Source of the DNA: Clostridia bacterium | GTDB taxonomy: Bacteria > Bacillota > Clostridia > Oscillospirales > Acutalibacteraceae | Length of the DNA: 64,000 bases | Assembly (NCBI GenBank): GCA_017473435.1 | Contig: JAFULG010000034.1 | Location: forward strand, 1-64,000 | Reading direction: 5' to 3' | In this document: positions 1-64,000 of the stretch, piece after piece | Layout: each line of letters opens with the position of its first letter | Position numbering within the stretch: position 1 is the stretch's first letter | Notes under the pieces: generated by a model | What the model was told of the DNA's origin: nothing | The model's input: only the letters and a program-made list of their open reading frames with translations | The model's database searches: none | Position numbers and translations under genes: made by a program

Positions 1-48
1 ATAAACATAAATATTATTGATATTGAGTTTTTTAATGCTGTACTTCAT
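1..48 (-). CDS. 5' end of an unidentified gene (partial)
   Basis: An ATG at 48-46 on the minus strand is preceded by a perfect AGGAGGT ribosome site (54-60) six bases upstream. The frame stays open to the window edge, giving 16 residues that begin MKYSIKKLNINN. A good sigma-A promoter lies upstream at 118-146. Too little is visible to name a product. The gene is divergent from sigG; in Bacillus sigG follows spoIIGA-sigE on the same strand, so that arrangement is not kept here. Confidence 0.7.
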   Translation of the reverse strand, partial: MKYSIKKLNINNIYVY

Positions 49-117
49 ATTAAACCTCCTATGGTGACGGGTTTAATCCAACCCCTGAATTATCGGAAGA
101 AGCCCGTGCTTTGGTTA

Positions 118-146
118 ATTGTACCATATTATTACAGTTATTTCAA
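118..146 (-). promoter_or_regulatory. sigma-A promoter for the partial minus-strand gene
   Basis: On the minus strand TTGAAA (146-141) is followed by 17 bases and TACAAT (123-118). Transcription would start near 111 and give a leader of about 60 bases before the ATG at 48. That leader contains GGGTT/AACCC (69-84) and other short pairings but matches no riboswitch I recognise. Confidence 0.65.
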
Positions 147-210
147 TTACTAAAAAACAAATAAAATGCCAATACTTTTTACGCAAAGATATTTTTGTGG
201 GGGTTATCAC

Positions 211-987
211 TTGTACTATAACAAGGTTGAAATTTGCGGCATTGACACAACAAAGCTTAAAATTATGAAAGAAAAAGAAAAGATTGAACTGTTAAAAAAG
301 ACAAGAAACGGCGACAAAAACGCCCGCGAAGAGCTTATCAACGGAAACCTTCGTCTTGTGCTTTCGGTAATACAGCGTTTTTCATCCCGCGGAGAAAACA
401 GCGATGACCTTTTTCAGGTAGGCTGTATAGGACTCATAAAGGCAATAGACAACTTTGACATAAATCAGAATGTCCGCTTTTCCACCTACGCCGTGCCGAT
501 GATAATAGGTGAAATACGACGGTATCTTCGCGACTATAATCCCGTAAGAGTCAGCCGTTCTATCCGCGACACCGCATACAAAGCTATGCAAATCAAGGAA
601 AGAATAATCAAAGAAACACAGCGTGAGCCGACAGCTGAGGAAATAGCAAAAGAAATGGGCGTAAAAAGAGAAAACGTAGTGCTTGCGCTTGAAGCGATTG
701 TTGAACCGGTTTCTCTTTACGAGCCGGTATATTATGACGCAGGTGTTGAGATTTATGTAATGGATCAGATCGGAGACAATAACAGCGACATCAACTGGAT
801 TGATGAAATACTCCTGAAAAAATCTCTGCGCGAGCTTCCTGAAAGAGAAAAAAACATCCTTTCTCTACGGTTTATGAGAGGTATGACTCAGACAGAGGTT
901 GCAAAGGAAATAGGCATTTCTCAGGCTCAGGTTTCACGCCTTGAAAAGGGCGCACTCGACAGAATCAAAAGCCATCATAAAATATAA
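211..987 (+). CDS. sigG: RNA polymerase sporulation sigma factor SigG (late forespore)
   Basis: Sigma-70 family protein of 258 residues directing forespore gene expression after engulfment. Hallmarks visible: N-terminal NKVEICGIDTTKL (the SigG anti-sigma-contacting start), NGNLRLVLSVIQRF, the core-binding DDLFQVGCIGLIKAIDNFD, region 2.4 FSTYAVPMIIGEIRRYLRD, and a region 4 helix-turn-helix ending GISQAQVSRLEKGAL. The frame opens at ATG 166, but TTG 211 is chosen: it has GGGGG 8 bases upstream, and from it the protein aligns residue for residue with the 260-residue Bacillus SigG (MSRNKVEICG). The 15 extra residues from 166 resemble nothing. A sigma-F or sigma-G promoter is expected upstream but I could not place one. 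A terminator follows. Confidence 0.96.
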   Translation: MYYNKVEICGIDTTKLKIMKEKEKIELLKKTRNGDKNAREELINGNLRLVLSVIQRFSSRGENSDDLFQVGCIGLIKAIDNFDINQNVRFSTYAVPMIIGEIRRYLRDYNPVRVSRSIRDTAYKAMQIKERIIKETQREPTAEEIAKEMGVKRENVVLALEAIVEPVSLYEPVYYDAGVEIYVMDQIGDNNSDINWIDEILLKKSLRELPEREKNILSLRFMRGMTQTEVAKEIGISQAQVSRLEKGALDRIKSHHKI

Positions 988-991
988 AAGC

Positions 992-1028
992 TCCTGTATC
1001 GGAAAAACCGATGCAGGATTATTTTTTG
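992..1028 (+). terminator. Rho-independent terminator of sigG
   Basis: An 11-base stem (992-1002 with 1008-1018, one mismatch) with an AAAAA loop is followed by TTATTTTTTG. Confidence 0.9.
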
Positions 1029-1041
1029 TCTGTTTACCCGA

Positions 1042-1070
1042 TTGACAAGAGTAGGTCAATATTATATTAT
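1042..1070 (+). promoter_or_regulatory. sigma-A promoter for the metallophosphoesterase gene
   Basis: TTGACA (1042-1047), 17-base spacer, TATTAT (1065-1070). AAAGGAG at 1086-1092 is the ribosome site for ATG 1101. Confidence 0.85.
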
Positions 1071-1100
1071 TAACGTATAAAATGTAAAGGAGAAAACATT

Positions 1101-2675
1101 ATGGCAAAAAAAGAAAAGCTTTTTAAATCAAATATTGTCCCGTCAGTTTTACTTATCCTCACGGTAATCGTAGCAATCTTATTCAGAGCGTCAAGATCTA
1201 ACTGGGTATTTATCGGCACAGCCGTAGGCTTTAACGCTCTGCCGGTAACACTTCTGGGCTTAACAGCTGTTTGTGCGACTTTGCTCGGTATTTATCTCAG
1301 GCTTAAGCTTACGGATAACGCCTTTTGTCAGAAAAAAATATGCAGAGCTGTATTTGTTATTACAACCGTATTTTCCGTCATTCTTATTCTCTTCTCATTC
1401 ATTTATGCAATCGGTCTTGCCGTAAGCGAAAGCGGCGAGGTATTTGTCCTTCACCTTAAACAAACACTTGCCGAAGGTGCTCTGCTTGTAACCGTTGCTT
1501 TTTTTACATTGTTTTATCCCCTGCTTTCCCTCAAAGCTAAAAAGACGGTTGCAGTTATTTCTGTTGCTGCGGTTATTCTTTTCGGCTTCAATGAGTTTTA
1601 TCCCCTTTCATCATATAAAATCACTTCAACACCTATGGTTATTGACAACGGTAAGGAATACAGCATTGTTTTTTCGACAAGCGATCAGGGCACAGCCTGG
1701 GCCGAATACACTTACAACGGCAAGGACTACAAGGTTTATGATCATACCGGAGGCAGAAAAAAAGGTGACAGTAATATTCACAGTATTTCCGTACCCTACG
1801 ACCATCTGAGAAATAACTCTTATAAGGTTGGCTCAACAAGAGTTATTGAAGAATTCAGCTACGGAAGCAGAACCGGTAAGACCGTTACATCCCTTGAATA
1901 TGATTTTAAATATAATGACAGCAAAGACCAAAGGTGGCTCGTTATCTCCGACTGGCACACGCAGGTTGATAAAGCCTCTAAGGCTGTAAATAACCTTGCA
2001 AGTGATTACGACGGCGTTATTCTTCTCGGCGATGCCTCCCCCGGTGTTGATTTTGAACAACAGGTTATCACCAACACCGTTCAGTTCGGCGGAAGAATTT
2101 CCGCAGGCACAAGACCTGTGCTTTATGTAAGAGGCAACCACGAAACAAGAGGTGCTTATGCCAAGGATCTGCCTGTCGCTCTCGGCATTGAGCAGTTTTA
2201 TTACACAGCCGATATAGGCCCCTACTCCTTTATTGTGCTTGACAGCGGAGAGGACAAGGATGACTCTCACATTGAATACGGCGGTATGACCGACTACAAC
2301 ACCTACAGAGCTGATATGATTGATTGGCTCAAGGGAACCGAAGTGAAAAATGACAAGGTGATTGCTCTTTCTCATTCATGGGAAATAAGCGAGGTTGAAG
2401 AAGAGCTTTCCCTTTCAGGCTGGGCAGAGCTTGAAAGGCTCGGAACGAGAGCTTTTCTTTCAGGCCATGAGCATCAATGCCGTTTCATCGGTGACAGAGA
2501 AGGAAAGGAAAAAGAGCTTAAAGAGAAATACCCGGATATTATCGGCTATGTTGACGGCGGTAAGGTCGGCGAGGCTTACGTTGCCAACCTGCTGACATTA
2601 AACGAGAATAGCTTTAAAATTTACGCTATCGATAATAACGGCAATGTATTTACAGATGAAAAATTCGAATGGTAA
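1101..2675 (+). CDS. Membrane-anchored metallophosphoesterase
   Basis: Calcineurin-like phosphoesterase of 524 residues. Residues 1-165 hold about five hydrophobic helices; residues 175-265 form a beta-rich stretch like the Ig-like domain before purple acid phosphatase cores; the catalytic domain follows. Dinuclear metal ligands are all visible: DWH (284-286), GD (310-311), GNHE (345-348), H425 and GHEH (455-458). The substrate cannot be told from sequence; a phosphomonoester or phosphodiester outside the membrane is the natural guess, depending on topology. Single gene with its own promoter and terminator. Confidence 0.85.
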   Translation: MAKKEKLFKSNIVPSVLLILTVIVAILFRASRSNWVFIGTAVGFNALPVTLLGLTAVCATLLGIYLRLKLTDNAFCQKKICRAVFVITTVFSVILILFSFIYAIGLAVSESGEVFVLHLKQTLAEGALLVTVAFFTLFYPLLSLKAKKTVAVISVAAVILFGFNEFYPLSSYKITSTPMVIDNGKEYSIVFSTSDQGTAWAEYTYNGKDYKVYDHTGGRKKGDSNIHSISVPYDHLRNNSYKVGSTRVIEEFSYGSRTGKTVTSLEYDFKYNDSKDQRWLVISDWHTQVDKASKAVNNLASDYDGVILLGDASPGVDFEQQVITNTVQFGGRISAGTRPVLYVRGNHETRGAYAKDLPVALGIEQFYYTADIGPYSFIVLDSGEDKDDSHIEYGGMTDYNTYRADMIDWLKGTEVKNDKVIALSHSWEISEVEEELSLSGWAELERLGTRAFLSGHEHQCRFIGDREGKEKELKEKYPDIIGYVDGGKVGEAYVANLLTLNENSFKIYAIDNNGNVFTDEKFEW

Positions 2676-2689
2676 AATACAAATATCAA

Positions 2690-2716
2690 CGGCACAGGTT
2701 ACAAAAACCTGTGCCG
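2690..2716 (+). terminator. Terminator between convergent genes
   Basis: Perfect 11-base stem CGGCACAGGTT/AACCTGTGCCG with loop ACAAA, then ATTTTTATG on the plus strand. The minus-strand transport operon ends 5 bases away, so the hairpin may also stop that transcript, although its T-tract in that direction is poor. Confidence 0.85.
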
Positions 2717-2720
2717 ATTT

Positions 2721-3968
2721 TTATGTATTCTTTTGCTTTGAAAAGTATTTTTTCATATAAAGAAGGAGCAAAAATCCTAAAAGCGGGAAGGTTGCAGCAA
2801 CAAGCATACCTACCTTCATACCCATCTGCTCACCGCTTATACCCATTGATGCAGCTTTTTCCAGCCAAAGGCTGCTTACAGCAACCTTATCGGTAATGAT
2901 TCCCATTAGCTGAGGCGAAAGCGAAGCACCCAGGTCACCACCCGCTGCAAGTAAGGCATAAACTCCCACACCGCAGGAAATATATTTTTCATTTACATAA
3001 ACAATTGTGCCCGGCCAGAGCATTGCTGTAAAAAATCCCGTGAGAACACAGACAATAAGACCTATTACGCTGTTGCCCGTAAGCGCCGCCGCAACATAGC
3101 AGATAGCGGAAAGCCCCATACCTCCAAGCAGTATAGGATAAATGCTTTTGCCCTTCATAGAATAAATTGTTCTTCCGAAGCCGAGAGCAAAGGCAAAAAG
3201 AGCCATACCGAAAACGTCACCGTAAACCTTGGAAATGCCGAGCGCTTTTTCAGCAAAGCCGGATATCCACTGAGTCATTGTCATTTCTGCTGCACCACCG
3301 AAGAAAATACACAGGGTACAAAGCATAATTCCAAAACGGTTGCTTTTCTTTAATCCGCCCTCTTCACCGCCAAGATTTATATCAGGTATTTCAGCCTTTA
3401 GGAAAAGCACAAGAGAAACAACGGGTACAATACTCCATAGCAAGACAAGATACATCCAGTTATGATTTCCGGTAATCTTAAGGAAAAGTGTACTTACTAT
3501 AACCACAGCTACCGTTCCCCATGCATAAGCTGAATGAAGCTTACTCATTTCTCTTTCCGGATTTTCAGCAGGAATTGCTGCAATAACAGGGCTTGTAAGC
3601 ACCTCTCCGAGACCCGCTCCGAGAGAGAACACGAAAGTACCGGCAACAAGCGCCACATAAGTATACCCGGGAAAAGCCATAGGCACAAGGGTATAAATCA
3701 TAAAACCGACAAGCACCACGGCAGGAATTGATTTGATGGTTTTTGTAAGATTGAATTTTTTTGAGAAAAATGTAAACACAAGATCAATCATCAGTTGAGT
3801 GCAGAAATTGACAAGCACAAGGAAGCCGAGCCGCGAAAATGAAATCCCGTAAAGCTCGTGAAAAGGCACAAAAAGAAGAGCCGATAAGTTTGTTGCCGCC
3901 GACATCGAAAATCCAGCGGAATAACAAGCTGAACGTGTCAGCCTATATTTTTTTGCCATATCTGTCAT
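2721..3968 (-). CDS. MFS transporter, FucP-like
   Basis: Twelve-helix major facilitator of 415 residues. Paired six-helix halves are joined by a charged loop near residues 190-210 (EIPDINLGGEEGGLKKSNR). The pattern GGAAEMTMTQWISGF opening the second half and LWPGTIVYVNEKY near helix 10 resemble fucose-permease-like carriers, so a sugar or related organic substrate is possible, but the substrate is unknown. ATG 3968 overlaps the TGA of the MATE gene; its GGAGG site lies inside that gene's last codons, so the two are translationally coupled. Third gene of the agcS-MATE-MFS operon. Confidence 0.8.
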   Translation of the reverse strand: MTDMAKKYRLTRSACYSAGFSMSAATNLSALLFVPFHELYGISFSRLGFLVLVNFCTQLMIDLVFTFFSKKFNLTKTIKSIPAVVLVGFMIYTLVPMAFPGYTYVALVAGTFVFSLGAGLGEVLTSPVIAAIPAENPEREMSKLHSAYAWGTVAVVIVSTLFLKITGNHNWMYLVLLWSIVPVVSLVLFLKAEIPDINLGGEEGGLKKSNRFGIMLCTLCIFFGGAAEMTMTQWISGFAEKALGISKVYGDVFGMALFAFALGFGRTIYSMKGKSIYPILLGGMGLSAICYVAAALTGNSVIGLIVCVLTGFFTAMLWPGTIVYVNEKYISCGVGVYALLAAGGDLGASLSPQLMGIITDKVAVSSLWLEKAASMGISGEQMGMKVGMLVAATFPLLGFLLLLYMKKYFSKQKNT

Positions 3969-5347
3969 TTTAATTTTCCTCCGTTAGCGTCCGAAAGTCT
4001 GTTCAATGCCTTTTTAAACTGAACTGAAAAGAGAACTGATGTAAAGGAAACTGCAAGCACATCAGCAATAGGTTCAGCAAGGTAAACACCCATTGTTTTG
4101 TCCGCTACAAAATGCGGAACAATATAGATAAGCGGTAAAAGAAGCACAAATTTACGCACGACCGCAACCGTTATGGAGCTTACCGCGTTGCCTATTGAAA
4201 CAAAGGTCATCTGACAGGCCGTCTGTATACCGAAGATGCACAGTACAGCACAGTAAATTCTTAGTGCTGGAGCAGTAAACTCAATAAGCGTAGTGTCAGA
4301 TGAAAATATACCGGCAAATCCGGACGGGAAAAGCATTATAACCATCCAGAGTATAAAGGAATATGTAAGACACACCTTTAAAAGAAGACTGACGGTATTT
4401 TTTACTCTTTCGGTATGACCTGCGCCAAAGTTGTATCCGGTTATTGGCTGTGCACCCTGGGCAATACCCATCATCGGAAGCATTGCAAACTGCATTACAC
4501 TTGTAAGAATTGTCATTGCACCGACAGCTATATCTCCACCGTATTCAAGCAAAGATGAGTTGAAGCAGACAGAAATTACACTTTCACTGCTCTGCATAAC
4601 AAAGCTGGCAAGTCCTAACGCAACACACGGAAGTACAAGTTTAAAATCAATCATCATATTTTTACTTTTGATTTTCAGCATTGTTTTTTTGCTCGTTAAA
4701 AACAGAAGCACCCAGGTGCACGATGCTGCCTGAGAAATAACCGTTGCTGCAGCGGCACCCTTTACACCCATATTAAACCCAAAAATAAAAACAGGGTCAA
4801 GTATTATGTTGCAAAACGCACCGAGGAGCACCGTAACCATACCCTGCTTTGCAAAGCCTTGTGCAGTAATAAATGCACCCATACCAAGAGTAAGCTGAAC
4901 AAAAACCGTACCGACGGCATAAATGTTCAGATAATCCGTTGCGTAGGAAATAGTGTTGTCGCTTGCACCAAAAGCAAGAAGCAGCTCCTCGCCCCACAAA
5001 AGAAGCACAAGAGTAAGAATTGCAGAAATAAAAAGCTGAAGAGTAAAGCATCCGCCCAGAATCTTTTCGGCGCTGTTTTTGTCACCCTTGCCCATAAAAA
5101 TCGAGCTTCTCGGTGCACCGCCCGTACCTATAAGAGCCGCAAAGGCAGATACAATCATAATGATGGGCATACATACCCCTACACCCGTGAGAGCAAGACT
5201 CCCCTCTCCGGATATATGACCTATATAAATACGGTCAACTATGTTATACAGCATATTTACAAGCTGAGCTATTACCGTAGGAATGGCAAGCTTCAGAAGA
5301 AGCTTCCCAATCGGCTCTTTTGCAAGAAATTCTTTATTGTCGTTCAT
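3965..5347 (-). CDS. MATE family multidrug/sodium antiporter
   Basis: Multi antimicrobial extrusion protein of 460 residues with 12 predicted helices in two MatE repeats. Visible marks are the N-terminal PIGKLLLKLAIPTVIAQLVNM, VDRIYIGHISGEGSLALTGVG and the second-half MGIAQGAQPITGYNFGAG, typical of the MepA/DinF-like branch. It should export cationic drugs or metabolites in exchange for Na+ or H+. AAGGTG precedes ATG 5347. The gene begins 23 bases after agcS and overlaps the following MFS gene, so all three are probably one transcript. Confidence 0.88.
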   Translation of the reverse strand: MNDNKEFLAKEPIGKLLLKLAIPTVIAQLVNMLYNIVDRIYIGHISGEGSLALTGVGVCMPIIMIVSAFAALIGTGGAPRSSIFMGKGDKNSAEKILGGCFTLQLFISAILTLVLLLWGEELLLAFGASDNTISYATDYLNIYAVGTVFVQLTLGMGAFITAQGFAKQGMVTVLLGAFCNIILDPVFIFGFNMGVKGAAAATVISQAASCTWVLLFLTSKKTMLKIKSKNMMIDFKLVLPCVALGLASFVMQSSESVISVCFNSSLLEYGGDIAVGAMTILTSVMQFAMLPMMGIAQGAQPITGYNFGAGHTERVKNTVSLLLKVCLTYSFILWMVIMLFPSGFAGIFSSDTTLIEFTAPALRIYCAVLCIFGIQTACQMTFVSIGNAVSSITVAVVRKFVLLLPLIYIVPHFVADKTMGVYLAEPIADVLAVSFTSVLFSVQFKKALNRLSDANGGKLK

Positions 5348-5370
5348 TTTATCACCTTAGATTTAATTTT

Positions 5371-6813
5371 TTAATCCCAATAATCCACCTTATAAGGAAG
5401 ATTTATATTTTTTGCTTTAAAAACAGGGTTTACACCTCTTGCTTTCTGTTTCTCGTAATCTTTCAATGCCCTGAAGGAATATTTACTCAAAAATGCTGTA
5501 ACAGGAACATTTATAACAATCATAAGACCCATAGTAATGTCCGCTATATTCCATAGCAGATCAGCGCTCAGCACCGCACCGACAAATGTAAGCGTAGCCT
5601 GAAGCACGCGCATTACAACAGAAAGTCTTTTGCTCATTTCGCGGTTAATAATATACACTACGCATAAATCAACATAATACATATTGCCTATTAGAGTAGT
5701 AAAAGCAAACAGCACCATTGCAACCGTTATAATCACGGGCCCGATACTTCCGAGCGTACTCTCAACGGAGAGCTGGACATATTTTGCGCCGGAAATTTCC
5801 GCAGTCGGCTCAACTCCCGAGCACATACACATAAATGCCGTTGCAGTACAAATAAGAAGCGTATCTATAGAAACTGACAGAACCTGAACAAGACCTTGCT
5901 TTACGGGATGAGTTACCTTAGCAACCGCCGAAGCATTAGGAGCAGAACCCACTCCTGCCTCATTACTTAAAAGCCCCCTTTTTATACCGTACATAACGCA
6001 AGAGCCTGAAAAGCCGCCAAAAATAGCCTTTATATCAAAGGCTTCACTGAATATAGCTTTAAATATCGAAGGAAGAATATCAAAATTAAGCACGACTACC
6101 GCAAACGCAGTAAGAATGTACACAATTCCCATTACGGGTACAAGCACCGAAGTAATGCGCACAATGCTTTTTCCTCCGCCCAGAAGACAGAATCCGACAA
6201 GTACCGCTGTTACAAAACCGATTAAAACAGGTGAGATTCTGTCGTCATAAAAGCTGTACTGCGAAAATGTAGATTGAAGATTATATGAGGTAAGCATATT
6301 AAAGCCCAAGCCATAGGTAAGTATGAGCAAAACAGAAAAAATTATGGCAGCTTTTCTGCTTTTAAGTGCCGCTTCTATATAATAAGCGGGACCACCGTAG
6401 CTTCCGTCAGAGCCTTTTTTCTTAAAAATCTGTGCAAGAGTGCTTTCAACAAACGCAAGAGCACTTCCTACAATCGCAACAACCCACATCCAGAAAACCG
6501 AGCCGAAGCCACCCAGACACAAAGCAGTAGAAACGCCGATAATATTACCCGTTCCGACTCTTGATGCTGTTGAAAGCATTAACGCCTGAAAGGACGAAAT
6601 ACTGCTTTTATCGTCAGGCTTTTCCGTAACGGATCTTATCTGATCTTTAAAAAGACGAAACTGTACAAAGTCGGTCTTGAATGAAAAGTATAAGCCGAAA
6701 AAAAGCAGCAGAACTATCAGGATATAGGTATAAAAATAATCGTTAAAGGTTGTCAGAAACTCCTTTAAAATCTCTGTATTAATCACAGCACAGTTAAAAT
6801 TCAGACAAGGCAT
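5371..6813 (-). CDS. Sodium:alanine/glycine symporter (AgcS family)
   Basis: Amino-acid carrier of 480 residues. AgcS signatures are clear: STASRVGTGNIIGVSTAL, GGPAYYIEAAL, and LLSNEAGVGSAPNASAVAKV. It imports alanine, glycine or D-alanine with Na+. The open frame extends upstream to 6864, but that codon lies within the -35 box of the gene's promoter. ATG 6813 has AAGGAG seven bases upstream and is the real start. First gene of the agcS-MATE-MFS operon. Confidence 0.93.
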   Translation of the reverse strand: MPCLNFNCAVINTEILKEFLTTFNDYFYTYILIVLLLFFGLYFSFKTDFVQFRLFKDQIRSVTEKPDDKSSISSFQALMLSTASRVGTGNIIGVSTALCLGGFGSVFWMWVVAIVGSALAFVESTLAQIFKKKGSDGSYGGPAYYIEAALKSRKAAIIFSVLLILTYGLGFNMLTSYNLQSTFSQYSFYDDRISPVLIGFVTAVLVGFCLLGGGKSIVRITSVLVPVMGIVYILTAFAVVVLNFDILPSIFKAIFSEAFDIKAIFGGFSGSCVMYGIKRGLLSNEAGVGSAPNASAVAKVTHPVKQGLVQVLSVSIDTLLICTATAFMCMCSGVEPTAEISGAKYVQLSVESTLGSIGPVIITVAMVLFAFTTLIGNMYYVDLCVVYIINREMSKRLSVVMRVLQATLTFVGAVLSADLLWNIADITMGLMIVINVPVTAFLSKYSFRALKDYEKQKARGVNPVFKAKNINLPYKVDYWD

Positions 6814-6835
6814 CGTAAGACTCCTTACAAAAAAA

Positions 6836-6864
6836 ATTATATTATGACATATATAAAAAGTCAA
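6836..6864 (-). promoter_or_regulatory. sigma-A promoter for the agcS operon
   Basis: On the minus strand TTGACT (6864-6859), 17 bases, TATAAT (6841-6836). Transcription would start near 6829, just ahead of the ribosome site, which excludes the upstream ATG at 6864. Confidence 0.85.
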
Positions 6865-6942
6865 TTATAAATTTATATGCTTAGTGTTTGTTAAAGCTTT
6901 CATTTTATTATAAGCATATTAAAAAACACTTGGGAAAATGAA

Positions 6943-6991
6943 GTAAAACACAGTCGGATGAGCTTTAAAGCATACATCAACCGTGTTTTAC
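6943..6991 (-). terminator. Long hairpin after spoIVB
   Basis: Arms GTAAAACAC (6943-6951) and GTGTTTTAC (6983-6991) pair perfectly and extend inward imperfectly (CGGATG with CATCAACCG). On the minus strand the hairpin follows the spoIVB stop by 12 bases. The downstream T-rich stretch is broken, so termination is likely but not certain. Confidence 0.5.
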
Positions 6992-7003
6992 ATTAGCTTA
7001 CCG

Positions 7004-8206
7004 TCACCCTGCCGGTATTGTGTTTTCCTTTTTAATCATCGTTTCGGCAAAAATGCCGTAGCCTTTTGTCGGATCATTCAAAAAAACGTGGGTAACAGCT
7101 CCCACAAGTCTTCCGTTCTGTATAATCGGACTTCCGCTCATTCCCTGAACAATACCCCCTGTTTTATTAATCAGTTCATAATCCGTAATTTTTATTATCA
7201 TATTTTTGTCTTCCTTATCTTCAGGGTTCAGCTTTTCGATTTCGATATCATAATAAGACTTGCTCGTTCCCTCAACCGTTGAAATAATCTGTGCTTTTCC
7301 CGTTTCAACTTCTCCCTTCAGCGCAATCGGCAGCGCCACTTCTCCCCACGGAGTGCTATCAAGATAACCGAATACACCCGTTGAATCGTTCAGATACAAA
7401 ACGCCTTCACGCGTGTTTTCAAAGCTTCCGCACAGCTCTCCGGCACAACCGGCTCTGCCTTTTATGCAACCGGTTATACCGGCATCCACTATATCACCGC
7501 CTGAAAGAGGAAGTATTTCGCCTGTATCAATATCACATACCGCATGACCGAGACAAGCAAAAAATCCGGTTTCCTTTTCATAAAATGTCATTGTGCCTAT
7601 ACCTGCCGCACTGTCTCTTATCCACAATCCCGTCTTGTACCTACCTGCCGAAACGGAATATACGGGGCTTATTTTGCTTTTATGCCTTGTGCCGTTACGA
7701 ACGTACTCCACTTCAAGCTCTCTGCCCTGACAAGAGGATATAATACTCTCAACCTGTCCTGAGTTTTTCACCTCAACTCCGTCAATTACGGTTATGACGT
7801 CACCTTTTTTAATATCAGCCCCTGAAGCAGGATTAACCTTACCTTTATCGCTGTCAACATCATCAACACCGACAACCATAACACCGTCAGTAAAAAGGCG
7901 AAGTCCTACAATTTCACCTGAAGGAACAACATACTTTCTGTTACTTACCGTAAGACTAGAGCTTTTTACAGGAACGGCGTTAAAAAGGCTGATGTTTACC
8001 CTGTACTCTCCCTCTACCGTCAACGTCTTTGAAACTCTGGCCTCATTATCTTGCACAGAGCAGGTATAAAATCCCATATCAAGCTCTTTATCGCTGAAGG
8101 AATACAATTCATCAGGCAGACTGTAAAAGCCATAAACCACCGCTGACATTACACTTACAGCAACCGCAATAAAACAAAGACATAAGCATTTTATTATTTT
8201 TTTCAT
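7004..8206 (-). CDS. spoIVB: SpoIVB peptidase (S55), sporulation intercompartment signalling
   Basis: Secreted or anchored serine peptidase of 400 residues, made in the forespore under SigG. In Bacillus it cleaves SpoIVFA and so triggers SpoIVFB-dependent processing of pro-sigma-K. Visible order: one N-terminal hydrophobic segment (about 4-27), a PDZ domain (about 95-180), then the S55 domain. The triad fits Bacillus H236/D363/S378: here H221 in CLGHAVCD, D342 in KITDYE and S357 in GMSGSPI, followed by the family mark THVFLNDPTKGYGIF. ATG 8206 has GGAGGTGG upstream; the longer frame to 8290 adds 28 residues without a ribosome site. sigG lies 6 kb away. Confidence 0.95.
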   Translation of the reverse strand: MKKIIKCLCLCFIAVAVSVMSAVVYGFYSLPDELYSFSDKELDMGFYTCSVQDNEARVSKTLTVEGEYRVNISLFNAVPVKSSSLTVSNRKYVVPSGEIVGLRLFTDGVMVVGVDDVDSDKGKVNPASGADIKKGDVITVIDGVEVKNSGQVESIISSCQGRELEVEYVRNGTRHKSKISPVYSVSAGRYKTGLWIRDSAAGIGTMTFYEKETGFFACLGHAVCDIDTGEILPLSGGDIVDAGITGCIKGRAGCAGELCGSFENTREGVLYLNDSTGVFGYLDSTPWGEVALPIALKGEVETGKAQIISTVEGTSKSYYDIEIEKLNPEDKEDKNMIIKITDYELINKTGGIVQGMSGSPIIQNGRLVGAVTHVFLNDPTKGYGIFAETMIKKENTIPAG

Positions 8207-8287
8207 TTTCCACCTCCCCGCGACAATTAAAAAGTCGCAATAATAATTTTTGCTTAAGGTGAAAAAATATAAACGGAAAAAAGAGGT

Positions 8288-8320
8288 CAAAAAAATCCTC
8301 CACCAAAAAGGTGAAGGATT
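8288..8320 (-). terminator. Terminator of the zinc-ribbon protein gene
   Basis: On the minus strand an 11-base stem (8310-8320 with 8294-8304, one mismatch) is followed directly by TTTTTT. It sits 24 bases after the stop at 8345. Confidence 0.85.
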
Positions 8321-8344
8321 GATTTCTGAATTTTAAATTTAAAA

Positions 8345-8875
8345 TCAGCCGATAACAAATTTGATTATCATACCGAGAACAACAATACCCATACCGACAC
8401 AAAGACCGATCATACCGATATTGAGTATATCAAGAGCTTTTTCTTCATAGCCTGCTTCGATAGCCTTTTTGTAGTTCTTGTAATATACAAAAGCTACAAC
8501 AGCAGTGAGAACAAGACAGATAGCAACAACAATAATCTTATCACACATAATACCTGCAACTGCAAGGAAGAGAGCTGCAAAGAGACCTACAAGAACCTTA
8601 TCTCTCTTTGAAAGAACTGAAGGATCGACGGGATGCTTTGCCTTTTTCTTTGCCTTCTTACAGTTTTTGCACATATCGGGTACTACGGGAGCTGCATAAA
8701 CAGGAGCAGGTTCTGCAGGAACTGCTGCAGGAGCAACCTCAGCAGGAGCACCCTCTGATTTCTGAGAGTAAACCTGAGCTGCGTAAGCAGGAGTCTCAGC
8801 AACTACTTTCTGTCCGCAAATAAAGCAAAAATCTGAATTATCTTCAATTACATTGCCACAAAATTTACAAATCAT
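8345..8875 (-). CDS. Zinc-ribbon membrane protein of unknown function
   Basis: Protein of 176 residues. The N-terminus is a zinc ribbon with C3/C6 and C17/C20. An Ala/Pro/Glu-rich linker (about 37-66) follows, then a second CxxC pair (C69, C72) in a very basic stretch, and three hydrophobic helices (about 92-109, 112-132, 150-174). This layout is common in Clostridia, where such proteins are annotated only as zinc-ribbon domain-containing. No function can be assigned. AGGAGG lies upstream of ATG 8875 and the gene has its own promoter and terminator. Confidence 0.75.
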   Translation of the reverse strand: MICKFCGNVIEDNSDFCFICGQKVVAETPAYAAQVYSQKSEGAPAEVAPAAVPAEPAPVYAAPVVPDMCKNCKKAKKKAKHPVDPSVLSKRDKVLVGLFAALFLAVAGIMCDKIIVVAICLVLTAVVAFVYYKNYKKAIEAGYEEKALDILNIGMIGLCVGMGIVVLGMIIKFVIG

Positions 8876-8903
8876 AACATATCCTCCTAAATTTTATGTA
8901 TTG

Positions 8904-8932
8904 ATTATAGCACTTAAATTCAACATTTACAA
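8904..8932 (-). promoter_or_regulatory. Promoter of the zinc-ribbon protein gene
   Basis: On the minus strand TTGTAA (8932-8927), 17 bases, TATAAT (8909-8904). Confidence 0.75.
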
Positions 8933-9012
8933 TAGCTAAACTAAAATATTTATGCAAAAAATTAAAGGAATATACATATTTTTAATTACTCAAAGGAAAG
9001 AAGAGATAAAAA

Positions 9013-9360
9013 ATGCAAAAACTGACATACTTTTTAGTCGCTTTACTGTCAGGCCTTTTAAACGGCTTATTTGCTTCGGGCGGTGGCATCCCTGCGGTCG
9101 CCTGCTTTAAGAAAAAAGGATTAAAGCAAAAAAACGCCCAGGCAACAGCTCTTTGTGTGACCTTTTTACTGTCCCTTATCAGCCTTTTATACTATTATTA
9201 CAAAGGCTTTTTAAATATTCATGATGCACTTATCTATATACCCTTCGGTATTCCCGGAGCACTTCTCGGAAGTTTTCTGTTGAAAAAAGCTCCTGACAAA
9301 ATATTACGAAAAGTTTTTTCCCTGTTCATTATATGGGCAGGAGTGCGAATGTTATTCTGA
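9013..9360 (+). CDS. TauE/SafE (TSUP) permease, N-terminal half protein
   Basis: Membrane protein of 115 residues with four helices. The motif GLLNGLFASGGGIPAV, with helix-breaking glycines in the first helix, is typical of one TSUP repeat. Most TSUP proteins are about 250 residues and contain two such repeats; here each repeat is a separate gene. It would pair with the product at 9376 to form one carrier for sulfite, sulfonates or other anions. The start is preceded by AAAGGAAAG. No frameshift is needed to explain the split, since the gene has its own stop and the next gene its own ribosome site. Confidence 0.82.
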   Translation: MQKLTYFLVALLSGLLNGLFASGGGIPAVACFKKKGLKQKNAQATALCVTFLLSLISLLYYYYKGFLNIHDALIYIPFGIPGALLGSFLLKKAPDKILRKVFSLFIIWAGVRMLF

Positions 9361-9375
9361 TATGAGAGGTGCTTT

Positions 9376-9741
9376 ATGAATTTATCCGTTGCCTTCTTTT
9401 CATTTCTATCAGCGCTTCTCGGAGCCATGGGCTTTGGCGGAGGCTCGGTGCTCATAATTTATCTTACCTCCGCCACGGACATACCTCAAAAGGAAGCTCA
9501 GGGCATCAATCTTGTATTTTTTGTTGCAACAGCTTTTTTTGCTTTAATAAGCAATACAAAAAAGAAGCTTATTGACAAAAGCGTACTCAGAACCTACCTG
9601 CCAGTCTCGGTTATCGGTCTTATCACGGGCTTTTTACTTTTACCTGTAATACCCTCGGAAATACTGAAAAAGCTTTTCGGCGGTGCTTTACTTCTCCTTG
9701 GTTTAAAGGAGCTTTTAATTAAAAACACCGCCGATAATTAA
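9376..9741 (+). CDS. TauE/SafE (TSUP) permease, C-terminal half protein
   Basis: Membrane protein of 121 residues, four helices, with SALLGAMGFGGGSVLIIYL as the TSUP repeat mark. It starts 15 bases after the first half's stop, with GAGAGG upstream, so the pair is co-transcribed and should form a heterodimer equal to a normal two-repeat TSUP carrier. The stop lies only 4 bases from the stop of the convergent FNR gene, with no terminator between them. Confidence 0.82.
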   Translation: MNLSVAFFSFLSALLGAMGFGGGSVLIIYLTSATDIPQKEAQGINLVFFVATAFFALISNTKKKLIDKSVLRTYLPVSVIGLITGFLLLPVIPSEILKKLFGGALLLLGLKELLIKNTADN

Positions 9742-9745
9742 TTTT

Positions 9746-10948
9746 TTATTTTGATGCAGGTACGTTTATTTCAAGATCTGTAAGCGGGAATGAGCAGCAA
9801 GGATGGATACAACCGAACTTGTAATCGGCAAGACGGCGGTATTCGAGAGCCTTAGGCACATAAACCTTACCGGAAATAAGATGAGAATGACAGAAGCCGC
9901 ATTCACCGCTTCTGCAACGTGCAGGTGCAGAAATACCGTTCTTTTCAAGAATCTGCATTACGGAATCGTTAGATGAGCCTTCAATCTCGTAGGTGTTATC
10001 CTGAATTGTAACCCTGATCTTAACCTTCTCGGGTACACCCTCGGGATAATCAGCCTGAGACCCGGGATTATGGAATTCACCGAACATCTCGTGACGGATA
10101 TATTTCTTTTCAAGGCCGAGCTTTTCAAGCTCCTTGTCAACAAAAGCATACATCTGCTGAGGTCCGCAAAGGAAAATTGAATACTTTTCATTTTCGGGAG
10201 CGTACTTTTTAATAAGCTCAGAAGTTATAAAGCCCTTTTCAAAGCCTTCGCCAGCCTTGGCATCCTCGTCACTTAAAACGTGAACCACCTTGATTTTATC
10301 ACACCTTGCAGCAAGCTCTTCGAGTTCATCCTTAAAGAGAATGCTGTCCGCATTACGGCTGCCGTAAATCAGAGTCATTTCAAAATCCTCATCACCGTCA
10401 GCGATAGCATTTGCCATAGAAACAAAAGGTGTAATGCCGCTACCGCCTGCAAGACAAATCACCTTTTTGGCATCACGAAGCTCCTGATATTCAAAGTTAC
10501 CGGAAGGAGCTGAAACCTCTACAGATTTTCCTACAGCCCATGTGTCAAAGATAAACTGTGACATAAGACCGCCCTCTACAAGCTTGATTGTAAGGACATA
10601 TTTACCCTCAAGTGAATCCTTGGGTGAGGATGAAATTGAATAAGCTCTTGTTATTGGCATACCTTCAATATTTTCAAAAACTGTAAGATATTTACCGGCA
10701 CCGAACCACGCAAGAGCCTTAGTGCCCTTTTCTTCATCGGGAACGAGCACATAGCTTTTGCAATCCTCCGCTCTGTCAATAATTTCAGCAATTCTTAGAT
10801 ACTGCCGTTTGGGATGAAGAGCCTTTGCAATTACCGTAGCCTGATCTGATATTTCGGGAAGCACTGCTTTACCGCTTTCAAATCTTTTCTGTCTGTCGGA
10901 AAGCATAGACAAAAACTTTTTAGCTTTAAGGGATTTTATATCTGCCAT
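9746..10948 (-). CDS. FAD/NAD(P)H oxidoreductase with C-terminal 2Fe-2S ferredoxin domain
   Basis: Reductase of 400 residues. After a helical leader (1-45) comes an FNR-type FAD domain (about 50-155; RAYSISS is the flavin motif), an NAD(P) domain (about 160-285; CLAGGSGITPFVSMA and the terminal CGPQQMY), and a plant-type ferredoxin domain (about 305-395) with C345, C350, C353 and a fourth ligand among C380/C384/C385. It moves electrons from NAD(P)H through FAD to the 2Fe-2S centre and on to a partner. The partner is probably the CrtI-like flavoprotein encoded immediately upstream: their coding regions are 2 bases apart and this gene's AAGGAGG lies inside the end of that gene. Confidence 0.85.
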   Translation of the reverse strand: MADIKSLKAKKFLSMLSDRQKRFESGKAVLPEISDQATVIAKALHPKRQYLRIAEIIDRAEDCKSYVLVPDEEKGTKALAWFGAGKYLTVFENIEGMPITRAYSISSSPKDSLEGKYVLTIKLVEGGLMSQFIFDTWAVGKSVEVSAPSGNFEYQELRDAKKVICLAGGSGITPFVSMANAIADGDEDFEMTLIYGSRNADSILFKDELEELAARCDKIKVVHVLSDEDAKAGEGFEKGFITSELIKKYAPENEKYSIFLCGPQQMYAFVDKELEKLGLEKKYIRHEMFGEFHNPGSQADYPEGVPEKVKIRVTIQDNTYEIEGSSNDSVMQILEKNGISAPARCRSGECGFCHSHLISGKVYVPKALEYRRLADYKFGCIHPCCSFPLTDLEINVPASK

Positions 10949-10950
10949 AA

Positions 10951-12510
10951 TTATTTACCCTCCTTATTTAATGCTTTTACGACTAATCCGCCTGCTTTTT
11001 CACCTGTATAATATGCACAGCCGTAACCGTCGCCTCTTTCCTGGCTTGCACCGCAGAAGAAGAAATTATCAAAGGGCTGATCATTAAGATACTGAACGGT
11101 TCTCGGAATCATACTATCCCATTTCTCAAGCATATAACCGTAGGGCGTACCCTGAGGTGTATTGAGATAACGGGCAAAGGTCGGAGGAAGTGCAACTTCA
11201 ATTTCCTCAATGTAAGGCATAATTGAAATGTTGAGAGCCTTTTCACAGGTTTCAATCATATCTCTTGCAACCTTGTTCTTGAATTTCTTATAGTCCTTAG
11301 GCTCAATATCCTTCATAACATCACCGAAGGTCATTGTAGTAAGGAAGAGCTGACTTGTGCCCTCGGGAGTACAGTCGGGAATAATTTCGTTAAGGCAGTT
11401 GATAATACAATAACCGCTGAAATAACCCTGAGCTGCATCATACTGCTTGTCGGAATCCGAATCGGGGGCAATAAATACGGAATAGTCAGTAATACCGAGC
11501 TCTTCCTTGGTTTTATTCATACCGAGGTAAACCGTTGTAAGTGCGCAAGCAATCTTTCTTGTATCAAGCATTTTGAGCTGCTTTTCAGGTACATCCTTAA
11601 GCTCAAAAAGGTCGCTCCAGACTCTGTTGGGTGAGGAGTTGCAGATGAAGTATTTGCCATAAACCTCTTTGTCGCCGTTGATAACAACGCCGGCAGGCTT
11701 ACCTTCCTTCATAATAACCTTTGTAACCTCTGAATTATACCAGATTTCACCGCCCGCATCACGGATAACCTTATCAAGAGCAAGGCTCATTTCGTGGCTG
11801 CGGAGCTTGGGCACACCCGTACCGTTTTCAACATAACAGTGAAGAACGGTAAGATAGTAAAGAAAATCAAACTTTGAGGCAGGAGAGCCCATATAACACC
11901 AATAGGTATTGAAAATATCCTGTGCCTTTTTGGGCATACCGAGCGCGTCAAGAGCCTCCTTCATTGTATGTGATACCATACGCATAATATCAGGGAAATC
12001 CTTTATTGAACCTACAAGCTTTTTAGGATTATCAAGAGCGTCAAATGCCTTGAAAAGTTTTGCCGAATATTCAAAGGCCTTTATACAGCTTTCGTAAGAC
12101 CCGGGAACAAGCTCATCAAGCTTTCTTGCAAAAGCCTCAAAGCCGACAGGCATACGCGCGTCAACAGTCACCATAACACCATTTTCGTTAACAAAGGCAT
12201 CCTTATCCCCTTCCTTTGCAGGAACAACAAGACGGAAGGTTGAATCGTGGGTGAACCAGTCAACATCTCCGCCGAAGCGGAAAAACAAATCCTCTACATC
12301 TCCTCTTTTCTCCGATGCACTTACACCGCAAAGCTCATGAAGTGAAGGCTCAAACTCAAACCTTCCGCGCACGAACGAGGATGCGGAGCCGCCGGGAATA
12401 TTGTGTCTTTCAAGCAGAAGTGTTGAAAGACCTGCTTTTGCGCAGGTTGCTGCAGCAGCAAGGCCACCGTTACCTGCACCGATGATAATTACGTCGTAAT
12501 TTTTCATCAT
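10951..12510 (-). CDS. CrtI/retinol-saturase-like FAD oxidoreductase
   Basis: NAD(P)/FAD-dependent protein of 519 residues. A Rossmann dinucleotide motif opens the protein (DVIIIGAGNGGLAAAA followed by LLLERHNIPGGSASSF), and the C-terminus has the FAD-closing pattern FFCGASQERGDGYGCAYYTG. Overall plan matches phytoene desaturases and retinol saturases, which desaturate or reduce polyene lipids. No phytoene synthase or other carotenoid gene is nearby, so a carotenoid role is doubtful. ATG 12510 overlaps the TGA of the TVP38 gene; a second ATG at 12507 has better spacing to AAGGAGG. Co-translated with the reductase downstream. Confidence 0.8.
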   Translation of the reverse strand: MMKNYDVIIIGAGNGGLAAAATCAKAGLSTLLLERHNIPGGSASSFVRGRFEFEPSLHELCGVSASEKRGDVEDLFFRFGGDVDWFTHDSTFRLVVPAKEGDKDAFVNENGVMVTVDARMPVGFEAFARKLDELVPGSYESCIKAFEYSAKLFKAFDALDNPKKLVGSIKDFPDIMRMVSHTMKEALDALGMPKKAQDIFNTYWCYMGSPASKFDFLYYLTVLHCYVENGTGVPKLRSHEMSLALDKVIRDAGGEIWYNSEVTKVIMKEGKPAGVVINGDKEVYGKYFICNSSPNRVWSDLFELKDVPEKQLKMLDTRKIACALTTVYLGMNKTKEELGITDYSVFIAPDSDSDKQYDAAQGYFSGYCIINCLNEIIPDCTPEGTSQLFLTTMTFGDVMKDIEPKDYKKFKNKVARDMIETCEKALNISIMPYIEEIEVALPPTFARYLNTPQGTPYGYMLEKWDSMIPRTVQYLNDQPFDNFFFCGASQERGDGYGCAYYTGEKAGGLVVKALNKEGK

Positions 12511-13232
12511 TTTTCCTCCTTAATTTCTATTTGTGATTTTTTCTTTTTTCTTATACTCATAAATACTGATGCACCGATTGCAAAAAGCAATGCAGGAAGT
12601 GCATACAAAAAAGAAAGCGGATTTGACAAATCGCCCTTTGCACCTACAAGGCTCCAAAGAACATTAAGAACAAGCATACCGAGGTTTGATGCAAGGAAAT
12701 ATTTACCGAAGGGTATTCCCAAAGCGCCGAAAATAAGGCTGCTTAAATCCGAAGGCATAAAGCCGCCTGCCTTGAAAACAAATACCACAGCAAAGGAATT
12801 TTCATCGGTAAAGTCGTCGAGCTTCTTAATAGCCTTAAAGCGTTTTTTCAGAGTATTTACCATATCAAGACCGGTAAATCTGCCCAGAAAATAAGGCAGA
12901 ATAAGACTTGCCGCCGTTGCAATAAAGTTTACAAGCACAGCTGTGAGCATATTGTCAAAAACAATACCGGATATTACAAAAAGCACAGCCGGAGGAAAGA
13001 TAAGAGCGAAAGACTTAACCACACTGAAGGCGGTAATAATAAGAGCTACCGTGAGTGTACTTCCCGTAAGATACTGAGTGAGGGCATCAACATTCTTTAC
13101 GGAAATATTGTTCTTTTTCATAAACACAACACAAAGCACCAGCATCACGGGCATAAATACAAAAGAGGCAATCTGTAACGCTTTTATAAGTGTGCCGTAT
13201 TTGTTTTGGCTGGCAACCTGGTTTTCTGTCAT
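12507..13232 (-). CDS. TVP38/TMEM64 family membrane protein
   Basis: Protein of 241 residues with about six hydrophobic segments. The core contains LPYFLGRFTG and the re-entrant pattern VFKAGGFMPSDLSSLIFGALGIPFGKY, which mark the TVP38/DedA-like (VTT) fold. VTT proteins in bacteria and eukaryotes are linked to lipid movement across membranes. The C-terminus is a lysine-rich tail after the last helix. Overlaps the CrtI-like gene by ATGATG, which implies stoichiometric expression with a lipid-type flavoenzyme; moving or presenting the lipid substrate is an inference only. Confidence 0.82.
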   Translation of the reverse strand: MTENQVASQNKYGTLIKALQIASFVFMPVMLVLCVVFMKKNNISVKNVDALTQYLTGSTLTVALIITAFSVVKSFALIFPPAVLFVISGIVFDNMLTAVLVNFIATAASLILPYFLGRFTGLDMVNTLKKRFKAIKKLDDFTDENSFAVVFVFKAGGFMPSDLSSLIFGALGIPFGKYFLASNLGMLVLNVLWSLVGAKGDLSNPLSFLYALPALLFAIGASVFMSIRKKKKSQIEIKEEK

Positions 13233-13249
13233 ATTTTATCCACCCGACA

Positions 13250-13693
13250 TCACATTTTTACTTTTACGACAACCTTTTTTACTTCTGACGGACTGTCATA
13301 GCACAATCCGGGTTTATGTGCATCCCAAGGGAAGAAAATTCCGTACTCCCCTGCTTCAACAACTACCGCAGAGGCTCTTTCGTTATCCTCAAAAAACATA
13401 ACGTCTTCAGTATACGGAATCGAAAGCTTGACCTGTGAAATATCACATACTTTCATAACCTCTGTACCCGAAAGAATAAACTGAATATCAATATATTTCT
13501 TGTGAGCCTCAAAAGAGGACTCTGTTTTGGAGGTGTATTCCTGAATAAAAGCGAAAACTCTGTCATCATCAATCTCATATCTGCCGACAGGAAGATTCTC
13601 CTGTGCCGCCCTTCTGAGAAAAGCAAAGGCCTTGTCAAAGCCCTCATGGCATGCAACATATTTTTCACAGTTTTTTAATGAGTCAACTATCAT
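13250..13693 (-). CDS. YhcH/YjgK/YiaL family protein (NanQ-like)
   Basis: Cupin-like protein of 147 residues. Family marks: GRYEIDDDRVFAFIQEYTSK, EAHKKYIDIQFILSG, and the C-terminal FFPWDAHKPGL. The E. coli member NanQ speeds anomer conversion of N-acetylneuraminate; other members sit in sialic-acid and uronate gene sets. Here the neighbours are a Gfo/Idh/MocA dehydrogenase and a DUF4091 protein, with a GPH symporter divergently placed, so a role in handling an imported sugar or sugar acid fits. GAGGAGA lies upstream of ATG 13693. Confidence 0.88.
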   Translation of the reverse strand: MIVDSLKNCEKYVACHEGFDKAFAFLRRAAQENLPVGRYEIDDDRVFAFIQEYTSKTESSFEAHKKYIDIQFILSGTEVMKVCDISQVKLSIPYTEDVMFFEDNERASAVVVEAGEYGIFFPWDAHKPGLCYDSPSEVKKVVVKVKM

Positions 13694-13714
13694 ATAATAA
13701 CTCTCCTCTATATT

Positions 13715-14668
13715 TTATTCGAAGGGATATTTAAGCCCCATCTGCCTGCGACATTCATCCATAATTTTCATACAGCTGAGCGTTGCTTCAAAGGGAATGT
13801 ATGCCGATTCCTTTTTACCTGCACGTATTTCAGCGGCACAACGGTCAAACTCGTTAAGATAGGTTGTTTTTCCGAAGGTTAGTCTTATCCCCTTCTTGCC
13901 GAGCATAAGAGCGTAAGAAGAGACATGGAAGGCAGGTATTAATATTTTACTTTTTGTGCCCTTTAAGGTAAAAATTTCCTTAAGATATTCAAAGGATATA
14001 TAAAGCTCACAAACCGTATCGCCGTAAGTCAGCAGGATTTTTTCATTGACATCAATGCCGTCACGGATTTCGCCCTCACAGGTAATTTTATCGGGATATC
14101 CGAAAAGGTTATAGCAATAGGTTATAGGATAGATACCGATATCAAGCAAAGCTCCGCCGGCCGTCATAGGATTGCGGACACGGGAATCCTTACTTTTGGC
14201 AAGTCCGTGAAAAGCATAATGGATTTCTACCCTTTCAGCCTTTCCGACATCCCCGTTGTGCACCCATTTTTTTACACCGAGAGCTGTGTCGGAAAACCAA
14301 GTCCACATTGCCTCGGCAAAATAAGTATCGTTTTCTTTTGCCGTTTTTATAAGCAGCTCAACATCCGCTGCTGAAACGCCCACGGGCTTTTCACAAAGCA
14401 CAGGGATTTTCGCTTCAAGTGCTCTAACGGCATATTCAACGTGAGCTGTATGAGGTGTTGCAATATAAACAGCATCAAAGCTTTTGCTTGCAATAAGCTC
14501 ATCGAAGCTTTCATAAGCCCTTCCGCCGAATTTTTCGGCAAAAGCCTTAGCCCTGCTGTAGGTTCTGCCGTAAACAGCAGTAATTTCGTGGTTTCCTTTA
14601 AGAATACTTCTTGCCGTTGAAGCGGCAATGTGTCCGGGTCCTATGTAAGCCCATCTGAATTTTTCCAT
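13715..14668 (-). CDS. Gfo/Idh/MocA family NAD(P)-dependent sugar dehydrogenase
   Basis: Oxidoreductase of 317 residues. N-terminal Rossmann motif AYIGPGHIAAS (replacing the usual GxGxxG with GPGHIA), then IATPHTAHVEYAVRAL and VLCEKPVGVSAADVE, where the lysine of EKP is catalytic, and a C-terminal sheet domain containing GGALLDIGIYPI. Acts on a cyclic sugar, inositol or sugar derivative in the cytosol. ATG 14668 is chosen; GTG 14677 in frame overlaps the previous gene's stop, and GGGTG sits between the two. Part of the six-gene operon. Confidence 0.88.
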   Translation of the reverse strand: MEKFRWAYIGPGHIAASTARSILKGNHEITAVYGRTYSRAKAFAEKFGGRAYESFDELIASKSFDAVYIATPHTAHVEYAVRALEAKIPVLCEKPVGVSAADVELLIKTAKENDTYFAEAMWTWFSDTALGVKKWVHNGDVGKAERVEIHYAFHGLAKSKDSRVRNPMTAGGALLDIGIYPITYCYNLFGYPDKITCEGEIRDGIDVNEKILLTYGDTVCELYISFEYLKEIFTLKGTKSKILIPAFHVSSYALMLGKKGIRLTFGKTTYLNEFDRCAAEIRAGKKESAYIPFEATLSCMKIMDECRRQMGLKYPFE

Positions 14669-14673
14669 AGCTA

Positions 14674-16296
14674 TCACCCGATAAGGTCTTTGATTTTGCG
14701 GTTAACCTCTTCTCTTGTATCAAGGAGCCATGCATCCTCGTGGGGATATTCCCTGAAGGTGAGGTTGATCTTACCCTTCTGCTCAATTATATCAAGACAG
14801 GTCTTTTTATCCGAAAGCTTTTCAAGTGTCTTAAGCGCTGCCATATCCTGAAGGGCGTCATAGAACACCTTTAATCGTAAGGAATGGTAAGGTGTACCAT
14901 CCTTTGCAGGATAAACAATATAGCTGTCACCCGAAGGGAAAGCCTTACCTGCATCGGAATCTGTAAAGGGATCAACAACACCCTTTGAAAGGCGCTTATA
15001 ATAGAAGTTGTAGCCCCAATGTAAAAATCCCTTGATGTCATATTTATATAACTGATATCCGATAACTCTCGTTCTTATTGAATCATTGCAGAAAAATCTG
15101 TTAGAAACAAAATGATTTTTCTGAGCACTGCAGTAATATACCCAGAGATTGTTCACGTTTCCGAGGAATTTATCTGCATGGTCGGTCGCAGGAATGGGAT
15201 TTGAAACCACCTTAAGCTTATAGAAGAGATATTCGGAAAGTGCGTCAACAATTTTATAACCTTCAAAAAGCTTATGTATGTATTTCGAAGCCTTTCTGTA
15301 CTGCGGAAGCATAAAGAGATTAGGCTCATCGCTTACGTGTATAAGTACACGGTCCTTGAGATTTTTGCCTTCGAGATATTTTTTCAGTTCAACAGAAAAA
15401 GCTTCGAGAAACTCCTTATACTCTCGGCTGTTAGCATTGGTATCCCAACCGAAAATACGCTTATAGTCGCCGTCAACCGTCGCCATAATCTTAGGAGCGT
15501 TCTTTGCACCCCATTGGGTATAAAAATGTGAAAGCTCAAAGCAATCAATATTACAACGCTCTGCCATTTCAATCCAACGTGTAAGCTTGTCAAACTTAAA
15601 GCTGTACTTACCCTTTTCAAGTGTAACATCAACAAGCTGAACTGTAGGTCTTTCACCGCCCTTTTCCGTGTCAAGAGGAGGAGTAAAAATCGGTGTAAGA
15701 ACGCAGTTCATACCGTACTCACGGGCAGTTTTAAGGAAATTCTCCACCACTCTCCAATACTCATCAGAGAAAGCCTCAAAGCCGTAGTGAGACATAAGAC
15801 AGTCGCTATGGAACCAATTAGTATAAACAAAATCAGAAAAATCAAGCTCAGCGTCAATAATTTCACAGTCAACGCTAACCGTCTTTTCACCTATGCTGAC
15901 TTCAAGCTTATGCTTACCCGCTTCGCAATCCGCACCGTCAACCTCAAACCAGAATACATTTACGCCTTTTTTAAGGCTTACCTTATCCTTGACGGGCAGA
16001 AGTAAATCGGGATAGTATCCGCTTTTACTGAAGCGATAATAATTATCAGCACCCTTATCCCACATAGGAAGGTTGGATTTTACACCCTCTACAGAGTAGG
16101 AGTTAACCTTTTTAAAATCACTGACAACTTTAATTTCTGCCTCAGCTTCTTCACAAGCCTCTAAGGCTACCTGGAAGGATTTCTTTTCATTTTTCAGAAC
16201 AGAAAAATTCTTAAGCTCTCTTTCGGGAATTTTATCGGAATCGTACAATTTTTCAAGTGAGGAAATAACTTTAATCTGCGTAATAAGTACCATCAT
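14674..16296 (-). CDS. DUF4091 glycoside-hydrolase-like protein
   Basis: Protein of 540 residues. Residues about 1-150 are beta-rich, and a TIM-barrel-like region follows, containing NWFHSDCLMSHYGFEAFSDE, MNCVLTPIFTPPLD and IHVSDEPN (about 320-325), where D and E are candidate catalytic acids. The C-terminal part with GFLHWGYNFYY and YPAKDGTPYHSLRLKVF is the DUF4091 signature. Members are suspected glycosidases; no substrate is established to my knowledge. No signal peptide is seen, so it should act on an imported sugar. ATG 16296 has AAAGGA upstream; GTG 16302 is also in frame. First gene of the operon. Confidence 0.82.
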   Translation of the reverse strand: MMVLITQIKVISSLEKLYDSDKIPERELKNFSVLKNEKKSFQVALEACEEAEAEIKVVSDFKKVNSYSVEGVKSNLPMWDKGADNYYRFSKSGYYPDLLLPVKDKVSLKKGVNVFWFEVDGADCEAGKHKLEVSIGEKTVSVDCEIIDAELDFSDFVYTNWFHSDCLMSHYGFEAFSDEYWRVVENFLKTAREYGMNCVLTPIFTPPLDTEKGGERPTVQLVDVTLEKGKYSFKFDKLTRWIEMAERCNIDCFELSHFYTQWGAKNAPKIMATVDGDYKRIFGWDTNANSREYKEFLEAFSVELKKYLEGKNLKDRVLIHVSDEPNLFMLPQYRKASKYIHKLFEGYKIVDALSEYLFYKLKVVSNPIPATDHADKFLGNVNNLWVYYCSAQKNHFVSNRFFCNDSIRTRVIGYQLYKYDIKGFLHWGYNFYYKRLSKGVVDPFTDSDAGKAFPSGDSYIVYPAKDGTPYHSLRLKVFYDALQDMAALKTLEKLSDKKTCLDIIEQKGKINLTFREYPHEDAWLLDTREEVNRKIKDLIG

Positions 16297-16325
16297 CAGC
16301 ACATCCTTTTCTTCATATTTAGTAA

Positions 16326-16354
16326 ATTATATCATATCGTTTAAGTCTTTTCAA
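16326..16354 (-). promoter_or_regulatory. Promoter of the DUF4091 operon
   Basis: On the minus strand TTGAAA (16354-16349), 17 bases, TATAAT (16331-16326). Divergent from the symporter promoter at 16421, so one regulator could control both from the roughly 65 bases between the two -35 boxes; I saw no clear operator palindrome there. Confidence 0.75.
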
Positions 16355-16420
16355 TTACAATTACTCAAATAATTTTTTTAAATACAATCGGCTATACCGT
16401 TTATTTTTTCTTTTATCTTA

Positions 16421-16449
16421 TTGTAATTTCTTACACCAGAGAGTATAAT
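16421..16449 (+). promoter_or_regulatory. Promoter of the GPH symporter gene
   Basis: TTGTAA (16421-16426), 17 bases, TATAAT (16444-16449). The in-frame ATG at 16448 lies within this -10 box and so cannot be the start. Confidence 0.8.
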
Positions 16450-16477
16450 GTACAAAAAAACACAAGGAGAGTACAAA

Positions 16478-17863
16478 ATGAAAAAAGTTACAACAAAAAC
16501 CATCATTCAGTTTTGTCTGCCTCAGTTTGCGGTAGGTCTTTTTACGACAATGCTGAATAACTACCTCATCTACTTCTACCAACCCACGGAAAGCTCAGGA
16601 CTTCCCACCCTTATTACCCAGGGTACGGTTTTCCTCGGTGTTCTCACCGTTATCGGATTTATCAAGGCAGTAGGCCACGTCATTGACGCCGTAACCGATC
16701 CTCTCGTTGCAAATCTTACCGACAGAAGTAAAAACAAAAACTGCAGACGAATTCCTTTTATGAAGATTTATGCACTTCCCTTTGCTCTTTCTTCACTTCT
16801 TATTTTCTGGACACCTTCCGACACTCCCGGTATGCTCAACAATATCTGGGTAGGCGTTTTCATCTGGCTTTACTATGTTTTCTATACACTCTATATGATT
16901 CCTCACAACGCCCTTTTACCTGAAATGATAAGTGAGCCTGAAAAAAGAGTAAGTGCTTACACAATGCACTCTATGTTCTTTGTAACCGGCAGTATGCTCG
17001 GCTATGCAACACCTGCTCTCGTTTCACTTATGAAGAACGCTCTTTCTCTCACTCCTCTTATGGCTTGGAGAGTAACCTTTGCGATTTTCACCTTAGTAGG
17101 CGTTATACTTCTTTACGTTCCTTGCTTCACTATAAAGGAAAAGGATTATGTAAACTCCGTTATCCCTCAGATTTCACTTTCACAATCCCTTAAGCACGCT
17201 TTCAAAAACAAGCACTTCATCATTCTCACAATCGGTCAGCTTCTTGAAGGAACGGGTATGTCCTTCTTCCAGGCCTGCATTATGTACTACATAACAAGCC
17301 TTATGAATATTCCCGAGGAGCAGTCCATTATCATTATGGCTACCTCTATTGTAGGCTCACTTGCTCTTTATCCCTTTATCGGCAAATGGGCAAAGAACAA
17401 GGGCAAAAAGATACCCATGATTGCCGGATGTGCTGTTTTTGCACTCAGCGAATTTGTAATATGCCTTTGTGACAAGATTCCCGGCAACAGCATGACAATC
17501 GCTATCGCCTTTGCACTTGTTGTTTCCTTCCCCTTCGCTGTTCTTAACGTGCTTCCCGGTTCAATGATGAGCGATGTTATCCAGTACGATACAATTAAAA
17601 GCGGTGTTAATCAGGAAGGTATCTTCGGTGCCGCAAGAAGCTTCATCACTAAAATGGGTACTTCAATAGCAACCATGATCGTTCCCTCACTTGTAGCCGT
17701 AGGTGCTTTAAGCGGAGAAAACGTAGGCAGAAAAGGTCTTATGCTTTCAGCCATTGTCGGCGGTATTATCTGCCTTGCCGCAGTAGCTGTGTTTGCCTTC
17801 TATAACGAAAAGGAAGTTCTCGGTGTAATCCGAAAAGCAAAAGAAGAAGCAAAGGCTGAATAA
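16478..17863 (+). CDS. GPH family sugar:cation symporter (MelB-like MFS)
   Basis: Carrier of 461 residues with 12 helices. GPH features: KAVGHVIDAVTDPLVANLTDRSKNK-type loop after helix 2 (an acidic cation-binding helix and the basic DRSK loop), RRIPFMKIYALP, and the late SDVIQYDTIKSGVNQEGIFG motif. It imports glycosides, pentosides or uronides with Na+ or H+. ATG 16478 has AAGGAGA 9 bases upstream. Divergent from the DUF4091/dehydrogenase/NanQ-like operon, so it probably brings in that operon's substrate. Followed after 10 bases by a small membrane protein gene. Confidence 0.88.
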   Translation: MKKVTTKTIIQFCLPQFAVGLFTTMLNNYLIYFYQPTESSGLPTLITQGTVFLGVLTVIGFIKAVGHVIDAVTDPLVANLTDRSKNKNCRRIPFMKIYALPFALSSLLIFWTPSDTPGMLNNIWVGVFIWLYYVFYTLYMIPHNALLPEMISEPEKRVSAYTMHSMFFVTGSMLGYATPALVSLMKNALSLTPLMAWRVTFAIFTLVGVILLYVPCFTIKEKDYVNSVIPQISLSQSLKHAFKNKHFIILTIGQLLEGTGMSFFQACIMYYITSLMNIPEEQSIIIMATSIVGSLALYPFIGKWAKNKGKKIPMIAGCAVFALSEFVICLCDKIPGNSMTIAIAFALVVSFPFAVLNVLPGSMMSDVIQYDTIKSGVNQEGIFGAARSFITKMGTSIATMIVPSLVAVGALSGENVGRKGLMLSAIVGGIICLAAVAVFAFYNEKEVLGVIRKAKEEAKAE

Positions 17864-17873
17864 GGAGGCAGTT

Positions 17874-18488
17874 ATGATGAAAAAGAAGATTTTTAAATCA
17901 AAGGAATTTTGCCTTGCAATACTTATTCCTGCTTTTATCTATGGGCTTGCACTCCCCTTTTTCTGGGGCAACAACCCAGCTTCTGAGCTCGGCACCCTCT
18001 CACTTCTTTGTGAGTCTCCCGACAAAAAGATTTACTTCTGGCTCTGGGGTATTCTTACCTCGGGAAGCATCATTGCAAACACTCAGCTTCTTTATTCAAG
18101 ATACAATATCAGAAGTAAGGTTTCAAACTTCTTCTGTCTTCTTTCCTTCATCGGCGTTTGTGTTGTTGCTCTGACTCTCGGCCACAGCATCGAGGATTGG
18201 AATCCCAAAAGAATTGCCCATTGGGTTGCAACGGGACTTTTCATTGCCTTCACGGTAGTTCCTCTTCTGCTTCCCTTTATTCAGCACAGAAAAGAAAACA
18301 AAAATTTCCCGATTTTTGCTGTTTGCACCGTGCTGGTTCTTATGAGCTTTGTTGTAATTTTTGTTTTCGTCGGCAAGAGTGCTCTTATGGAAATGATACC
18401 TATTGCACTTATAGAGATTTTTCTGTTTACCGTTAATTTTACCAAGGTTTTTAAGACACAGGAGCTGTGTGAGACAGCAAAGCAATAA
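17874..18488 (+). CDS. Six-helix membrane protein of unknown function
   Basis: Protein of 204 residues with six predicted helices (about 14-30, 52-72, 85-103, 115-136, 147-166, 170-190). Features between helices: CESPDKKIYFWLWG, SRYNIRSK and GHSIEDWNPKRIAHWVATG. The plan recalls DUF998 or Frag1-like integral membrane proteins, but I do not recognise the family. ATG 17874 (or 17877) has AAGGAGG upstream, 10 bases after the symporter stop, so it belongs to the symporter transcript; an accessory role in uptake or sensing is only a guess. Confidence 0.7.
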   Translation: MMKKKIFKSKEFCLAILIPAFIYGLALPFFWGNNPASELGTLSLLCESPDKKIYFWLWGILTSGSIIANTQLLYSRYNIRSKVSNFFCLLSFIGVCVVALTLGHSIEDWNPKRIAHWVATGLFIAFTVVPLLLPFIQHRKENKNFPIFAVCTVLVLMSFVVIFVFVGKSALMEMIPIALIEIFLFTVNFTKVFKTQELCETAKQ

Positions 18489-18585
18489 ACATACCTTCAT
18501 ATAAAATCAGCAAAAAGGCGAAGTTTGTTTATAGCACAAAACACATAAACACAGTTTTTGTCATATTTTAAGCTTATATATGTTC

Positions 18586-18625
18586 AAAGGGTTTCTTGAA
18601 GCTTTAAATCTTCAAGAAACCCTTT
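18586..18625 (+). terminator. Strong hairpin between convergent genes
   Basis: Perfect 16-base arms (18586-18601 and 18610-18625) with an 8-base loop, followed by ATTTATCTTGTTTT. It separates the symporter transcript from the convergent ceramidase-like gene. The T-tract is interrupted, but the stem is unusually long. Confidence 0.75.
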
Positions 18626-18657
18626 ATTTATCTTGTTTTATGCGGTCTGCACTTTTT

Positions 18658-20469
18658 TTAATTCACGCTGTCATAAATCTCATAGAAGTTGCCGATAAAT
18701 GCTGTTGCGGCGTTCTGTCCGTAGGAAATAAGACACCATGTATCGCTATCAAGAGCACCTGTATGCTTGTTGTACTGATAACCTGCAAGCACATAATTTG
18801 CGGGGTTAGCAACATAACCTGCGGCATCATTCATAAGATCCATAATGATAATATCTTCACCGGTATACTCTCTGATTGGAGCAAGTGCAAAGCCATCTGC
18901 ACCGTCACCGCCGATGAGAAGCTCACCGAAGGTCTCACCGGGACTCATATAAACCTTCATGCTGTCACCGATTTCAAGGTAGCCTACCTCTGTAACGGTG
19001 TAATATTTACCTGAGTTATCCTTAAGAATAAGATTGTCAGGAATAGAAGCTTTTGCAAGAAGTCCGATAACATTGTTTTCTATTCTAACCGTAAACTGCT
19101 TAAGCTGTATGTTAAGCACGGGATCAACCTTTTCCTCGGATGCGGTTTTAAGTCCCTTATACCATATTGAATAGTTCTTTTCTGAGCTGTACTGCTCAAC
19201 ACCAAGCTTATCTCCGAGCTGAGCATTAAGCACAATTCTCTCTTTTTCGTTCATACTCATACCGAGAAGAATATAACCTATTTCATAGCCGTAACGGATA
19301 ATCTCATCGTGAGCACTTAAATCATTAAAGCAGTCCCTGGTCTTGGCTCTTGCTGATGTAACAGTTGAAACATTACCCTGGATAAAAATGAAGTTATAGC
19401 CTGCCTGGTTAAGAAGCTTTTCCGTATACCAGATAAAATCAGCGCTGAATTTTTTATCAAAGGAAACAAGAGTGCTGCCGCCGGTTTTAGCCCAGTCATA
19501 GCTTGCGGCCTCGGGATGTACGCCGGCAGTCGCAATAATTGTAGGTGTAGCTCCGTCCGCAAAGGGAAGGAATTCAAGCTTGTAAAGGTTCTTATCAAGA
19601 GCAATAGGAGCAGTTCTGTCAGAGAGGTAACCCTCAAGCTCAAGCTCTGAATAATAAAGCTCTCCCTTTGTCATATCGGAAAGAGCTGTTTCAACAGCCT
19701 TTCTTGAGCCTCTGACAAGTGAATTAATAAAGGAACGTTCAACACCGTATCTGACCTTTTTTGAAGAGAAATTGTTGAACATAACGCCCACAGGATCCGT
19801 CCACACCCCCTGAGAATCAATGCCCGTATGAATGTGAGTGCAGGTTACATTGATGCTGACAATATTGTATTTATCAGCAAGATCCTTCATACCCTCGCGG
19901 ATAAGTCTTACGTCGGCGTTTGCAAGTCCCATCGCATCAATAGAAATAAATACAACATTACCTCTGCCCGAGCCATCGTTCATAACAATGGCACGTGCCA
20001 TAAGATCTTCTTCGTTACCGTCATCATCCTTGTACATTCCGTCGCCGTAAATATAAGGCACATAGGCACCCTTGGCGTATCTCTTGCTTCCGAAATCGTC
20101 AGGAAGCACCGAAGCCTTGCCGTAGCCGAGACTCCAAACCTTCTCGCCCTGAGGACTGTCAATAAAGGTATCCATACCCTTGTAGAAATTGCCGTAGGTA
20201 TTGATGTCAAAATCCTCATAATCACCTACTGCAGCTGAATCAGGCATAAACATTGCAAGAACCTTACCAAGAACGTCGTTGAGAAAAAAGTTACTCAAGT
20301 AATTTACAAATTTTGCAAGACTCTTCTGTGAATCAGCGTTGCTGTTCTCCTCAACATATTCAGCAACAGTTGCGTAGTCGTTTGTCTCATTAGCAGCATA
20401 GACAAAATTCGGCATAAGCATACAAAAACAAAGCACTACAGCAATAATTGAAAGAATTTTTCTTTTCAC
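18658..20469 (-). CDS. Secreted neutral-ceramidase-like hydrolase
   Basis: Exported protein of 603 residues. GTG 20469 is taken as the start because AAAGGAGA lies 9 bases upstream and the translation then opens with a classic signal peptide (KRK, hydrophobic core, cleavage after NFVYA near 25). The longer frame to 20493 adds eight residues that include the ribosome site itself. The core resembles the neutral/alkaline ceramidase N-terminal domain: ARAIVMNDGSGRGNVVFISID, a zinc-ligand-type VTCTHIHTG (H212 and H214), and TAGVHPEAAS as a likely further ligand. Such enzymes split ceramide into sphingosine and fatty acid, but family members may use other substrates. Monocistronic. Confidence 0.78.
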   Translation of the reverse strand: MKRKILSIIAVVLCFCMLMPNFVYAANETNDYATVAEYVEENSNADSQKSLAKFVNYLSNFFLNDVLGKVLAMFMPDSAAVGDYEDFDINTYGNFYKGMDTFIDSPQGEKVWSLGYGKASVLPDDFGSKRYAKGAYVPYIYGDGMYKDDDGNEEDLMARAIVMNDGSGRGNVVFISIDAMGLANADVRLIREGMKDLADKYNIVSINVTCTHIHTGIDSQGVWTDPVGVMFNNFSSKKVRYGVERSFINSLVRGSRKAVETALSDMTKGELYYSELELEGYLSDRTAPIALDKNLYKLEFLPFADGATPTIIATAGVHPEAASYDWAKTGGSTLVSFDKKFSADFIWYTEKLLNQAGYNFIFIQGNVSTVTSARAKTRDCFNDLSAHDEIIRYGYEIGYILLGMSMNEKERIVLNAQLGDKLGVEQYSSEKNYSIWYKGLKTASEEKVDPVLNIQLKQFTVRIENNVIGLLAKASIPDNLILKDNSGKYYTVTEVGYLEIGDSMKVYMSPGETFGELLIGGDGADGFALAPIREYTGEDIIIMDLMNDAAGYVANPANYVLAGYQYNKHTGALDSDTWCLISYGQNAATAFIGNFYEIYDSVN

Positions 20470-20580
20470 AAACAATCTCTCCTTTAAATTCAATTAACAC
20501 TATATATAAACAATTTTAACACAGGTTTGATAAAAAATCCATTGTCAGCATTTATATTTATTATCCATAAAAATTGTTAA

Positions 20581-20625
20581 AAACAAATAAAAAATGAGCT
20601 GTAAAAACTTCGTTTTTACAGCTCA
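20581..20625 (-). terminator. Terminator of the ispH-S1 operon
   Basis: Perfect 14-base stem (20612-20625 with 20595-20608), loop of 3, followed on the minus strand by TTTTTTATTTGTTT. Confidence 0.93.
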
Positions 20626-20640
20626 ACAATAAATTACGGA

Positions 20641-22653
20641 TTATTCAGCAACCTCTTCAGCTGCTTCCTCTGCTGCTTCTTCAGCAACAGCTTCCTCAAC
20701 TGCCTCTTCAGTTTCTGCTGCGGGCTCGAGAAGAGCGCGGATTGAAAGGCTTACACGCTTCTTATCGAAGTCGATTTCAGTAATCTTAACTGTAACCTCT
20801 TCGCCAACGGAAAGAACTTCCTTGGGAGAAGCAATGTGACGGTCAGCGATCTGTGAAATGTGGATAAGACCATCGATGCCATCGATAACGGTTGCGAATG
20901 CACCGAACGTTGTAAGGCCAACAACCTTTGCAGTTACAACTGAATCAACGGGATAATCTCTCTTGAGGATTTCCCAGGGATTGTCTTCGATTCTCTTATA
21001 GCCGAGAGAAATCTTTCTCTTTTCAGCGTCAAGAGCCTTAACAAATACCTTAACGGTATCGCCAACGTTAACAATTTCTGAGGGGTGCTTGATTCTCTTC
21101 CATGAAAGCTCTGAGATATGTACCATACCGTCAACACCACCAAGGTCAACAAATGCACCATAGTTTGTAAGAGACTTAACTGTACCTGTGAACTCCTGAC
21201 CTTCAGCAATATCAGCCCAGAATGCTTCTGTAGCTGCCTTGCGTTCCTCACGGAGAACAGCACGGATTGAACCTACAACTCTCTTCTTCTGCTCGTCAAG
21301 ATCAATGATTCTGAACTTAACGGTCTGCTTTACAAGCTGTGCAAGATCTTCGTCCTTTGCAAGGCCTGTCTGTGAAGCGGGAATGAATACTCTTGCGCCC
21401 ATGGGGTAGCAGATAACGCCGCCTCTTACTGCTTCTGCAACAACAGCTTCAACGATTTCGTCAGCTTCCTTTGCAGCAACAATGTTCTTCCATGAAGCTC
21501 TTCTGTCGTAAAGACGCTTGGAAAGCTTCATAGTGCCTTCATTGTCATTAGTTTTCATGATAATGAGGTTGAGCTCGTCACCAATCTTAAGCTCCTTTGC
21601 GGGATCCGCTGTGGGATCGTTGCTGTACTCTTCAACGGGGATAAAACCGGCATATTTTCTTCCGATGTCAACCTGAATCTCGTTGGGGGCAATGCCTACA
21701 ACAATGCCAACGACGTTGGGGTTGTCACTTGTATCGTCAATGCTGTCAACGGCTGCAAAGAACAGCTCCTGATCCTGCGTCTCCTTTGTAATTTTGTTGT
21801 CATTAAAGTTTTCGGTCATAATGACTTCAACCTCCTTTATTATACGTGCAGGTGTTGATGCACCTGCTGTTATACCAATTTTTTCGCAACCTGCAAAATC
21901 AAGGTTCATAAGCTCCTCAGGTCTTTCAATAAGATATGTCCTGCAGTTTTGCTCACAGACGTTTTTCAGCTTAACGGTATTGGAGCTGAACAAACCTCCG
22001 ATAACAAGCATCACATCGTTTCTTTTCGAAAGCATCTCTGCTTCATCCTGCCGATTTTGGGTAGCTTTACATATTGTATCAAAAGAAATCGGATTTGTAC
22101 ATACTTTTTGAAGAATTTTTCCGCATTTTTTCCACTCTTTTACCGAAAAAGTTGTCTGTGCGACAACGATTATTTCCTTTGAAGCAAATTCATCGTTTTT
22201 CTCAAGAATTCCGAGCAGCTCTTCCTCGTTTCTGAACACATATGACTCACCCTTGCAGTGACTCCTGAAGCCGCAAACTTCAGGATGCTTTTCATCGCCG
22301 GCAATGAGAACAACGTTATCCTCACGGGAATTTTCTTTGATTATCTTGTGAATTTTAATAACATAGGGACAAGTAGCATCAGTATATGGAATCCCTTTTT
22401 CTTCAAGCTCTTCAATAACCTGCTTTGTAACCCCGTGAGCACGGATAACAACCTCAAAGCCCTCAGGCGTGTCGCACGGATTTTCAACTATCCGCGCTCC
22501 CCTTTTTTCAAGCTCCTCTATAACCTGAGGATTATGAATTATCGGTCCGAGTGTGCAGACCTTTTTACCTTCATCAAGCTTCTGATTAAGAATTTTTACT
22601 GCTCTGTTTACGCCGAAGCAGAATCCTGCCGTTTTTGCAGTTTCAAGTTTCAT
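20641..22653 (-). CDS. ispH: IspH (HMBPP reductase) fused to ribosomal protein S1
   Basis: Bifunctional protein of 670 residues, a fusion typical of Clostridia. Residues 1 to about 285 are IspH, the last MEP-pathway enzyme reducing HMBPP to IPP and DMAPP, with 4Fe-4S ligands in AGFCFGV (C12), DATCPYV and FDTICKATQ. After a linker come four S1 RNA-binding repeats (roughly 310-385, 395-460, 480-550, 565-635), the last two with the classic GAFVDLGGVDGMVHISELS and GAFATVIDGIDGLIHISQ. An Ala/Glu-rich tail ends the protein. ATG 22653 has AGGTG upstream and overlaps plsC by 11 bases. A strong internal ribosome site precedes an in-frame ATG between the two halves. Confidence 0.95.
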   Translation of the reverse strand: MKLETAKTAGFCFGVNRAVKILNQKLDEGKKVCTLGPIIHNPQVIEELEKRGARIVENPCDTPEGFEVVIRAHGVTKQVIEELEEKGIPYTDATCPYVIKIHKIIKENSREDNVVLIAGDEKHPEVCGFRSHCKGESYVFRNEEELLGILEKNDEFASKEIIVVAQTTFSVKEWKKCGKILQKVCTNPISFDTICKATQNRQDEAEMLSKRNDVMLVIGGLFSSNTVKLKNVCEQNCRTYLIERPEELMNLDFAGCEKIGITAGASTPARIIKEVEVIMTENFNDNKITKETQDQELFFAAVDSIDDTSDNPNVVGIVVGIAPNEIQVDIGRKYAGFIPVEEYSNDPTADPAKELKIGDELNLIIMKTNDNEGTMKLSKRLYDRRASWKNIVAAKEADEIVEAVVAEAVRGGVICYPMGARVFIPASQTGLAKDEDLAQLVKQTVKFRIIDLDEQKKRVVGSIRAVLREERKAATEAFWADIAEGQEFTGTVKSLTNYGAFVDLGGVDGMVHISELSWKRIKHPSEIVNVGDTVKVFVKALDAEKRKISLGYKRIEDNPWEILKRDYPVDSVVTAKVVGLTTFGAFATVIDGIDGLIHISQIADRHIASPKEVLSVGEEVTVKITEIDFDKKRVSLSIRALLEPAAETEEAVEEAVAEEAAEEAAEEVAE
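21831..21837 (-). promoter_or_regulatory. Internal ribosome binding site between IspH and S1 parts
   Basis: AAGGAGG on the minus strand lies 11 bases before an in-frame ATG (21819-21817) that begins MTENFNDN, just where the S1 part begins. The spacing is longer than ideal. If used, it would make a separate S1 protein of about 390 residues. Confidence 0.45.
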
Positions 22654-23305
22654 TGCTTTCACCTTCATTGGCCCTGTTCCAAAGAGCCTTGATTTCATTC
22701 ATTATTATTTCGGTTGCGTTTTTTGTTTCTTTTGATTTATTTTCCCCTTTAAAACCAAGATCGCAGTTTTTTATAACCCTACCGAATATCACCTTGACAA
22801 CCGGGCGAAATTTTCCGTCACCGGGTATACGGTACAGACAGCAGGGAAGAACATCTGCTCCCGAAGTTCTAGCAAGGTAACCTACACCTGAAAGACCGTC
22901 AACAGGCGATACACTTTCGCTGTCACGCACCCTCCTGCCCTCGGGAAAAATACCGAGCACCCAATCTTTTTCCAGAACCTTCAGAGCGTATCTGAGCGCC
23001 TTTCTGTCAGCGGATTTCCTAACCACGGGAAAAGCATTCATGCGAGCAAAAAATTCTGCTAAAAATCTTTTTTCGAAGATCTCACTTTTAGCCATAAAAT
23101 GCACTCTTCTCGGACAGTTTGCAACAATAAATGCCGGATCGGGAGTTCCGATATGGTTACAGGCAATTATCAGCCTTCCCTCACTGGGTACATTTTCCCT
23201 GCCAATGCATTCACTTGAATATACAATATGGGAAAGAACCTTTACTATTGGTTTTATGGCGGAATATGTGTGATACCTCTTTAAACGGGAATAATCAAAA
23301 TACAA
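22643..23305 (-). CDS. plsC: 1-acyl-sn-glycerol-3-phosphate acyltransferase (PlsC family)
   Basis: Membrane-associated acyltransferase of 220 residues that adds the second acyl chain in phosphatidic acid synthesis. Motif I is NHIGTPD (H51 and D56, the HX4D catalytic pair); motif III is FPEGRR (120-125), where the usual T after G is R. The N-terminal SAIKPIVKVLSHIVYS is the usual membrane-binding stretch. Lies between cmk and ispH, an order common in Clostridia, and overlaps ispH. Confidence 0.9.
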   Translation of the reverse strand: MYFDYSRLKRYHTYSAIKPIVKVLSHIVYSSECIGRENVPSEGRLIIACNHIGTPDPAFIVANCPRRVHFMAKSEIFEKRFLAEFFARMNAFPVVRKSADRKALRYALKVLEKDWVLGIFPEGRRVRDSESVSPVDGLSGVGYLARTSGADVLPCCLYRIPGDGKFRPVVKVIFGRVIKNCDLGFKGENKSKETKNATEIIMNEIKALWNRANEGESNET

Positions 23306-23334
23306 TCAGATCAACTCTTCAAAATAAACTGTAT

Positions 23335-24006
23335 TTATATGTTTTCCTTAATTGTATTAATTATTAATTCAATTGATTGCTGAAGATCAATATCGCTTGT
23401 ATCACAAAGAATTGCATCGTCAGCCTGCTTCAAGGGTGCAATTGCCCTGTGTGAATCATCGTAGTCACGCTTGATCATATCATTGAGAACTTCCTCATAA
23501 GATGCTTCCACACCCTTTTCCTTAAGCTCCTTATATCGTCTTTCTGCCCTTGCCTCAGGTGAAGCGGTAAGGAAAATTTTAACGTCAGCATCAGGAAGCA
23601 CAACTGTACCGATATCTCTGCCGTCCATTATACAGTTATTGCTCTTTGCTAAGTTCTTCTGCAAATCAAAAAGATACTGTCTTACCTTCGGCACAGCGGA
23701 AACCCTTGAGGCCGCCATTGAAGCCTCAGGCGTTCTGATATCACTTGAAACATCCTCGCCATTCAAGAACATTCTCTGCTCACCGTCTGTAAATTTAAGC
23801 TCAACCTTGAGATCATCCGTAAGAGTTGAGATAACAGCTTCATCGTTCTGAATATCAACACCTAGTCTTAAAGCGTTGAGGCCTACCGTTCTGTAAAGAG
23901 CACCGGTATCAATGTATATAAAGCCGAGCTCTGCAGCCGCTTTACGTGAAATTGTACTTTTGCCTGCGCCCGCAGGACCGTCAATAGCAACGTTAATAAC
24001 CTTCAT
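23335..24006 (-). CDS. cmk: Cytidylate kinase
   Basis: CMP/dCMP kinase of 223 residues. P-loop DGPAGAGKST (9-18), IDTGALYRTVGL for substrate binding, the NMP-binding region SDIRTPEA, IMDGRDIGTVVLPDADVKIFL and the lid ERRYKEL are all visible. The frame reads upstream to 24096, but residues before ATG 24006 come from a hairpin repeat and lack a ribosome site; AAGGTG precedes 24006. Second gene of the HI0933-cmk-plsC-ispH operon. Confidence 0.95.
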   Translation of the reverse strand: MKVINVAIDGPAGAGKSTISRKAAAELGFIYIDTGALYRTVGLNALRLGVDIQNDEAVISTLTDDLKVELKFTDGEQRMFLNGEDVSSDIRTPEASMAASRVSAVPKVRQYLFDLQKNLAKSNNCIMDGRDIGTVVLPDADVKIFLTASPEARAERRYKELKEKGVEASYEEVLNDMIKRDYDDSHRAIAPLKQADDAILCDTSDIDLQQSIELIINTIKENI

Positions 24007-24064
24007 TTTATTCACCTTCAATAATTTTATAATTCGTTGTTTATTACAAGCCTTCGCTCGCTGC

Positions 24065-24109
24065 TTTTGATTCTTTTCTTGTAAGAAAAGAATCAAAAGA
24101 ACTTTACTT
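24065..24109. repeat. Intergenic inverted repeat, copy 1
   Basis: Perfect 16-base arms (24065-24080 and 24083-24098) with a 2-base centre, followed by AGAACTTTACTT (24098-24109). The 12-base tail and the A/T hairpin recur at 27131-27184. It lies 5 bases after the stop of the HI0933-family gene and before cmk. Confidence 0.7.
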
Positions 24110-24114
24110 GTATT

Positions 24115-25353
24115 TTATTCTGTTGCTGACTCCCCTGCAAGTCTGCCTGTCGAAAAAGCAATCTGCAAATTATATCCGCCGGTATACGCATCAACGTCAA
24201 TCACCTCACCGGCAAAGAAGAGTCCCTTTACAAGCCTTGATTCCATTGTTTTAGGATCAATCTCCTTGGTGCTTACACCGCCGGAGGTAACAATAGCCTC
24301 TTCAATGGGACGGAAGCCGTTAACCGTAACCTTCAAATCCTTAAGAACGTTAACAAGCATTCCCCTTTGCTCCTTGGTAACCTGATTAACCTTTGTAGAA
24401 GGTCTGATACCGGAAAGCTTAACGATTACGGGAACAATTTTTTTAGGAAGAAGAGCATCAAGGGCATTTATGAAATTCCTGTTTGCATTTTCAAGGAAAT
24501 CACGTTGAATACGTTTATCAAGCTGCTCATAGGTAAGTCCGGGTTTAAGGTCAATATGAATCTCATACTTTCTGGGCTTCATATTTTTCATATGAGCACT
24601 TGCGCTTAAAATTACGGGGCCTGACACACCGAAATGGGTGAAAATCATTTCACCAAAATCCTTGTAAATCTCCTTGTAGCTTTCGCTGTCAAGCACAGTA
24701 ATCTCTATATTACGAAGAGAAAGTCCCTGCAAGTCCATACAGAATCCCTCGTGACACACCAGCGGTACAAGTGAAGGCTTAAGCTCCGTTACGGTGTGCC
24801 CTGCCTGCTTTGCAAGAGTATAACCGTCGCCCGTTGAACCTGTCAGAGGATAGGATGCTCCGCCCGTCGCAATGATAACCGCATCAGACAAATGCTCTGT
24901 GCCATCCTCAAGCTTGACGCCCTTTATTTTGCCGTCATCAATCAAAAGCTGTGTAACTCTGCCCTTAATGCGTTTTGCTCCGCTGTCCCGGCTAAAGCTG
25001 TTAAGAGCATCAACAACATCTACAGCCTTATCGCTTTCCGGAAAAACTCTGTTTCCTCTTTCCACCTTTACGGGCACACCCATATCTTCAAAAAATTCAA
25101 TTGTATCAATGGGCATAAACCGTGAAAAAGCGCCGTATAAAAATCTGCCGTTTGTAGGCACAGCTGAAATAAGATCATTTATAAGAGTACAGTTATTAGT
25201 TATATTGCAGCGACCCTTACCTGTAATCATGACCTTTCTTCCGACTTTGTCGTTACGCTCAACAACAAGCACATCAGCGCCGTTCTCTCCTGCAATACCC
25301 GAAGCCATAAGACCTGCGGCACCTGCACCTACAACAATAATTTTTTTACTCAT
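24115..25353 (-). CDS. HI0933 family (YhiN-like) FAD flavoprotein
   Basis: NAD(P)/FAD-dependent oxidoreductase of 412 residues. N-terminal IIVVGAGAAGLMASG dinucleotide fold, GRKVMITGKGRCNITN (the family signature), IATGGASYPLTGSTGDGYTLAKQ and the C-terminal LFFAGEVIDVDAYTGGYNLQIAF are visible. The biochemical role is unsettled; homologues are called aminoacetone-oxidase-family or BaiN-like. GGGAGA lies 8 bases before ATG 25353. First gene of the operon with cmk, plsC and ispH-S1. Confidence 0.9.
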   Translation of the reverse strand: MSKKIIVVGAGAAGLMASGIAGENGADVLVVERNDKVGRKVMITGKGRCNITNNCTLINDLISAVPTNGRFLYGAFSRFMPIDTIEFFEDMGVPVKVERGNRVFPESDKAVDVVDALNSFSRDSGAKRIKGRVTQLLIDDGKIKGVKLEDGTEHLSDAVIIATGGASYPLTGSTGDGYTLAKQAGHTVTELKPSLVPLVCHEGFCMDLQGLSLRNIEITVLDSESYKEIYKDFGEMIFTHFGVSGPVILSASAHMKNMKPRKYEIHIDLKPGLTYEQLDKRIQRDFLENANRNFINALDALLPKKIVPVIVKLSGIRPSTKVNQVTKEQRGMLVNVLKDLKVTVNGFRPIEEAIVTSGGVSTKEIDPKTMESRLVKGLFFAGEVIDVDAYTGGYNLQIAFSTGRLAGESATE

Positions 25354-25388
25354 TTATCATTCTCCCGATAATCAAAATCCAATAAAAT

Positions 25389-25417
25389 ATTATACAGTAA
25401 ATATATTGATTTTTCAA
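25389..25417 (-). promoter_or_regulatory. Promoter of the HI0933-cmk-plsC-ispH operon
   Basis: On the minus strand TTGAAA (25417-25412), 17 bases, TATAAT (25394-25389). Confidence 0.8.
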
Positions 25418-25436
25418 GTGCTTTTAAATGATAAAG

Positions 25437-25463
25437 CAGCAACGGAAATCAATTCCGTTGCTG
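25437..25463 (-). terminator. Terminator of the lipase-like gene
   Basis: Perfect 11-base stem CAGCAACGGAA/TTCCGTTGCTG with a 5-base loop, 16 bases after the stop at 25479. The minus-strand tail CTTTATCATTT is only moderately T-rich. Confidence 0.7.
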
Positions 25464-25478
25464 TTTATGCTTTAATAA

Positions 25479-26969
25479 TTATCTGATTTTAAAGAATGCA
25501 AGAAGCTTCTTAATAAATTCTCTTACAAAGTTGAAAAGCACTTCAAAGGGAGATTTTTTGCCACCCTTTTCAGGCTCACTGTCATCCTCGATAATGCTGT
25601 CTGATTCTGCATCGTAAGCAGTAAAACGGGCAAGACTGTAATTGTCACAGGTTGCTTCCTCGGCACCGAAGAGAAGAGAGGTATAAAGAACACCCGTAGC
25701 ACCGGTCTGACCGTGCTGAATACCTTTGATGAACCAGGTCTTTTCAGCAAAGAGACAGGTTGAAGCGTCAACTGTCTTATCAGGTGAAATATATTTCGCA
25801 TCCTTATCCTTAAGGTAGCTTTCACTTAAGGTTGTACCGTAAGGTGCAGTTGTTGCACCGAAAGAGCTGCTCTTGGTATGAACAACGGTATCACCGGTTT
25901 CTTCCCATCTGTCCATAAGAGGAAGAGACGAAAAACCGTATCTTGAAATAACGGCAAATCTGCCTTCCTTATCAAAATCAAGTAAAGTATCGTGCCTTGC
26001 GCTTCTGACATCTGAATACTTTTCAATTTTTTCCTTAAGCTTCATTGAATCAGCATCGGTGAGGTAATTTGTAAAAATATAGTCGCGTGCTGCTTCATAA
26101 TCTGATTCGGGAACCATTGCCCAGATTGAAGGCCAACGGGCAAAAAGAGGAACAAGTGTATCCCTGAAAATTCCGGGAGCAACCGCATCAAGAGCTGAAT
26201 TGAGAACCTCGGAAAGACCTGCAGGAATGCCCGCAAGTGAAAATACATCCATAATGCTCTCAACAAACGCTCTGTCCTCTGATGCACCGAGGATACCCTT
26301 AACGGTGCTCATAAGAGCTTCACCGTCGGTTTCAAAGTTACCGACAAGGAATTCACCGAGATAGTTTACACCGTCAACAACGGGAGTATCATAAACAATA
26401 CCTGAAATTTTATCATCACCGTAAACGCTGAGATAGGTAAGAATAACAACTGAACCAAGTGAATGAGAAGCAAGAGCAACCTTCTGACAGCCGGACTTTT
26501 CAATTGCATAATTTACAAGCTTATCAAGATCTGCAGCTGCATCAAAAGGATCGCATCTCCAGTCCCAGTCAAGGCGAAGTCTTGAGTTTTTGCTTACAGT
26601 TGAAGGAAACTTGAGAATTGCACCGGAATTTTCCTTTGCTGAGCCGTCAGCATTGTAGAAATAGTCCGCAAAAATAATATTGAACTGGTCGCTGATGACC
26701 TTTGAGAGCTTATCTGCATCCTTATCTGCAGCATAAACTATGAGAGCGGGAGCTATTTCATCAGTTACCATTCTCTTTACTTCATCAACACTCGGAAAAG
26801 CATATTCTGTTGACGGGTCATTAATATCGTGATAAAGGTTGCTGGATGAAATACCGGGAACGTAAACTAAAGGACAGGCTTCGCTATTTGCCGCATATGA
26901 AACGGGCACAACAGAAAAAGCCATAACAAGTGCCAGGCAAAGAGAAAGAATTTTAAGCATTTTCTTCAT
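25479..26969 (-). CDS. Secreted alpha/beta hydrolase (lipase-like)
   Basis: Exported protein of 496 residues. From ATG 26969 (AAAGGAGT upstream) it opens with a signal peptide cleaved after VSYA near residue 26; the longer frame to 27011 starts inside the promoter. PLVYVPGISSSNLYHD supplies the oxyanion-hole strand of LCAT/PGAP1-like lipases, and ALASHSLGSVVI holds the nucleophile elbow with S170. A late GIQHGQTG is a possible catalytic histidine site. The last 30 residues (SPFEVLFNFVREFIKKLLAFF) are amphipathic and could bind membranes. Substrate unknown, probably an acyl ester. Single gene. Confidence 0.8.
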   Translation of the reverse strand: MKKMLKILSLCLALVMAFSVVPVSYAANSEACPLVYVPGISSSNLYHDINDPSTEYAFPSVDEVKRMVTDEIAPALIVYAADKDADKLSKVISDQFNIIFADYFYNADGSAKENSGAILKFPSTVSKNSRLRLDWDWRCDPFDAAADLDKLVNYAIEKSGCQKVALASHSLGSVVILTYLSVYGDDKISGIVYDTPVVDGVNYLGEFLVGNFETDGEALMSTVKGILGASEDRAFVESIMDVFSLAGIPAGLSEVLNSALDAVAPGIFRDTLVPLFARWPSIWAMVPESDYEAARDYIFTNYLTDADSMKLKEKIEKYSDVRSARHDTLLDFDKEGRFAVISRYGFSSLPLMDRWEETGDTVVHTKSSSFGATTAPYGTTLSESYLKDKDAKYISPDKTVDASTCLFAEKTWFIKGIQHGQTGATGVLYTSLLFGAEEATCDNYSLARFTAYDAESDSIIEDDSEPEKGGKKSPFEVLFNFVREFIKKLLAFFKIR

Positions 26970-26997
26970 TTTTACTACTCCTTTTTTCTTTTTGTAA

Positions 26998-27026
26998 ATT
27001 CTACCATACAAAAATTATTATTTCAA
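26998..27026 (-). promoter_or_regulatory. Promoter of the lipase-like gene
   Basis: On the minus strand TTGAAA (27026-27021), 17 bases, TAGAAT (27003-26998). It overlaps the longest possible start at 27011 and so rules it out. Confidence 0.65.
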
Positions 27027-27094
27027 GATTTTTTAAAAATTATATCAGAAACAATTTTCGATTAAACAGTTCACTATAATTTGTTTCAGCAAAA

Positions 27095-27121
27095 AACACA
27101 GCCAAGAATTGACTGTGTTTT
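27095..27121 (-). terminator. Terminator after the MFS gene
   Basis: Stem AAACACAG/CTGTGTTT extended inward by CAA/TTG across one mismatch, followed on the minus strand by TTTTTTGCTG. It lies about 60 bases after the stop at 27179, beyond repeat copy 2. Confidence 0.8.
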
Positions 27122-27130
27122 ATCTTATTA

Positions 27131-27184
27131 TGACCTCGCAGGTCAGAATTCTTTCTTGAAAGAAAAAATCAGAGAACTTTACTT
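27131..27184. repeat. Intergenic inverted repeat, copy 2
   Basis: Contains TGACCTcgcAGGTCA (27131-27145), an A/T-rich palindrome centred near 27159 (TTTCTTgaAAGAAA) and the 12-base tail AGAACTTTACTT (27173-27184) shared exactly with copy 1. The TAA stop of the MFS gene (27181-27179) is part of that tail. Confidence 0.6.
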
Positions 27185-28354
27185 TTTCTTCTGTTCAATC
27201 TGCTTTAACGCGGTCATATTGGCAAGGAAAAGTCCTGCGCAAAATGCCAGCAGCACAAAGCCTGTAATTTTAAAGGTAGTCGCAGTTGCAACAAAACCGT
27301 ATATAAGCTGAGAGCTGAAGCCTATAGCATAGGCACCGCCCATATGAAAGCCCGTAATATCCGCAGAATACCTTGCACCGAAACGTTCGGGAATATTATG
27401 AAGAACACTCGGGAAAACAGGCCCGAAGCCGAAGCCCATAAGAAGGAAGCCCACAAGAGAAATCTTACCTATCGGCAAAAGAAGAACTCCGACACCGACA
27501 ACAGAAAAAGCAATGCCAAGCTTTATCAGTTTATTATCGCCCAATTTTGTAGCCACTATACCTGAGACAAGTCTGCCCAGCATTATACCTGCGTAATAAA
27601 GAGAAACCCATTTAGCCGCAACAGCCGGATCCAGGGCGAACACATTAACAACATAGGTTGCACCCCATGTTCCGCAGATAAATTCCATACTGCAGTAAAG
27701 ACCGAGCGAAAGAATACTGACAGGCACACCCTTCATTTTTATTATTTCGAAAAAGCCTTTATCTTCCTTTACTTCACCGTCATCAGAATTTACAACAGTG
27801 TTTTTTTCTGCATTTATCCACTTGCGCATTACAGCAACAACTGAAAGAGCTATAATTACCTGCAACAGCGCAACAACACGGTATCCGTTTCGCCAGGAAC
27901 CTGTTTCACCGTTAAGAAAAAGAGACATAATCATCGGGCTTACTGTTACACCAACGCCCCAGAAGCAATGAAGAAAATTCATATGTGATGCATTGTAATG
28001 TAGGGAAACAAAGTTATTGACGCCTGTATCAATGGCACCTGCACCGTAACCTAAAATTATACTGAAAATAAGCATCAGAACTATATTAGGCGAAAAACTG
28101 ATACCTACAAGACCAAACGCAGTAACAAGAATTGAAACAAGTGTAACTCTTGCCGTGCCGAATTTTCTTATCAGCGTACCGGATACAAAGCTCACTCCTC
28201 CCGTGCATACTCCGATGATAATGCTCATTACCGAAGCAAAGCTTTCAGGAACATTCATTTCGCCGTGAAGCACAGGCCAGGCAACACCGAGCAAAGAATC
28301 GGGAAGACCCAATGAAATAAATACAACGTAAATTACAATAAGAATAGTTATCAT
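27179..28354 (-). CDS. MFS transporter
   Basis: Twelve-helix major facilitator of 391 residues. Marks: SLGLPDSLLGVAWPVLHGEMNV in helix 1 and its loop, the motif A-like SGTLIRKFGTARVT after helix 2, GAIDTGVNNFVSLHY in helix 4-5 and GRLVSGIVATKLGDNKLIK in the second half. The pattern resembles the sugar/fucose-permease-like MFS group; substrate unknown. ATG 28354 lies 16 bases after the argF stop; the longer frame to 28459 would overlap argF by 89 bases and is rejected. No good ribosome site is seen, so translation may depend on argF. Confidence 0.8.
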   Translation of the reverse strand: MITILIVIYVVFISLGLPDSLLGVAWPVLHGEMNVPESFASVMSIIIGVCTGGVSFVSGTLIRKFGTARVTLVSILVTAFGLVGISFSPNIVLMLIFSIILGYGAGAIDTGVNNFVSLHYNASHMNFLHCFWGVGVTVSPMIMSLFLNGETGSWRNGYRVVALLQVIIALSVVAVMRKWINAEKNTVVNSDDGEVKEDKGFFEIIKMKGVPVSILSLGLYCSMEFICGTWGATYVVNVFALDPAVAAKWVSLYYAGIMLGRLVSGIVATKLGDNKLIKLGIAFSVVGVGVLLLPIGKISLVGFLLMGFGFGPVFPSVLHNIPERFGARYSADITGFHMGGAYAIGFSSQLIYGFVATATTFKITGFVLLAFCAGLFLANMTALKQIEQKKK

Positions 28355-28370
28355 AGCATCAAACGAAACC

Positions 28371-29279
28371 TTACTCGGTAAAGCACTTGACAAGAACTGC
28401 TTTTTGTGCGTGAAGTCTGTTTTCAGCCTCGTCAAAGATTTCCGCTGCGTGTGCTTCAAGTACCTCTTCAGTAATCTCCTCTCCTCTGTGAGCGGGAAGG
28501 CAATGAAGCACCATTACGCCCTTATTTGAGGCTTCAACTGCAGCATCATTAATCTGATAATCCTTGAAAATCTTCTTTCTTTCCTCAGCTTCTCCCTCCT
28601 GACCCATGGATGCCCACACGTCAGTATAAAGCACATCTGAGCCCTTGCAAGCTTCAATAATGTCCTCTGTAATAAGAAGTTCACCGTTTTCCTTCGCCCA
28701 GGCAACAACTGTCTCATCAGGCTCATAACCCTTAGGACAAGCAATTGCAACCTTCATACCCATCTTGATACAGCCTACAATAAGGCTGTTTGCCATATTG
28801 TTACCGTCACCGATATAGCAAAGCTTAAGACCCTTGATATCCTTACCCTTATACTCACGGATTGTCTGAAGATCGGCAAGCACCTGACAAGGATGACAGA
28901 AATCTGTAAGTCCGTTGATTATGGGAATTGAACCGTATTTAGCAAGATCCTCAACCTCCTGCTGTTCGAAGGTTCTTATCATTATACCGTCAAGGAAGCG
29001 TGAAAGAACTCTTGCGGTATCCTGAACAGGTTCACCTCTGCCTATCTGTAAATCCTTTGAAGAAAGGAATAAAGGCTTACCGCCGAGATCGTGCATACCA
29101 ACCTCAAAAGAAACCCTTGTTCTTGTTGATGATTTCTGAAAAATCATACCGAGAGTTTTGCCTTCAAGTATGTGATGCTTGATGCCTGCCTTTTTCTCAG
29201 CCTTAAGCTTATCAGCAAGGTCGAGTGTATCTGCAATTTCTTCCGGCGTCCAGTCCAGAAGCTTAAGTAAATGTTTCAT
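28371..29279 (-). CDS. argF: Ornithine carbamoyltransferase
   Basis: Enzyme of 302 residues joining carbamoyl phosphate to ornithine to give citrulline in arginine synthesis. SSTRTR (50-55) binds carbamoyl phosphate, TDFCHPCQVLAD holds the HPxQ motif, the SMG-loop region is WASMGQEGE, and HCLPAHRGEEI is the ornithine-binding HCLP motif. ATG 29279 has AAGGAA upstream; the longer frame to 29333 runs through promoter DNA. Other arg genes are absent from the window. Shares its transcript with the MFS gene. Confidence 0.94.
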   Translation of the reverse strand: MKHLLKLLDWTPEEIADTLDLADKLKAEKKAGIKHHILEGKTLGMIFQKSSTRTRVSFEVGMHDLGGKPLFLSSKDLQIGRGEPVQDTARVLSRFLDGIMIRTFEQQEVEDLAKYGSIPIINGLTDFCHPCQVLADLQTIREYKGKDIKGLKLCYIGDGNNMANSLIVGCIKMGMKVAIACPKGYEPDETVVAWAKENGELLITEDIIEACKGSDVLYTDVWASMGQEGEAEERKKIFKDYQINDAAVEASNKGVMVLHCLPAHRGEEITEEVLEAHAAEIFDEAENRLHAQKAVLVKCFTE

Positions 29280-29324
29280 CTGTATTTCCTTCTTTCTGTC
29301 CGTAAAAAGGACGAGTTTTCGAAT

Positions 29325-29353
29325 ATTATACACTTTAACCCTTTAAATGTAAA
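29325..29353 (-). promoter_or_regulatory. Promoter of argF
   Basis: On the minus strand TTTACA (29353-29348), 17 bases, TATAAT (29330-29325). Confidence 0.8.
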
Positions 29354-29360
29354 GATTTAT

Positions 29361-29374
29361 TGCATAAATATTCA
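29361..29374 (-). promoter_or_regulatory. Possible ARG box (ArgR/AhrC operator)
   Basis: TGCAT-AAAT-ATTCA matches the ARG-box pattern TGAAT-N4-ATTCA with one mismatch and sits just upstream of the argF -35 box. Only one box is seen, and the region is AT-rich, so the match could be chance. Confidence 0.4.
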
Positions 29375-29410
29375 AATAAAATTTTTATGATGAGTTCACC
29401 AGCTTTTCTC

Positions 29411-29439
29411 TTGACAAGTAAGTAGATATATTATATAAT
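29411..29439 (+). promoter_or_regulatory. Consensus sigma-A promoter of tRNA-Leu
   Basis: TTGACA (29411-29416), 17 bases, TATAAT (29434-29439): a perfect consensus. Transcription would start about 13 bases before the tRNA. Confidence 0.93.
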
Positions 29440-29458
29440 TCTCTAAACTGATAAGCGA

Positions 29459-29545
29459 GCCGGTGTGTTGGAATTGGCAGACGAGGCGGACTCAAAATCC
29501 GTTGGTAGCGATACCGTGCGGGTTCGACCCCCGCCACCGGCACCA
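29459..29545 (+). tRNA. tRNA-Leu (anticodon CAA), CCA encoded
   Basis: Acceptor arms GCCGGTG (29459-29465) and CACCGGC (29535-29541) pair fully, followed by discriminator A and an encoded CCA. The anticodon loop CTCAAAA gives CAA, reading UUG. The long variable arm and GGTTCGACCC T-arm are typical of a class II tRNA-Leu. Own promoter and terminator. Confidence 0.97.
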
Positions 29546-29548
29546 AAA

Positions 29549-29578
29549 CAGGGGTGTATTTTTTACACCCCTGTTTTT
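29549..29578 (+). terminator. Terminator of tRNA-Leu
   Basis: Perfect 10-base stem CAGGGGTGTA/TACACCCCTG with a T5 loop, followed by TTTTTAT, starting 4 bases after the CCA end. Confidence 0.95.
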
Positions 29579-29610
29579 ATATAATCTGACAACCTTACAC
29601 ATATAACAAT

Positions 29611-29642
29611 CCCCGACAAAATCGTCAAAGACTTTGCCGGGG
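29611..29642 (-). terminator. Probable terminator of the dnaG-rpoD-FnIII operon
   Basis: Stem CCCCG/CGGGG continued by CAAA/TTTG after one mismatch, 9 bases after the stop at 29651. The minus-strand tail ATTGTTATATG has few consecutive T. Confidence 0.55.
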
Positions 29643-29650
29643 AGTTATTT

Positions 29651-31156
29651 TTAAATAAATTCGTCTGCTGTGGATTCTGATTCAGGAGATGTTTCCGGAT
29701 AGAGAACATCTGTATATCCGTAAGGTACGATGAAATTATATGCATTTGCACCGTTTTTAAGATATGTTACCGTTGCGCTTTCTTTAAAAGCACCGTTGAT
29801 ACCGTATTCGTTAATACCGAGAAGCTCCCCTGCCTTGTAGTAATATTTCAGAGTAGCTGTTCGCATCGGGTTGGTGAAGCTCTCACATACAACTGTCTTT
29901 CCGCCGAAGCTTTCAATCGTCGCTTTGCCGCTCCAATTTTCACCGGGAAGGAGATCTGCTACCGCAGAGCTGACATCAAACGGAGCACTGAAAAGCTTCG
30001 GCACCTTTATATACACAGCTTTTTCTTTAAGAATAATATAGGTACCGTCTTCATTGTTAAGCAACGAATACTCTAATTCATTCACCTTTGATGTAAGCAA
30101 GTAGGAGTCCCCGTATTTTGAAAGCGTTACAGGAACATTACCGTATTTTTTATCGGTAACTCTGTAAATAAACGTAAAGCTTTGAGCTTCAAAAATATTT
30201 TTAAGGTTTGCAGTTCTGTACACGTTAAGATCCTTTGCGGACGGATTGGTAATTACTGAACAGATATTACTCCACTCGTACCACTTTAACGCCGCTCCTG
30301 CCTTTTTAAAAGGACGGATACGGAACTGGTAGCTTGTATCACTTGAAAGATTGGAGATGATGCAGTTAAGGGTATCGCGTGAATATACGGTTTTTACAAG
30401 CTTCCAGCTTCCGTTAGAATTCACACATACTGCATACCCTGAAGCGTCAACAGCTTTTGACCATTTGAGACCTACCGCCGAAGCATTTACTCCTGTGATT
30501 TCAGCATTGATTTTATTACCGTCAAGTGTCTTTACACTAAGCAGATTGGATATAGCACCGTACACCACCTTACCTGCAACCTTTGTATAAGGGCGGATTG
30601 CAAAAAGGTAAGACGTATTGTGACTGAGATTGCTCACCGTTCCGCTGGTTCTGGTAGCAGCCGGTGTACCAATTGACTGCCATTTTCCGTTTTTATGCTG
30701 ATAAACAACATATCCTACAGCACCGGGAACCGAATCCCAGTAAAGATTTACACTGTTAACAGAAGCCTTTGAGGTAAGCTTAGTCGCTACAAGTCCCTTT
30801 GTTCTCGCACTTACAACAGGATATCCGTCACTGTAAATCATTTTGCCTGACTCTATACGGTAGCTTCTTACGGCAAAGGTATAAGTATTTGACGCATAAA
30901 GCCCCGTTACGGTATAGCTGGTTACATTAACATCCTTAAAAACGTTCCAACCACCGCCCGATTTATAGTAAATTCTGTAACCGGATACATTGCTGCCCGC
31001 TTTCCACGAAAGCGTTACTGAGTTTGCGGTTATGCTGCCTGCCGTAAGTCCAGAAGCCTTTCCGGGCTTAACCGCTGCATAAGCTGAAACGGACAGCATT
31101 GAGAACAGCAGCAGCGCACAAAGCAATGCAGCCGTAAGTTGTTTTATTTTTTTCAT
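29651..31156 (-). CDS. Secreted protein with three fibronectin type III domains
   Basis: Exported protein of 501 residues. Signal peptide with cleavage near AYAA (about 27), then three FnIII repeats (about 31-118, 122-211, 214-307), each with the W..V.GY and T.Y.F.IR.. strands. Residues about 315-480 form a different domain with repeated beta strands (TFIYRVTDK, SYLLTSK, YIILKEKAVYIKV, GELLGINEYG), reminiscent of lipoprotein-carrier folds but not recognised. The tail is acidic. ATG 31156 is 2 bases after the rpoD stop and its AAAGGA lies inside rpoD, so a surface protein is expressed with the replication/transcription operon. Function unknown. Confidence 0.85.
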   Translation of the reverse strand: MKKIKQLTAALLCALLLFSMLSVSAYAAVKPGKASGLTAGSITANSVTLSWKAGSNVSGYRIYYKSGGGWNVFKDVNVTSYTVTGLYASNTYTFAVRSYRIESGKMIYSDGYPVVSARTKGLVATKLTSKASVNSVNLYWDSVPGAVGYVVYQHKNGKWQSIGTPAATRTSGTVSNLSHNTSYLFAIRPYTKVAGKVVYGAISNLLSVKTLDGNKINAEITGVNASAVGLKWSKAVDASGYAVCVNSNGSWKLVKTVYSRDTLNCIISNLSSDTSYQFRIRPFKKAGAALKWYEWSNICSVITNPSAKDLNVYRTANLKNIFEAQSFTFIYRVTDKKYGNVPVTLSKYGDSYLLTSKVNELEYSLLNNEDGTYIILKEKAVYIKVPKLFSAPFDVSSAVADLLPGENWSGKATIESFGGKTVVCESFTNPMRTATLKYYYKAGELLGINEYGINGAFKESATVTYLKNGANAYNFIVPYGYTDVLYPETSPESESTADEFI

Positions 31157-31158
31157 AA

Positions 31159-32241
31159 TTATAAATCCTTTAAGTGTTTACTTCTGCTGGGGTGTCTTAA
31201 CTTTCTCAAAGCCTTTGCTTCAATCTGTCTGATACGCTCTCTTGTAACGTTGAACTCCTTACCAACATCCTCAAGGGTGTGAGGTGTGCCGTCACGAAGA
31301 CCGAAGCGAAGACGGAGAACCTCAGCTTCTCTGGCGGTGAGAGTTTCAAGAACCTCGTTGACCTTTGTACGAAGGAAGGTCATAGCTGCTGCGTCTGCAG
31401 GAGAAAGTGCATCCTCGTCGGGGATGAAATCGCCAAGATGGCTGTCTTCCTCTTCACCGATGGGTGTTTCAAGAGAAACGGGCTCCTGAGAAATACGAAG
31501 GATTTCACGTACCTTTTCAATAGGCATCTTAAGCTCCTGTGCAATATCCTCAGGAGAAGGATCCTTACCCTTTGTATGAAGAAGCATATTGCTTGTCTTT
31601 TTAACCTTGTTGATTGTTTCGACCATATGCACGGGAATTCTGATTGTTCTGCCCTGGTCGGCAATAGCTCTTGTAATAGCCTGTCTGATCCACCAGGTTG
31701 CGTAGGTTGAGAATTTAAAGCCCTTTGTATAGTCAAACTTATCAACAGCCTTAATAAGACCGAGGTTACCCTCCTGAATAAGGTCAAGGAACATCATGCC
31801 TCTGCCCACATATCTTTTTGCAATGGAAACAACAAGACGGAGGTTTGAATTTGTAAGAATGTCCTTTGCTTCCTTGTCACCGTTGGAAATACGGATAGCA
31901 AGCTCAATTTCCTCCTCTGATGAAAGAAGCTTTGCTGTACCGATATCCTTGAGGTAAACCTTTACGGGATCTTCTATTACGCTCTTGGGGTCGCCGAGCA
32001 TTATATCATATTCCTTAGGAACGTCAATGTCAACGGAGATTTCCTCAATGCTTTCATCGGTAAGGTCATCAATAATCTCAACGCCGAGTGATTCAAGCTT
32101 GGAGTAAATTTTTTCCATTTCCTCCATATCAATATCAGCTTCAATAACAACGGTATCAATTTCTGTTGTTGTAAGCTTACCTGCAGCACTACCTTTATCA
32201 ATAAGTGCTTTGAGCATACTGTTTTTATCTGATCTTTCCAT
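31159..32241 (-). CDS. rpoD: Primary sigma factor RpoD (sigma-A)
   Basis: Housekeeping sigma factor of 360 residues. Region 1.1-like helices at 1-75, region 1.2 [11 protein letters not shown] (91-101), region 2 [38 protein letters not shown] (133-170) and [17 protein letters not shown], region 3 [13 protein letters not shown], and region 4.2 [25 protein letters not shown] near the C-terminus. Translated with dnaG upstream and followed directly by the FnIII gene. Its recognition boxes match the many TTGACA-17-TATAAT-like sites in the window. Confidence 0.98.
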
Positions 32242-32288
32242 AATGTTACTTCCTTGCCTTTCTTTGCTTATATGTTAAAATTAATAAT

Positions 32289-34043
32289 TTACTTTTTAAA
32301 CAGATTGAGAAAATCCTCATCGCTCATATCGGAGAATGCGAGCTTCTGCGATTTTTTCTCTTTGCTTTCACGCATAGCCCGTAAGCAATCTGCACAGGCT
32401 TTGATAGAAACGCTTAAGCTTTCATGCTTTTTTACAATGCCCACAAGCTCACTCATTTCTTCGGCCGTAAGCTCCTGAGAAAAGAATGTTAGATCAAGGC
32501 TTCTGCTTTCATTTATTTTGTCCCGTATTACTGAAAATATCTTACGGTAAACCGCAACAGAAAAATCCTCCTCCGTAAGGTCATTTTCCATTTTTCTGTA
32601 AAGCTCGGGGCTTCGCATAAGCGCGGCAATGAGCATCTGCTCCGCCTTTATGCTTTTAATATCCGTATCGTTAGCAAGCGCCGCCTTTGTGTTGGCACTC
32701 ATTGAGTTGTGCTGAATATCACGGAACTGTTTTTTTTCATTCTGCCGTACATTCCGTCGCGAAAGCTGCTCGATTCTGATAAGAATTGACTGCTTGGCAA
32801 CTCCCAGTTCTTCGCTGAGTCTTGAAGCGTAGATATCACAGGCAATCTGACTTCTTGTGGAAGCCAGCACCTCTGCCGCTTTTTCGAGAAATTTCATCTT
32901 CCCGTCAGAGGTTGCAATATCATACTCGCTTTTGAGCCTTACCAAAGCAAACTCAATATCATTTGCCGCTCCCTCAATCAGGCTACGGTAACGCTCGGGA
33001 CCGTAATTGCGCAATATTTCATCAGGGTCCTTGCCACCGCTTAAATGTACGACCTTAAGCTTCATGCCGATGGAATTGAAAATTCCTATTGCACGGGCAG
33101 TTGCCTTCTGACCTGCTTCGTCGGCGTCATAGGAAAGAATGACCTCATCGCAATAACGCGAAAGCAGATGAGCCATTTCACTCGTGAGAGCTGTACCGAG
33201 ACAGGCGATTACATTGTCAAAGCCTGCCTGATGGAGCGAGATTGCATCCATATAGCCTTCAACAATAATAAGTGAATTTTCCTTAGAGTTTTTCGCAAAA
33301 TTAAGTCCGAAAACACCTAAGCTCTTTTTATAAACAAGGGTATCTGAGGAGTTAATGTATTTTGGCTTACTGTCGTCAAGAACACGTCCGCCAAAGGCAA
33401 CAACGTTACCCCTTGCATCTATAATAGGCACCATCACCCTGTTGCGGAATGAATCATAAAATCTGACCTTACCGTCCTTATCACTGCGGTTTGCCAGGTT
33501 TGCTTCAAAAAGCTCCTCATAGGAATAGCCCTTTTCTCTCATATGACGGAGCAAACCGTCCCATTTGTTAGGAGCATATCCCAAACCGAATTTTGTGATT
33601 GTGCTTTTTTTATAGCCACGCATTTTAAAATATTCCAGACCCGCTTTGCCTTCTTCGCTATAAAGACAGGAGTTAAAAAAACGTGCAGCTTCTTTGTTTA
33701 TTTCATAAGTCCTCTTACGCTTTCTGGCAAGAGAATCGTCATATCCGTCGGTGGGCATTGCCATAGAAGCCTTCTGACAAAGAAAGCTGACAGCCTCCGT
33801 AAAGTCAAGATTTTCAGCACGGCGGATAAAATTTATAACCTCGCCGCCTGCGCCGCAGCCGAAGCAGTAATAGCTCTGACTTTCGGGATATACGGTAAAG
33901 GAGGGAGTTTTTTCATTGTGGAAGGGACAAAGTCCGACAAGGTTTTTGCCTCTTCGTTTAAGCTGAACATAGGAGGAAATGACCTGTTCAATGTCGCAGC
34001 GCATACGTAATTCATTCAAAAAGTCGTCTGTGAACCTTGCCAT
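32289..34043 (-). CDS. dnaG: DNA primase
   Basis: Primase of 584 residues making RNA primers for replication. CHC2 zinc ribbon with C39, H42, C60 and C63; the catalytic core with TOPRIM motif IIVEGYMDAISLHQAGF (near 256-272) and LSYDADEAGQKATARAI (second acidic cluster); then a C-terminal helicase-binding domain. AAGGAGG precedes ATG 34043. Second to fourth in the conserved dgt-dnaG-rpoD order of Clostridia. Confidence 0.97.
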   Translation of the reverse strand: MARFTDDFLNELRMRCDIEQVISSYVQLKRRGKNLVGLCPFHNEKTPSFTVYPESQSYYCFGCGAGGEVINFIRRAENLDFTEAVSFLCQKASMAMPTDGYDDSLARKRKRTYEINKEAARFFNSCLYSEEGKAGLEYFKMRGYKKSTITKFGLGYAPNKWDGLLRHMREKGYSYEELFEANLANRSDKDGKVRFYDSFRNRVMVPIIDARGNVVAFGGRVLDDSKPKYINSSDTLVYKKSLGVFGLNFAKNSKENSLIIVEGYMDAISLHQAGFDNVIACLGTALTSEMAHLLSRYCDEVILSYDADEAGQKATARAIGIFNSIGMKLKVVHLSGGKDPDEILRNYGPERYRSLIEGAANDIEFALVRLKSEYDIATSDGKMKFLEKAAEVLASTRSQIACDIYASRLSEELGVAKQSILIRIEQLSRRNVRQNEKKQFRDIQHNSMSANTKAALANDTDIKSIKAEQMLIAALMRSPELYRKMENDLTEEDFSVAVYRKIFSVIRDKINESRSLDLTFFSQELTAEEMSELVGIVKKHESLSVSIKACADCLRAMRESKEKKSQKLAFSDMSDEDFLNLFKK

Positions 34044-34102
34044 ATTTTTTCCTCCTTCCCCGTTCTTGGTTTCTTTTTACGGACGTGCAATACACGACCC
34101 TG

Positions 34103-35104
34103 CTACTTTTCCGACCATCCCATCGGAATGAAAAAATGAGCAAAAACTTTGAGTGCATAGCTGTCGGTCATACCTGCAATATAATCGCAGGCAGCTCTTT
34201 CGGCTCCGTCCCACCAAGCAATTTCAATATATTCATTGGGCAGCTCGTCAGGATGTGTGCTGAAAAAGGAGTAAAGCTGCTGAATCATTGCTATGGCCTT
34301 GCTTTCCTCACTTTTACATACAGGATTAGTGTAAACCCTGTCAAACATAAACTCGTGCAATGTGTCAAACGCACCTTGTATATCTCTGTCCAGACAAATG
34401 GTATCCCTTGTGTTGTTAATTGCAGACATTACAAGAGTATTAATTCTTTCAGTTTTAGTTTCGCCGAGAATTTTTCTCACCTCAAGCGGAATGTTCCCCT
34501 CGGTGATGACTCCGCCTCTGACAGCATCGTCGATATCGTGGTTAATATAGGCTATCCTGTCGGCAAGCTTGACTATTCTGCCTTCAAGGGTACAGGCCTC
34601 CTCGCCTCTTGTATGGCAAAGAATTCCGTTTCTCACCTCATAGGTAAGGTTAAGACCCTCGCCCTTTTTCTCGATCTTGTCAACTACACGACGGCTCTGC
34701 TCATAGTGCTTGAAGCCTTCGGGAAACACCTCATTAAGAGCTCTCTCCCCTGCATGGCCGAAGGGTGTATGTCCAAGATCGTGACCGAGAGCTATAGCTT
34801 CTGTAAGGGTTTCATTAAGAGAAAGAGCCATTGCAATAGTTCTGGCAATCTGTGAAACCTCAAGTGTATGGGTAAGGCGGGTTCTGTAATGGTCAGAGTC
34901 AGGTGAAAGGAACACCTGGGTTTTATGCTTAAGACGTCGGAAGGCTGTGCAATGGACGATTCTGTCCCTGTCACGCTGATATGCCGTTCTTACAGGACAC
35001 TCATCCTCAGGGCGTTCTCTGCCCCTTGTGTTTTCGCAAAGCATTCCGTAGGGTGAAATAAATTTTTTCTCCGCTTCAAGAGTTCTTTCTCTTATTGTCT
35101 GCAT
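34103..35104 (-). CDS. dgt: dGTP triphosphohydrolase-like HD protein
   Basis: HD-domain protein of 333 residues. RTRLTHTLEVSQIAR carries the first metal histidine, ALGHDLGHTPFGHAGE the HD pair, and LADRIAYINHDIDD the final aspartate. Clostridial and Bacillus homologues hydrolyse dNTPs to deoxynucleosides and triphosphate. The N-terminal RERPEDECPVRTAYQRDRDRI, then FRRLKHKTQVF, is typical of the family. Located just before dnaG, as in many Clostridia. Confidence 0.92.
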   Translation of the reverse strand: MQTIRERTLEAEKKFISPYGMLCENTRGRERPEDECPVRTAYQRDRDRIVHCTAFRRLKHKTQVFLSPDSDHYRTRLTHTLEVSQIARTIAMALSLNETLTEAIALGHDLGHTPFGHAGERALNEVFPEGFKHYEQSRRVVDKIEKKGEGLNLTYEVRNGILCHTRGEEACTLEGRIVKLADRIAYINHDIDDAVRGGVITEGNIPLEVRKILGETKTERINTLVMSAINNTRDTICLDRDIQGAFDTLHEFMFDRVYTNPVCKSEESKAIAMIQQLYSFFSTHPDELPNEYIEIAWWDGAERAACDYIAGMTDSYALKVFAHFFIPMGWSEK

Positions 35105-35161
35105 AAAATCACCGCCTTTATAATTTTATACGATAAAAGTCACCTTTTCCCCCTGAAAAGT

Positions 35162-35782
35162 TTAAATTTCTGAATATTTTTCATCAATTACTTCACTTCT
35201 GAACTTTCCGCAGGAAATATCAACAAGCTTTGCGTCGAAAAACGGAAGCTTTTCTTCGGGAATACGGAAGGTTACCTCAACAAGATCGGTGAATTGGGTA
35301 TCCTCGATTATGCCGCCCTCCTCACAGATGAGAGGCACAAGTCTGCCGTAAAAATTATAGTCACTTTTCACCTTCGCAATTTTGCAAAGGGACATTGTGA
35401 TGATATTACCGCTGTCAAGGGCGATTTTTGCGCCGTGAGAATAGGCTCTGACAAGTCCGCCGGCACCGAGCATTATTCCGCCGAAGTAACGGGTTACAAC
35501 AACGCATACGTCGGTGACATCCTCTTTCAAAAGCACATCAAGGCAAGGGATGCCTGCCGTTCCCTGAGGCTCTCCGTCGTCGCTGAAGCGCCTTGTCATA
35601 CCGTCACGAAGAACATAGGCATAAACATTGTGGGTTGCATCCCAATGCTTTGTTTTTATTTCGGCAATAAAGTCCATAGCCTCCTGCTGAGTTTTAACCG
35701 GCTTTACATAACCGATAAAGCGAGATTTCTTGACGATGAACTCGTCCTGATTTGCGTTTTTTACTGTTTTGTAGGATGCCAC
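35162..35782 (-). CDS. YigZ/IMPACT family protein
   Basis: UPF0029 family protein of 206 residues. The N-terminal domain shows KSRFIGYVKPVKTQQEAMDFI, THNVYAYVL and DDGEPQGTAGIPCLDVL, then VTRYFGGIMLGAGGLVRAYS; the C-terminal part is the ferredoxin-like DUF1949 domain. The family is linked to ribosome or translation control in eukaryotes; the bacterial role is poorly known. The start is GTG 35782 with AAAGGTGG 7 bases upstream. Leads the yigZ-dgt-dnaG-rpoD-FnIII run. Confidence 0.9.
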   Translation of the reverse strand: MASYKTVKNANQDEFIVKKSRFIGYVKPVKTQQEAMDFIAEIKTKHWDATHNVYAYVLRDGMTRRFSDDGEPQGTAGIPCLDVLLKEDVTDVCVVVTRYFGGIMLGAGGLVRAYSHGAKIALDSGNIITMSLCKIAKVKSDYNFYGRLVPLICEEGGIIEDTQFTDLVEVTFRIPEEKLPFFDAKLVDISCGKFRSEVIDEKYSEI

Positions 35783-35815
35783 AATGCCACCACCTTTAAG
35801 ATTTAATGATAAACA

Positions 35816-35840
35816 ATTCTGAATTCATAGAATGCAGAAT
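35816..35840. repeat. Short inverted repeat upstream of yigZ
   Basis: Eleven-base arms ATTCTGAATTC and GAATGCAGAAT (one mismatch) around ATA, about 35 bases upstream of the yigZ start. It could be an operator or a hairpin in the leader; no regulator is suggested by the context. Confidence 0.4.
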
Positions 35841-35932
35841 GTGTTTATATTTTAACCTTTAACATATCTTATATGAAGTTAGCAGCCAGATGTTTAATTC
35901 GGCTGAAGTCAACTTCCCTAATAAAGGAAAAA

Positions 35933-35958
35933 AGACGGAACAAATAATTGTACCGTCT
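35933..35958 (-). terminator. Terminator of rpmE
   Basis: Stem AGACGG/CCGTCT continued by ACAA/TTGT across one mismatch with a 4-base loop, followed on the minus strand by TTTTTCCTTT; 16 bases after the stop. Confidence 0.85.
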
Positions 35959-35974
35959 GTTTCTTTGAAGTTGA

Positions 35975-36184
35975 TTATTTGTTCTTTGCGAGGTTGAAAC
36001 GCTTATTGAATCTGTCAACACGTCCGCCTGTATCAACAAGCTTCTGCTTACCTGTGAAGTAGGGATGGCAGTTTGAGCAGATATCAACGTGAAGATCCTT
36101 CTTAGTTGAACCTGTTGTGATTACAGCACCGCAAGCACACTTAACCTGTGTCTCCTCGTAGTTGGGATGAATACCGTTTTTCAT
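35975..36184 (-). CDS. rpmE: 50S ribosomal protein L31, zinc-binding form
   Basis: Protein of 69 residues with [19 protein letters not shown] and the full zinc set C16, C18, C36 and C39 (CxC and CxxC), which marks the C+ (RpmE, not RpmE2) type. Ends [17 protein letters not shown] precedes ATG 36184. Monocistronic with its own promoter and terminator. Homologues act as a zinc reserve, the C- paralogue replacing them under zinc limitation; no such paralogue is in the window. Confidence 0.97.
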
Positions 36185-36229
36185 TATTTGTCACCTCTTT
36201 CGGGCATAGTTATTACATTAACGGGAGAT

Positions 36230-36258
36230 AGTATAACATAAGTAAAACGAAAAATCAA
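36230..36258 (-). promoter_or_regulatory. Promoter of rpmE
   Basis: On the minus strand TTGATT (36258-36253), 17 bases, TATACT (36235-36230). Confidence 0.75.
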
Positions 36259-36337
36259 TATTTTTTTGAAAAAATATCGGGATTTTGGGAAATATTTTTA
36301 AGCAAGCGATGAGCAACAAGTAGCCGGGGTATTTTCA

Positions 36338-39300
36338 TCACTCTACTTCAATCTCCTTACCTAAATGGAAGGAATAAAGCACCGCACTTTTCACATTGTA
36401 GCCTGTGCACTCACTCAACGCCTTTTTGTATAAAAGCACCTGTGAAGCGTACTTTACAATAAAATCGGTTTCGTTTTTCAGGCTGTCTGTTTTGTAGTCA
36501 ACAACAACCAGCTCACCGTTTTCAAGAAAAGCGCAGTCGGCAATACCCTGAATCATCATCTTTTCCCCGGAAAAGTCGGAAAGCTCCTCGTAAACCTCAT
36601 TCACGGGCACCTCAAGGGTAAATTTCTTTTCCCTCATTACAAGCGGACTTTCAACGATACGCTCAAAAAGTCTGCTTTCAAAAAAGCCCTTGAGAGCCTT
36701 TCGGTTGATACCCTTTGCCTGCTGCGTGCTGAGTAAGCCTTTTGAAACAAGGCGGTTAATTTCACCTTCAAGGTCTGCCTTAGCTTTTTCATAATCTGCA
36801 AACTGAATGAATGTGTGAGTGGCAATACCTCTCTGTGCACCGGTCAGACCTCCCTCGCTCAAAAATGAGGGTACGGCAGAGGCAAAATAGTCACGGTCAA
36901 TATAATTGCGGTCAACCTCGGACGCTGCCCTTTTTGTGATAACGCCCGACAACGCCTCATACCTGTACTTGTATGAAAGCTTTTGTGCAATCTCTTTGAA
37001 AAGGCTCTCGTCGGCTTCAGCTTCTTCAAATGCAACAGCCTCGTCGGCGGCTACCTCATCGGTACACTCTTTATACACCACCTTAAGCGGAGAAGGACAG
37101 TCAAGCACAACAGATGAGGGAATATCTGCTGCCTGCCTTAAAGCAAGACTGTCGGGATGTCTCAGCAGGCAGGTAACAAGCCAGTTGCCATAGCTTCCCG
37201 CCTTAGTAACGGCATAGGGTGTTATTTTTGTTTTTCCCCCGTTTACATCAATTGCGCACTTGCGGACAAAATCAGTCATTTTGTTGTGGGTCGCAACCAT
37301 AATTAGTTTTTCCTTGGCTCTGGTCATTGCAACATAAAGAACTCTCAGCTCCTCACTGATGCTGTCATGATGCATTGAAAGTCTGACGGCACTGTGGCAG
37401 ATTGTTCTGTACTGCTCAAAGGTATCAAGGTCACGGCGGACGATTCCGAGGCCGTGCTTCAGATTGATGATGAGATTTTTAACCTCGTCCATACGGTTGA
37501 ATTTTTTTGAGCAATCGGAAAGGATACAGACAGGAAATTCAAGGCCTTTAGACTTATGAATGGTCATAATCTTAACAACATTTGCACTCTGCACCTCACC
37601 GAGAGCACCTGTAAGATCCTGCTTTTCGCTTTTCAGACGGTCAACAAAGCGGATAAAGGACGAAAGTCCCGTATAGCCTGATTTTTCATAAACACAGGCA
37701 TAGTCAAAAAGGAGCATAAGATTAGCCCTTTTCATACCCGATTTATCCATTGCATCAAAAATTGAAGTCAGACCCGTTTCGTTATAAAGCTCGGTTATAA
37801 GCTCACTTGCCGGGAGGCATACAGAAAGATTTCTCCACCTTGAAACACGGTCAAGGAAATCTTTAACCTTAGGATTATTTTTCTCACTCTCACAAAGCAG
37901 ACAGGAGTAAATGTCACCCCTACCTGCAAGACGGATACGGCTTACATCGTCAAGAGTAAAGCCGAAAACCGGTGAAAGCATAACACTTAAAAGAGGTACA
38001 TCCTGCTTGGGGTTATCGATTATGCGAAGGAAGTTGAGTGCAAGGCTGATTTCCTTTGAACCGAGGAAGCTTCCGCCCGTTTCAGTAAAGCAGGGTATAC
38101 CTTTTTTACGGAAAACATCGGCATATATCTGTGCCTTTTTACTCACGGAGCGAAGAAGCACGGCAAAATCACCGTAGGTAGCCTTGCGCTCTGCATCACC
38201 CTCTTTAACTGTGTAGCCGCTTTTGAGCATTTCGTTAATTCTGTCGGCAACATATTCTGCCTGGAGGGTATCGTTATCTGTTTCTCCGGAAAGATTTGTC
38301 GTATCAAGCAGATGAAGCTCTGTTGCTGCTTCATCCTTAACGCTGTATGCTGCAAGAGGTACAAGCTCCTCCTCAGAGCCGTATTCGATGTCACCGCTTT
38401 GGGCACTCATAAGCTGTGAAAAAACAAAGTTTATTATATCCGTAACGCCCTTACGGCTACGGAAGTTGTTGCCTAAAAGTATTTTTGCAGGAAATTCCTC
38501 TTTACTTCTGTCGTAATGCTTATATGCATTTTTCAGCGCAATGAAAATGCCCGGCATAGCCTGACGGAAGGAGTAAATGCTCTGCTTGACATCACCTACA
38601 CGGAAAAGGTTGTTTTTGGAAATTGCAGTAAACAGCATATCCTGAGCCTTGTTTGTATCCTGATATTCGTCAATGAGAATTTCCTCATAAAATTCACAAA
38701 GACTCTCGGCTTCCTTTGTCCGCTCCCATCCGTCGGGAGTTTCCTTAACAAGAAGCCTTAAGGCGGTATGTGTAATATCGTCAAAATCTGCAATTTTCTT
38801 TTCTTTTTTCAGATTATACAAGTGCCTGCCGTAAAGCTTGGTTGCTTCGACAAGACTTTTCACAAGCGGAGCAAAAAATTCACAATCACTGTAAAAATCG
38901 GCTTCCGCACAACAGAAAATTTTTGCAAGCTCCTTTATGTTTTCCGTTGCAACCTTACGCTTTTCTACAAGGGTAAGAGTAAAGGCATCTTCCTTAAGAT
39001 GCTTGGGAGTATTACCGCGCCTTGCCACCTTGAAGCTTTCGGCGGCTCTTTTTGCCTCATCCCATTTTTTGCTAACAATGCTTTGAAGTATATACTCATA
39101 CTGAGCCTTGTCAGTTGACAGCGCATCGTAAAGCATTTTTTCAAGATCGGGATCGCCTGCAATTTCCCGAAGGCTGTCCTCGGTAATTGAAAGGCTGTAT
39201 TTACAGAGAGTTGCGGCATAATCAAAAAGCATTTCTCCGTGACGGCTTTCAGCAAGTGAACTGCAGTTTTCAAATTCTTCAGCCAGGCTGTCAAGCCAGC

Positions 39301-39868
39301 TTTCCGGGAAAGGAAAGGATCGTGAGCTTTTGTAGAGCGCAACTATACTCTCAGCAAGGCCCTTATCATCTCTGCCGGCGAAAAGAAGCTCCACAAGATC
39401 ACGGAAGCTTTTATCTCCCTTACGGTAAAGCTCCTCCATTGTAGCCTCACATGCTTCTGCGGAAATGACAGAGAGCTCTCCCTCGTCGGCGGTTTTGAAA
39501 TCAGGTGCGAGGTCAAGAAGATTAAAGTTCTCTCTGACAAGCGAGGAACAAAAGCTGTCAATAGTACAGATTTTTGCCGCTGAAAGAAGAATTTTCTGAT
39601 TGATAAGCCAGGAGTCATTCGGATTTTCAGCGATAAGGGAATTTATAGCCGCGTCAATTCTCTCACGCATCTCCCCTGCTGCCGCTCTTGTGAATGTAAC
39701 AATTAGAAAACGGTCAGCTCTGACGGGATTTTCCTTATCAAGTATTCTCTGAGTTACGCGCTCAACAAGAACAGCGGTTTTACCCGAGCCGGCCGCTGCT
39801 GATACAAGCACGTTACCACCCTTGGCACTTATAGCGTCCTTTTGCGCCTCAGTCCAGTTTCTGCTCAT
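36338..39868 (-). CDS. addA: ATP-dependent helicase/nuclease subunit AddA
   Basis: UvrD-like helicase plus nuclease of 1176 residues that processes DNA double-strand ends with AddB. Walker A VSAAAGSGKTAVLVERV, motif II ILIDEYQDTN, GNNFRSRKGV, the late helicase motif TIHKSKGLEFPVCIL and VAMTRAKEKL, and the C-terminal nuclease motif with GIADCAF and VVVDYKTDS are visible. ATG 39868 has GGGAGG 9 bases upstream and overlaps addB by 20 bases; the in-frame GTG 39877 lies in the ribosome site. Confidence 0.96.
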   Translation of the reverse strand: MSRNWTEAQKDAISAKGGNVLVSAAAGSGKTAVLVERVTQRILDKENPVRADRFLIVTFTRAAAGEMRERIDAAINSLIAENPNDSWLINQKILLSAAKICTIDSFCSSLVRENFNLLDLAPDFKTADEGELSVISAEACEATMEELYRKGDKSFRDLVELLFAGRDDKGLAESIVALYKSSRSFPFPESWLDSLAEEFENCSSLAESRHGEMLFDYAATLCKYSLSITEDSLREIAGDPDLEKMLYDALSTDKAQYEYILQSIVSKKWDEAKRAAESFKVARRGNTPKHLKEDAFTLTLVEKRKVATENIKELAKIFCCAEADFYSDCEFFAPLVKSLVEATKLYGRHLYNLKKEKKIADFDDITHTALRLLVKETPDGWERTKEAESLCEFYEEILIDEYQDTNKAQDMLFTAISKNNLFRVGDVKQSIYSFRQAMPGIFIALKNAYKHYDRSKEEFPAKILLGNNFRSRKGVTDIINFVFSQLMSAQSGDIEYGSEEELVPLAAYSVKDEAATELHLLDTTNLSGETDNDTLQAEYVADRINEMLKSGYTVKEGDAERKATYGDFAVLLRSVSKKAQIYADVFRKKGIPCFTETGGSFLGSKEISLALNFLRIIDNPKQDVPLLSVMLSPVFGFTLDDVSRIRLAGRGDIYSCLLCESEKNNPKVKDFLDRVSRWRNLSVCLPASELITELYNETGLTSIFDAMDKSGMKRANLMLLFDYACVYEKSGYTGLSSFIRFVDRLKSEKQDLTGALGEVQSANVVKIMTIHKSKGLEFPVCILSDCSKKFNRMDEVKNLIINLKHGLGIVRRDLDTFEQYRTICHSAVRLSMHHDSISEELRVLYVAMTRAKEKLIMVATHNKMTDFVRKCAIDVNGGKTKITPYAVTKAGSYGNWLVTCLLRHPDSLALRQAADIPSSVVLDCPSPLKVVYKECTDEVAADEAVAFEEAEADESLFKEIAQKLSYKYRYEALSGVITKRAASEVDRNYIDRDYFASAVPSFLSEGGLTGAQRGIATHTFIQFADYEKAKADLEGEINRLVSKGLLSTQQAKGINRKALKGFFESRLFERIVESPLVMREKKFTLEVPVNEVYEELSDFSGEKMMIQGIADCAFLENGELVVVDYKTDSLKNETDFIVKYASQVLLYKKALSECTGYNVKSAVLYSFHLGKEIEVE

Positions 39869-42800
39869 TGTCGTCACCTCCCATCAGCGTTCTTACAGCC
39901 TCATCGTGGCTTTGCTTTTTAATGTATCTGTAACGCGGATTTTCCTTCATACATACGTCTCCGTAATCACACCAGGAGCATACATCGGTGTATGCCGAGC
40001 CACAGACAGGTGTAGCCGGAACAATTCCGTTATGAATATTGTTACCCATATCACAGATTATTTCATCCATTTTAACTGCAAGTGCTTCAAGCTGTTTAAG
40101 AGTTATAAAATCGCCCTTAAGCACCTGCTTTTTCTCATCAAATTTTGCAGGAATAAACATTCCGCGCAAGTTTTTTTCCATATGAGCTATAACGTCGCCG
40201 TCATCAACAAGCATACCGCTCATCTGCGCGGTTTTAAGACGGTTAGTAAGCCTTTGCTCGCGGTCAGCATCACGTTCAGATGCAAGAGGTGTAATCCTCG
40301 CAGGAAAATAAAGCACACCTGACGGAGTAATATTTTCGTAATAGCCCTTGCCGTTTCGCCATATGCTGACAAGGTAAAGAAGCATCTGCATATTCATACC
40401 GGCAAGCACATCTCCGAGCTTGAACTTTTTCTCTCCCGATTTATAGTCAACGATTCGTATATATCTTTTACCGTCAAGGTCAAGGCTGTCCACACGGTCA
40501 ATGAAACCGTGAAGGGAAGCGCTGCCCCTTTCAAGATTATATATCATAGGTTCAACATCGGCATTTCTGCCTATACGAAGCTCAAAATCACAAGGCACGA
40601 AATCACTTTCTTCAAATTCAGCCTTAAGACGCAGCATAATAAATTCAAGTATTTTGCCCGTACGGTAGTAAAGGTAGTTGAAGCGTTCCGTTTTACTTTC
40701 GTCGCTACCCATATTTTCATCCATATATTCTTTAAGGATAGTTCCTATTTCAAGATGAAGCTTTTCGTCGGTAAGCTTCAGAAACTCCTCACCCTTGTAT
40801 TTGCCAAGGAGAATTTCAAGCACGTGATGAATTACCGTACCGCTTTGCGAAGCATCCAACCTTGCCTTTATTCTCGGCTTGGCCTTAAGTCCGTAACGGC
40901 AGAAGAAAAGGAAGGGACATTTTCCGTAATCCTCAAGCTTCGAAGCGGAAAAGCTCATATTTTCGCCGAAAAGCTCAATGGCATTTTCTTTATTTTCAAA
41001 AGCTAAATCATCGTTATTTACTGCTCTTTTAATCGCATCCAACCGAGAACGGTATTCCTCTTTATCTGCAAAATAGCTTTTGAGCGATGAAACAAAAGCA
41101 GAATTATCGCTCCACTTTTTGGATAAAAGTTCAAAGGCAGCCTCCTCGCTTTCGACAAGCTCAATTTCACTTTCGTCACTCTCAAAGGCTATTTTAACAG
41201 AAGGAAAAATTGCAAGAGCCTGTTCAACGCCTTCACTTTTGTTTAGCTTTTCACCGTCAGCACCGCTCACACAATAGGTAATGTGAAGCTCTCTCGTTGC
41301 CGCTGAAAGTGCGTTATAAAGCAGGAAGCGCTCTCTTGTAACGGTCTGCTCAAGCTCCTCGCCGATTTCAAGGCCGACGTTCTTGAACTTATCCTTTTCC
41401 TTACGGGAGAAAATACCTCTCTCCCCTGCCACAGCAGGAAAAACACCGCTGTTAAGTCCCATAACAAAAACAACAGGAGAATTATTGGTCAGCATTCTGT
41501 CCGCAGAGCAGATAAGAACCTCATCAAATCCGTCCGGAAGCTTACCGAGAGACTTTGTACGTATGACAAGAGTGAAAATTTCATAAAGTCGTTCAACGGA
41601 AACAACGCTGTCGCCAAGGGTACAGGCAATTTCATCAAAGGCTTCCATAAGAATATCCCACACCTTTTCCTGCTCAAGAGCAAGCTCGGTAAGACCCGAC
41701 TGTTCGAGGCTTATGGCATATTCCTTCAGTCTTTCATCAACACCGTTTTCACGAAGGAAGGAATAAATCACAGCGACAGCTTCCTTACCTGACAGACCGG
41801 TGATCTTTTCCTTGAAATCAACTATGGGAATAATAATTTTTTCTCTTGTACGGTTTATTCCGTCGAGAACATCAGTTCTCTCCTCGGTCATTTTTTCACC
41901 TAAGCCGTCGGGATTTTCAGTAAAGGGTAACAGCCACTTTTTACCTGAGATATCCCACATAAAGCAGTAATTTTCCGCTTCGGAGATTTCCTCAGCAGTA
42001 AGATTCATAAGTCCTGTTTTACAAAGACGGAATATATAGTCAGTAGAAAGGCCCTTTGCACAGATGAGAAGAAGAGAAGCAACAAAGGACACCAGGGGCT
42101 GATTTTCAACCGCCTGCCTTTTATCCTCAAACAATGGTACGCCGTATTTTTTAAGCGCATGACGCAGATGCTTTTCATAGGTATCACCGTTACGGAAGCA
42201 GACAGCAATATCACGACAACGGTATTTTTCACTTCGGAGTATTCTTTTGATTTTACGTGCAACAAAATCACACTCGTGCAATATACTTGCCGAGCAGGTA
42301 ACCGTTATATCCTCGGTATAATGAGTAAAGCTTTGAGGCACAGGCTTATAAAGCTCTTTTTCAAAAGCATAAAGAGCAGGTGAAAAGCCGATCTCTTTTC
42401 TTTCGCAGCGGATGATTTCTCCCGTTGCTACACCGTTGTTGCCTGCACAGAGCCGAAGCTTACGGGCGGCAGCGTTGCAAAGAGCGAAGGGAGAAAGGTT
42501 GTCGTGCGTATCTATACTGTCACTGCAAAGGGTGATATAAACCTCCTTTGCGGTTTTCATAGCTGTAAGAATTATATCAATCTCGGGCTTTGTGAAGTAA
42601 GCAAAGCCGTCAAAAACAACGGTCTTATCCTTAAAGAAATCCTTACCCTTAAGGCTTTCGGCAACAAAGGAAAGAAGATCGGCGTCATCAAAATAATTCT
42701 GTGTTACTACAGCATCGTAAGCACGGAGAATCAGGGCAGTTTCACGTGCCTTTGCTTTTAAAAGGTTGTCGTCAATATTCTGTATGCTTTTTTCAAATTC

Positions 42801-43202
42801 TTCAAGGGTAATCCCCTCTTTTTTCATTTCATCAAGGGTGTCAAGCATTTTGCTGACAAGAGCAATTTCATTTTTATGTCGCGAAAAAACATTCAGCTTT
42901 TCCGTAAGGCTTTCAACGGCAAGAGACATAAGAATGCTCCTTGCACCCTGCTTTGCTATAGGCGCGGTTATTCCGCCATAGGTCTGAAGGACAACGGAAG
43001 CAAGGCGTGAAAAGGAAAGCACCTCCACCTCACAGGCAAGCCGCGGACCTGAAAGCTCAAGTATTCTTTTGTCACTCTGAAAAGTAAACTGCTTAGGGAC
43101 AATGAGCATTGCCTTTTCCCCGTTTTTCACACTCTTTCCGAGTATTTCGTGTGCCTTTGCGGTTTTACCGCTACCCTTTACACCGATGATAAAATTAAGC
43201 AT
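39849..43202 (-). CDS. addB: ATP-dependent nuclease subunit AddB
   Basis: Partner of AddA, 1117 residues. N-terminal degenerate helicase with Walker A GVKGSGKT; C-terminal nuclease with HGFIDRVDSLD and IVDYKSGEKKFKLGD. The 4Fe-4S ligands typical of AddB are present: a distant cysteine in EDYGKCPF and the cluster CSWCDYGDVC near the C-terminus. ATG 43202 follows AAAGGAG; the frame continues to 43250, but that lies inside the promoter. Transcribed with addA. Confidence 0.95.
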   Translation of the reverse strand: MLNFIIGVKGSGKTAKAHEILGKSVKNGEKAMLIVPKQFTFQSDKRILELSGPRLACEVEVLSFSRLASVVLQTYGGITAPIAKQGARSILMSLAVESLTEKLNVFSRHKNEIALVSKMLDTLDEMKKEGITLEEFEKSIQNIDDNLLKAKARETALILRAYDAVVTQNYFDDADLLSFVAESLKGKDFFKDKTVVFDGFAYFTKPEIDIILTAMKTAKEVYITLCSDSIDTHDNLSPFALCNAAARKLRLCAGNNGVATGEIIRCERKEIGFSPALYAFEKELYKPVPQSFTHYTEDITVTCSASILHECDFVARKIKRILRSEKYRCRDIAVCFRNGDTYEKHLRHALKKYGVPLFEDKRQAVENQPLVSFVASLLLICAKGLSTDYIFRLCKTGLMNLTAEEISEAENYCFMWDISGKKWLLPFTENPDGLGEKMTEERTDVLDGINRTREKIIIPIVDFKEKITGLSGKEAVAVIYSFLRENGVDERLKEYAISLEQSGLTELALEQEKVWDILMEAFDEIACTLGDSVVSVERLYEIFTLVIRTKSLGKLPDGFDEVLICSADRMLTNNSPVVFVMGLNSGVFPAVAGERGIFSRKEKDKFKNVGLEIGEELEQTVTRERFLLYNALSAATRELHITYCVSGADGEKLNKSEGVEQALAIFPSVKIAFESDESEIELVESEEAAFELLSKKWSDNSAFVSSLKSYFADKEEYRSRLDAIKRAVNNDDLAFENKENAIELFGENMSFSASKLEDYGKCPFLFFCRYGLKAKPRIKARLDASQSGTVIHHVLEILLGKYKGEEFLKLTDEKLHLEIGTILKEYMDENMGSDESKTERFNYLYYRTGKILEFIMLRLKAEFEESDFVPCDFELRIGRNADVEPMIYNLERGSASLHGFIDRVDSLDLDGKRYIRIVDYKSGEKKFKLGDVLAGMNMQMLLYLVSIWRNGKGYYENITPSGVLYFPARITPLASERDADREQRLTNRLKTAQMSGMLVDDGDVIAHMEKNLRGMFIPAKFDEKKQVLKGDFITLKQLEALAVKMDEIICDMGNNIHNGIVPATPVCGSAYTDVCSWCDYGDVCMKENPRYRYIKKQSHDEAVRTLMGGDDNEQKLD

Positions 43203-43229
43203 AGCCGACTCCTTTGATTTGATGAGCCT

Positions 43230-43258
43230 ATTATATAACAAACCGATCACTTTTTCAA
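43230..43258 (-). promoter_or_regulatory. Promoter of addBA
   Basis: On the minus strand TTGAAA (43258-43253), 17 bases, TATAAT (43235-43230). The -10 box begins 28 bases before the addB ATG. Confidence 0.82.
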
Positions 43259-43286
43259 CTTTTTACAGGGAGTTTTTAGGGACAGT

Positions 43287-43322
43287 AAAAAGGTGCTGTT
43301 GCACTTAATGCAACAGCACCTT
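43287..43322 (-). terminator. Terminator of putP
   Basis: Perfect 14-base stem (43309-43322 with 43290-43303), 5-base loop, with T5 at the minus-strand end of the hairpin followed by ACTG; 12 bases after the stop. Confidence 0.88.
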
Positions 43323-43334
43323 AATTCACAAATT

Positions 43335-44897
43335 TTACTTGCTTTCAACAAGGATTGATTCAAAGTCCTCCTCAATTTCCTTTGAGGGCTTGGGAGTAAC
43401 AAGTGAAACAACAACGATAACGATTGAGGAAATGATGAAAGCGGGAAGAAGCTCATAAATGCCGAATACACCGCCGAGCTTGCTGATACCAAGCTTCCAG
43501 ATGAATACAATTGCGGCACCGCTGATCATACCTGCGATTGCACCGGCTCTTGTTGTTTTCTTCCAGAAGAGAGAGAAAATCATAAGAGGTCCGAAGGTTG
43601 CGCCAAAGCCTGCCCATGCAAAGGAAACGATCTGGAAAATAACGCTCTTTTCATCAAGAGCAAGGATTGCGGCAATAACTGCGATTGCAAGAAGAGTAAC
43701 TCTTGAAGCGGTCATAACCTGCTTGTCGGTAGCATTCTTTTTGAACATACCCTGATAGATATTCTTTGCAACTGCGGAAGCAGCAATAAGAAGGTAAGAG
43801 TCAGAGGAGCTGATTGTTGCAGCAAGGATACCTGCCATAACAAAGCCTGCAAGAATGGGAGGAAGGAATGATGTTGAAAGAGTGATGAAGATGCTTTCTG
43901 CCTCAGAGGAGGTGAGATGCTCTGTGGGGAAAATCTGTCTGCCCATGATGCCGATGAATACGGCAACTGCAAGGGAGATAACAACCCATATCATAGCAAT
44001 TCTTCTTGAGGTTTTGAGCTCCTTCTCCTCACGGATAGCCATAAAGCGGAGAAGCACCTGAGGCATACCGAAGTAGCCGAGACCCCAAGCCATCATTGAG
44101 CAGATTTTAAGGAAGCCGTAGTCTGCTGCCTCGCCGAATGCGGGTACACCGTTTTCAACAATCTGCTGACCTGCCTCGTTAAGTGAGGGTGTGGCCATAC
44201 CGAAGAAGTCAAGGAAGCCGGGAATCTGACGGGCGTTTTCGAAAACAGCATCAAGTCCGCCTGCCTTGAACACGCCAACACCTGTGATAACAGTAAGGGC
44301 AACAATCATAACAATTGCCTGCATAAAGTCTGATGCACTTTCAGCAAGGAAGCCGCCGAGAATTGTATAAACAAGCACGAAAACGGCACCAAGAATCATC
44401 ATCGGGATATAAGGCTGATTGAAAAGTGTAGAGAAAAGCTTGCCGCAGGTAACAAAGCAGCTCGCGGCATAAACCGTGAAGAAAATAAGGATAAAGAGAG
44501 CTGAAAGGGTCATAATAACCTTTTTGTTCTCGCGGAAGCGGTTTGAGAAAAAGTCGGGAAGAGTGATTGAGTTGTTAGCTCTGATGCTGTAACGGCGAAG
44601 TCTTTTTGAAACGATGAGCCAGTTGAAATATGTACCCACTGCAAGACCGAAGGCAGTCCAGAAGGCATCGGCAATACCGCACCAATAAGCAACACCGGGA
44701 AGGCCCATAAGAAGCCAACCACTCATATCAGAGGCTTCGGCACTCATAGCAGTAACCCAAGGGCCGAGTGAACGACCGCCAAGGAAATAGTTTTCCGAGT
44801 TTTTGTTTGCTTTTTTTGCAAATACTATACCGATAACGACAACCGCCGCCATATATATAGCCATAGCAATAATAATCTGTGTGTCTTTGATATTCAT
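43335..44897 (-). CDS. putP: Sodium/proline symporter PutP
   Basis: SSS-family carrier of 520 residues with about 13 helices. PutP marks: ENYFLGGRSLGPWVTAMSAEASDMSGWLLMGLPG (conserved first loop and helix 2 with the Na+/proline residues), RRYSIRANNSITLPDFF, GGFLAESASDFMQA and ISSSDSYLLIAASAVAKNIY. Imports proline with Na+, for osmoprotection or fermentation. AAAGGAGA lies upstream of ATG 44897; own promoter and terminator. Confidence 0.94.
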   Translation of the reverse strand: MNIKDTQIIIAMAIYMAAVVVIGIVFAKKANKNSENYFLGGRSLGPWVTAMSAEASDMSGWLLMGLPGVAYWCGIADAFWTAFGLAVGTYFNWLIVSKRLRRYSIRANNSITLPDFFSNRFRENKKVIMTLSALFILIFFTVYAASCFVTCGKLFSTLFNQPYIPMMILGAVFVLVYTILGGFLAESASDFMQAIVMIVALTVITGVGVFKAGGLDAVFENARQIPGFLDFFGMATPSLNEAGQQIVENGVPAFGEAADYGFLKICSMMAWGLGYFGMPQVLLRFMAIREEKELKTSRRIAMIWVVISLAVAVFIGIMGRQIFPTEHLTSSEAESIFITLSTSFLPPILAGFVMAGILAATISSSDSYLLIAASAVAKNIYQGMFKKNATDKQVMTASRVTLLAIAVIAAILALDEKSVIFQIVSFAWAGFGATFGPLMIFSLFWKKTTRAGAIAGMISGAAIVFIWKLGISKLGGVFGIYELLPAFIISSIVIVVVSLVTPKPSKEIEEDFESILVESK

Positions 44898-44945
44898 TAG
44901 AGTTCTCCTTTGCTGTATCGCTTTACCACGATAAAGTTTTCATCT

Positions 44946-44974
44946 ATATTAACACATAAGAAAATTTTTGTCAA
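44946..44974 (-). promoter_or_regulatory. Promoter of putP
   Basis: On the minus strand TTGACA (44974-44969), 17 bases, TAATAT (44951-44946). Confidence 0.8.
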
Positions 44975-44989
44975 CCTTTTATACAATAT

Positions 44990-45032
44990 TCAAAAATTAA
45001 AAAAACTTCAGCACCCCCGAAGGAGTGCTGAA
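44990..45032 (-). terminator. Terminator of the CREST-like gene
   Basis: Stem TTCAGCAC/GTGCTGAA plus two inner C-G pairs across one mismatch (45007-45032), followed on the minus strand by GTTTTTTTAATTTTTG; 16 bases after the stop. Confidence 0.85.
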
Positions 45033-45048
45033 AAGTAATATTTTTGGC

Positions 45049-45876
45049 TCAGATTTCCTTAAGACCTGCTTCACGGAGCATCTGATTAACCGTACGTTGG
45101 TCAACCCAGAATACAACCTCAAACATTGCAAGTGAGGTTAGGATATGCCAGATTGAGTGGCCGTGAATGTTACCGAGAATGAAGGTATTGATTTCATTGT
45201 CACCCCAGATTGAGGTAATAATGAACGCAACAAGGAATGTAAGAATAATAAGCACAAAGAGAATCTTTTCCGACGAAACCATCTTTTTAAAGTTTGCTCC
45301 GAGAAGATACAGAATAGGTAGAGCTGTAAGGAAGCAACCGAATTCCGCAAGGGAAAGGCCGCCGGTTTTACCGTCCATGGGAGCTCCGCCGCCACCGATA
45401 TAAAGCGGTCTGTCATGAAGTACAAACACCTCATATGTAAGCACCGTAAGAACAATTGCCATAATCACCGTGACGGAGATAAGGAAAATATTCCTCTTTT
45501 TCCGCTCACTTGCACTCTGATAAAATTCAAAGGCAAAACAGCAAACACCTGACCAGGCAACAAGCTCGGTGAAGGACATATCGATGTAGCTTGCAAGGAG
45601 CTTCGTAGTGAGTACGCCGGGCTGGAATTCACCATAGTTTGCGGTGTGCATACCGACAGAGGTAACTGACATAATCATATAAAGTAAAATGAATACGTAC
45701 CAGTACCACTTCTTGTTCTTTTTGATGAGCATAATTGCAATGCAGATAAATGCCGCAAGGGTGTAAACCCAGTTGGTCTGAACAGCCGCATACTGTGCAC
45801 AGTACTCGGCAAGAGTTGTGCCGCCTTCAAGAACTATGTCTTTAAATGACGGCCAGTCAATAAAGTTTAATTCCAT
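45049..45876 (-). CDS. Seven-helix CREST/alkaline-ceramidase-like membrane protein
   Basis: Membrane protein of 275 residues with seven predicted helices (about 36-51, 58-77, 96-118, 129-153, 173-195, 204-223, 240-258). The zinc-hydrolase motif of the CREST superfamily (alkaline ceramidases, PAQR, Per1) is visible: S73 and H77 as SxxxH, D99 at the start of helix 3, and H240/H244 as HxxxH in helix 7, with WHILT directly after as in animal alkaline ceramidases (HGWWHILT from memory). It may hydrolyse an amide in ceramide or a related lipid inside the membrane. AAAGGAGG lies upstream. Unlike eukaryotic relatives, the SxxxH-to-D distance is 11 residues longer. Confidence 0.68.
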   Translation of the reverse strand: MELNFIDWPSFKDIVLEGGTTLAEYCAQYAAVQTNWVYTLAAFICIAIMLIKKNKKWYWYVFILLYMIMSVTSVGMHTANYGEFQPGVLTTKLLASYIDMSFTELVAWSGVCCFAFEFYQSASERKKRNIFLISVTVIMAIVLTVLTYEVFVLHDRPLYIGGGGAPMDGKTGGLSLAEFGCFLTALPILYLLGANFKKMVSSEKILFVLIILTFLVAFIITSIWGDNEINTFILGNIHGHSIWHILTSLAMFEVVFWVDQRTVNQMLREAGLKEI

Positions 45877-45898
45877 TTTTTATTCCTCCTTTATTGAC

Positions 45899-45927
45899 AT
45901 TCTAACTCCTTTTTTTCCTTTTTGCAA
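45899..45927 (-). promoter_or_regulatory. Possible promoter of the CREST-like gene
   Basis: On the minus strand TTGCAA (45927-45922), 17 bases, TAGAAT (45904-45899). It lies in the 77-base gap after polC, where no terminator is visible, so polC readthrough may also reach the gene. Confidence 0.55.
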
Positions 45928-45953
45928 TACGTTTTTAACTTTTTTTATGTTTT

Positions 45954-48900
45954 TTAAAAATCAAACAAACTCATCTGTCTTGTCTCAGGCAAGCTGCCGA
46001 AGGCGCCTACCTGACGGAGTGCTTCAATCGTTGACGATGATGCTCCCGCCTTCTGAGCAAAGTCATCAATTGATACAAACTCACTTGTGGTTTCTCTTGC
46101 CTTTGCAAGGGCAATCGCCGCATTATCGCCGACACCGCTGAGCGCACCGAAGGGCATTCGGATTTTGCCGTCTTCAATTTCATAGGAAAGTGCCGCAGAT
46201 TTATAAATATCGATAGGAAGAAATTCAACACCGCGAGCCATCATTTCATTTACAACCTGCAAGGTAGGATACATATTAAGCTCCTTGGGCTGAGCATCGT
46301 TGCCCTTACTCTTGATTTCTGCCATTCTGCGCTTAACGGCATCTCTGCCCTTAAGCACGGTTACAGCCTCAAGGTCACCGCCACGCACCGTCATAAATGC
46401 CGCATAATATTCAAGCGGATAATAAATCTTGTACCAGCCGAGACGGAGTGCCGCACTTACGTAAGCGGCGGCATGAGCCTTCGGGAACATATACTTTATT
46501 TTCATACAAGAGTCAATGTACCACTGCTCAACACCGTTGTCCTTCATGGTTTGAATGTGTTCCTGAGTAAGAAGCTTTGTAGCTTTACCCTTACGTACAA
46601 TTTCCATAATTTTAAAGGCAACGCTTGGCTCAACGCCCTTATGCATAAGATAAACCATAATATTATCTCGTGTACCGATAACTTCGGAAATTGTACAGGT
46701 ACCGTTTTTGATAAGCTCCTGAGCGTTACCGAGCCAAACATCGGTACCGTGAGAAAGACCTGAAACCTGCAGCAGGTCAGAGAAGTTCTTAGGCTGAGCA
46801 TCAAGAAGCATCTGAATAACAAAGGGTGTACCCATTTCAGGAATTGAGAGTGTACCCGTAGGACAGTCTATCTCCTCTGCAGTTACACCGAGGGGCTCAG
46901 GACTTAAGATAAGCTCGTAAATTTTAGGGTCACATATGTCCGTATCCATTGCGGGAATACCCGTTAAATCTTCAAGGTATTTGTACAGCGTGGGAACATC
47001 ATGACCGAGGTTATCAAGCTTAAGAATTGTATCGTGAAGAGCGTGGAAGTCGAAGTGAGTTGTACGGGTTTCGCTCTTTGAATCATCAGCCGGGTGCTGA
47101 ATGGGTGTAAAGTCCGAAGCAACAAACTCATTCGGAACAACAACCATACCTCCGGGATGCTGACCTGTTGTACGCTTAACACCGGTACAGCCTCTTGTAA
47201 GCCTGTCCTCTTCGGCACGGCTTACAACAATATCTCTTTCCTGAAGGTACTTTTTAACATAACCGTATGCAGTCTTATCAGCAACAGATGCGATTGTACC
47301 AGCCTTGAAAACATGGCCGTCACCGAAAAGAGTTTCAGTATAGCGGTGAGCTCTTGACTGATACTCACCCGAAAAGTTAAGGTCGATATCAGGGCTCTTA
47401 TCACCCTTGAAGCCGAGGAAGGTTTCGAAGGGTATATCGTGACCGTCACGGATAAGTGCAGTACCGCAGTTAGGACAGTTTTTCGGCGGAAGGTCATAAC
47501 CTGAACCGACTTCACCGTTAAGGAAGAACTCGCTGTAGCGGCACTCCGGACAACGGTAATGAGGTGCAAGCGGATTAACCTCAGAAATTCCCGATGCGTT
47601 AGCAACGTAGGAAGAGCCTACTGATCCTCGAGAGCCTACGAGATAACCGTGCTCATTTGAGTTTTTAACAAGCTTCTGTGCAATCATATAAAGAACGCCG
47701 AAGCCGTGCTTGATGATTGAATTAAGCTCCTTGTCAAGTCTTTTTGCAACATACTCGGGAACGGGATCACCGTAGTGATCCTTTACTCTCTCCCAGCAAA
47801 GACGGGTAAGCTCTTCGTCGGCACCCTCAAGGGAGGGCGGATAGTTACCGCTCGGGATGGGGATAATTTTCTCCACCATATCGGCAATTTTATTTGTATT
47901 GGTAATAACAATTTCCCTGGCAGTATCCTCACCGAGATAATCAAACTCCGCAAGCATTTCCTCAGTGTTACGGAAGTAAAGCGGCGCCTGATTGTCGGCA
48001 TCGGGAAAGCCCTGACCTGCCATAAGAATAGCACGGTATTTTGCATCGCCCGGATCAATAAAATGAACGTCGCAGGTTGCTACAACCATCTTGCCCAGAG
48101 CATCTGCAACATGGATAACCTTGCGGTTAAAGTTGCGAATATCCTCAACAGAGTTAACCTGAGGAAATTTTTCGCTTCTTATCATATATTCGTTATTACC
48201 GCAGGGCTGAATCTCCAGGTAATCGTAGAAAGAGGCTATTTTCAGTATTTCCTCGTCACTCTTACCTTCGGCGATGGCACGGTAAACCTCACCGGCTTCG
48301 CAGGCGCTGCCTACAATAAGACCCTCTCTGTGCTTTATCAGCTCACTTTTCGGAATGATAGGTCTTCTGTGAAAATATTCAAGGTTTGATTTTGTGATAA
48401 GCTGATAGAGATTCTTAAGGCCTGTAAGGTTGCGGACAATCAGAATCTGATGAAAATACTTGCTCTTCGTCTTTTTCCAGTTTTCAAAATCCGTATCGGT
48501 ATCGTCGATGAAATATCCTTCCATACCGTAGAGAATTTTGATTTTGCCGCCTGCCGCACCTACGGCTTCGGGGTAAGCCTGAACAACACCATGGTCAGTT
48601 ATGGCAATAGCCTTATGTCCCCAATCAATAGCACGTTTAACAAGAACGCTTGCATCGGTCATACCGTCCATCATGGACATTTTTGTGTGAAGGTGAAGCT
48701 CAACGCGCTTTTCTTCAGCGTCGTCTGTTTTTTTGATTTTATCTACAAGGCTGATAGCCCTAGGAGAGATTACATTTTCACCGGAGAATTTATCAAAGGC
48801 AAGATCGCCTCTTATAAGAACAGTTACACCGTTTTTAACCTTATCAATTATGTTTTCGCAGTTTTCCTTACGATCAAAGATTTTGCAGGTATAGGAATAC

Positions 48901-49688
48901 GTACCGTCAGTAATGTTGAAGGTTACAATATTACTTCTGCCGTCACGGGTTTCCCTTGTTTCAAAGGAGAATACATCACCCCAAACAACACAGGAGCCGT
49001 CCTCGGGTGAAATTTCCTTAAGCGGTCGGGGATTTTTAGTAATCTTGTTTCCGAAAATCGGCTTTGCTGTTTCAAGATAAAGCGGTATTCCCTCAACAAT
49101 CTTATGCTCCTTCGGTTTTGAAGGTGCGGCATAAACAGGGTCAAGACCTTTTTTAATAAGGTTTTCCTCTTCTGCCTTTTTATGGAATGCTTCAATTTCC
49201 TCGTCGCTGATGGATAGCTCTGTCTGACCGCAAAAGCTGACCTCAACATCACGGTCAAAGCGCTTTTTTATAAGGCGCTTCATAAATTCATCGGCACCTA
49301 CGCCCTTTAAGATATCACCGCCGCCGTGGGAAAGCTCGATAAAAAGCGTTCTGCCGTCAAAACGGGCATTACTGTGGGTAAAGAAGCCGTTTGTTGCTGC
49401 AATAGCTCTGTTGGCTTCGTGAACCAGAGAGGAATAATAATCCTCGGAAAATTTTTCTGAAGGCATTTTAGGGAAGATTGTCACTGTATTCACAAGAAGC
49501 TTTTCCCTTAAGGCGTTTTCTGCGCCTTCTATAATTTTATAGTTTACAACAAGCGGAAAAAAAGCATCAATTTCGATGCTCTTTTTTTCCATACTTATTC
49601 TTATATTTTCAATCTGACAGCCATGAAAGGCTTCATTCAATGCTTCCTGAGAAAAAGCACCGAAAAGTTTTTCAAAACCGTTATTCAT
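45954..49688 (-). CDS. polC: DNA polymerase III alpha subunit PolC, lacking the exonuclease domain
   Basis: Replicative polymerase of 1244 residues, about 190 shorter than Bacillus PolC (1437). Order: N-terminal domain (1-200), OB fold (about 225-315), PHP (329 on, VELHLHTKMS and ITDHGVVQAYPEA), then directly NLTGLKNLYQLITKS at about 420. In Bacillus the proofreading exonuclease with its DxE motif is inserted in PHP after YGMEANLVDD; here the matching YGMEGYFIDDTDTD joins KTKSKYFHQILIVRN with about 15 residues between. The palm (DKSPDIDLNFSGEYQ), zinc ribbon (CPECRYSEFF, CPNCG) and fingers are intact. The C-terminus QMSLFDF is a sliding-clamp-binding motif. No frameshift or gap is apparent. 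Confidence 0.95.
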   Translation of the reverse strand: MNNGFEKLFGAFSQEALNEAFHGCQIENIRISMEKKSIEIDAFFPLVVNYKIIEGAENALREKLLVNTVTIFPKMPSEKFSEDYYSSLVHEANRAIAATNGFFTHSNARFDGRTLFIELSHGGGDILKGVGADEFMKRLIKKRFDRDVEVSFCGQTELSISDEEIEAFHKKAEEENLIKKGLDPVYAAPSKPKEHKIVEGIPLYLETAKPIFGNKITKNPRPLKEISPEDGSCVVWGDVFSFETRETRDGRSNIVTFNITDGTYSYTCKIFDRKENCENIIDKVKNGVTVLIRGDLAFDKFSGENVISPRAISLVDKIKKTDDAEEKRVELHLHTKMSMMDGMTDASVLVKRAIDWGHKAIAITDHGVVQAYPEAVGAAGGKIKILYGMEGYFIDDTDTDFENWKKTKSKYFHQILIVRNLTGLKNLYQLITKSNLEYFHRRPIIPKSELIKHREGLIVGSACEAGEVYRAIAEGKSDEEILKIASFYDYLEIQPCGNNEYMIRSEKFPQVNSVEDIRNFNRKVIHVADALGKMVVATCDVHFIDPGDAKYRAILMAGQGFPDADNQAPLYFRNTEEMLAEFDYLGEDTAREIVITNTNKIADMVEKIIPIPSGNYPPSLEGADEELTRLCWERVKDHYGDPVPEYVAKRLDKELNSIIKHGFGVLYMIAQKLVKNSNEHGYLVGSRGSVGSSYVANASGISEVNPLAPHYRCPECRYSEFFLNGEVGSGYDLPPKNCPNCGTALIRDGHDIPFETFLGFKGDKSPDIDLNFSGEYQSRAHRYTETLFGDGHVFKAGTIASVADKTAYGYVKKYLQERDIVVSRAEEDRLTRGCTGVKRTTGQHPGGMVVVPNEFVASDFTPIQHPADDSKSETRTTHFDFHALHDTILKLDNLGHDVPTLYKYLEDLTGIPAMDTDICDPKIYELILSPEPLGVTAEEIDCPTGTLSIPEMGTPFVIQMLLDAQPKNFSDLLQVSGLSHGTDVWLGNAQELIKNGTCTISEVIGTRDNIMVYLMHKGVEPSVAFKIMEIVRKGKATKLLTQEHIQTMKDNGVEQWYIDSCMKIKYMFPKAHAAAYVSAALRLGWYKIYYPLEYYAAFMTVRGGDLEAVTVLKGRDAVKRRMAEIKSKGNDAQPKELNMYPTLQVVNEMMARGVEFLPIDIYKSAALSYEIEDGKIRMPFGALSGVGDNAAIALAKARETTSEFVSIDDFAQKAGASSSTIEALRQVGAFGSLPETRQMSLFDF

Positions 49689-49718
49689 CTTAATGTTTTC
49701 CTTTGTATTCTTATATAC

Positions 49719-49740
49719 GGAGCGACGGGAATATCGCTCC
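49719..49740. repeat. Hairpin between ispG and polC
   Basis: Arms GGAGCGA and TCGCTCC with an 8-base loop, inside a short GC-rich patch. No T-tract follows on either strand. It may be an intergenic repeat or an RNA-processing site in the ispG-polC transcript. Confidence 0.5.
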
Positions 49741-49746
49741 CTACGA

Positions 49747-50793
49747 TTATAATTTTTCTATTTCCTTAAGAAGCTCCGAAAGGATTTCCTCTTCACTTAC
49801 CTTACGAAGAATTTCACCCTTTTTGAAAATAACAGCACAACCGTCACCGCCTGCAATACCGATATCGGCTTCCTTTGCTTCGCCGGGTCCGTTTACCACA
49901 CAGCCCATAACTGCAACGGTAATACTCTTTTTAACATTGCGAAGCTCGTTTTCAACCTTGTTTGCAAGACCGATAAGGTCAATTTTTGTTCTGCCGCAGG
50001 TAGGACAGGAAACAAGCTTAGGGCTTGAATTATCAAGGTCAACAGCCTTTAAAATGTCAAAGCCTGCATACACTTCCTTGACCGGACTGTCGGTAAGTGA
50101 AACGCGGATTGTGTCACCGATTCCGTCACAGAGAAGTGAGCCGATACCGACTGAGGATTTGATAAGACCCATACGCTCTGTACCCGATTCTGTAACACCG
50201 AGATGCAAGGGATAATCACAGATTGAGGCAACCTTACGGTAAGCGGCAATCATATTTATTACGTTTGAGGATTTGATTGAAATTACGATATCGTCAAAGT
50301 CATATTTCTGTAAAAGTCTCACATGATACATAGCGCTTTCCGCCATTGCATCAGGGGTGGGAGCACCGTACTTTGCAAGAATTTCCTTTTCAACGGAGCC
50401 GGAGTTGACACCTATTCTGATAGGCACTCCCCTTCTCTTACAAGCCTCGGCAACTGCCTTTACGTTTTCGTCTGCACCGATGTTGCCGGGATTGATGCGG
50501 ATTTTGTCAACACCTGCCTCCAGGCTTTCAAGAGCAAGCTTATGATTAAAGTGAATATCTGCAACAAGAGGAATAGAGATGCTCTCCTTAAGTGCGGCAA
50601 CAGTTTTTACCGTCTCAATATCAGGTACTGCAACACGGACAATTTCACAGCCTGCCTTTTCGAGCTCAAGAGCCTGACGGACATTGCCTTCAATGTCGTG
50701 AGCGGGAACGTTGAGCATTGACTGAACGGTAACCTTGCTGTCACCGCCGATGAAAATATTACCGAGTTTTATTTTTTTGCTGTTTCTCTGCAT
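49747..50793 (-). CDS. ispG: 4-hydroxy-3-methylbut-2-enyl diphosphate synthase IspG
   Basis: Penultimate MEP-pathway enzyme, 348 residues, a 4Fe-4S protein converting MEcPP to HMBPP. N-terminal TIM barrel with GGDSKVTVQSMLN, PLVADIHFNHKLAL and KIRINPGNIG; C-terminal Fe-S domain with VSCPTCGRTKIDL and AVMGCVVNGPGEA, giving three cysteines and the conserved glutamate. GGAGG precedes ATG 50793. Lies between rseP and polC as in many Clostridia; the product feeds IspH elsewhere in the window. Confidence 0.97.
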   Translation of the reverse strand: MQRNSKKIKLGNIFIGGDSKVTVQSMLNVPAHDIEGNVRQALELEKAGCEIVRVAVPDIETVKTVAALKESISIPLVADIHFNHKLALESLEAGVDKIRINPGNIGADENVKAVAEACKRRGVPIRIGVNSGSVEKEILAKYGAPTPDAMAESAMYHVRLLQKYDFDDIVISIKSSNVINMIAAYRKVASICDYPLHLGVTESGTERMGLIKSSVGIGSLLCDGIGDTIRVSLTDSPVKEVYAGFDILKAVDLDNSSPKLVSCPTCGRTKIDLIGLANKVENELRNVKKSITVAVMGCVVNGPGEAKEADIGIAGGDGCAVIFKKGEILRKVSEEEILSELLKEIEKL

Positions 50794-50820
50794 ATTTTTT
50801 ACCTCCTAGCTGCGGACACA

Positions 50821-50867
50821 CCCTCTCCGTCAGACCTGCGGTCTGCCACCTCGCCCAAAGGGAGAGG
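50821..50867. repeat. GC-rich two-hairpin intergenic repeat
   Basis: Outer arms CCCTCTCC (50821-50828) and GGGAGAGG (50860-50867) enclose a perfect AGACC-TGC-GGTCT hairpin (50832-50844). The element stands out by GC content from the AT-rich surroundings and resembles short repeats scattered between genes in gut Clostridia. It separates rseP from ispG. Confidence 0.7.
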
Positions 50868-50914
50868 CAAGTCTGCCACGAACCATATTGTGAATTAAAA
50901 TAATATATAATGTC

Positions 50915-52261
50915 TTACATAAAGCCTATACCCGAAATCCACTTCCACAAATCATTAGCGGAAATTACTGCCATAAAAATGAGAAGCAGTACAAGACCTG
51001 CCGCACTCACCCAGGAAACATATTTCTGAGGAATTTTACGGCGCACTATCAGCTCAACAAACATAAAGAATAAGTGTCCGCCGTCAAGTGCAGGTATGGG
51101 CAAAAGATTGAACAGACCGATGTTAATTGTTATCATTGCAAAAAGCATATAAAGGGTTGAATAATCCATTGTTTCAACGCTTTCTTCTGCAACATCGGTG
51201 ATGATTGACATTGTGCCGATAGGACCCGAAAGGTCGTTAAGTCCGTACTGACCTCTGATTAAATCAAAAAGACTCAGATAAACCATTCTTCCGAGAGATA
51301 AGGCATAGTTTACCGACTCACCGGAAATTGCACGAATCTCATTCACGGTCGGTAATTCAAGCTTCTCACCTTTATTGAATGTTATATAACAATCGGGATA
51401 AACAGTAAAATCGAAAATTGTAACCGTTGCGAGACTTACATCATCAAAGCTTAATTTTTCTTCACCGCGGAGAATTTCAAAATCAACCGTGAAATCCTCA
51501 TCGGTTCGGATTATAGCAATAAGCTCATCGTCGGTTGCAACACCCTTACCGTTAACGGAAAGGATTTTGTCTCCGTCCTTAAGCCCTGCCTTTTTCAGCT
51601 TGGCACTTACATTGCTTATCGCCATATCCTTATAGCTGAAATTGCCGCTTGTAAACTTCTGAAAGGGTACATCCTCAAGGGTGATTTTTTCACCGTTACG
51701 GTTAACGGTGAAATCAAACTTACCGCTTGCATTACGCTGCATAAGAAAGGTTATGTCATAATTTGAAAATACACGCTTACCGTCAATTTTCAGAATTTCG
51801 TCGTCAACCTGCAAAACGGAGTTGCTCATTGCATCCTCATAAAAGCCCGAAATGCGGTTTGTTCCGACTGCATCCTGACTTGAAACAAGGATGAAGCAAA
51901 GAATAAGACCGAGGATGAGATTCATTACTGCACCGGCTGAAATGATAATCATTTTTTTCCAGGTTTTCTGGTTGCAGTAGGCTCTTTCGTCGTCGCTTTC
52001 TTCTCCCTCGCCCTCCATACTGACAAAGCCGCCAATCGGGAAAAGACGAAGGGCATATTTTGTTTCCTTGCCCTGCTTTTTGAGGATTGTGGGTCCCATG
52101 CCTATAGCAAATTCGTTGACCTTAACCTTGAAAAGCTTTGCAAAAATAAAGTGTCCGAACTCATGAATTGCTATAATCAGCCCGAAGAAAAGCACACCGA
52201 TGATTATCGGCAGAGCCTTTGCTTTGACTGCGGCAAGGGTTAAAAGTGTTGCTGAATACAT
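50915..52261 (-). CDS. rseP: Site-2 (RIP) zinc metalloprotease, RseP/RasP family
   Basis: Membrane protease of 448 residues cutting transmembrane anti-sigma factors and leftover signal peptides. HEFGH (33-37) in helix 1 binds zinc; the second zinc motif is LLPIPALDGGHL near the C-terminus. Two PDZ-like stretches lie between (about 125-200 and 205-270; the second contains KKAGLKDGDKILSVNGKGV). Placed between dxr and ispG, the usual order. Two tandem copies of an 11-base ribosome-site sequence precede ATG 52261. Confidence 0.93.
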   Translation of the reverse strand: MYSATLLTLAAVKAKALPIIIGVLFFGLIIAIHEFGHFIFAKLFKVKVNEFAIGMGPTILKKQGKETKYALRLFPIGGFVSMEGEGEESDDERAYCNQKTWKKMIIISAGAVMNLILGLILCFILVSSQDAVGTNRISGFYEDAMSNSVLQVDDEILKIDGKRVFSNYDITFLMQRNASGKFDFTVNRNGEKITLEDVPFQKFTSGNFSYKDMAISNVSAKLKKAGLKDGDKILSVNGKGVATDDELIAIIRTDEDFTVDFEILRGEEKLSFDDVSLATVTIFDFTVYPDCYITFNKGEKLELPTVNEIRAISGESVNYALSLGRMVYLSLFDLIRGQYGLNDLSGPIGTMSIITDVAEESVETMDYSTLYMLFAMITINIGLFNLLPIPALDGGHLFFMFVELIVRRKIPQKYVSWVSAAGLVLLLIFMAVISANDLWKWISGIGFM

Positions 52262-52264
52262 TTG

Positions 52265-52288
52265 AACGCTCCTTTATAACGCTCCTTT
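52265..52288 (-). repeat. Duplicated ribosome site upstream of rseP
   Basis: AAAGGAGCGTT occurs twice on the minus strand (52275-52265 and 52288-52278), 13 bases apart; the nearer copy has ideal spacing (7 bases) to the ATG. The dxr end (minus-strand upstream) is about 30 bases away. Confidence 0.6.
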
Positions 52289-52317
52289 TAAAAGGATATT
52301 AAATAACTTTAAAAATA

Positions 52318-53466
52318 TTACTTCACACAGCTTCTGACAAGATCTCTTGCGTTTTCGTCAGCCGCAAGAATTGCCTCAAGGCTTCCGCCGACTGTGTTTT
52401 CCGCCTTTTCCATCGCAAATGAAACCATATCGGCAATTTCAAGGAAGCCGATTTTACCCGCACGGAAAAGCTCATTTGCCATTTCGTTTGCACCGTTTGC
52501 AATGCAGGGATAAAGACCGCCCCTTGTGATTGCCTCACGGCAAAGATTGATGCAACGGAAGGTATCGTAATCGGGCTTAAAGAAGGTGAGATTGGGATGC
52601 TCCCAGAGATTAAGCTTTTCAACGGGAGACTCAAAACGCTCAGGATATGTCAGTGCGTACTGAATGGGGATTCTCATATCGGGAACGCCGAGCTGAGCGA
52701 TAACTGAGTTGTCATTATATTCGATAAGAGAGTGGATTATACTCTCACGGTGAACAACAATATCCACCTTATCGGGCGCAATATCAAAAAGCCATACAGC
52801 TTCAATAAGCTCAAGACCCTTATTCATCATAGTTGCACTGTCAACGGTAATCTTTGCACCCATGCTCCAGTTCGGGTGCTTAAGAGCCTGAGCAACAGTA
52901 ACCGCCTTTAATTCATCCCTCGTTTTACCGAAGAAGGGTCCGCCCGAGGCTGTTAATATGATTGACTTAAGCTCATCCTTTTTATTCATACCCTGAAGGC
53001 ACTGGAAAATTGCACTGTGCTCGCTGTCAACAGGAAGGATGGCAACACCCTTTTCCTTAGCCCTGCCCATAACAAGCTCACCGCCTGCCACAAGAGTTTC
53101 CTTATTGGCAAGAGCAATATTTTTACCCTGCTCAATGGCACAAAGGGTAGGTCTTAAGCCTGCGATACCTACAACAGAGTTAAGCACGGTATCTGCTTCA
53201 TTAAGCGAAGCACACTCGCACACGCCCTCCATACCCGAAAGCACCTCTGTATCTGTATCAGCAACAGCCAGCTTAAGCTCTGCTGCCGATTTTTCATCAG
53301 CCATTGCGGCAAACTTAGGCCTGTACTGTCTTATCTGCTTTTCAATTACACCGACATTTGTTGAAGCGGTAAGAGCAACAACCTCATAACCTCTTTTGGT
53401 TACAACGTCAAGTGCCTGTGTACCGATTGAGCCCGTTGAGCCTAAAATTGTAAGCTTCTGTGCCAT
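52318..53466 (-). CDS. dxr: 1-deoxy-D-xylulose 5-phosphate reductoisomerase
   Basis: MEP-pathway enzyme of 382 residues converting DXP to MEP with NADPH. N-terminal LGSTGSIGTQALDVV for the cofactor, NKETLVAGGELV, the metal-binding LPVDSEHSAIFQCLQG, ASGGPFF, and HPNWSMGAKITVDSATMMNKGLE are visible. GGAGAAA lies upstream of ATG 53466. Part of uppS-cdsA-dxr-rseP-ispG-polC. Confidence 0.97.
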   Translation of the reverse strand: MAQKLTILGSTGSIGTQALDVVTKRGYEVVALTASTNVGVIEKQIRQYRPKFAAMADEKSAAELKLAVADTDTEVLSGMEGVCECASLNEADTVLNSVVGIAGLRPTLCAIEQGKNIALANKETLVAGGELVMGRAKEKGVAILPVDSEHSAIFQCLQGMNKKDELKSIILTASGGPFFGKTRDELKAVTVAQALKHPNWSMGAKITVDSATMMNKGLELIEAVWLFDIAPDKVDIVVHRESIIHSLIEYNDNSVIAQLGVPDMRIPIQYALTYPERFESPVEKLNLWEHPNLTFFKPDYDTFRCINLCREAITRGGLYPCIANGANEMANELFRAGKIGFLEIADMVSFAMEKAENTVGGSLEAILAADENARDLVRSCVK

Positions 53467-53504
53467 AGCGATTTCTCCTTCAAGTTAATTATCATAAAAG
53501 GTTA

Positions 53505-54407
53505 TCAGAAACTACTGATAAGTGAAAGTATACAGTAAAGTGTAGGTGCAACAAAAATACAGCTGTCAAAACGGTCCATAATGCCGCCGTGACCGGGAAT
53601 AAGCTTACCGTAGTCCTTGATACCGAAGTTACGCTTAATAACGGAAGCTGAAAGGTCACCGAGCATACTTACAAGTGAAAGCACCATTGAAATAGGTATT
53701 ATGTAAATATATTTCATTGCACTTTCGCCGAAGAGCGCATAGCCGTAAAGATTCTGACATCCTACGGTGAAAAGATAAAGAATAAGTACGTTGAATGCAG
53801 CTGTGATAACCACACCGCCGACAGCACCCTCAATTGACTTTTTAGGGCTTATAACAGGTGCCATTTTATGCTTACCGAATTTAACGCCGACAATATATGC
53901 AAAGGTATCGGTTAACCAAGAGCACGAGAAAGCAAGACCTATAAAGAAAACACCTGCATCGTGTGTGTAATCTGTGAACCAGTCTGCAATATTGTTAAGT
54001 CTTAAAAAACAGCTGAACGCAAAGGGAAGAGCCAACGATGCCATAAAAGCAGCCGAAGCGTGGGTAAACTCAATCTCCTTATGAAAGAAAACCATAAGGC
54101 TCATAAGTAAAAGCACATAAATTCCGTAAATCACACCTGCAGAGGGTAATGCAATACCAAAGCCGTATGAAAGCACCGTGAGAAAACTAACTGCACAGGC
54201 AACGGTAAAAAGAACCTTACTTTTTCCGCCTACAGCTTTAATAATCTCATAGGTTGCAACGGGTGCGAGAAGAGCGAGTATTACGGTTATTACAGGTCTT
54301 GCATCAAAGGCTACAGCCACAAGAAAACCTGCAAGGGCAAAAACTATAATCACAAAGGATATTGTTCTGTCCTTTTTAAAAACTTTACCTTTTTCTTTAT
54401 TTTCCAT
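53505..54407 (-). CDS. cdsA: Phosphatidate cytidylyltransferase CdsA
   Basis: Membrane enzyme of 300 residues making CDP-diacylglycerol from phosphatidic acid and CTP. Eight or more helices; the signature near the C-terminus is SMLGDLSASVIKRNFGIKD followed by LIPGHGGIMDRFDS. It uses the product of PlsC. ATG 54407 is preferred (AAAGG upstream); the frame reads to 54446 but the added residues are basic and unconserved-looking. Confidence 0.95.
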   Translation of the reverse strand: MENKEKGKVFKKDRTISFVIIVFALAGFLVAVAFDARPVITVILALLAPVATYEIIKAVGGKSKVLFTVACAVSFLTVLSYGFGIALPSAGVIYGIYVLLLMSLMVFFHKEIEFTHASAAFMASLALPFAFSCFLRLNNIADWFTDYTHDAGVFFIGLAFSCSWLTDTFAYIVGVKFGKHKMAPVISPKKSIEGAVGGVVITAAFNVLILYLFTVGCQNLYGYALFGESAMKYIYIIPISMVLSLVSMLGDLSASVIKRNFGIKDYGKLIPGHGGIMDRFDSCIFVAPTLYCILSLISSF

Positions 54408-54516
54408 ATTAATTTTTACCTTTCTTGTTCTGTTTTTATAAAACAAAACCGTATTTTTCCGAAAGCTGAACCCGGTTTTATCCGACGCTCACCAATAAAT
54501 ACATATTGCAGACAGC

Positions 54517-55239
54517 TTAAACTCCACCGAAGCGTCTGTTTCTTCTGCCATATTCTTCAATGGCGCGGTCAAGATCCTCAGGCTTGTAGTCAGGCCAGAG
54601 TACATCATCAATGTAAATTTCAGAATAAGCCGACTGCCAGAGAAGGTAGTTTGAAAGTCGGTATTCACCGCTGGGTCTGATGATAAGATCGGGATCAGGC
54701 TGACCTGATGTATAAAGACCTGCGGAAATCATATCCTCTGTAATATTCTCAGGATCGAGTGAACCTTCTTTCACCTTCTGCGCAATAGCCTTTACCGAAT
54801 GTACAATTTCATCTCTGCCGCCATAATTAACGGCAATGTTTATGTAAGTCTTCTTTTTATCGTCAGACTTCTTTTCAACGGTATCCATAAGCTTGACTAT
54901 ATCCTTCGGCATACCTTCACGGGAACCGATGAAGCGAATATGATAACCTGCCTCCTCGTTTTCGAGATATCTTTCCTGCATTTCATCAAGATATCTGCGA
55001 AGAAGGTTCATAATAGCTGTAACCTCCATTTTTGAACGCTTCCAGTTTTCCGTTGAAAAAGCGTAAAAGGTTACATACTTGACGCCGATATCAGAGCAAT
55101 ACTGACAGATATTCCTGAATACCTCTGCGCCTACCTTGTGTCCTTCGGTACGCTTAAGGCCTCTTTGCTTTGCCCAACGACCGTTACCGTCCATGATAAT
55201 GGCAATATGCTCGGGTAAGTTTTCGAACTTCTTTTCCAT
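54517..55239 (-). CDS. uppS: Undecaprenyl diphosphate synthase
   Basis: Cis-prenyltransferase of 240 residues making the C55 lipid carrier for cell wall synthesis. HIAIIMDGNGRWAKQRGLKR holds the catalytic aspartate, YAFSTENWKRSK the hydrophobic tunnel start, and DLIIRPSGEYRLSNYLLWQSAYSE the pyrophosphate-binding arginines (RTSGE is usual; here RPSGE). GGAGGG precedes ATG 55239. Consumes the IPP made by the MEP genes nearby. Confidence 0.96.
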   Translation of the reverse strand: MEKKFENLPEHIAIIMDGNGRWAKQRGLKRTEGHKVGAEVFRNICQYCSDIGVKYVTFYAFSTENWKRSKMEVTAIMNLLRRYLDEMQERYLENEEAGYHIRFIGSREGMPKDIVKLMDTVEKKSDDKKKTYINIAVNYGGRDEIVHSVKAIAQKVKEGSLDPENITEDMISAGLYTSGQPDPDLIIRPSGEYRLSNYLLWQSAYSEIYIDDVLWPDYKPEDLDRAIEEYGRRNRRFGGV

Positions 55240-55270
55240 TATTCACCCTCCTGCTTAAATATACTTAAAT

Positions 55271-55302
55271 ATGGATAAAAGGGGCTGTCAAAAAACAGCC
55301 CC
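55271..55302 (-). terminator. Terminator-like hairpin between frr and uppS
   Basis: Perfect 8-base GC-rich stem GGGGCTGT/ACAGCCCC with a 6-base loop, followed on the minus strand by TTTTATCC; it begins 13 bases after the frr stop. No promoter fits in the 40 bases before uppS, so it probably lowers expression of the downstream genes rather than ending the operon. Confidence 0.75.
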
Positions 55303-55314
55303 GCATGCTTTGAT

Positions 55315-55869
55315 TCAGATGGACATTACTTCCTTCTGCTTTGCATCGCAGATGGTTTCAATTTCCTTTGTGAAGTTATCGGTAATCTTCTGCATTTCTT
55401 TTTCAGCATCCTTGAGGTCATCCTCTGTGATTTCGCTGTTCTTCTTCATAGCCTTAAGCTTTTCAATGCAGTCACGGCGGATTGAACGTACTGCTACCTT
55501 TGAGTTTTCGGCAATCTTCTGAATGTCCTTAACAAGCTCCTTACGTCTGTCCTCAGTAAGAGGAGGGAAGGTAAGGCGGATAACAGAACCGTCATTCTGG
55601 GGATTGATGCCGATATCGGAAGTCTGAATTGCCTTTTCAATAGCCTTAAGAACACTCTTGTCCCAGGGCTGAATTGTGAGAACTCTGGCCTCAGAAACAG
55701 AAACAGATGCAAGCTGATTGATAGGTGTGGGTGAGCCGTAGTAATCGGCTGTTACCTTATCAAGAATCTGGGGATTTGCACGGCCTGCACGGATTGCACC
55801 GTACTCTGTCTGTAATGCTGAAACGGTTTTACCCATCTTAGTTTTAGCGGTTTCAAATACTGTCTTCAT
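55315..55869 (-). CDS. frr: Ribosome recycling factor
   Basis: Translation factor of 184 residues that splits post-termination ribosomes with EF-G. The three-helix-bundle marks GAIRAGRANPQILDKV, YYGSPTPINQLASVSV, TIQPWDKS, GINPQNDGSVIRLTFPPLTEDRRKELVK and VAVRSIRRD are all visible at the expected positions. AGAGGAAAAA precedes ATG 55869. Follows pyrH, as is nearly universal. Confidence 0.98.
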   Translation of the reverse strand: MKTVFETAKTKMGKTVSALQTEYGAIRAGRANPQILDKVTADYYGSPTPINQLASVSVSEARVLTIQPWDKSVLKAIEKAIQTSDIGINPQNDGSVIRLTFPPLTEDRRKELVKDIQKIAENSKVAVRSIRRDCIEKLKAMKKNSEITEDDLKDAEKEMQKITDNFTKEIETICDAKQKEVMSI

Positions 55870-55913
55870 GATTTTTCCTCTTTCTGTATTGTAATTTTAT
55901 TTTGTTTATGTAT

Positions 55914-56621
55914 TTATTCTTTAACAACGGTACCTATGTTTTCACCTTCAAGCGCTCTTACAATGTTCTGCGGATCGTCAAGATTGAAAACAAGGATTGA
56001 AATACCGTTATCTCTGCAAAGTGAAGCTGCTGTGCTGTCCATAACCTTAAGTCCCTTAGAAAGCACCTCAGAATGAGTGAGCTCATCGTATTTTACTGCA
56101 TCGTCAAATTTATTGGGATCCTTATCGTAAACGCCGTCAACATTTGTTGCCTTGAAGATAATTTCAGCGTCGATTTCAGCAGCTCTCAATGCTGCAGCTG
56201 TATCCGTGGAGAAGAAGGGGTTACCCGTACCGCAGCCAAAGATTACAACGTCGCCCTTTTCAAGATATTCAACAGCCTTACGTTTAGTGAAGATTTCACC
56301 TACCTGAGGCATTACAAGACCCGTAAGCACATGAGCCTTAACACCGAGCTGTTCAAGTGTATCCTGCAAAGCAAGTGAGTTAATTGTTGTTGCAAGCATA
56401 CCCATCTGGTCAGCTCTGGGTCTGTCCATTTTACCGCTTGATCTGCCGCGCCAGAAGTTTCCGCCGCCGACAACAATACCGATCTGTGTGCCCATCTCGG
56501 TACATTTCTTTATAACCTCGCAAACGGTAGTAACCATGTCAAAATCAAGACCTTTACCTTCAGCGCCTGCAAGCACCTCACCGCTTAATTTAAGGAGAAT
56601 TCTTTTGTATTTAGACTGCAT
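55914..56621 (-). CDS. pyrH: UMP kinase
   Basis: Amino-acid-kinase-fold enzyme of 235 residues making [59 protein letters not shown] and VYDKDPNKF are visible. GGAGG lies upstream of ATG 56621 and a promoter just before it. rpsB and tsf, which usually precede pyrH, are absent; a GH28-like gene sits there instead. Confidence 0.97.
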
Positions 56622-56651
56622 ATGTATGCACCTCCGTATTCCTTTTTACTT

Positions 56652-56680
56652 ATTTTACTAAATATCGGCTTAACTGTAAA
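56652..56680 (-). promoter_or_regulatory. Promoter of the pyrH operon
   Basis: On the minus strand TTTACA (56680-56675), 17 bases, TAAAAT (56657-56652), in the gap after the GH28-like gene. Confidence 0.7.
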
Positions 56681-56695
56681 GACCTTTTTGGATTT

Positions 56696-58084
56696 TTAAC
56701 CGATAATTTTTATTTCTTCCTCATCCTCATGTGCTGAAAAAGCAGTAAAACGCACCGTTTCAAGATTTTCTACCTTTTCACAGTAAAGGCCATGGGCATA
56801 ATCATCACATACATTACCGAAATCCGCACGGCATTTTTCAATAAGCACATCCTTTGCATTCTTAATGTAAATACAGGAATTCCTGCTCTTTGTTATATCA
56901 ACATCAATACCGGGACGAAGGTCGTAAATACCGCAATTCCATTTTGAAGTTTTTGTAAGGGTTACTCTTACGTTTTCAAGGGTTACATCCTCGATCGGAT
57001 TATCCTCGGTGCCGTGGATGAGTATGCCGTTTTCGCCCTTGCAGGTAATGTTACGGAAACGGATGTTTTTGATGTGACCGCATTTTGTGTTTGTGTCACG
57101 GCGGAAAGCTGTAACAGCAATCGGTTCTGCACTGCCCCACCAATCGGGACAGAAGCGTCTTGTTTCAATGATAATATCAGAGAAGCTTACGTTTTCAACG
57201 TTGCCTCCGTCTCTTATCTGAATTGAAAGTCCGCGGTTTGATTTTGAGATTGTACAGTCTGAAACAATAACATTACGGAAATCGCCCACGCCCTCAGTAC
57301 CGATTTTTACCGCGGCAGAGGTTGAGGTAAGTGTACATCCGCTGATGATTACATTTTCCGTAGGGCCGTACTCGCTGTTACCCTTAGAAGTCTTAAGACA
57401 GATGCAGTCATCGGCGCAGGTTACATGACAGCCGAGAATACGTACATTTGAGCAATGATCAGGATCAATACCATCACTGTTTGCAACATCAAGAGGATTA
57501 AGAATGCGTATATTCTGAACAAGTACATCATCGCAGCCTGCAGGATGAAGAGTCCAGAAGGGAGCGTCCTTGATTGTTACGTCTTTAACAGTAATATGAT
57601 TACTGTTTTCTATATAGATTGTTGTGGGACGGGGATAGAAATTACCCGTTACATAATATTGGTCCTTTCTCTCAACAAAAGCATAGCAGTTAGCGTCGAT
57701 TACACCCTCACCGCTGATTACAGCACCGTGTGCCTTGTAGCCGTAAATAAATGCAAAGGAAGGCTTTCCTGTAACGGGATTTCCTACAAGGGCAGTTTTC
57801 GGATCATTGATGGTTTCACAGGGACGGATATAGGAATTGATATCGGAGGAAGCCTTTAAAACAGCACCCTTCTGAATATAAAGCTCAACGTTTTGCTTAA
57901 GCTGAATTGAATGGCTGTAATAGACAGATCCGTTATCTCCGTCACGGTAACGGTCAGCGCATTCAAGAACAACCGTGCCTCCACCGACTTCAGCACAAGC
58001 ATCAATAGCTCTTTGGATGGCATCTCCGTCGTCAGTTGTACCGTCACCTTTAGCGCCAAAAATTTTAACGTTATAATATACCAT
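56696..58084 (-). CDS. GH28-like (polygalacturonase fold) protein, cytoplasmic
   Basis: Right-handed beta-helix protein of 462 residues. N-terminal NVKIFGAKGDGTTDDGDAIQ is the pectate-lyase-superfamily start. Catalytic-region acids match GH28: D204 in NSDGIDPDH and D225/D226 in CADDC; R291 is in IQIRDGG. The usual GHG histidine site reads IGTEG (261-265), as in some rhamnogalacturonidase-like GH28 proteins. No signal peptide, so it would act on an imported oligogalacturonide or related sugar. Starts 11 bases after pcrA with AAGGAG upstream, an odd partner for a repair helicase. Confidence 0.85.
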   Translation of the reverse strand: MVYYNVKIFGAKGDGTTDDGDAIQRAIDACAEVGGGTVVLECADRYRDGDNGSVYYSHSIQLKQNVELYIQKGAVLKASSDINSYIRPCETINDPKTALVGNPVTGKPSFAFIYGYKAHGAVISGEGVIDANCYAFVERKDQYYVTGNFYPRPTTIYIENSNHITVKDVTIKDAPFWTLHPAGCDDVLVQNIRILNPLDVANSDGIDPDHCSNVRILGCHVTCADDCICLKTSKGNSEYGPTENVIISGCTLTSTSAAVKIGTEGVGDFRNVIVSDCTISKSNRGLSIQIRDGGNVENVSFSDIIIETRRFCPDWWGSAEPIAVTAFRRDTNTKCGHIKNIRFRNITCKGENGILIHGTEDNPIEDVTLENVRVTLTKTSKWNCGIYDLRPGIDVDITKSRNSCIYIKNAKDVLIEKCRADFGNVCDDYAHGLYCEKVENLETVRFTAFSAHEDEEEIKIIG

Positions 58085-58095
58085 AGCTTTTCTCC

Positions 58096-60486
58096 TTACT
58101 TCTTTTCCAGCTTGGCATAATTAGCCATAAGTTTCTTTGTACCCGCATTTGTAAAGGCAATTTCAAGCATAAAGTCGTTGCCCATAGGCTTTGCAGAAAC
58201 AACAACTCCCTCACCGAACACTCTGTGAGCAACGGTATCACCTGTTTTATAAGTTGCCGTTGATACTGCCGGAGCGCTCTTTTTCTGTTCAACTGCACTC
58301 TTCTGCTTTGCAAGATAACCTCTGCCGTGGGAACCGATATTCTTTTCATATTCACCGCGAACCATCTGTTCAAAGGACATCTGTGAGCTTTGGCGTCTGC
58401 CCGTTCTTTCAATAAAGATCTCGGGAATTTCCACCATAAAGCGTGAAACCGGATTGCGGTTTGTTGAACCGAAAAGCATTCTCGTATTTGCGTGAGAAAG
58501 ATAAAGCTTCTGCTTTGCACGGGTAATGCCAACATAGGCAAGGCGTCTTTCCTCTTCAACATCCTCCTCGCTGTACATGCTCTGATGGCCGGGGAAGATA
58601 CCCTCCTCCATACCGGGGATAAATACAACAGGGAATTCAAGGCCCTTTGCGGAATGAATGGTCATAAGCACAACGGAATTTGCTTCTGTATCGTAGTTGT
58701 CAAGGTCGGTAAGCAGAGCTGTTTCCTCAAGGAAGCCCGAAAGCGTTGCCTCCTCATTTTCGCTCTCGTAATTTTTAAGGTTAGAAATAAGCTCGGAGAT
58801 ATTTTCTATTCTCTCCTCCCCTTTTTCTTTATCAAGACGGAGATAAGGAATATATTCCGTCTTCTCCATAACCTTTTCAAACAGCTCATCAAGAGGCATT
58901 GTATCAACAAGCTCCTTAAGGGAGTTTATCATATCCGTAAACTCCATCAGCTTTTTACTTGAACGTGAAAGTGCTTCATATTCATCAGCATGAGAAAGCA
59001 CCTCAAAAAGGCTGATGCCGAGCCCTGTGGCAATTTCTGCTGCTTTGTTTACCGTAGCGTCACCAATCCCCCTTTTGGGAACATTGATAATTCGCCTTAA
59101 TCGGATATTATCCGAGGTGTTATTTACAACGGTAAGATACGCGATTGCGTCACGGATTTCCATACGGTCAAAGAATCGGTGACCGCCTATAACACGGTAA
59201 GGAATACCAGAGCGGGCAAGAAGCTGTTCAAGTGTATTTGACTGAGCATTTACACGGTAGAGAATAGCATGGTCGGAGAAGTCGAATTTTTTACTTCCCA
59301 CGTTGTCCTCAATAGTATCAACGATAAAGCTTGCCTCGTCTCTTTCATCGTAAGCGGTGTTCACAACAACCTTGTCACCGCCACCGTTTGCAGTCCAGAG
59401 ATTTTTACCCTTACGCTTTTTGTTATTGGAGATAACCTCGTTTGCAACATCAAGAATAGTCTGAGTTGAACGGTAGTTCTGTTCGAGACGGATTATCGTA
59501 GCATCGCTGTAACGGCTTTCAAAGTTAAGAATATTTTCAATCGTAGCACCGCGGAAACGGTAAATACTCTGATCGTCGTCACCTACAACGCAGATATTTC
59601 TGTGTCCGGCAGCGAGCAATTCCGTAAGGCGGTACTGAGCGTGGTTGGTATCCTGATACTCGTCAACCATAATATAACGGAATTTTTTCTGATAATATTC
59701 TCTTATTTCAGGGTTGTTTTCAAGAAGCCTGACAGTATTTACGATGATATCGTCAAAATCCATAGCATCAGCCTTTTTAAGCTCTGACTGATACATTTCA
59801 TAAACTCTGCCAACCATAATTTTTCTTACATCCTTACCGGCAGTTTCCTTATAAAGATCAGGTGAAACAAGACTGTCCTTTGCACGGCTGATTTCATTGA
59901 GGATAGTTTTATAGGAAAGCTGACTTTCCGTAATACCGAGCTGACGCTGACACTCCTTGATCATACGCTTTGTATCATCGGTATCATAAATTGTAAAGCT
60001 CTTTGAATAGCCGAGCACCTCACCGTCACGGCGAAGAATTCTTACACAGCACGAGTGAAAGGTTGAAGCCCAGATATCCTTTGCATCCTGCTCACCTAAC
60101 ATTTTTTCAAGTCTTTCTTTAAGCTCTGACGCCGCCTTATTTGTAAAGGTGATAGCAAGTATCTGCCAGGGTCTTGCAGCTTCAACGCTCAATAAATCCT
60201 CTATATCAAAAAATCTGTCCTCGTCACCGTCAAGGTACTGCTTCATAGCTTCAATGTCATATTCCGACGGTTCAAAGGAAACCTGACGGCTTTCATAGGC
60301 ATTACCGTATTTTACTATATTAGCAATACGGTTAACAAGCACGGTCGTTTTACCGCTGCCTGCACCTGCAAGTATAAGCACGGGACCCTTCACCTGAAAG
60401 ATAGCCTTTTTCTGCATATCGTTCATGCGTGAAAAATCCTTTTCGATTATTCTTTTTCTCAGTTCAAAAAATTCATTACTCGCCAT
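58096..60486 (-). CDS. pcrA: DNA helicase PcrA (UvrD/Rep family)
   Basis: SF1A 3'-5' helicase of 796 residues used in repair and replication restart. Motif I LAGAGSGKTTVLVNRIAN, Ia ITFTNKAA, II VDEYQDTNHAQYRL, III GDDDQSIYRFRGA, IV RLEQNYRSTQ, V TIHSAKGLEFPVVFI and VI YVGITRAKQKLYL are visible. The C-terminal 60 residues (GDTVAHRVFGEGVVVS) form the RNA-polymerase-binding Tudor-like domain of PcrA. An unusual extra stretch, QVSFEPSEYDIEAMKQYLDGDEDR, sits between motifs I and Ia, near residues 67-90. Confidence 0.96.
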   Translation of the reverse strand: MASNEFFELRKRIIEKDFSRMNDMQKKAIFQVKGPVLILAGAGSGKTTVLVNRIANIVKYGNAYESRQVSFEPSEYDIEAMKQYLDGDEDRFFDIEDLLSVEAARPWQILAITFTNKAASELKERLEKMLGEQDAKDIWASTFHSCCVRILRRDGEVLGYSKSFTIYDTDDTKRMIKECQRQLGITESQLSYKTILNEISRAKDSLVSPDLYKETAGKDVRKIMVGRVYEMYQSELKKADAMDFDDIIVNTVRLLENNPEIREYYQKKFRYIMVDEYQDTNHAQYRLTELLAAGHRNICVVGDDDQSIYRFRGATIENILNFESRYSDATIIRLEQNYRSTQTILDVANEVISNNKKRKGKNLWTANGGGDKVVVNTAYDERDEASFIVDTIEDNVGSKKFDFSDHAILYRVNAQSNTLEQLLARSGIPYRVIGGHRFFDRMEIRDAIAYLTVVNNTSDNIRLRRIINVPKRGIGDATVNKAAEIATGLGISLFEVLSHADEYEALSRSSKKLMEFTDMINSLKELVDTMPLDELFEKVMEKTEYIPYLRLDKEKGEERIENISELISNLKNYESENEEATLSGFLEETALLTDLDNYDTEANSVVLMTIHSAKGLEFPVVFIPGMEEGIFPGHQSMYSEEDVEEERRLAYVGITRAKQKLYLSHANTRMLFGSTNRNPVSRFMVEIPEIFIERTGRRQSSQMSFEQMVRGEYEKNIGSHGRGYLAKQKSAVEQKKSAPAVSTATYKTGDTVAHRVFGEGVVVSAKPMGNDFMLEIAFTNAGTKKLMANYAKLEKK

Positions 60487-60524
60487 TTTTTACCTCAAAA
60501 ACATAAACATAATAATACACAGTA

Positions 60525-60553
60525 ATTTTACATTAAATTTCACCAAATTACAA
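60525..60553 (-). promoter_or_regulatory. Possible promoter of pcrA
   Basis: On the minus strand TTGTAA (60553-60548), 17 bases, TAAAAT (60530-60525). The region is very AT-rich, so chance matches are likely. Confidence 0.5.
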
Positions 60554-60586
60554 CTATTAAAATAAAAATATATCATTTTATTTTCC

Positions 60587-60615
60587 TTGACTAAAATAAA
60601 AAAGAGAGTTACAAT
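60587..60615 (+). promoter_or_regulatory. Promoter of the ybaK-like gene
   Basis: TTGACT (60587-60592), 17 bases, TACAAT (60610-60615); AAGGAGAAGG follows before ATG 60651. Confidence 0.8.
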
Positions 60616-60650
60616 TAACGGGTACAAAAGTAAAAATTAAGGAGAAGGCT

Positions 60651-61121
60651 ATGTCTATTGAAAAAGTAAGAGAGTATATGAAAGAATACGGCATGGAGGA
60701 TAAGATTCTTGAATTTGATGTTTCAAGCGCAACTGTTCCCCTTGCCGCGCAGGCCCTTGGTACCGAGGAGGCAAGAATTGCAAAATCCCTTTCCTTCCTT
60801 GTAGAGGATAAGGCAATTATCATTGTTACAGCCGGTACGGCAAGAATCAATAATAAAAGCTACAAGGCGATTTTCCATAAAAAAGCAAAAATGCTCACCC
60901 CTGATCAGGTAAGCGAAATGATAGGTCACAAAATCGGCGGCGTTTGTCCCTTCGGCATCAACGAGGGTGTTGACGTTTACCTTGATGAATCGCTCAAGGC
61001 TTTTGAAACCGTTTTCCCCGCCTGCGGAAGCAGTAATAGTGCGATTGAGCTGACAATTCCCGAGCTTGAAAGGCTTTCAGGCTTTAAGGAATGGATTGAT
61101 GTGACGAGTGTGGCAGAGTAG
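60651..61121 (+). CDS. YbaK/EbsC family aminoacyl-tRNA deacylase
   Basis: Protein of 156 residues with the YbaK/ProX fold. Members remove wrongly attached amino acids from tRNA, the best known taking Cys off tRNA-Pro. Visible: SSATVPLAAQALGTEEARIAKSL (with the substrate-binding start), the conserved lysines of INNKSYKAIF, GGVCPFG (the GG/P loop near the active site) and FPACGSSNSAIEL. Single gene with its own promoter. The TAG stop is the first codon of a seven-base tandem repeat. Confidence 0.92.
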   Translation: MSIEKVREYMKEYGMEDKILEFDVSSATVPLAAQALGTEEARIAKSLSFLVEDKAIIIVTAGTARINNKSYKAIFHKKAKMLTPDQVSEMIGHKIGGVCPFGINEGVDVYLDESLKAFETVFPACGSSNSAIELTIPELERLSGFKEWIDVTSVAE

Positions 61122-61153
61122 TAAGTAGTAAGTAATAAGTAGTAAGTAATAAA
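61119..61153. repeat. Heptanucleotide tandem repeat
   Basis: Five units of TARTAAG: TAGTAAG twice, TAATAAG, TAGTAAG and TAATAAA, starting at the ybaK stop codon. Because 7 is not a multiple of 3, the array places stop codons in all plus-strand frames. Confidence 0.85.
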
Positions 61154-61154
61154 T

Positions 61155-61199
61155 AACAGCAAAAAGCAGTTGTTTTCAACAGGATGAAAACAACTGCTT
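61155..61199 (-). terminator. Bidirectional terminator between ybaK and the AspT-like gene
   Basis: Perfect 15-base stem (61164-61178 with 61185-61199), 6-base loop; T5 then GCTGTTATTT on the minus strand and AATTTTATTC on the plus strand. The two genes converge on it. Confidence 0.9.
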
Positions 61200-61209
61200 A
61201 ATTTTATTC

Positions 61210-62472
61210 TTAAAGAAGAATGATAAGGAACTGTGATACAAGTACAACTGCAATAAGTGCAATGGGATATGTTGAAGCGTAAGCTGCAGCGATATCCTCT
61301 GTGCCTGCTGTATTGATAAGAGTACCGAGAGCAGGTGTTGAGGTCATACCACCTGTGATTGAACCAAGGTTGTTGAGAAGGCTGAGCTTAAGAACATACT
61401 TTGCAAAAAGGAAGCCGATAATCATAGGAACGATTGTCATAATCATACCATATACGAAGTACATAATGTCAAAGTTTTCAACAAACTCTGCACCACCGGG
61501 GATACCTGCACCTACAAGGAAAAGTACAAGACCAAGCTCACGGAAAAGCTTGAGTGTGCCCTGTGCAGGCATAATACTTACCTTACCGATTCGTGAGAAG
61601 TGACCAAGAACAAGGGAAACAAGAAGACAACCACCGGTTGTTGTAAGTGAGAAGCAAGTGCCTGAAAGACCTGCTGATGAAAGAGGAATCTTAACCTGAC
61701 CAAGAACTGTACCGAGGATTGCTGCAAGTGAGAATGCTGCGATACCCATATGGTCAATTTCAAAAAGCTTACCGGTGTAAGCCTTCTTTGTGCCTTCTTC
61801 CTTGATTACAAGCTTTGCACGTTCTTCATCCATATTAGCCTTTGTAAGCTTGGGAATAAGCTGAACAAAGAGAACAACACCGATAACACCGAAGATATAA
61901 GCAATACCATAGCCAACTGAAACAAGTGACTGGAACTCAGCTGCAACTGAAGCCTTTGCAGCAGAGAAAGCAGGTGTTGAAGTAAGTGAGCCTGAAAAAA
62001 GTCCAACGATCATAGCAACAAAGCCGTCCTGCTCTGTAATGCTTGAGCCGTAGCCAATAACCTCACCAAGACCGATACAGCCTGCAGCAGCAAGACCGCC
62101 GGAAATAATGATTACAAGACCAAGAAGAACATAGGACTTGAAGTTTCTCTTGAAGTTACCAAAGAACTTGGGACCTGCAATAAAGCCTACTGATGTTACA
62201 AAAAGCACAAGACCGAGACTTTCTACAAGAGAGATACCCGTGTTGAAATCGTATGGCTTTGAAGAAAAATCAAAAAGAAGCTCGCCACCTTCATTAACGC
62301 TGAAGAAAAGTGCACCGACCACAAGAGCAATGATGAACACGCCTGCGTCACCGAGTGAAATACCCTTGACTGTGATTCTGCCGAGAAGGTAACCGCCGAG
62401 AAGAACAGCGAACACAACAAAAAGCAGAGTTGAAAGGTTGCTGATGGAAATAATTCCGCCTAAAAGACTCAT
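61210..62472 (-). CDS. AspT-like (AAE family) membrane carrier
   Basis: Carrier of 420 residues with about 11 helices in two Asp-Al_Ex repeats. The repeat signatures are FSGSLTSTPAFSAAK (near 160-174) and GSITGGMTSTPALGTLI (near 380). Well-studied AspT (aspartate:alanine exchanger) has about 540 residues with a large cytosolic TrkA-C-like region between repeats; here only a short charged loop (KLTKANMDEERAKLVIKEEG) joins them. Substrate unknown, an amino acid or dicarboxylate being likely. GGAGG lies 8 bases before ATG 62472; own promoter. Confidence 0.82.
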   Translation of the reverse strand: MSLLGGIISISNLSTLLFVVFAVLLGGYLLGRITVKGISLGDAGVFIIALVVGALFFSVNEGGELLFDFSSKPYDFNTGISLVESLGLVLFVTSVGFIAGPKFFGNFKRNFKSYVLLGLVIIISGGLAAAGCIGLGEVIGYGSSITEQDGFVAMIVGLFSGSLTSTPAFSAAKASVAAEFQSLVSVGYGIAYIFGVIGVVLFVQLIPKLTKANMDEERAKLVIKEEGTKKAYTGKLFEIDHMGIAAFSLAAILGTVLGQVKIPLSSAGLSGTCFSLTTTGGCLLVSLVLGHFSRIGKVSIMPAQGTLKLFRELGLVLFLVGAGIPGGAEFVENFDIMYFVYGMIMTIVPMIIGFLFAKYVLKLSLLNNLGSITGGMTSTPALGTLINTAGTEDIAAAYASTYPIALIAVVLVSQFLIILL

Positions 62473-62522
62473 TTTTTCATTCCTCCGAAAAAGTCAATTT
62501 TTGTTTTATTTAAACCTTAAAG

Positions 62523-62551
62523 ATTTTACCACCGACGGGTTAAAAAGTCAA
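62523..62551 (-). promoter_or_regulatory. Promoter of the AspT-like gene
   Basis: On the minus strand TTGACT (62551-62546), 17 bases, TAAAAT (62528-62523). Confidence 0.7.
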
Positions 62552-62617
62552 ACTAAAAAGTGGACAAACTTGACAAATAGTTAAGAATTGTTTTGTGCAA
62601 AAAGCACACATTTTAAT

Positions 62618-62644
62618 AGGGCTACTCATTACTGAAATAGCCCT
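62618..62644 (-). terminator. Possible terminator after the ArsB/NhaD-like gene
   Basis: Seven-base stem AGGGCTA/TAGCCCT with a 13-base loop, 17 bases after the stop. The following minus-strand sequence ATTAAAATG has no real T-tract. Confidence 0.45.
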
Positions 62645-62661
62645 TAATTATTATTACAAAA

Positions 62662-64000
62662 TTATGCCCAGATTAACCAGAGAAGAAGATAACCTGTAAC
62701 AACAGCAGCAAGGGTAAAGGGAACGCCATATTTCATAAAGGTAGTAGACTTGACCTCATATCCCTCCTTGCGGAGAATACCGATACCTGCAATGTTTGCA
62801 CTTGCACCGATGGGTGTAAGGTTACCGCCGAGGGTTGCTCCGCAGAGAAGACCGTAATAAAGAAGAGTGGGATTTTCAAGTCCGATGCTTGAAGCGATAA
62901 CAGGAACAATTGAAAGCATAGTTGCGGTGTATGGAATGTTATCGATAAATGCCGAAAGAATAACGGACATCCAGACGATGATTGTGTAAACAATAAATAC
63001 CGAGCCTGAACCGAGTGAGCCGATTGCCTGACCGATAACGTCAACAACTCCTGCACTCTTAATACCGCCGATTACAATGAAAAGACCGGTAAGAAGGATA
63101 ATTGTGTAGTAGTCGATTTCCTTGAAAGCGTTCTTTACGGTTTCCTTATTCTTCTTGATGAAGAGCTCTCTTACAACGCCTACAATAAAGAAAGCAATGC
63201 AAAGGATACCGTTCGTGATATCAGGCTTGTAGAACTGCCCCTCTGCTGCTGCATCCTTATAGGGAATGAATGAAACTGCGATAAGTGAAAGAACTGTGCC
63301 GACAAGCAGGAAGGTCGGGAACTTATCCTCAACCTTTGTTCTGCCCTCAAAGGCAATCTTGTTATTTTCCTTGCGGAACATAAACCAGATGATAAGTGCA
63401 CTTGCAATAGCACCTGCCTGAACAACAAAGAACATACCAACGTGACCGTTATCAACAAAGAAGTCTGAGAAATCAAGACCTGCAGCCTTTGCAAGAAGGA
63501 TTGAGGTTGTGTCACCTACAAGAGTTGCGGCACCCTGAAGATTTGATGAAACTGCAATGCAGATGATTGAAGGAACGGGTGAAATTCCGACCTTCTTGCA
63601 GAAGGCAAGGGCAACGGGTGCAATCATAAGCACGGTTGCAACGTTATCAACAAAGGCGGAAACGATACCTGCGAAAAGTGAAAGTGCGATAACAACCCAT
63701 TTCATATTAGGCATTTTTGAAATAAGCACGTCACTCATAAGCTGGGGCATTTTTGACTCAATGAAGAGATAAACGGTACCCATTGTACCTGCGATCATCA
63801 TAATAACATTCCAGTCGATTTCTGACAATGCCTCTTTTATACCGTAGGCAAAGGTGCTGTCCCCTACCGTGAAGAAGCCTTCACCGAAAAGTGTGGGGTT
63901 AACTACAGCAATAGTGCCGAGGATAACAAAGATAATTGCTGATGTTACTGTGATGTGTGGTCTGATTTTCTGAAATGCAAGCATAAGTACATAAGTGATT
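62662..64000 (-). CDS. ArsB/NhaD/SLC13-type ion transporter, 5' end beyond window
   Basis: At least 446 residues, about 11-12 helices, ion-transporter (ArsB/NhaD/CitMHS) superfamily. Marks: FVDNVATVLMIAPVALAF (conserved D-N in the re-entrant first repeat), SNLQGAATLVGDTTSILLA, and in the second repeat FIDNIPYTATMLSIVPVI and LGGNLTPIGASANIAGIGI. NhaD-type Na+/H+ exchange or organic-anion uptake are both possible. An ATG at 63984 lacks a ribosome site, and the frame stays open to the window edge (ITYVLMLAFQ) as part of a first helix, so the true start lies outside. Confidence 0.82.
   Translation of the reverse strand, partial: ITYVLMLAFQKIRPHITVTSAIIFVILGTIAVVNPTLFGEGFFTVGDSTFAYGIKEALSEIDWNVIMMIAGTMGTVYLFIESKMPQLMSDVLISKMPNMKWVVIALSLFAGIVSAFVDNVATVLMIAPVALAFCKKVGISPVPSIICIAVSSNLQGAATLVGDTTSILLAKAAGLDFSDFFVDNGHVGMFFVVQAGAIASALIIWFMFRKENNKIAFEGRTKVEDKFPTFLLVGTVLSLIAVSFIPYKDAAAEGQFYKPDITNGILCIAFFIVGVVRELFIKKNKETVKNAFKEIDYYTIILLTGLFIVIGGIKSAGVVDVIGQAIGSLGSGSVFIVYTIIVWMSVILSAFIDNIPYTATMLSIVPVIASSIGLENPTLLYYGLLCGATLGGNLTPIGASANIAGIGILRKEGYEVKSTTFMKYGVPFTLAAVVTGYLLLWLIWA

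Follow-up and report, generated by a model that had tools for sequence, protein, structure and literature searches.

The canonical PolC of B. subtilis and E. faecium (9qpc) is a drug target and carries a DEDDh exonuclease between strands 3 and 4 of its PHP domain (PMC12592400). A PolC variant lacking this exonuclease was described by Timinskas et al. (2013; PMC3919608). According to that survey the variant makes up 6% of PolC, with all but one case in Clostridia and Negativicutes, and it accounts for 16% of the systems that combine PolC with DnaE1. The same authors proposed that DnaE1 may be the enzyme of normal replication in these organisms. They also remarked that, apparently, no PolC+DnaE1 system had by then been characterised, and asked whether PolC is important in them. 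The nine metal ligands of the PHP site are quoted as HHDHEH[C/H]DH (PMC12926913). In Mycobacterium tuberculosis DnaE1 this site is a zinc 3'-5' proofreading exonuclease, and the β3-β4 loop of the PHP domain lines the groove leading to it. The loop has 18 residues in Taq and is the seat of the exonuclease in Geobacillus PolC (PMC5636811).

The window analysed here is the whole stretch of 64,000 nucleotides, from contig 22 of a 2.56-Mb draft genome of 91 contigs that is 96.88% complete. Its polC gene (45954..49688, on the minus strand like the other window features located below) encodes a PolC-type DNA polymerase III alpha of 1244 aa without an inserted exonuclease, as judged from the ORF, Pfam and NCBIfam. 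The frame is open across all 1244 codons, in agreement with an earlier note on this DNA. Part one of the PHP domain (residues 330-396; 48501..48701) contains the metal ligands H332, H334, D341, H366 and E390. Part two, together with the region that follows it (residues 412-603; 47880..48455), contains H413, C463, D540 and H542 (Pfam and alignment for both parts). At the position of the DEDDh exonuclease of other PolCs, the alignment of 196 PolCs places a linker of 15 residues (residues 397-411; 48456..48500). The polymerase core, Pol3 alpha and finger, covers residues 626-1049 (46542..47813; PF07733, PF17657), and a tandem helix-hairpin-helix follows at residues 1153-1238 (45975..46232; PF14579). 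The C-terminal sliding-clamp motif reported in the earlier note is present as QMSLF (residues 1238-1242; 45963..45977), read by eye against the consensus QL[S/D]LF quoted in PMC3919608.

Pfam returned a single uninterrupted PHP match over residues 330-488 as well as matches to Pol3, finger, HhH and PolC NTD-II, and no RNase_T domain was found in the protein. The domain order, NTD-OB-PHP-Pol3-HhH, is that of PolC-type alpha subunits, with an OB match that scores 22.6, under its cut-off of 27. NF001688 matched with 1470 bits (cut-off 873), residues 405-1243 corresponding to positions 608-1445 of the 1445 in the model. TIGR01405 matched with 1346.8 bits (cut-off 1043.45), residues 405-1242 corresponding to model positions 374-1211; in the genome search it appeared in two pieces, model positions 2-184 and 374-1211. 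The unbroken PHP match, the lack of RNase_T and the 15-residue linker confirm the original observation of a PolC without exonuclease. The junction of about 15 residues had been placed at 48453-48521, which corresponds to PolC residues 390-412; the alignment gives 15 aa between residues 396 and 412.

The protein shares NTD, OB, PHP, Pol3, HhH and clamp motif with canonical PolC and departs from it at the DEDDh exonuclease, where it has 15 residues instead of 174-212. Since PolC without exonuclease is a known variant, its assignment to PolC stands on the other features. The Geobacillus kaustophilus PolC structure 3f2b also lacks the exonuclease and aligns in one piece with window residues 221-1243. 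There the exonuclease had been taken out to allow crystallisation (PMC12592400), whereas the window PolC lost it in evolution, and Geobacillus PolC has N at the position of ligand D540. M. tuberculosis DnaE1 shares the nine-ligand PHP site and the uninterrupted β3-β4 loop. It differs in its DnaE-type domain order, and its PHP activity has been measured (PMC5636811), while the window PolC is known from sequence. With no Exo in its PHP domain, an origin in Clostridia and a DnaE1 partner, the window PolC has the features of the variant of Timinskas et al., to which it adds one more case. It is a real, already described variant that looks functional. Whether the loss had been described, which the earlier note could not say, is answered by that survey. 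Fractions are what the parts of the survey used here give; loss counts, a dead intermediate and genome-wide absence of DnaQ are not treated in those parts. The recurrence of the loss, the dead intermediate, the lack of a detected DnaQ fold and a clade without PolC are additions made here. The parts of PMC3774996 and PMC4070872 examined do not treat PolC without exonuclease, and no paper counting losses of the PolC exonuclease was found by title and beginning of abstract in the open-access literature, which is weak evidence of novelty.

Relatives were taken as the best 80 of 569 matches to a query without exonuclease. Within these 80, the closest named relatives are metagenome-assembled 'Oscillospiraceae' or 'Clostridia' genomes, many from ruminant guts, and most record titles read Clostridia, Oscillospiraceae or Ruminococcaceae. 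The 213 candidate PolCs became 196 once 5 with fewer than 1100 aa and 12 that duplicated another over the last 800 residues were removed. The set had been drawn up without L196 (the window itself), L207 and the partial copies L085-L092 and L123-L151. Over these 196 distinct PolCs the length between the two PHP parts is bimodal, 10-36 aa in 119 and 174-212 aa in 77; the exonuclease of other PolCs takes up about 205 residues. Because the query lacked the exonuclease, the set favours PolCs of that kind, and 119 versus 77 is no frequency. Both the DxE and the HxAxxD motif are present in 75 of the 77 inserts. PF00929 matched in 189 of 197 genomes sampled from the order and in at least 225 of 249 from the family. 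By our own reading of the matches listed, 110 of the 249 lack a PF00929 match that falls clearly within a frame of PolC size. A search of 80 of these 110 with TIGR01405 (up to 7 candidates scored per genome; up to 3 in the order) gave PolC without exonuclease in 63, one of them (G164) split over two contigs, and PolC with a poorly matching insert in 2; in 15 no PolC was detected. Second, partial PolC-like frames lie beside the main PolC at G294:C11:170034-172127 (843 aa), G245:C16:30277-32220 (794 aa) and G421:C29:146113-147171 (617 aa). The last includes an exonuclease domain, and all three could be phage-borne or paralogous.

A FastTree phylogeny was built from 900 PolC columns with the insert excluded. 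The presence or absence of the exonuclease changes 14 times on this tree, at least 9 times on well-supported branches, and the window PolC belongs to a clade of 28 in which every member lacks the domain. A few long branches are of unsure placement (L223 with L107, also L245 and L201), and none of these four is in a second tree of 51 rows made with IQ-TREE, which forces 8 changes. A single ancient loss was rejected: forcing all rows without exonuclease together on the 51-row tree costs 926 log units (AU test, p 7.4e-8). When losses only are counted, 18 are obtained on the full tree, 15 with branches below 80 collapsed and 10 with those below 95 collapsed. Assuming no regain, the sequences thus point to loss of the domain about 10 to 18 times among these relatives. 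The length and sequence of the linker are broadly clade-specific, with 32-33 and 28-29 residues in two clades other than that of the window, which is the pattern that separate deletions would leave. Regain of the exonuclease by exchange is not favoured. Identities in the exonuclease and in the PolC body agree (Spearman 0.77 over 2775 non-independent pairs of 75 active rows), so that rows with the domain amid rows without it look like survivors and not regains, though the nearest exonuclease to that of L062 does not belong to its nearest body.

The two inserts without DxE or HxAxxD (174-178 aa) are in L182 and L186, from genomes G294 and G209 of genus g128. These PolCs are sister to the clade with linkers of 32-33 residues (support 96 with IQ-TREE, 92 with FastTree) and represent an apparent INTERMEDIATE. 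The natural reading, which rests on this one genus, is that the domain died first and was deleted later. Two possible correlates of the loss were also considered. Median GC at the locus is 0.44 in rows without the exonuclease and 0.48 in insert-bearing rows; GC content, an idea from PMC3774996, was set aside as a correlate when 9 independent pairs went in either direction (1.9 versus 2.4). Columns 477-481 and 505-516, on the surface of the PHP domain, rank high among 55 columns that differ with exonuclease state, and W478 is found in 49 of 77 insert-bearing rows versus about 2% of the others. Convergent change of this surface is a lead only, at most 4.8 of 9 pairs being in agreement.

All nine PHP ligands are complete in the window PolC, a check that the earlier note had proposed. 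The set HHDHEHCDH is kept in 119 of 119 PolCs without exonuclease and in 77 of 77 with an insert (196 of 196). The finger domains of the window's genome number two, one in PolC and one in a DnaE, and no second PolC came to light. The DnaE, assigned to DnaE1 on its length and complete PHP ligands and not on a tree of DnaE groups, keeps all nine ligands too. So do 27 of the 28 DnaE1 sequences with a complete N-terminus from 30 chosen genomes, the window's own included; two further rows are incomplete. The exception, from a genome without detected PolC (G236), has Y for one ligand H. Given that the loop which hosts the PolC exonuclease has 18 residues in Taq, loss of the domain returns it to a DnaE-like size. 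The ligands are equally intact in relatives with the exonuclease, and their conservation therefore shows compatibility and not compensation; on alignment evidence, an intact PHP site may permit the loss of the exonuclease.

The reading preferred here is that the PHP site of PolC, together with that of DnaE1 and with mismatch repair, probably makes the DEDDh domain dispensable. The lineage would have deleted the exonuclease from the β3-β4 loop and been left with a short loop of DnaE type, and PolC would remain a working replicase. Its nine-ligand PHP site would be catalytically active and would proofread, as in Mycobacterium DnaE1. DnaE1, the partner, would bring a PHP site of the same kind, and mismatch repair by MutS-MutL would remain. 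It is proposed that the loss is tolerated because these three elements persist. The interpretation in the earlier note is supported as to a clean loss of the domain, and proofreading through PHP, one of the options it raised, fits best given nine intact ligands in both polymerases, with the activity itself deduced from them. If PHP does proofread, PolCs of this kind would allow its activity to be measured in PolC without interference from a second nuclease.

A different account holds that PolC has been demoted, that DnaE1, with its own PHP site intact, copies the chromosome, and that loss of the exonuclease is a step towards loss of PolC. The idea was raised for PolC+DnaE1 bacteria by Timinskas et al. 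(PMC3919608), and the 15 of 80 preselected family genomes without detected PolC speak for it, as does the grouping of 10 such genomes in one DnaE1 clade (support 98) among lineages that lack the exonuclease. Against it, PolC without exonuclease keeps its PHP ligands and does not evolve faster than in exonuclease-bearing sisters. Pooled root-to-tip lengths are greater in rows without the exonuclease (0.652 versus 0.586, p 3e-7), but faster evolution after the loss was rejected, as this difference vanishes in sister contrasts, where the side without the domain is longer in 8 of 18 (p 0.81; some contrasts share reference rows). On balance demotion seems rather unlikely. The DnaE1 tree covers 30 chosen genomes, 10 of them without detected PolC; a DnaE1 PHP query found no PolC in those 10 and matched the PolC contig in 20 of the 20 others. 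With midpoint rooting, the clade without PolC lies in a group otherwise made up of 8 genomes whose PolC lacks the exonuclease (supports 94, 85 and 87). The interspersed exonuclease-bearing lineages (L062, L069, L259, L076 and L082) lie outside the sample of this tree, so exonuclease loss there may have come before or after PolC loss.

These observations could be joined into a succession, put forward here tentatively: the PolC exonuclease dies and is repeatedly deleted, after which one large clade loses PolC as well, leading to replication by DnaE1 only. The window would represent the middle stage, in which replicative proofreading is down to the PHP sites of PolC and DnaE1. Some 10 to 18 losses, the dead-domain intermediate and the relatives without detected PolC provide natural replicates for the question of how important PolC is, and the same lineages could also serve to test whether PHP proofreading alone can carry a replicase. 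Several further observations concern genomes without detected PolC. One of them (G250) has a frame of 1098 aa, at G250:C26:13501-14130, whose PHP stretch is 29% identical to that of DnaE1; it is perhaps another DnaE-type polymerase. Stand-alone DnaQ-fold proteins that score well against the PolC exonuclease profile occur in five, L247 (G227), L248 (G424), L249 (G247), L250 (G250) and L251 (G328), in frames of 196-205 aa, or 469 aa in G227; they are possible epsilon-like partners of DnaE1. None of the 10 genomes sampled from family f9 (G008, G029, G043, G056, G069, G081, G092, G103, G113 and G123), which belongs to the same order, has a full PolC match. Their best TIGR01405 E-values are 2e-28 to 3e-89, whereas the remaining 187 genomes all lie below 1e-200 (with up to 3 candidates scored in each), which suggests that PolC was lost another time within the order; 6 of the 10 also have no PF00929 match.

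Proofreading for PolC in trans by a separate DnaQ-like exonuclease was the other route named in the earlier note, and it is improbable here. The statement that the window holds no DnaQ-like gene stands, and it extends to the whole draft genome, where PF00929 gave 0 matches (10 of 14 control genomes match) and profile A1, made from the exonuclease domains of 22 relatives, gave 0 matches at E up to 10. A1 matched 9 of 15 near-complete genomes of the genus at E up to 1 and nothing in the remaining 6, the window's own included; neither profile detects a DnaQ fold in 5 of the 14 near-complete genus mates. At 97% completeness, the draft could still lack a DnaQ gene that the cell has. Stand-alone DnaQ-fold proteins do exist in some relatives, with a PF00929 match in 23 of 34 genus genomes (own included) and none in 11. 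The frames that contain these 32 matches measure 69 to 537 aa, and none is PolC-sized. The proteins fall into several dissimilar types, and many have a long C-terminal extension, which argues against a single conserved partner. The frames L083 (G122; 404 aa) and L084 (G027; 481 aa) combine an N-terminal hydrophobic stretch and a DnaQ domain with a C-terminal part judged BRCT-like by eye.

Equally doubtful is that the cell tolerates an unproofread PolC and leans on mismatch repair. Both MutS and MutL are present in the window's genome, the latter on contig 5 in a gene interrupted by the contig end, and MutL was found in 78 of 80 genomes tested, the window's own included; the two without a match, G202 and G254, lack the PolC exonuclease, a point that tells against the preferred reading. 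An unused PHP site might be expected to decay, yet each of the 119 PolCs without exonuclease retains the ligands, though a structural role is possible. According to PMC11890065, which covers PolC proofreading mutants of B. subtilis, mismatch repair in that species is kept from becoming partly saturated by proofreading. In three inducible strains, impaired in MutL, in PolC proofreading or in both, rates at full induction ranged from 3.66e-7 to 5.78e-6, compared with 9.74e-10 for the reference. PolC proofreading is accordingly not dispensable without cost in that species, which again weighs against the preferred reading. An assembly deletion or chimera, conceivable in a draft of 91 contigs, can be dismissed because the domain is absent throughout the window's clade of 28 PolCs, 27 of which come from other records, produced by several projects; the linker has 15-16 residues in 26 and 13 in two (L023 and L024).

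The upstream neighbour of polC is ispG (GcpE; 49747..50793). Beyond it lie genes for an M50 protease with a PDZ domain, DXP reductoisomerase, a cytidylyltransferase, undecaprenyl diphosphate synthase and ribosome recycling factor. On the other side, between polC and a sodium:solute symporter, 45049-45876 encodes an apparent membrane protein of 275 aa with no Pfam match at E 1e-6. A helicase-nuclease pair resembling AddA and AddB (UvrD-helicase, ADDB_N, PDDEXK_1) is encoded at 36338-43250.
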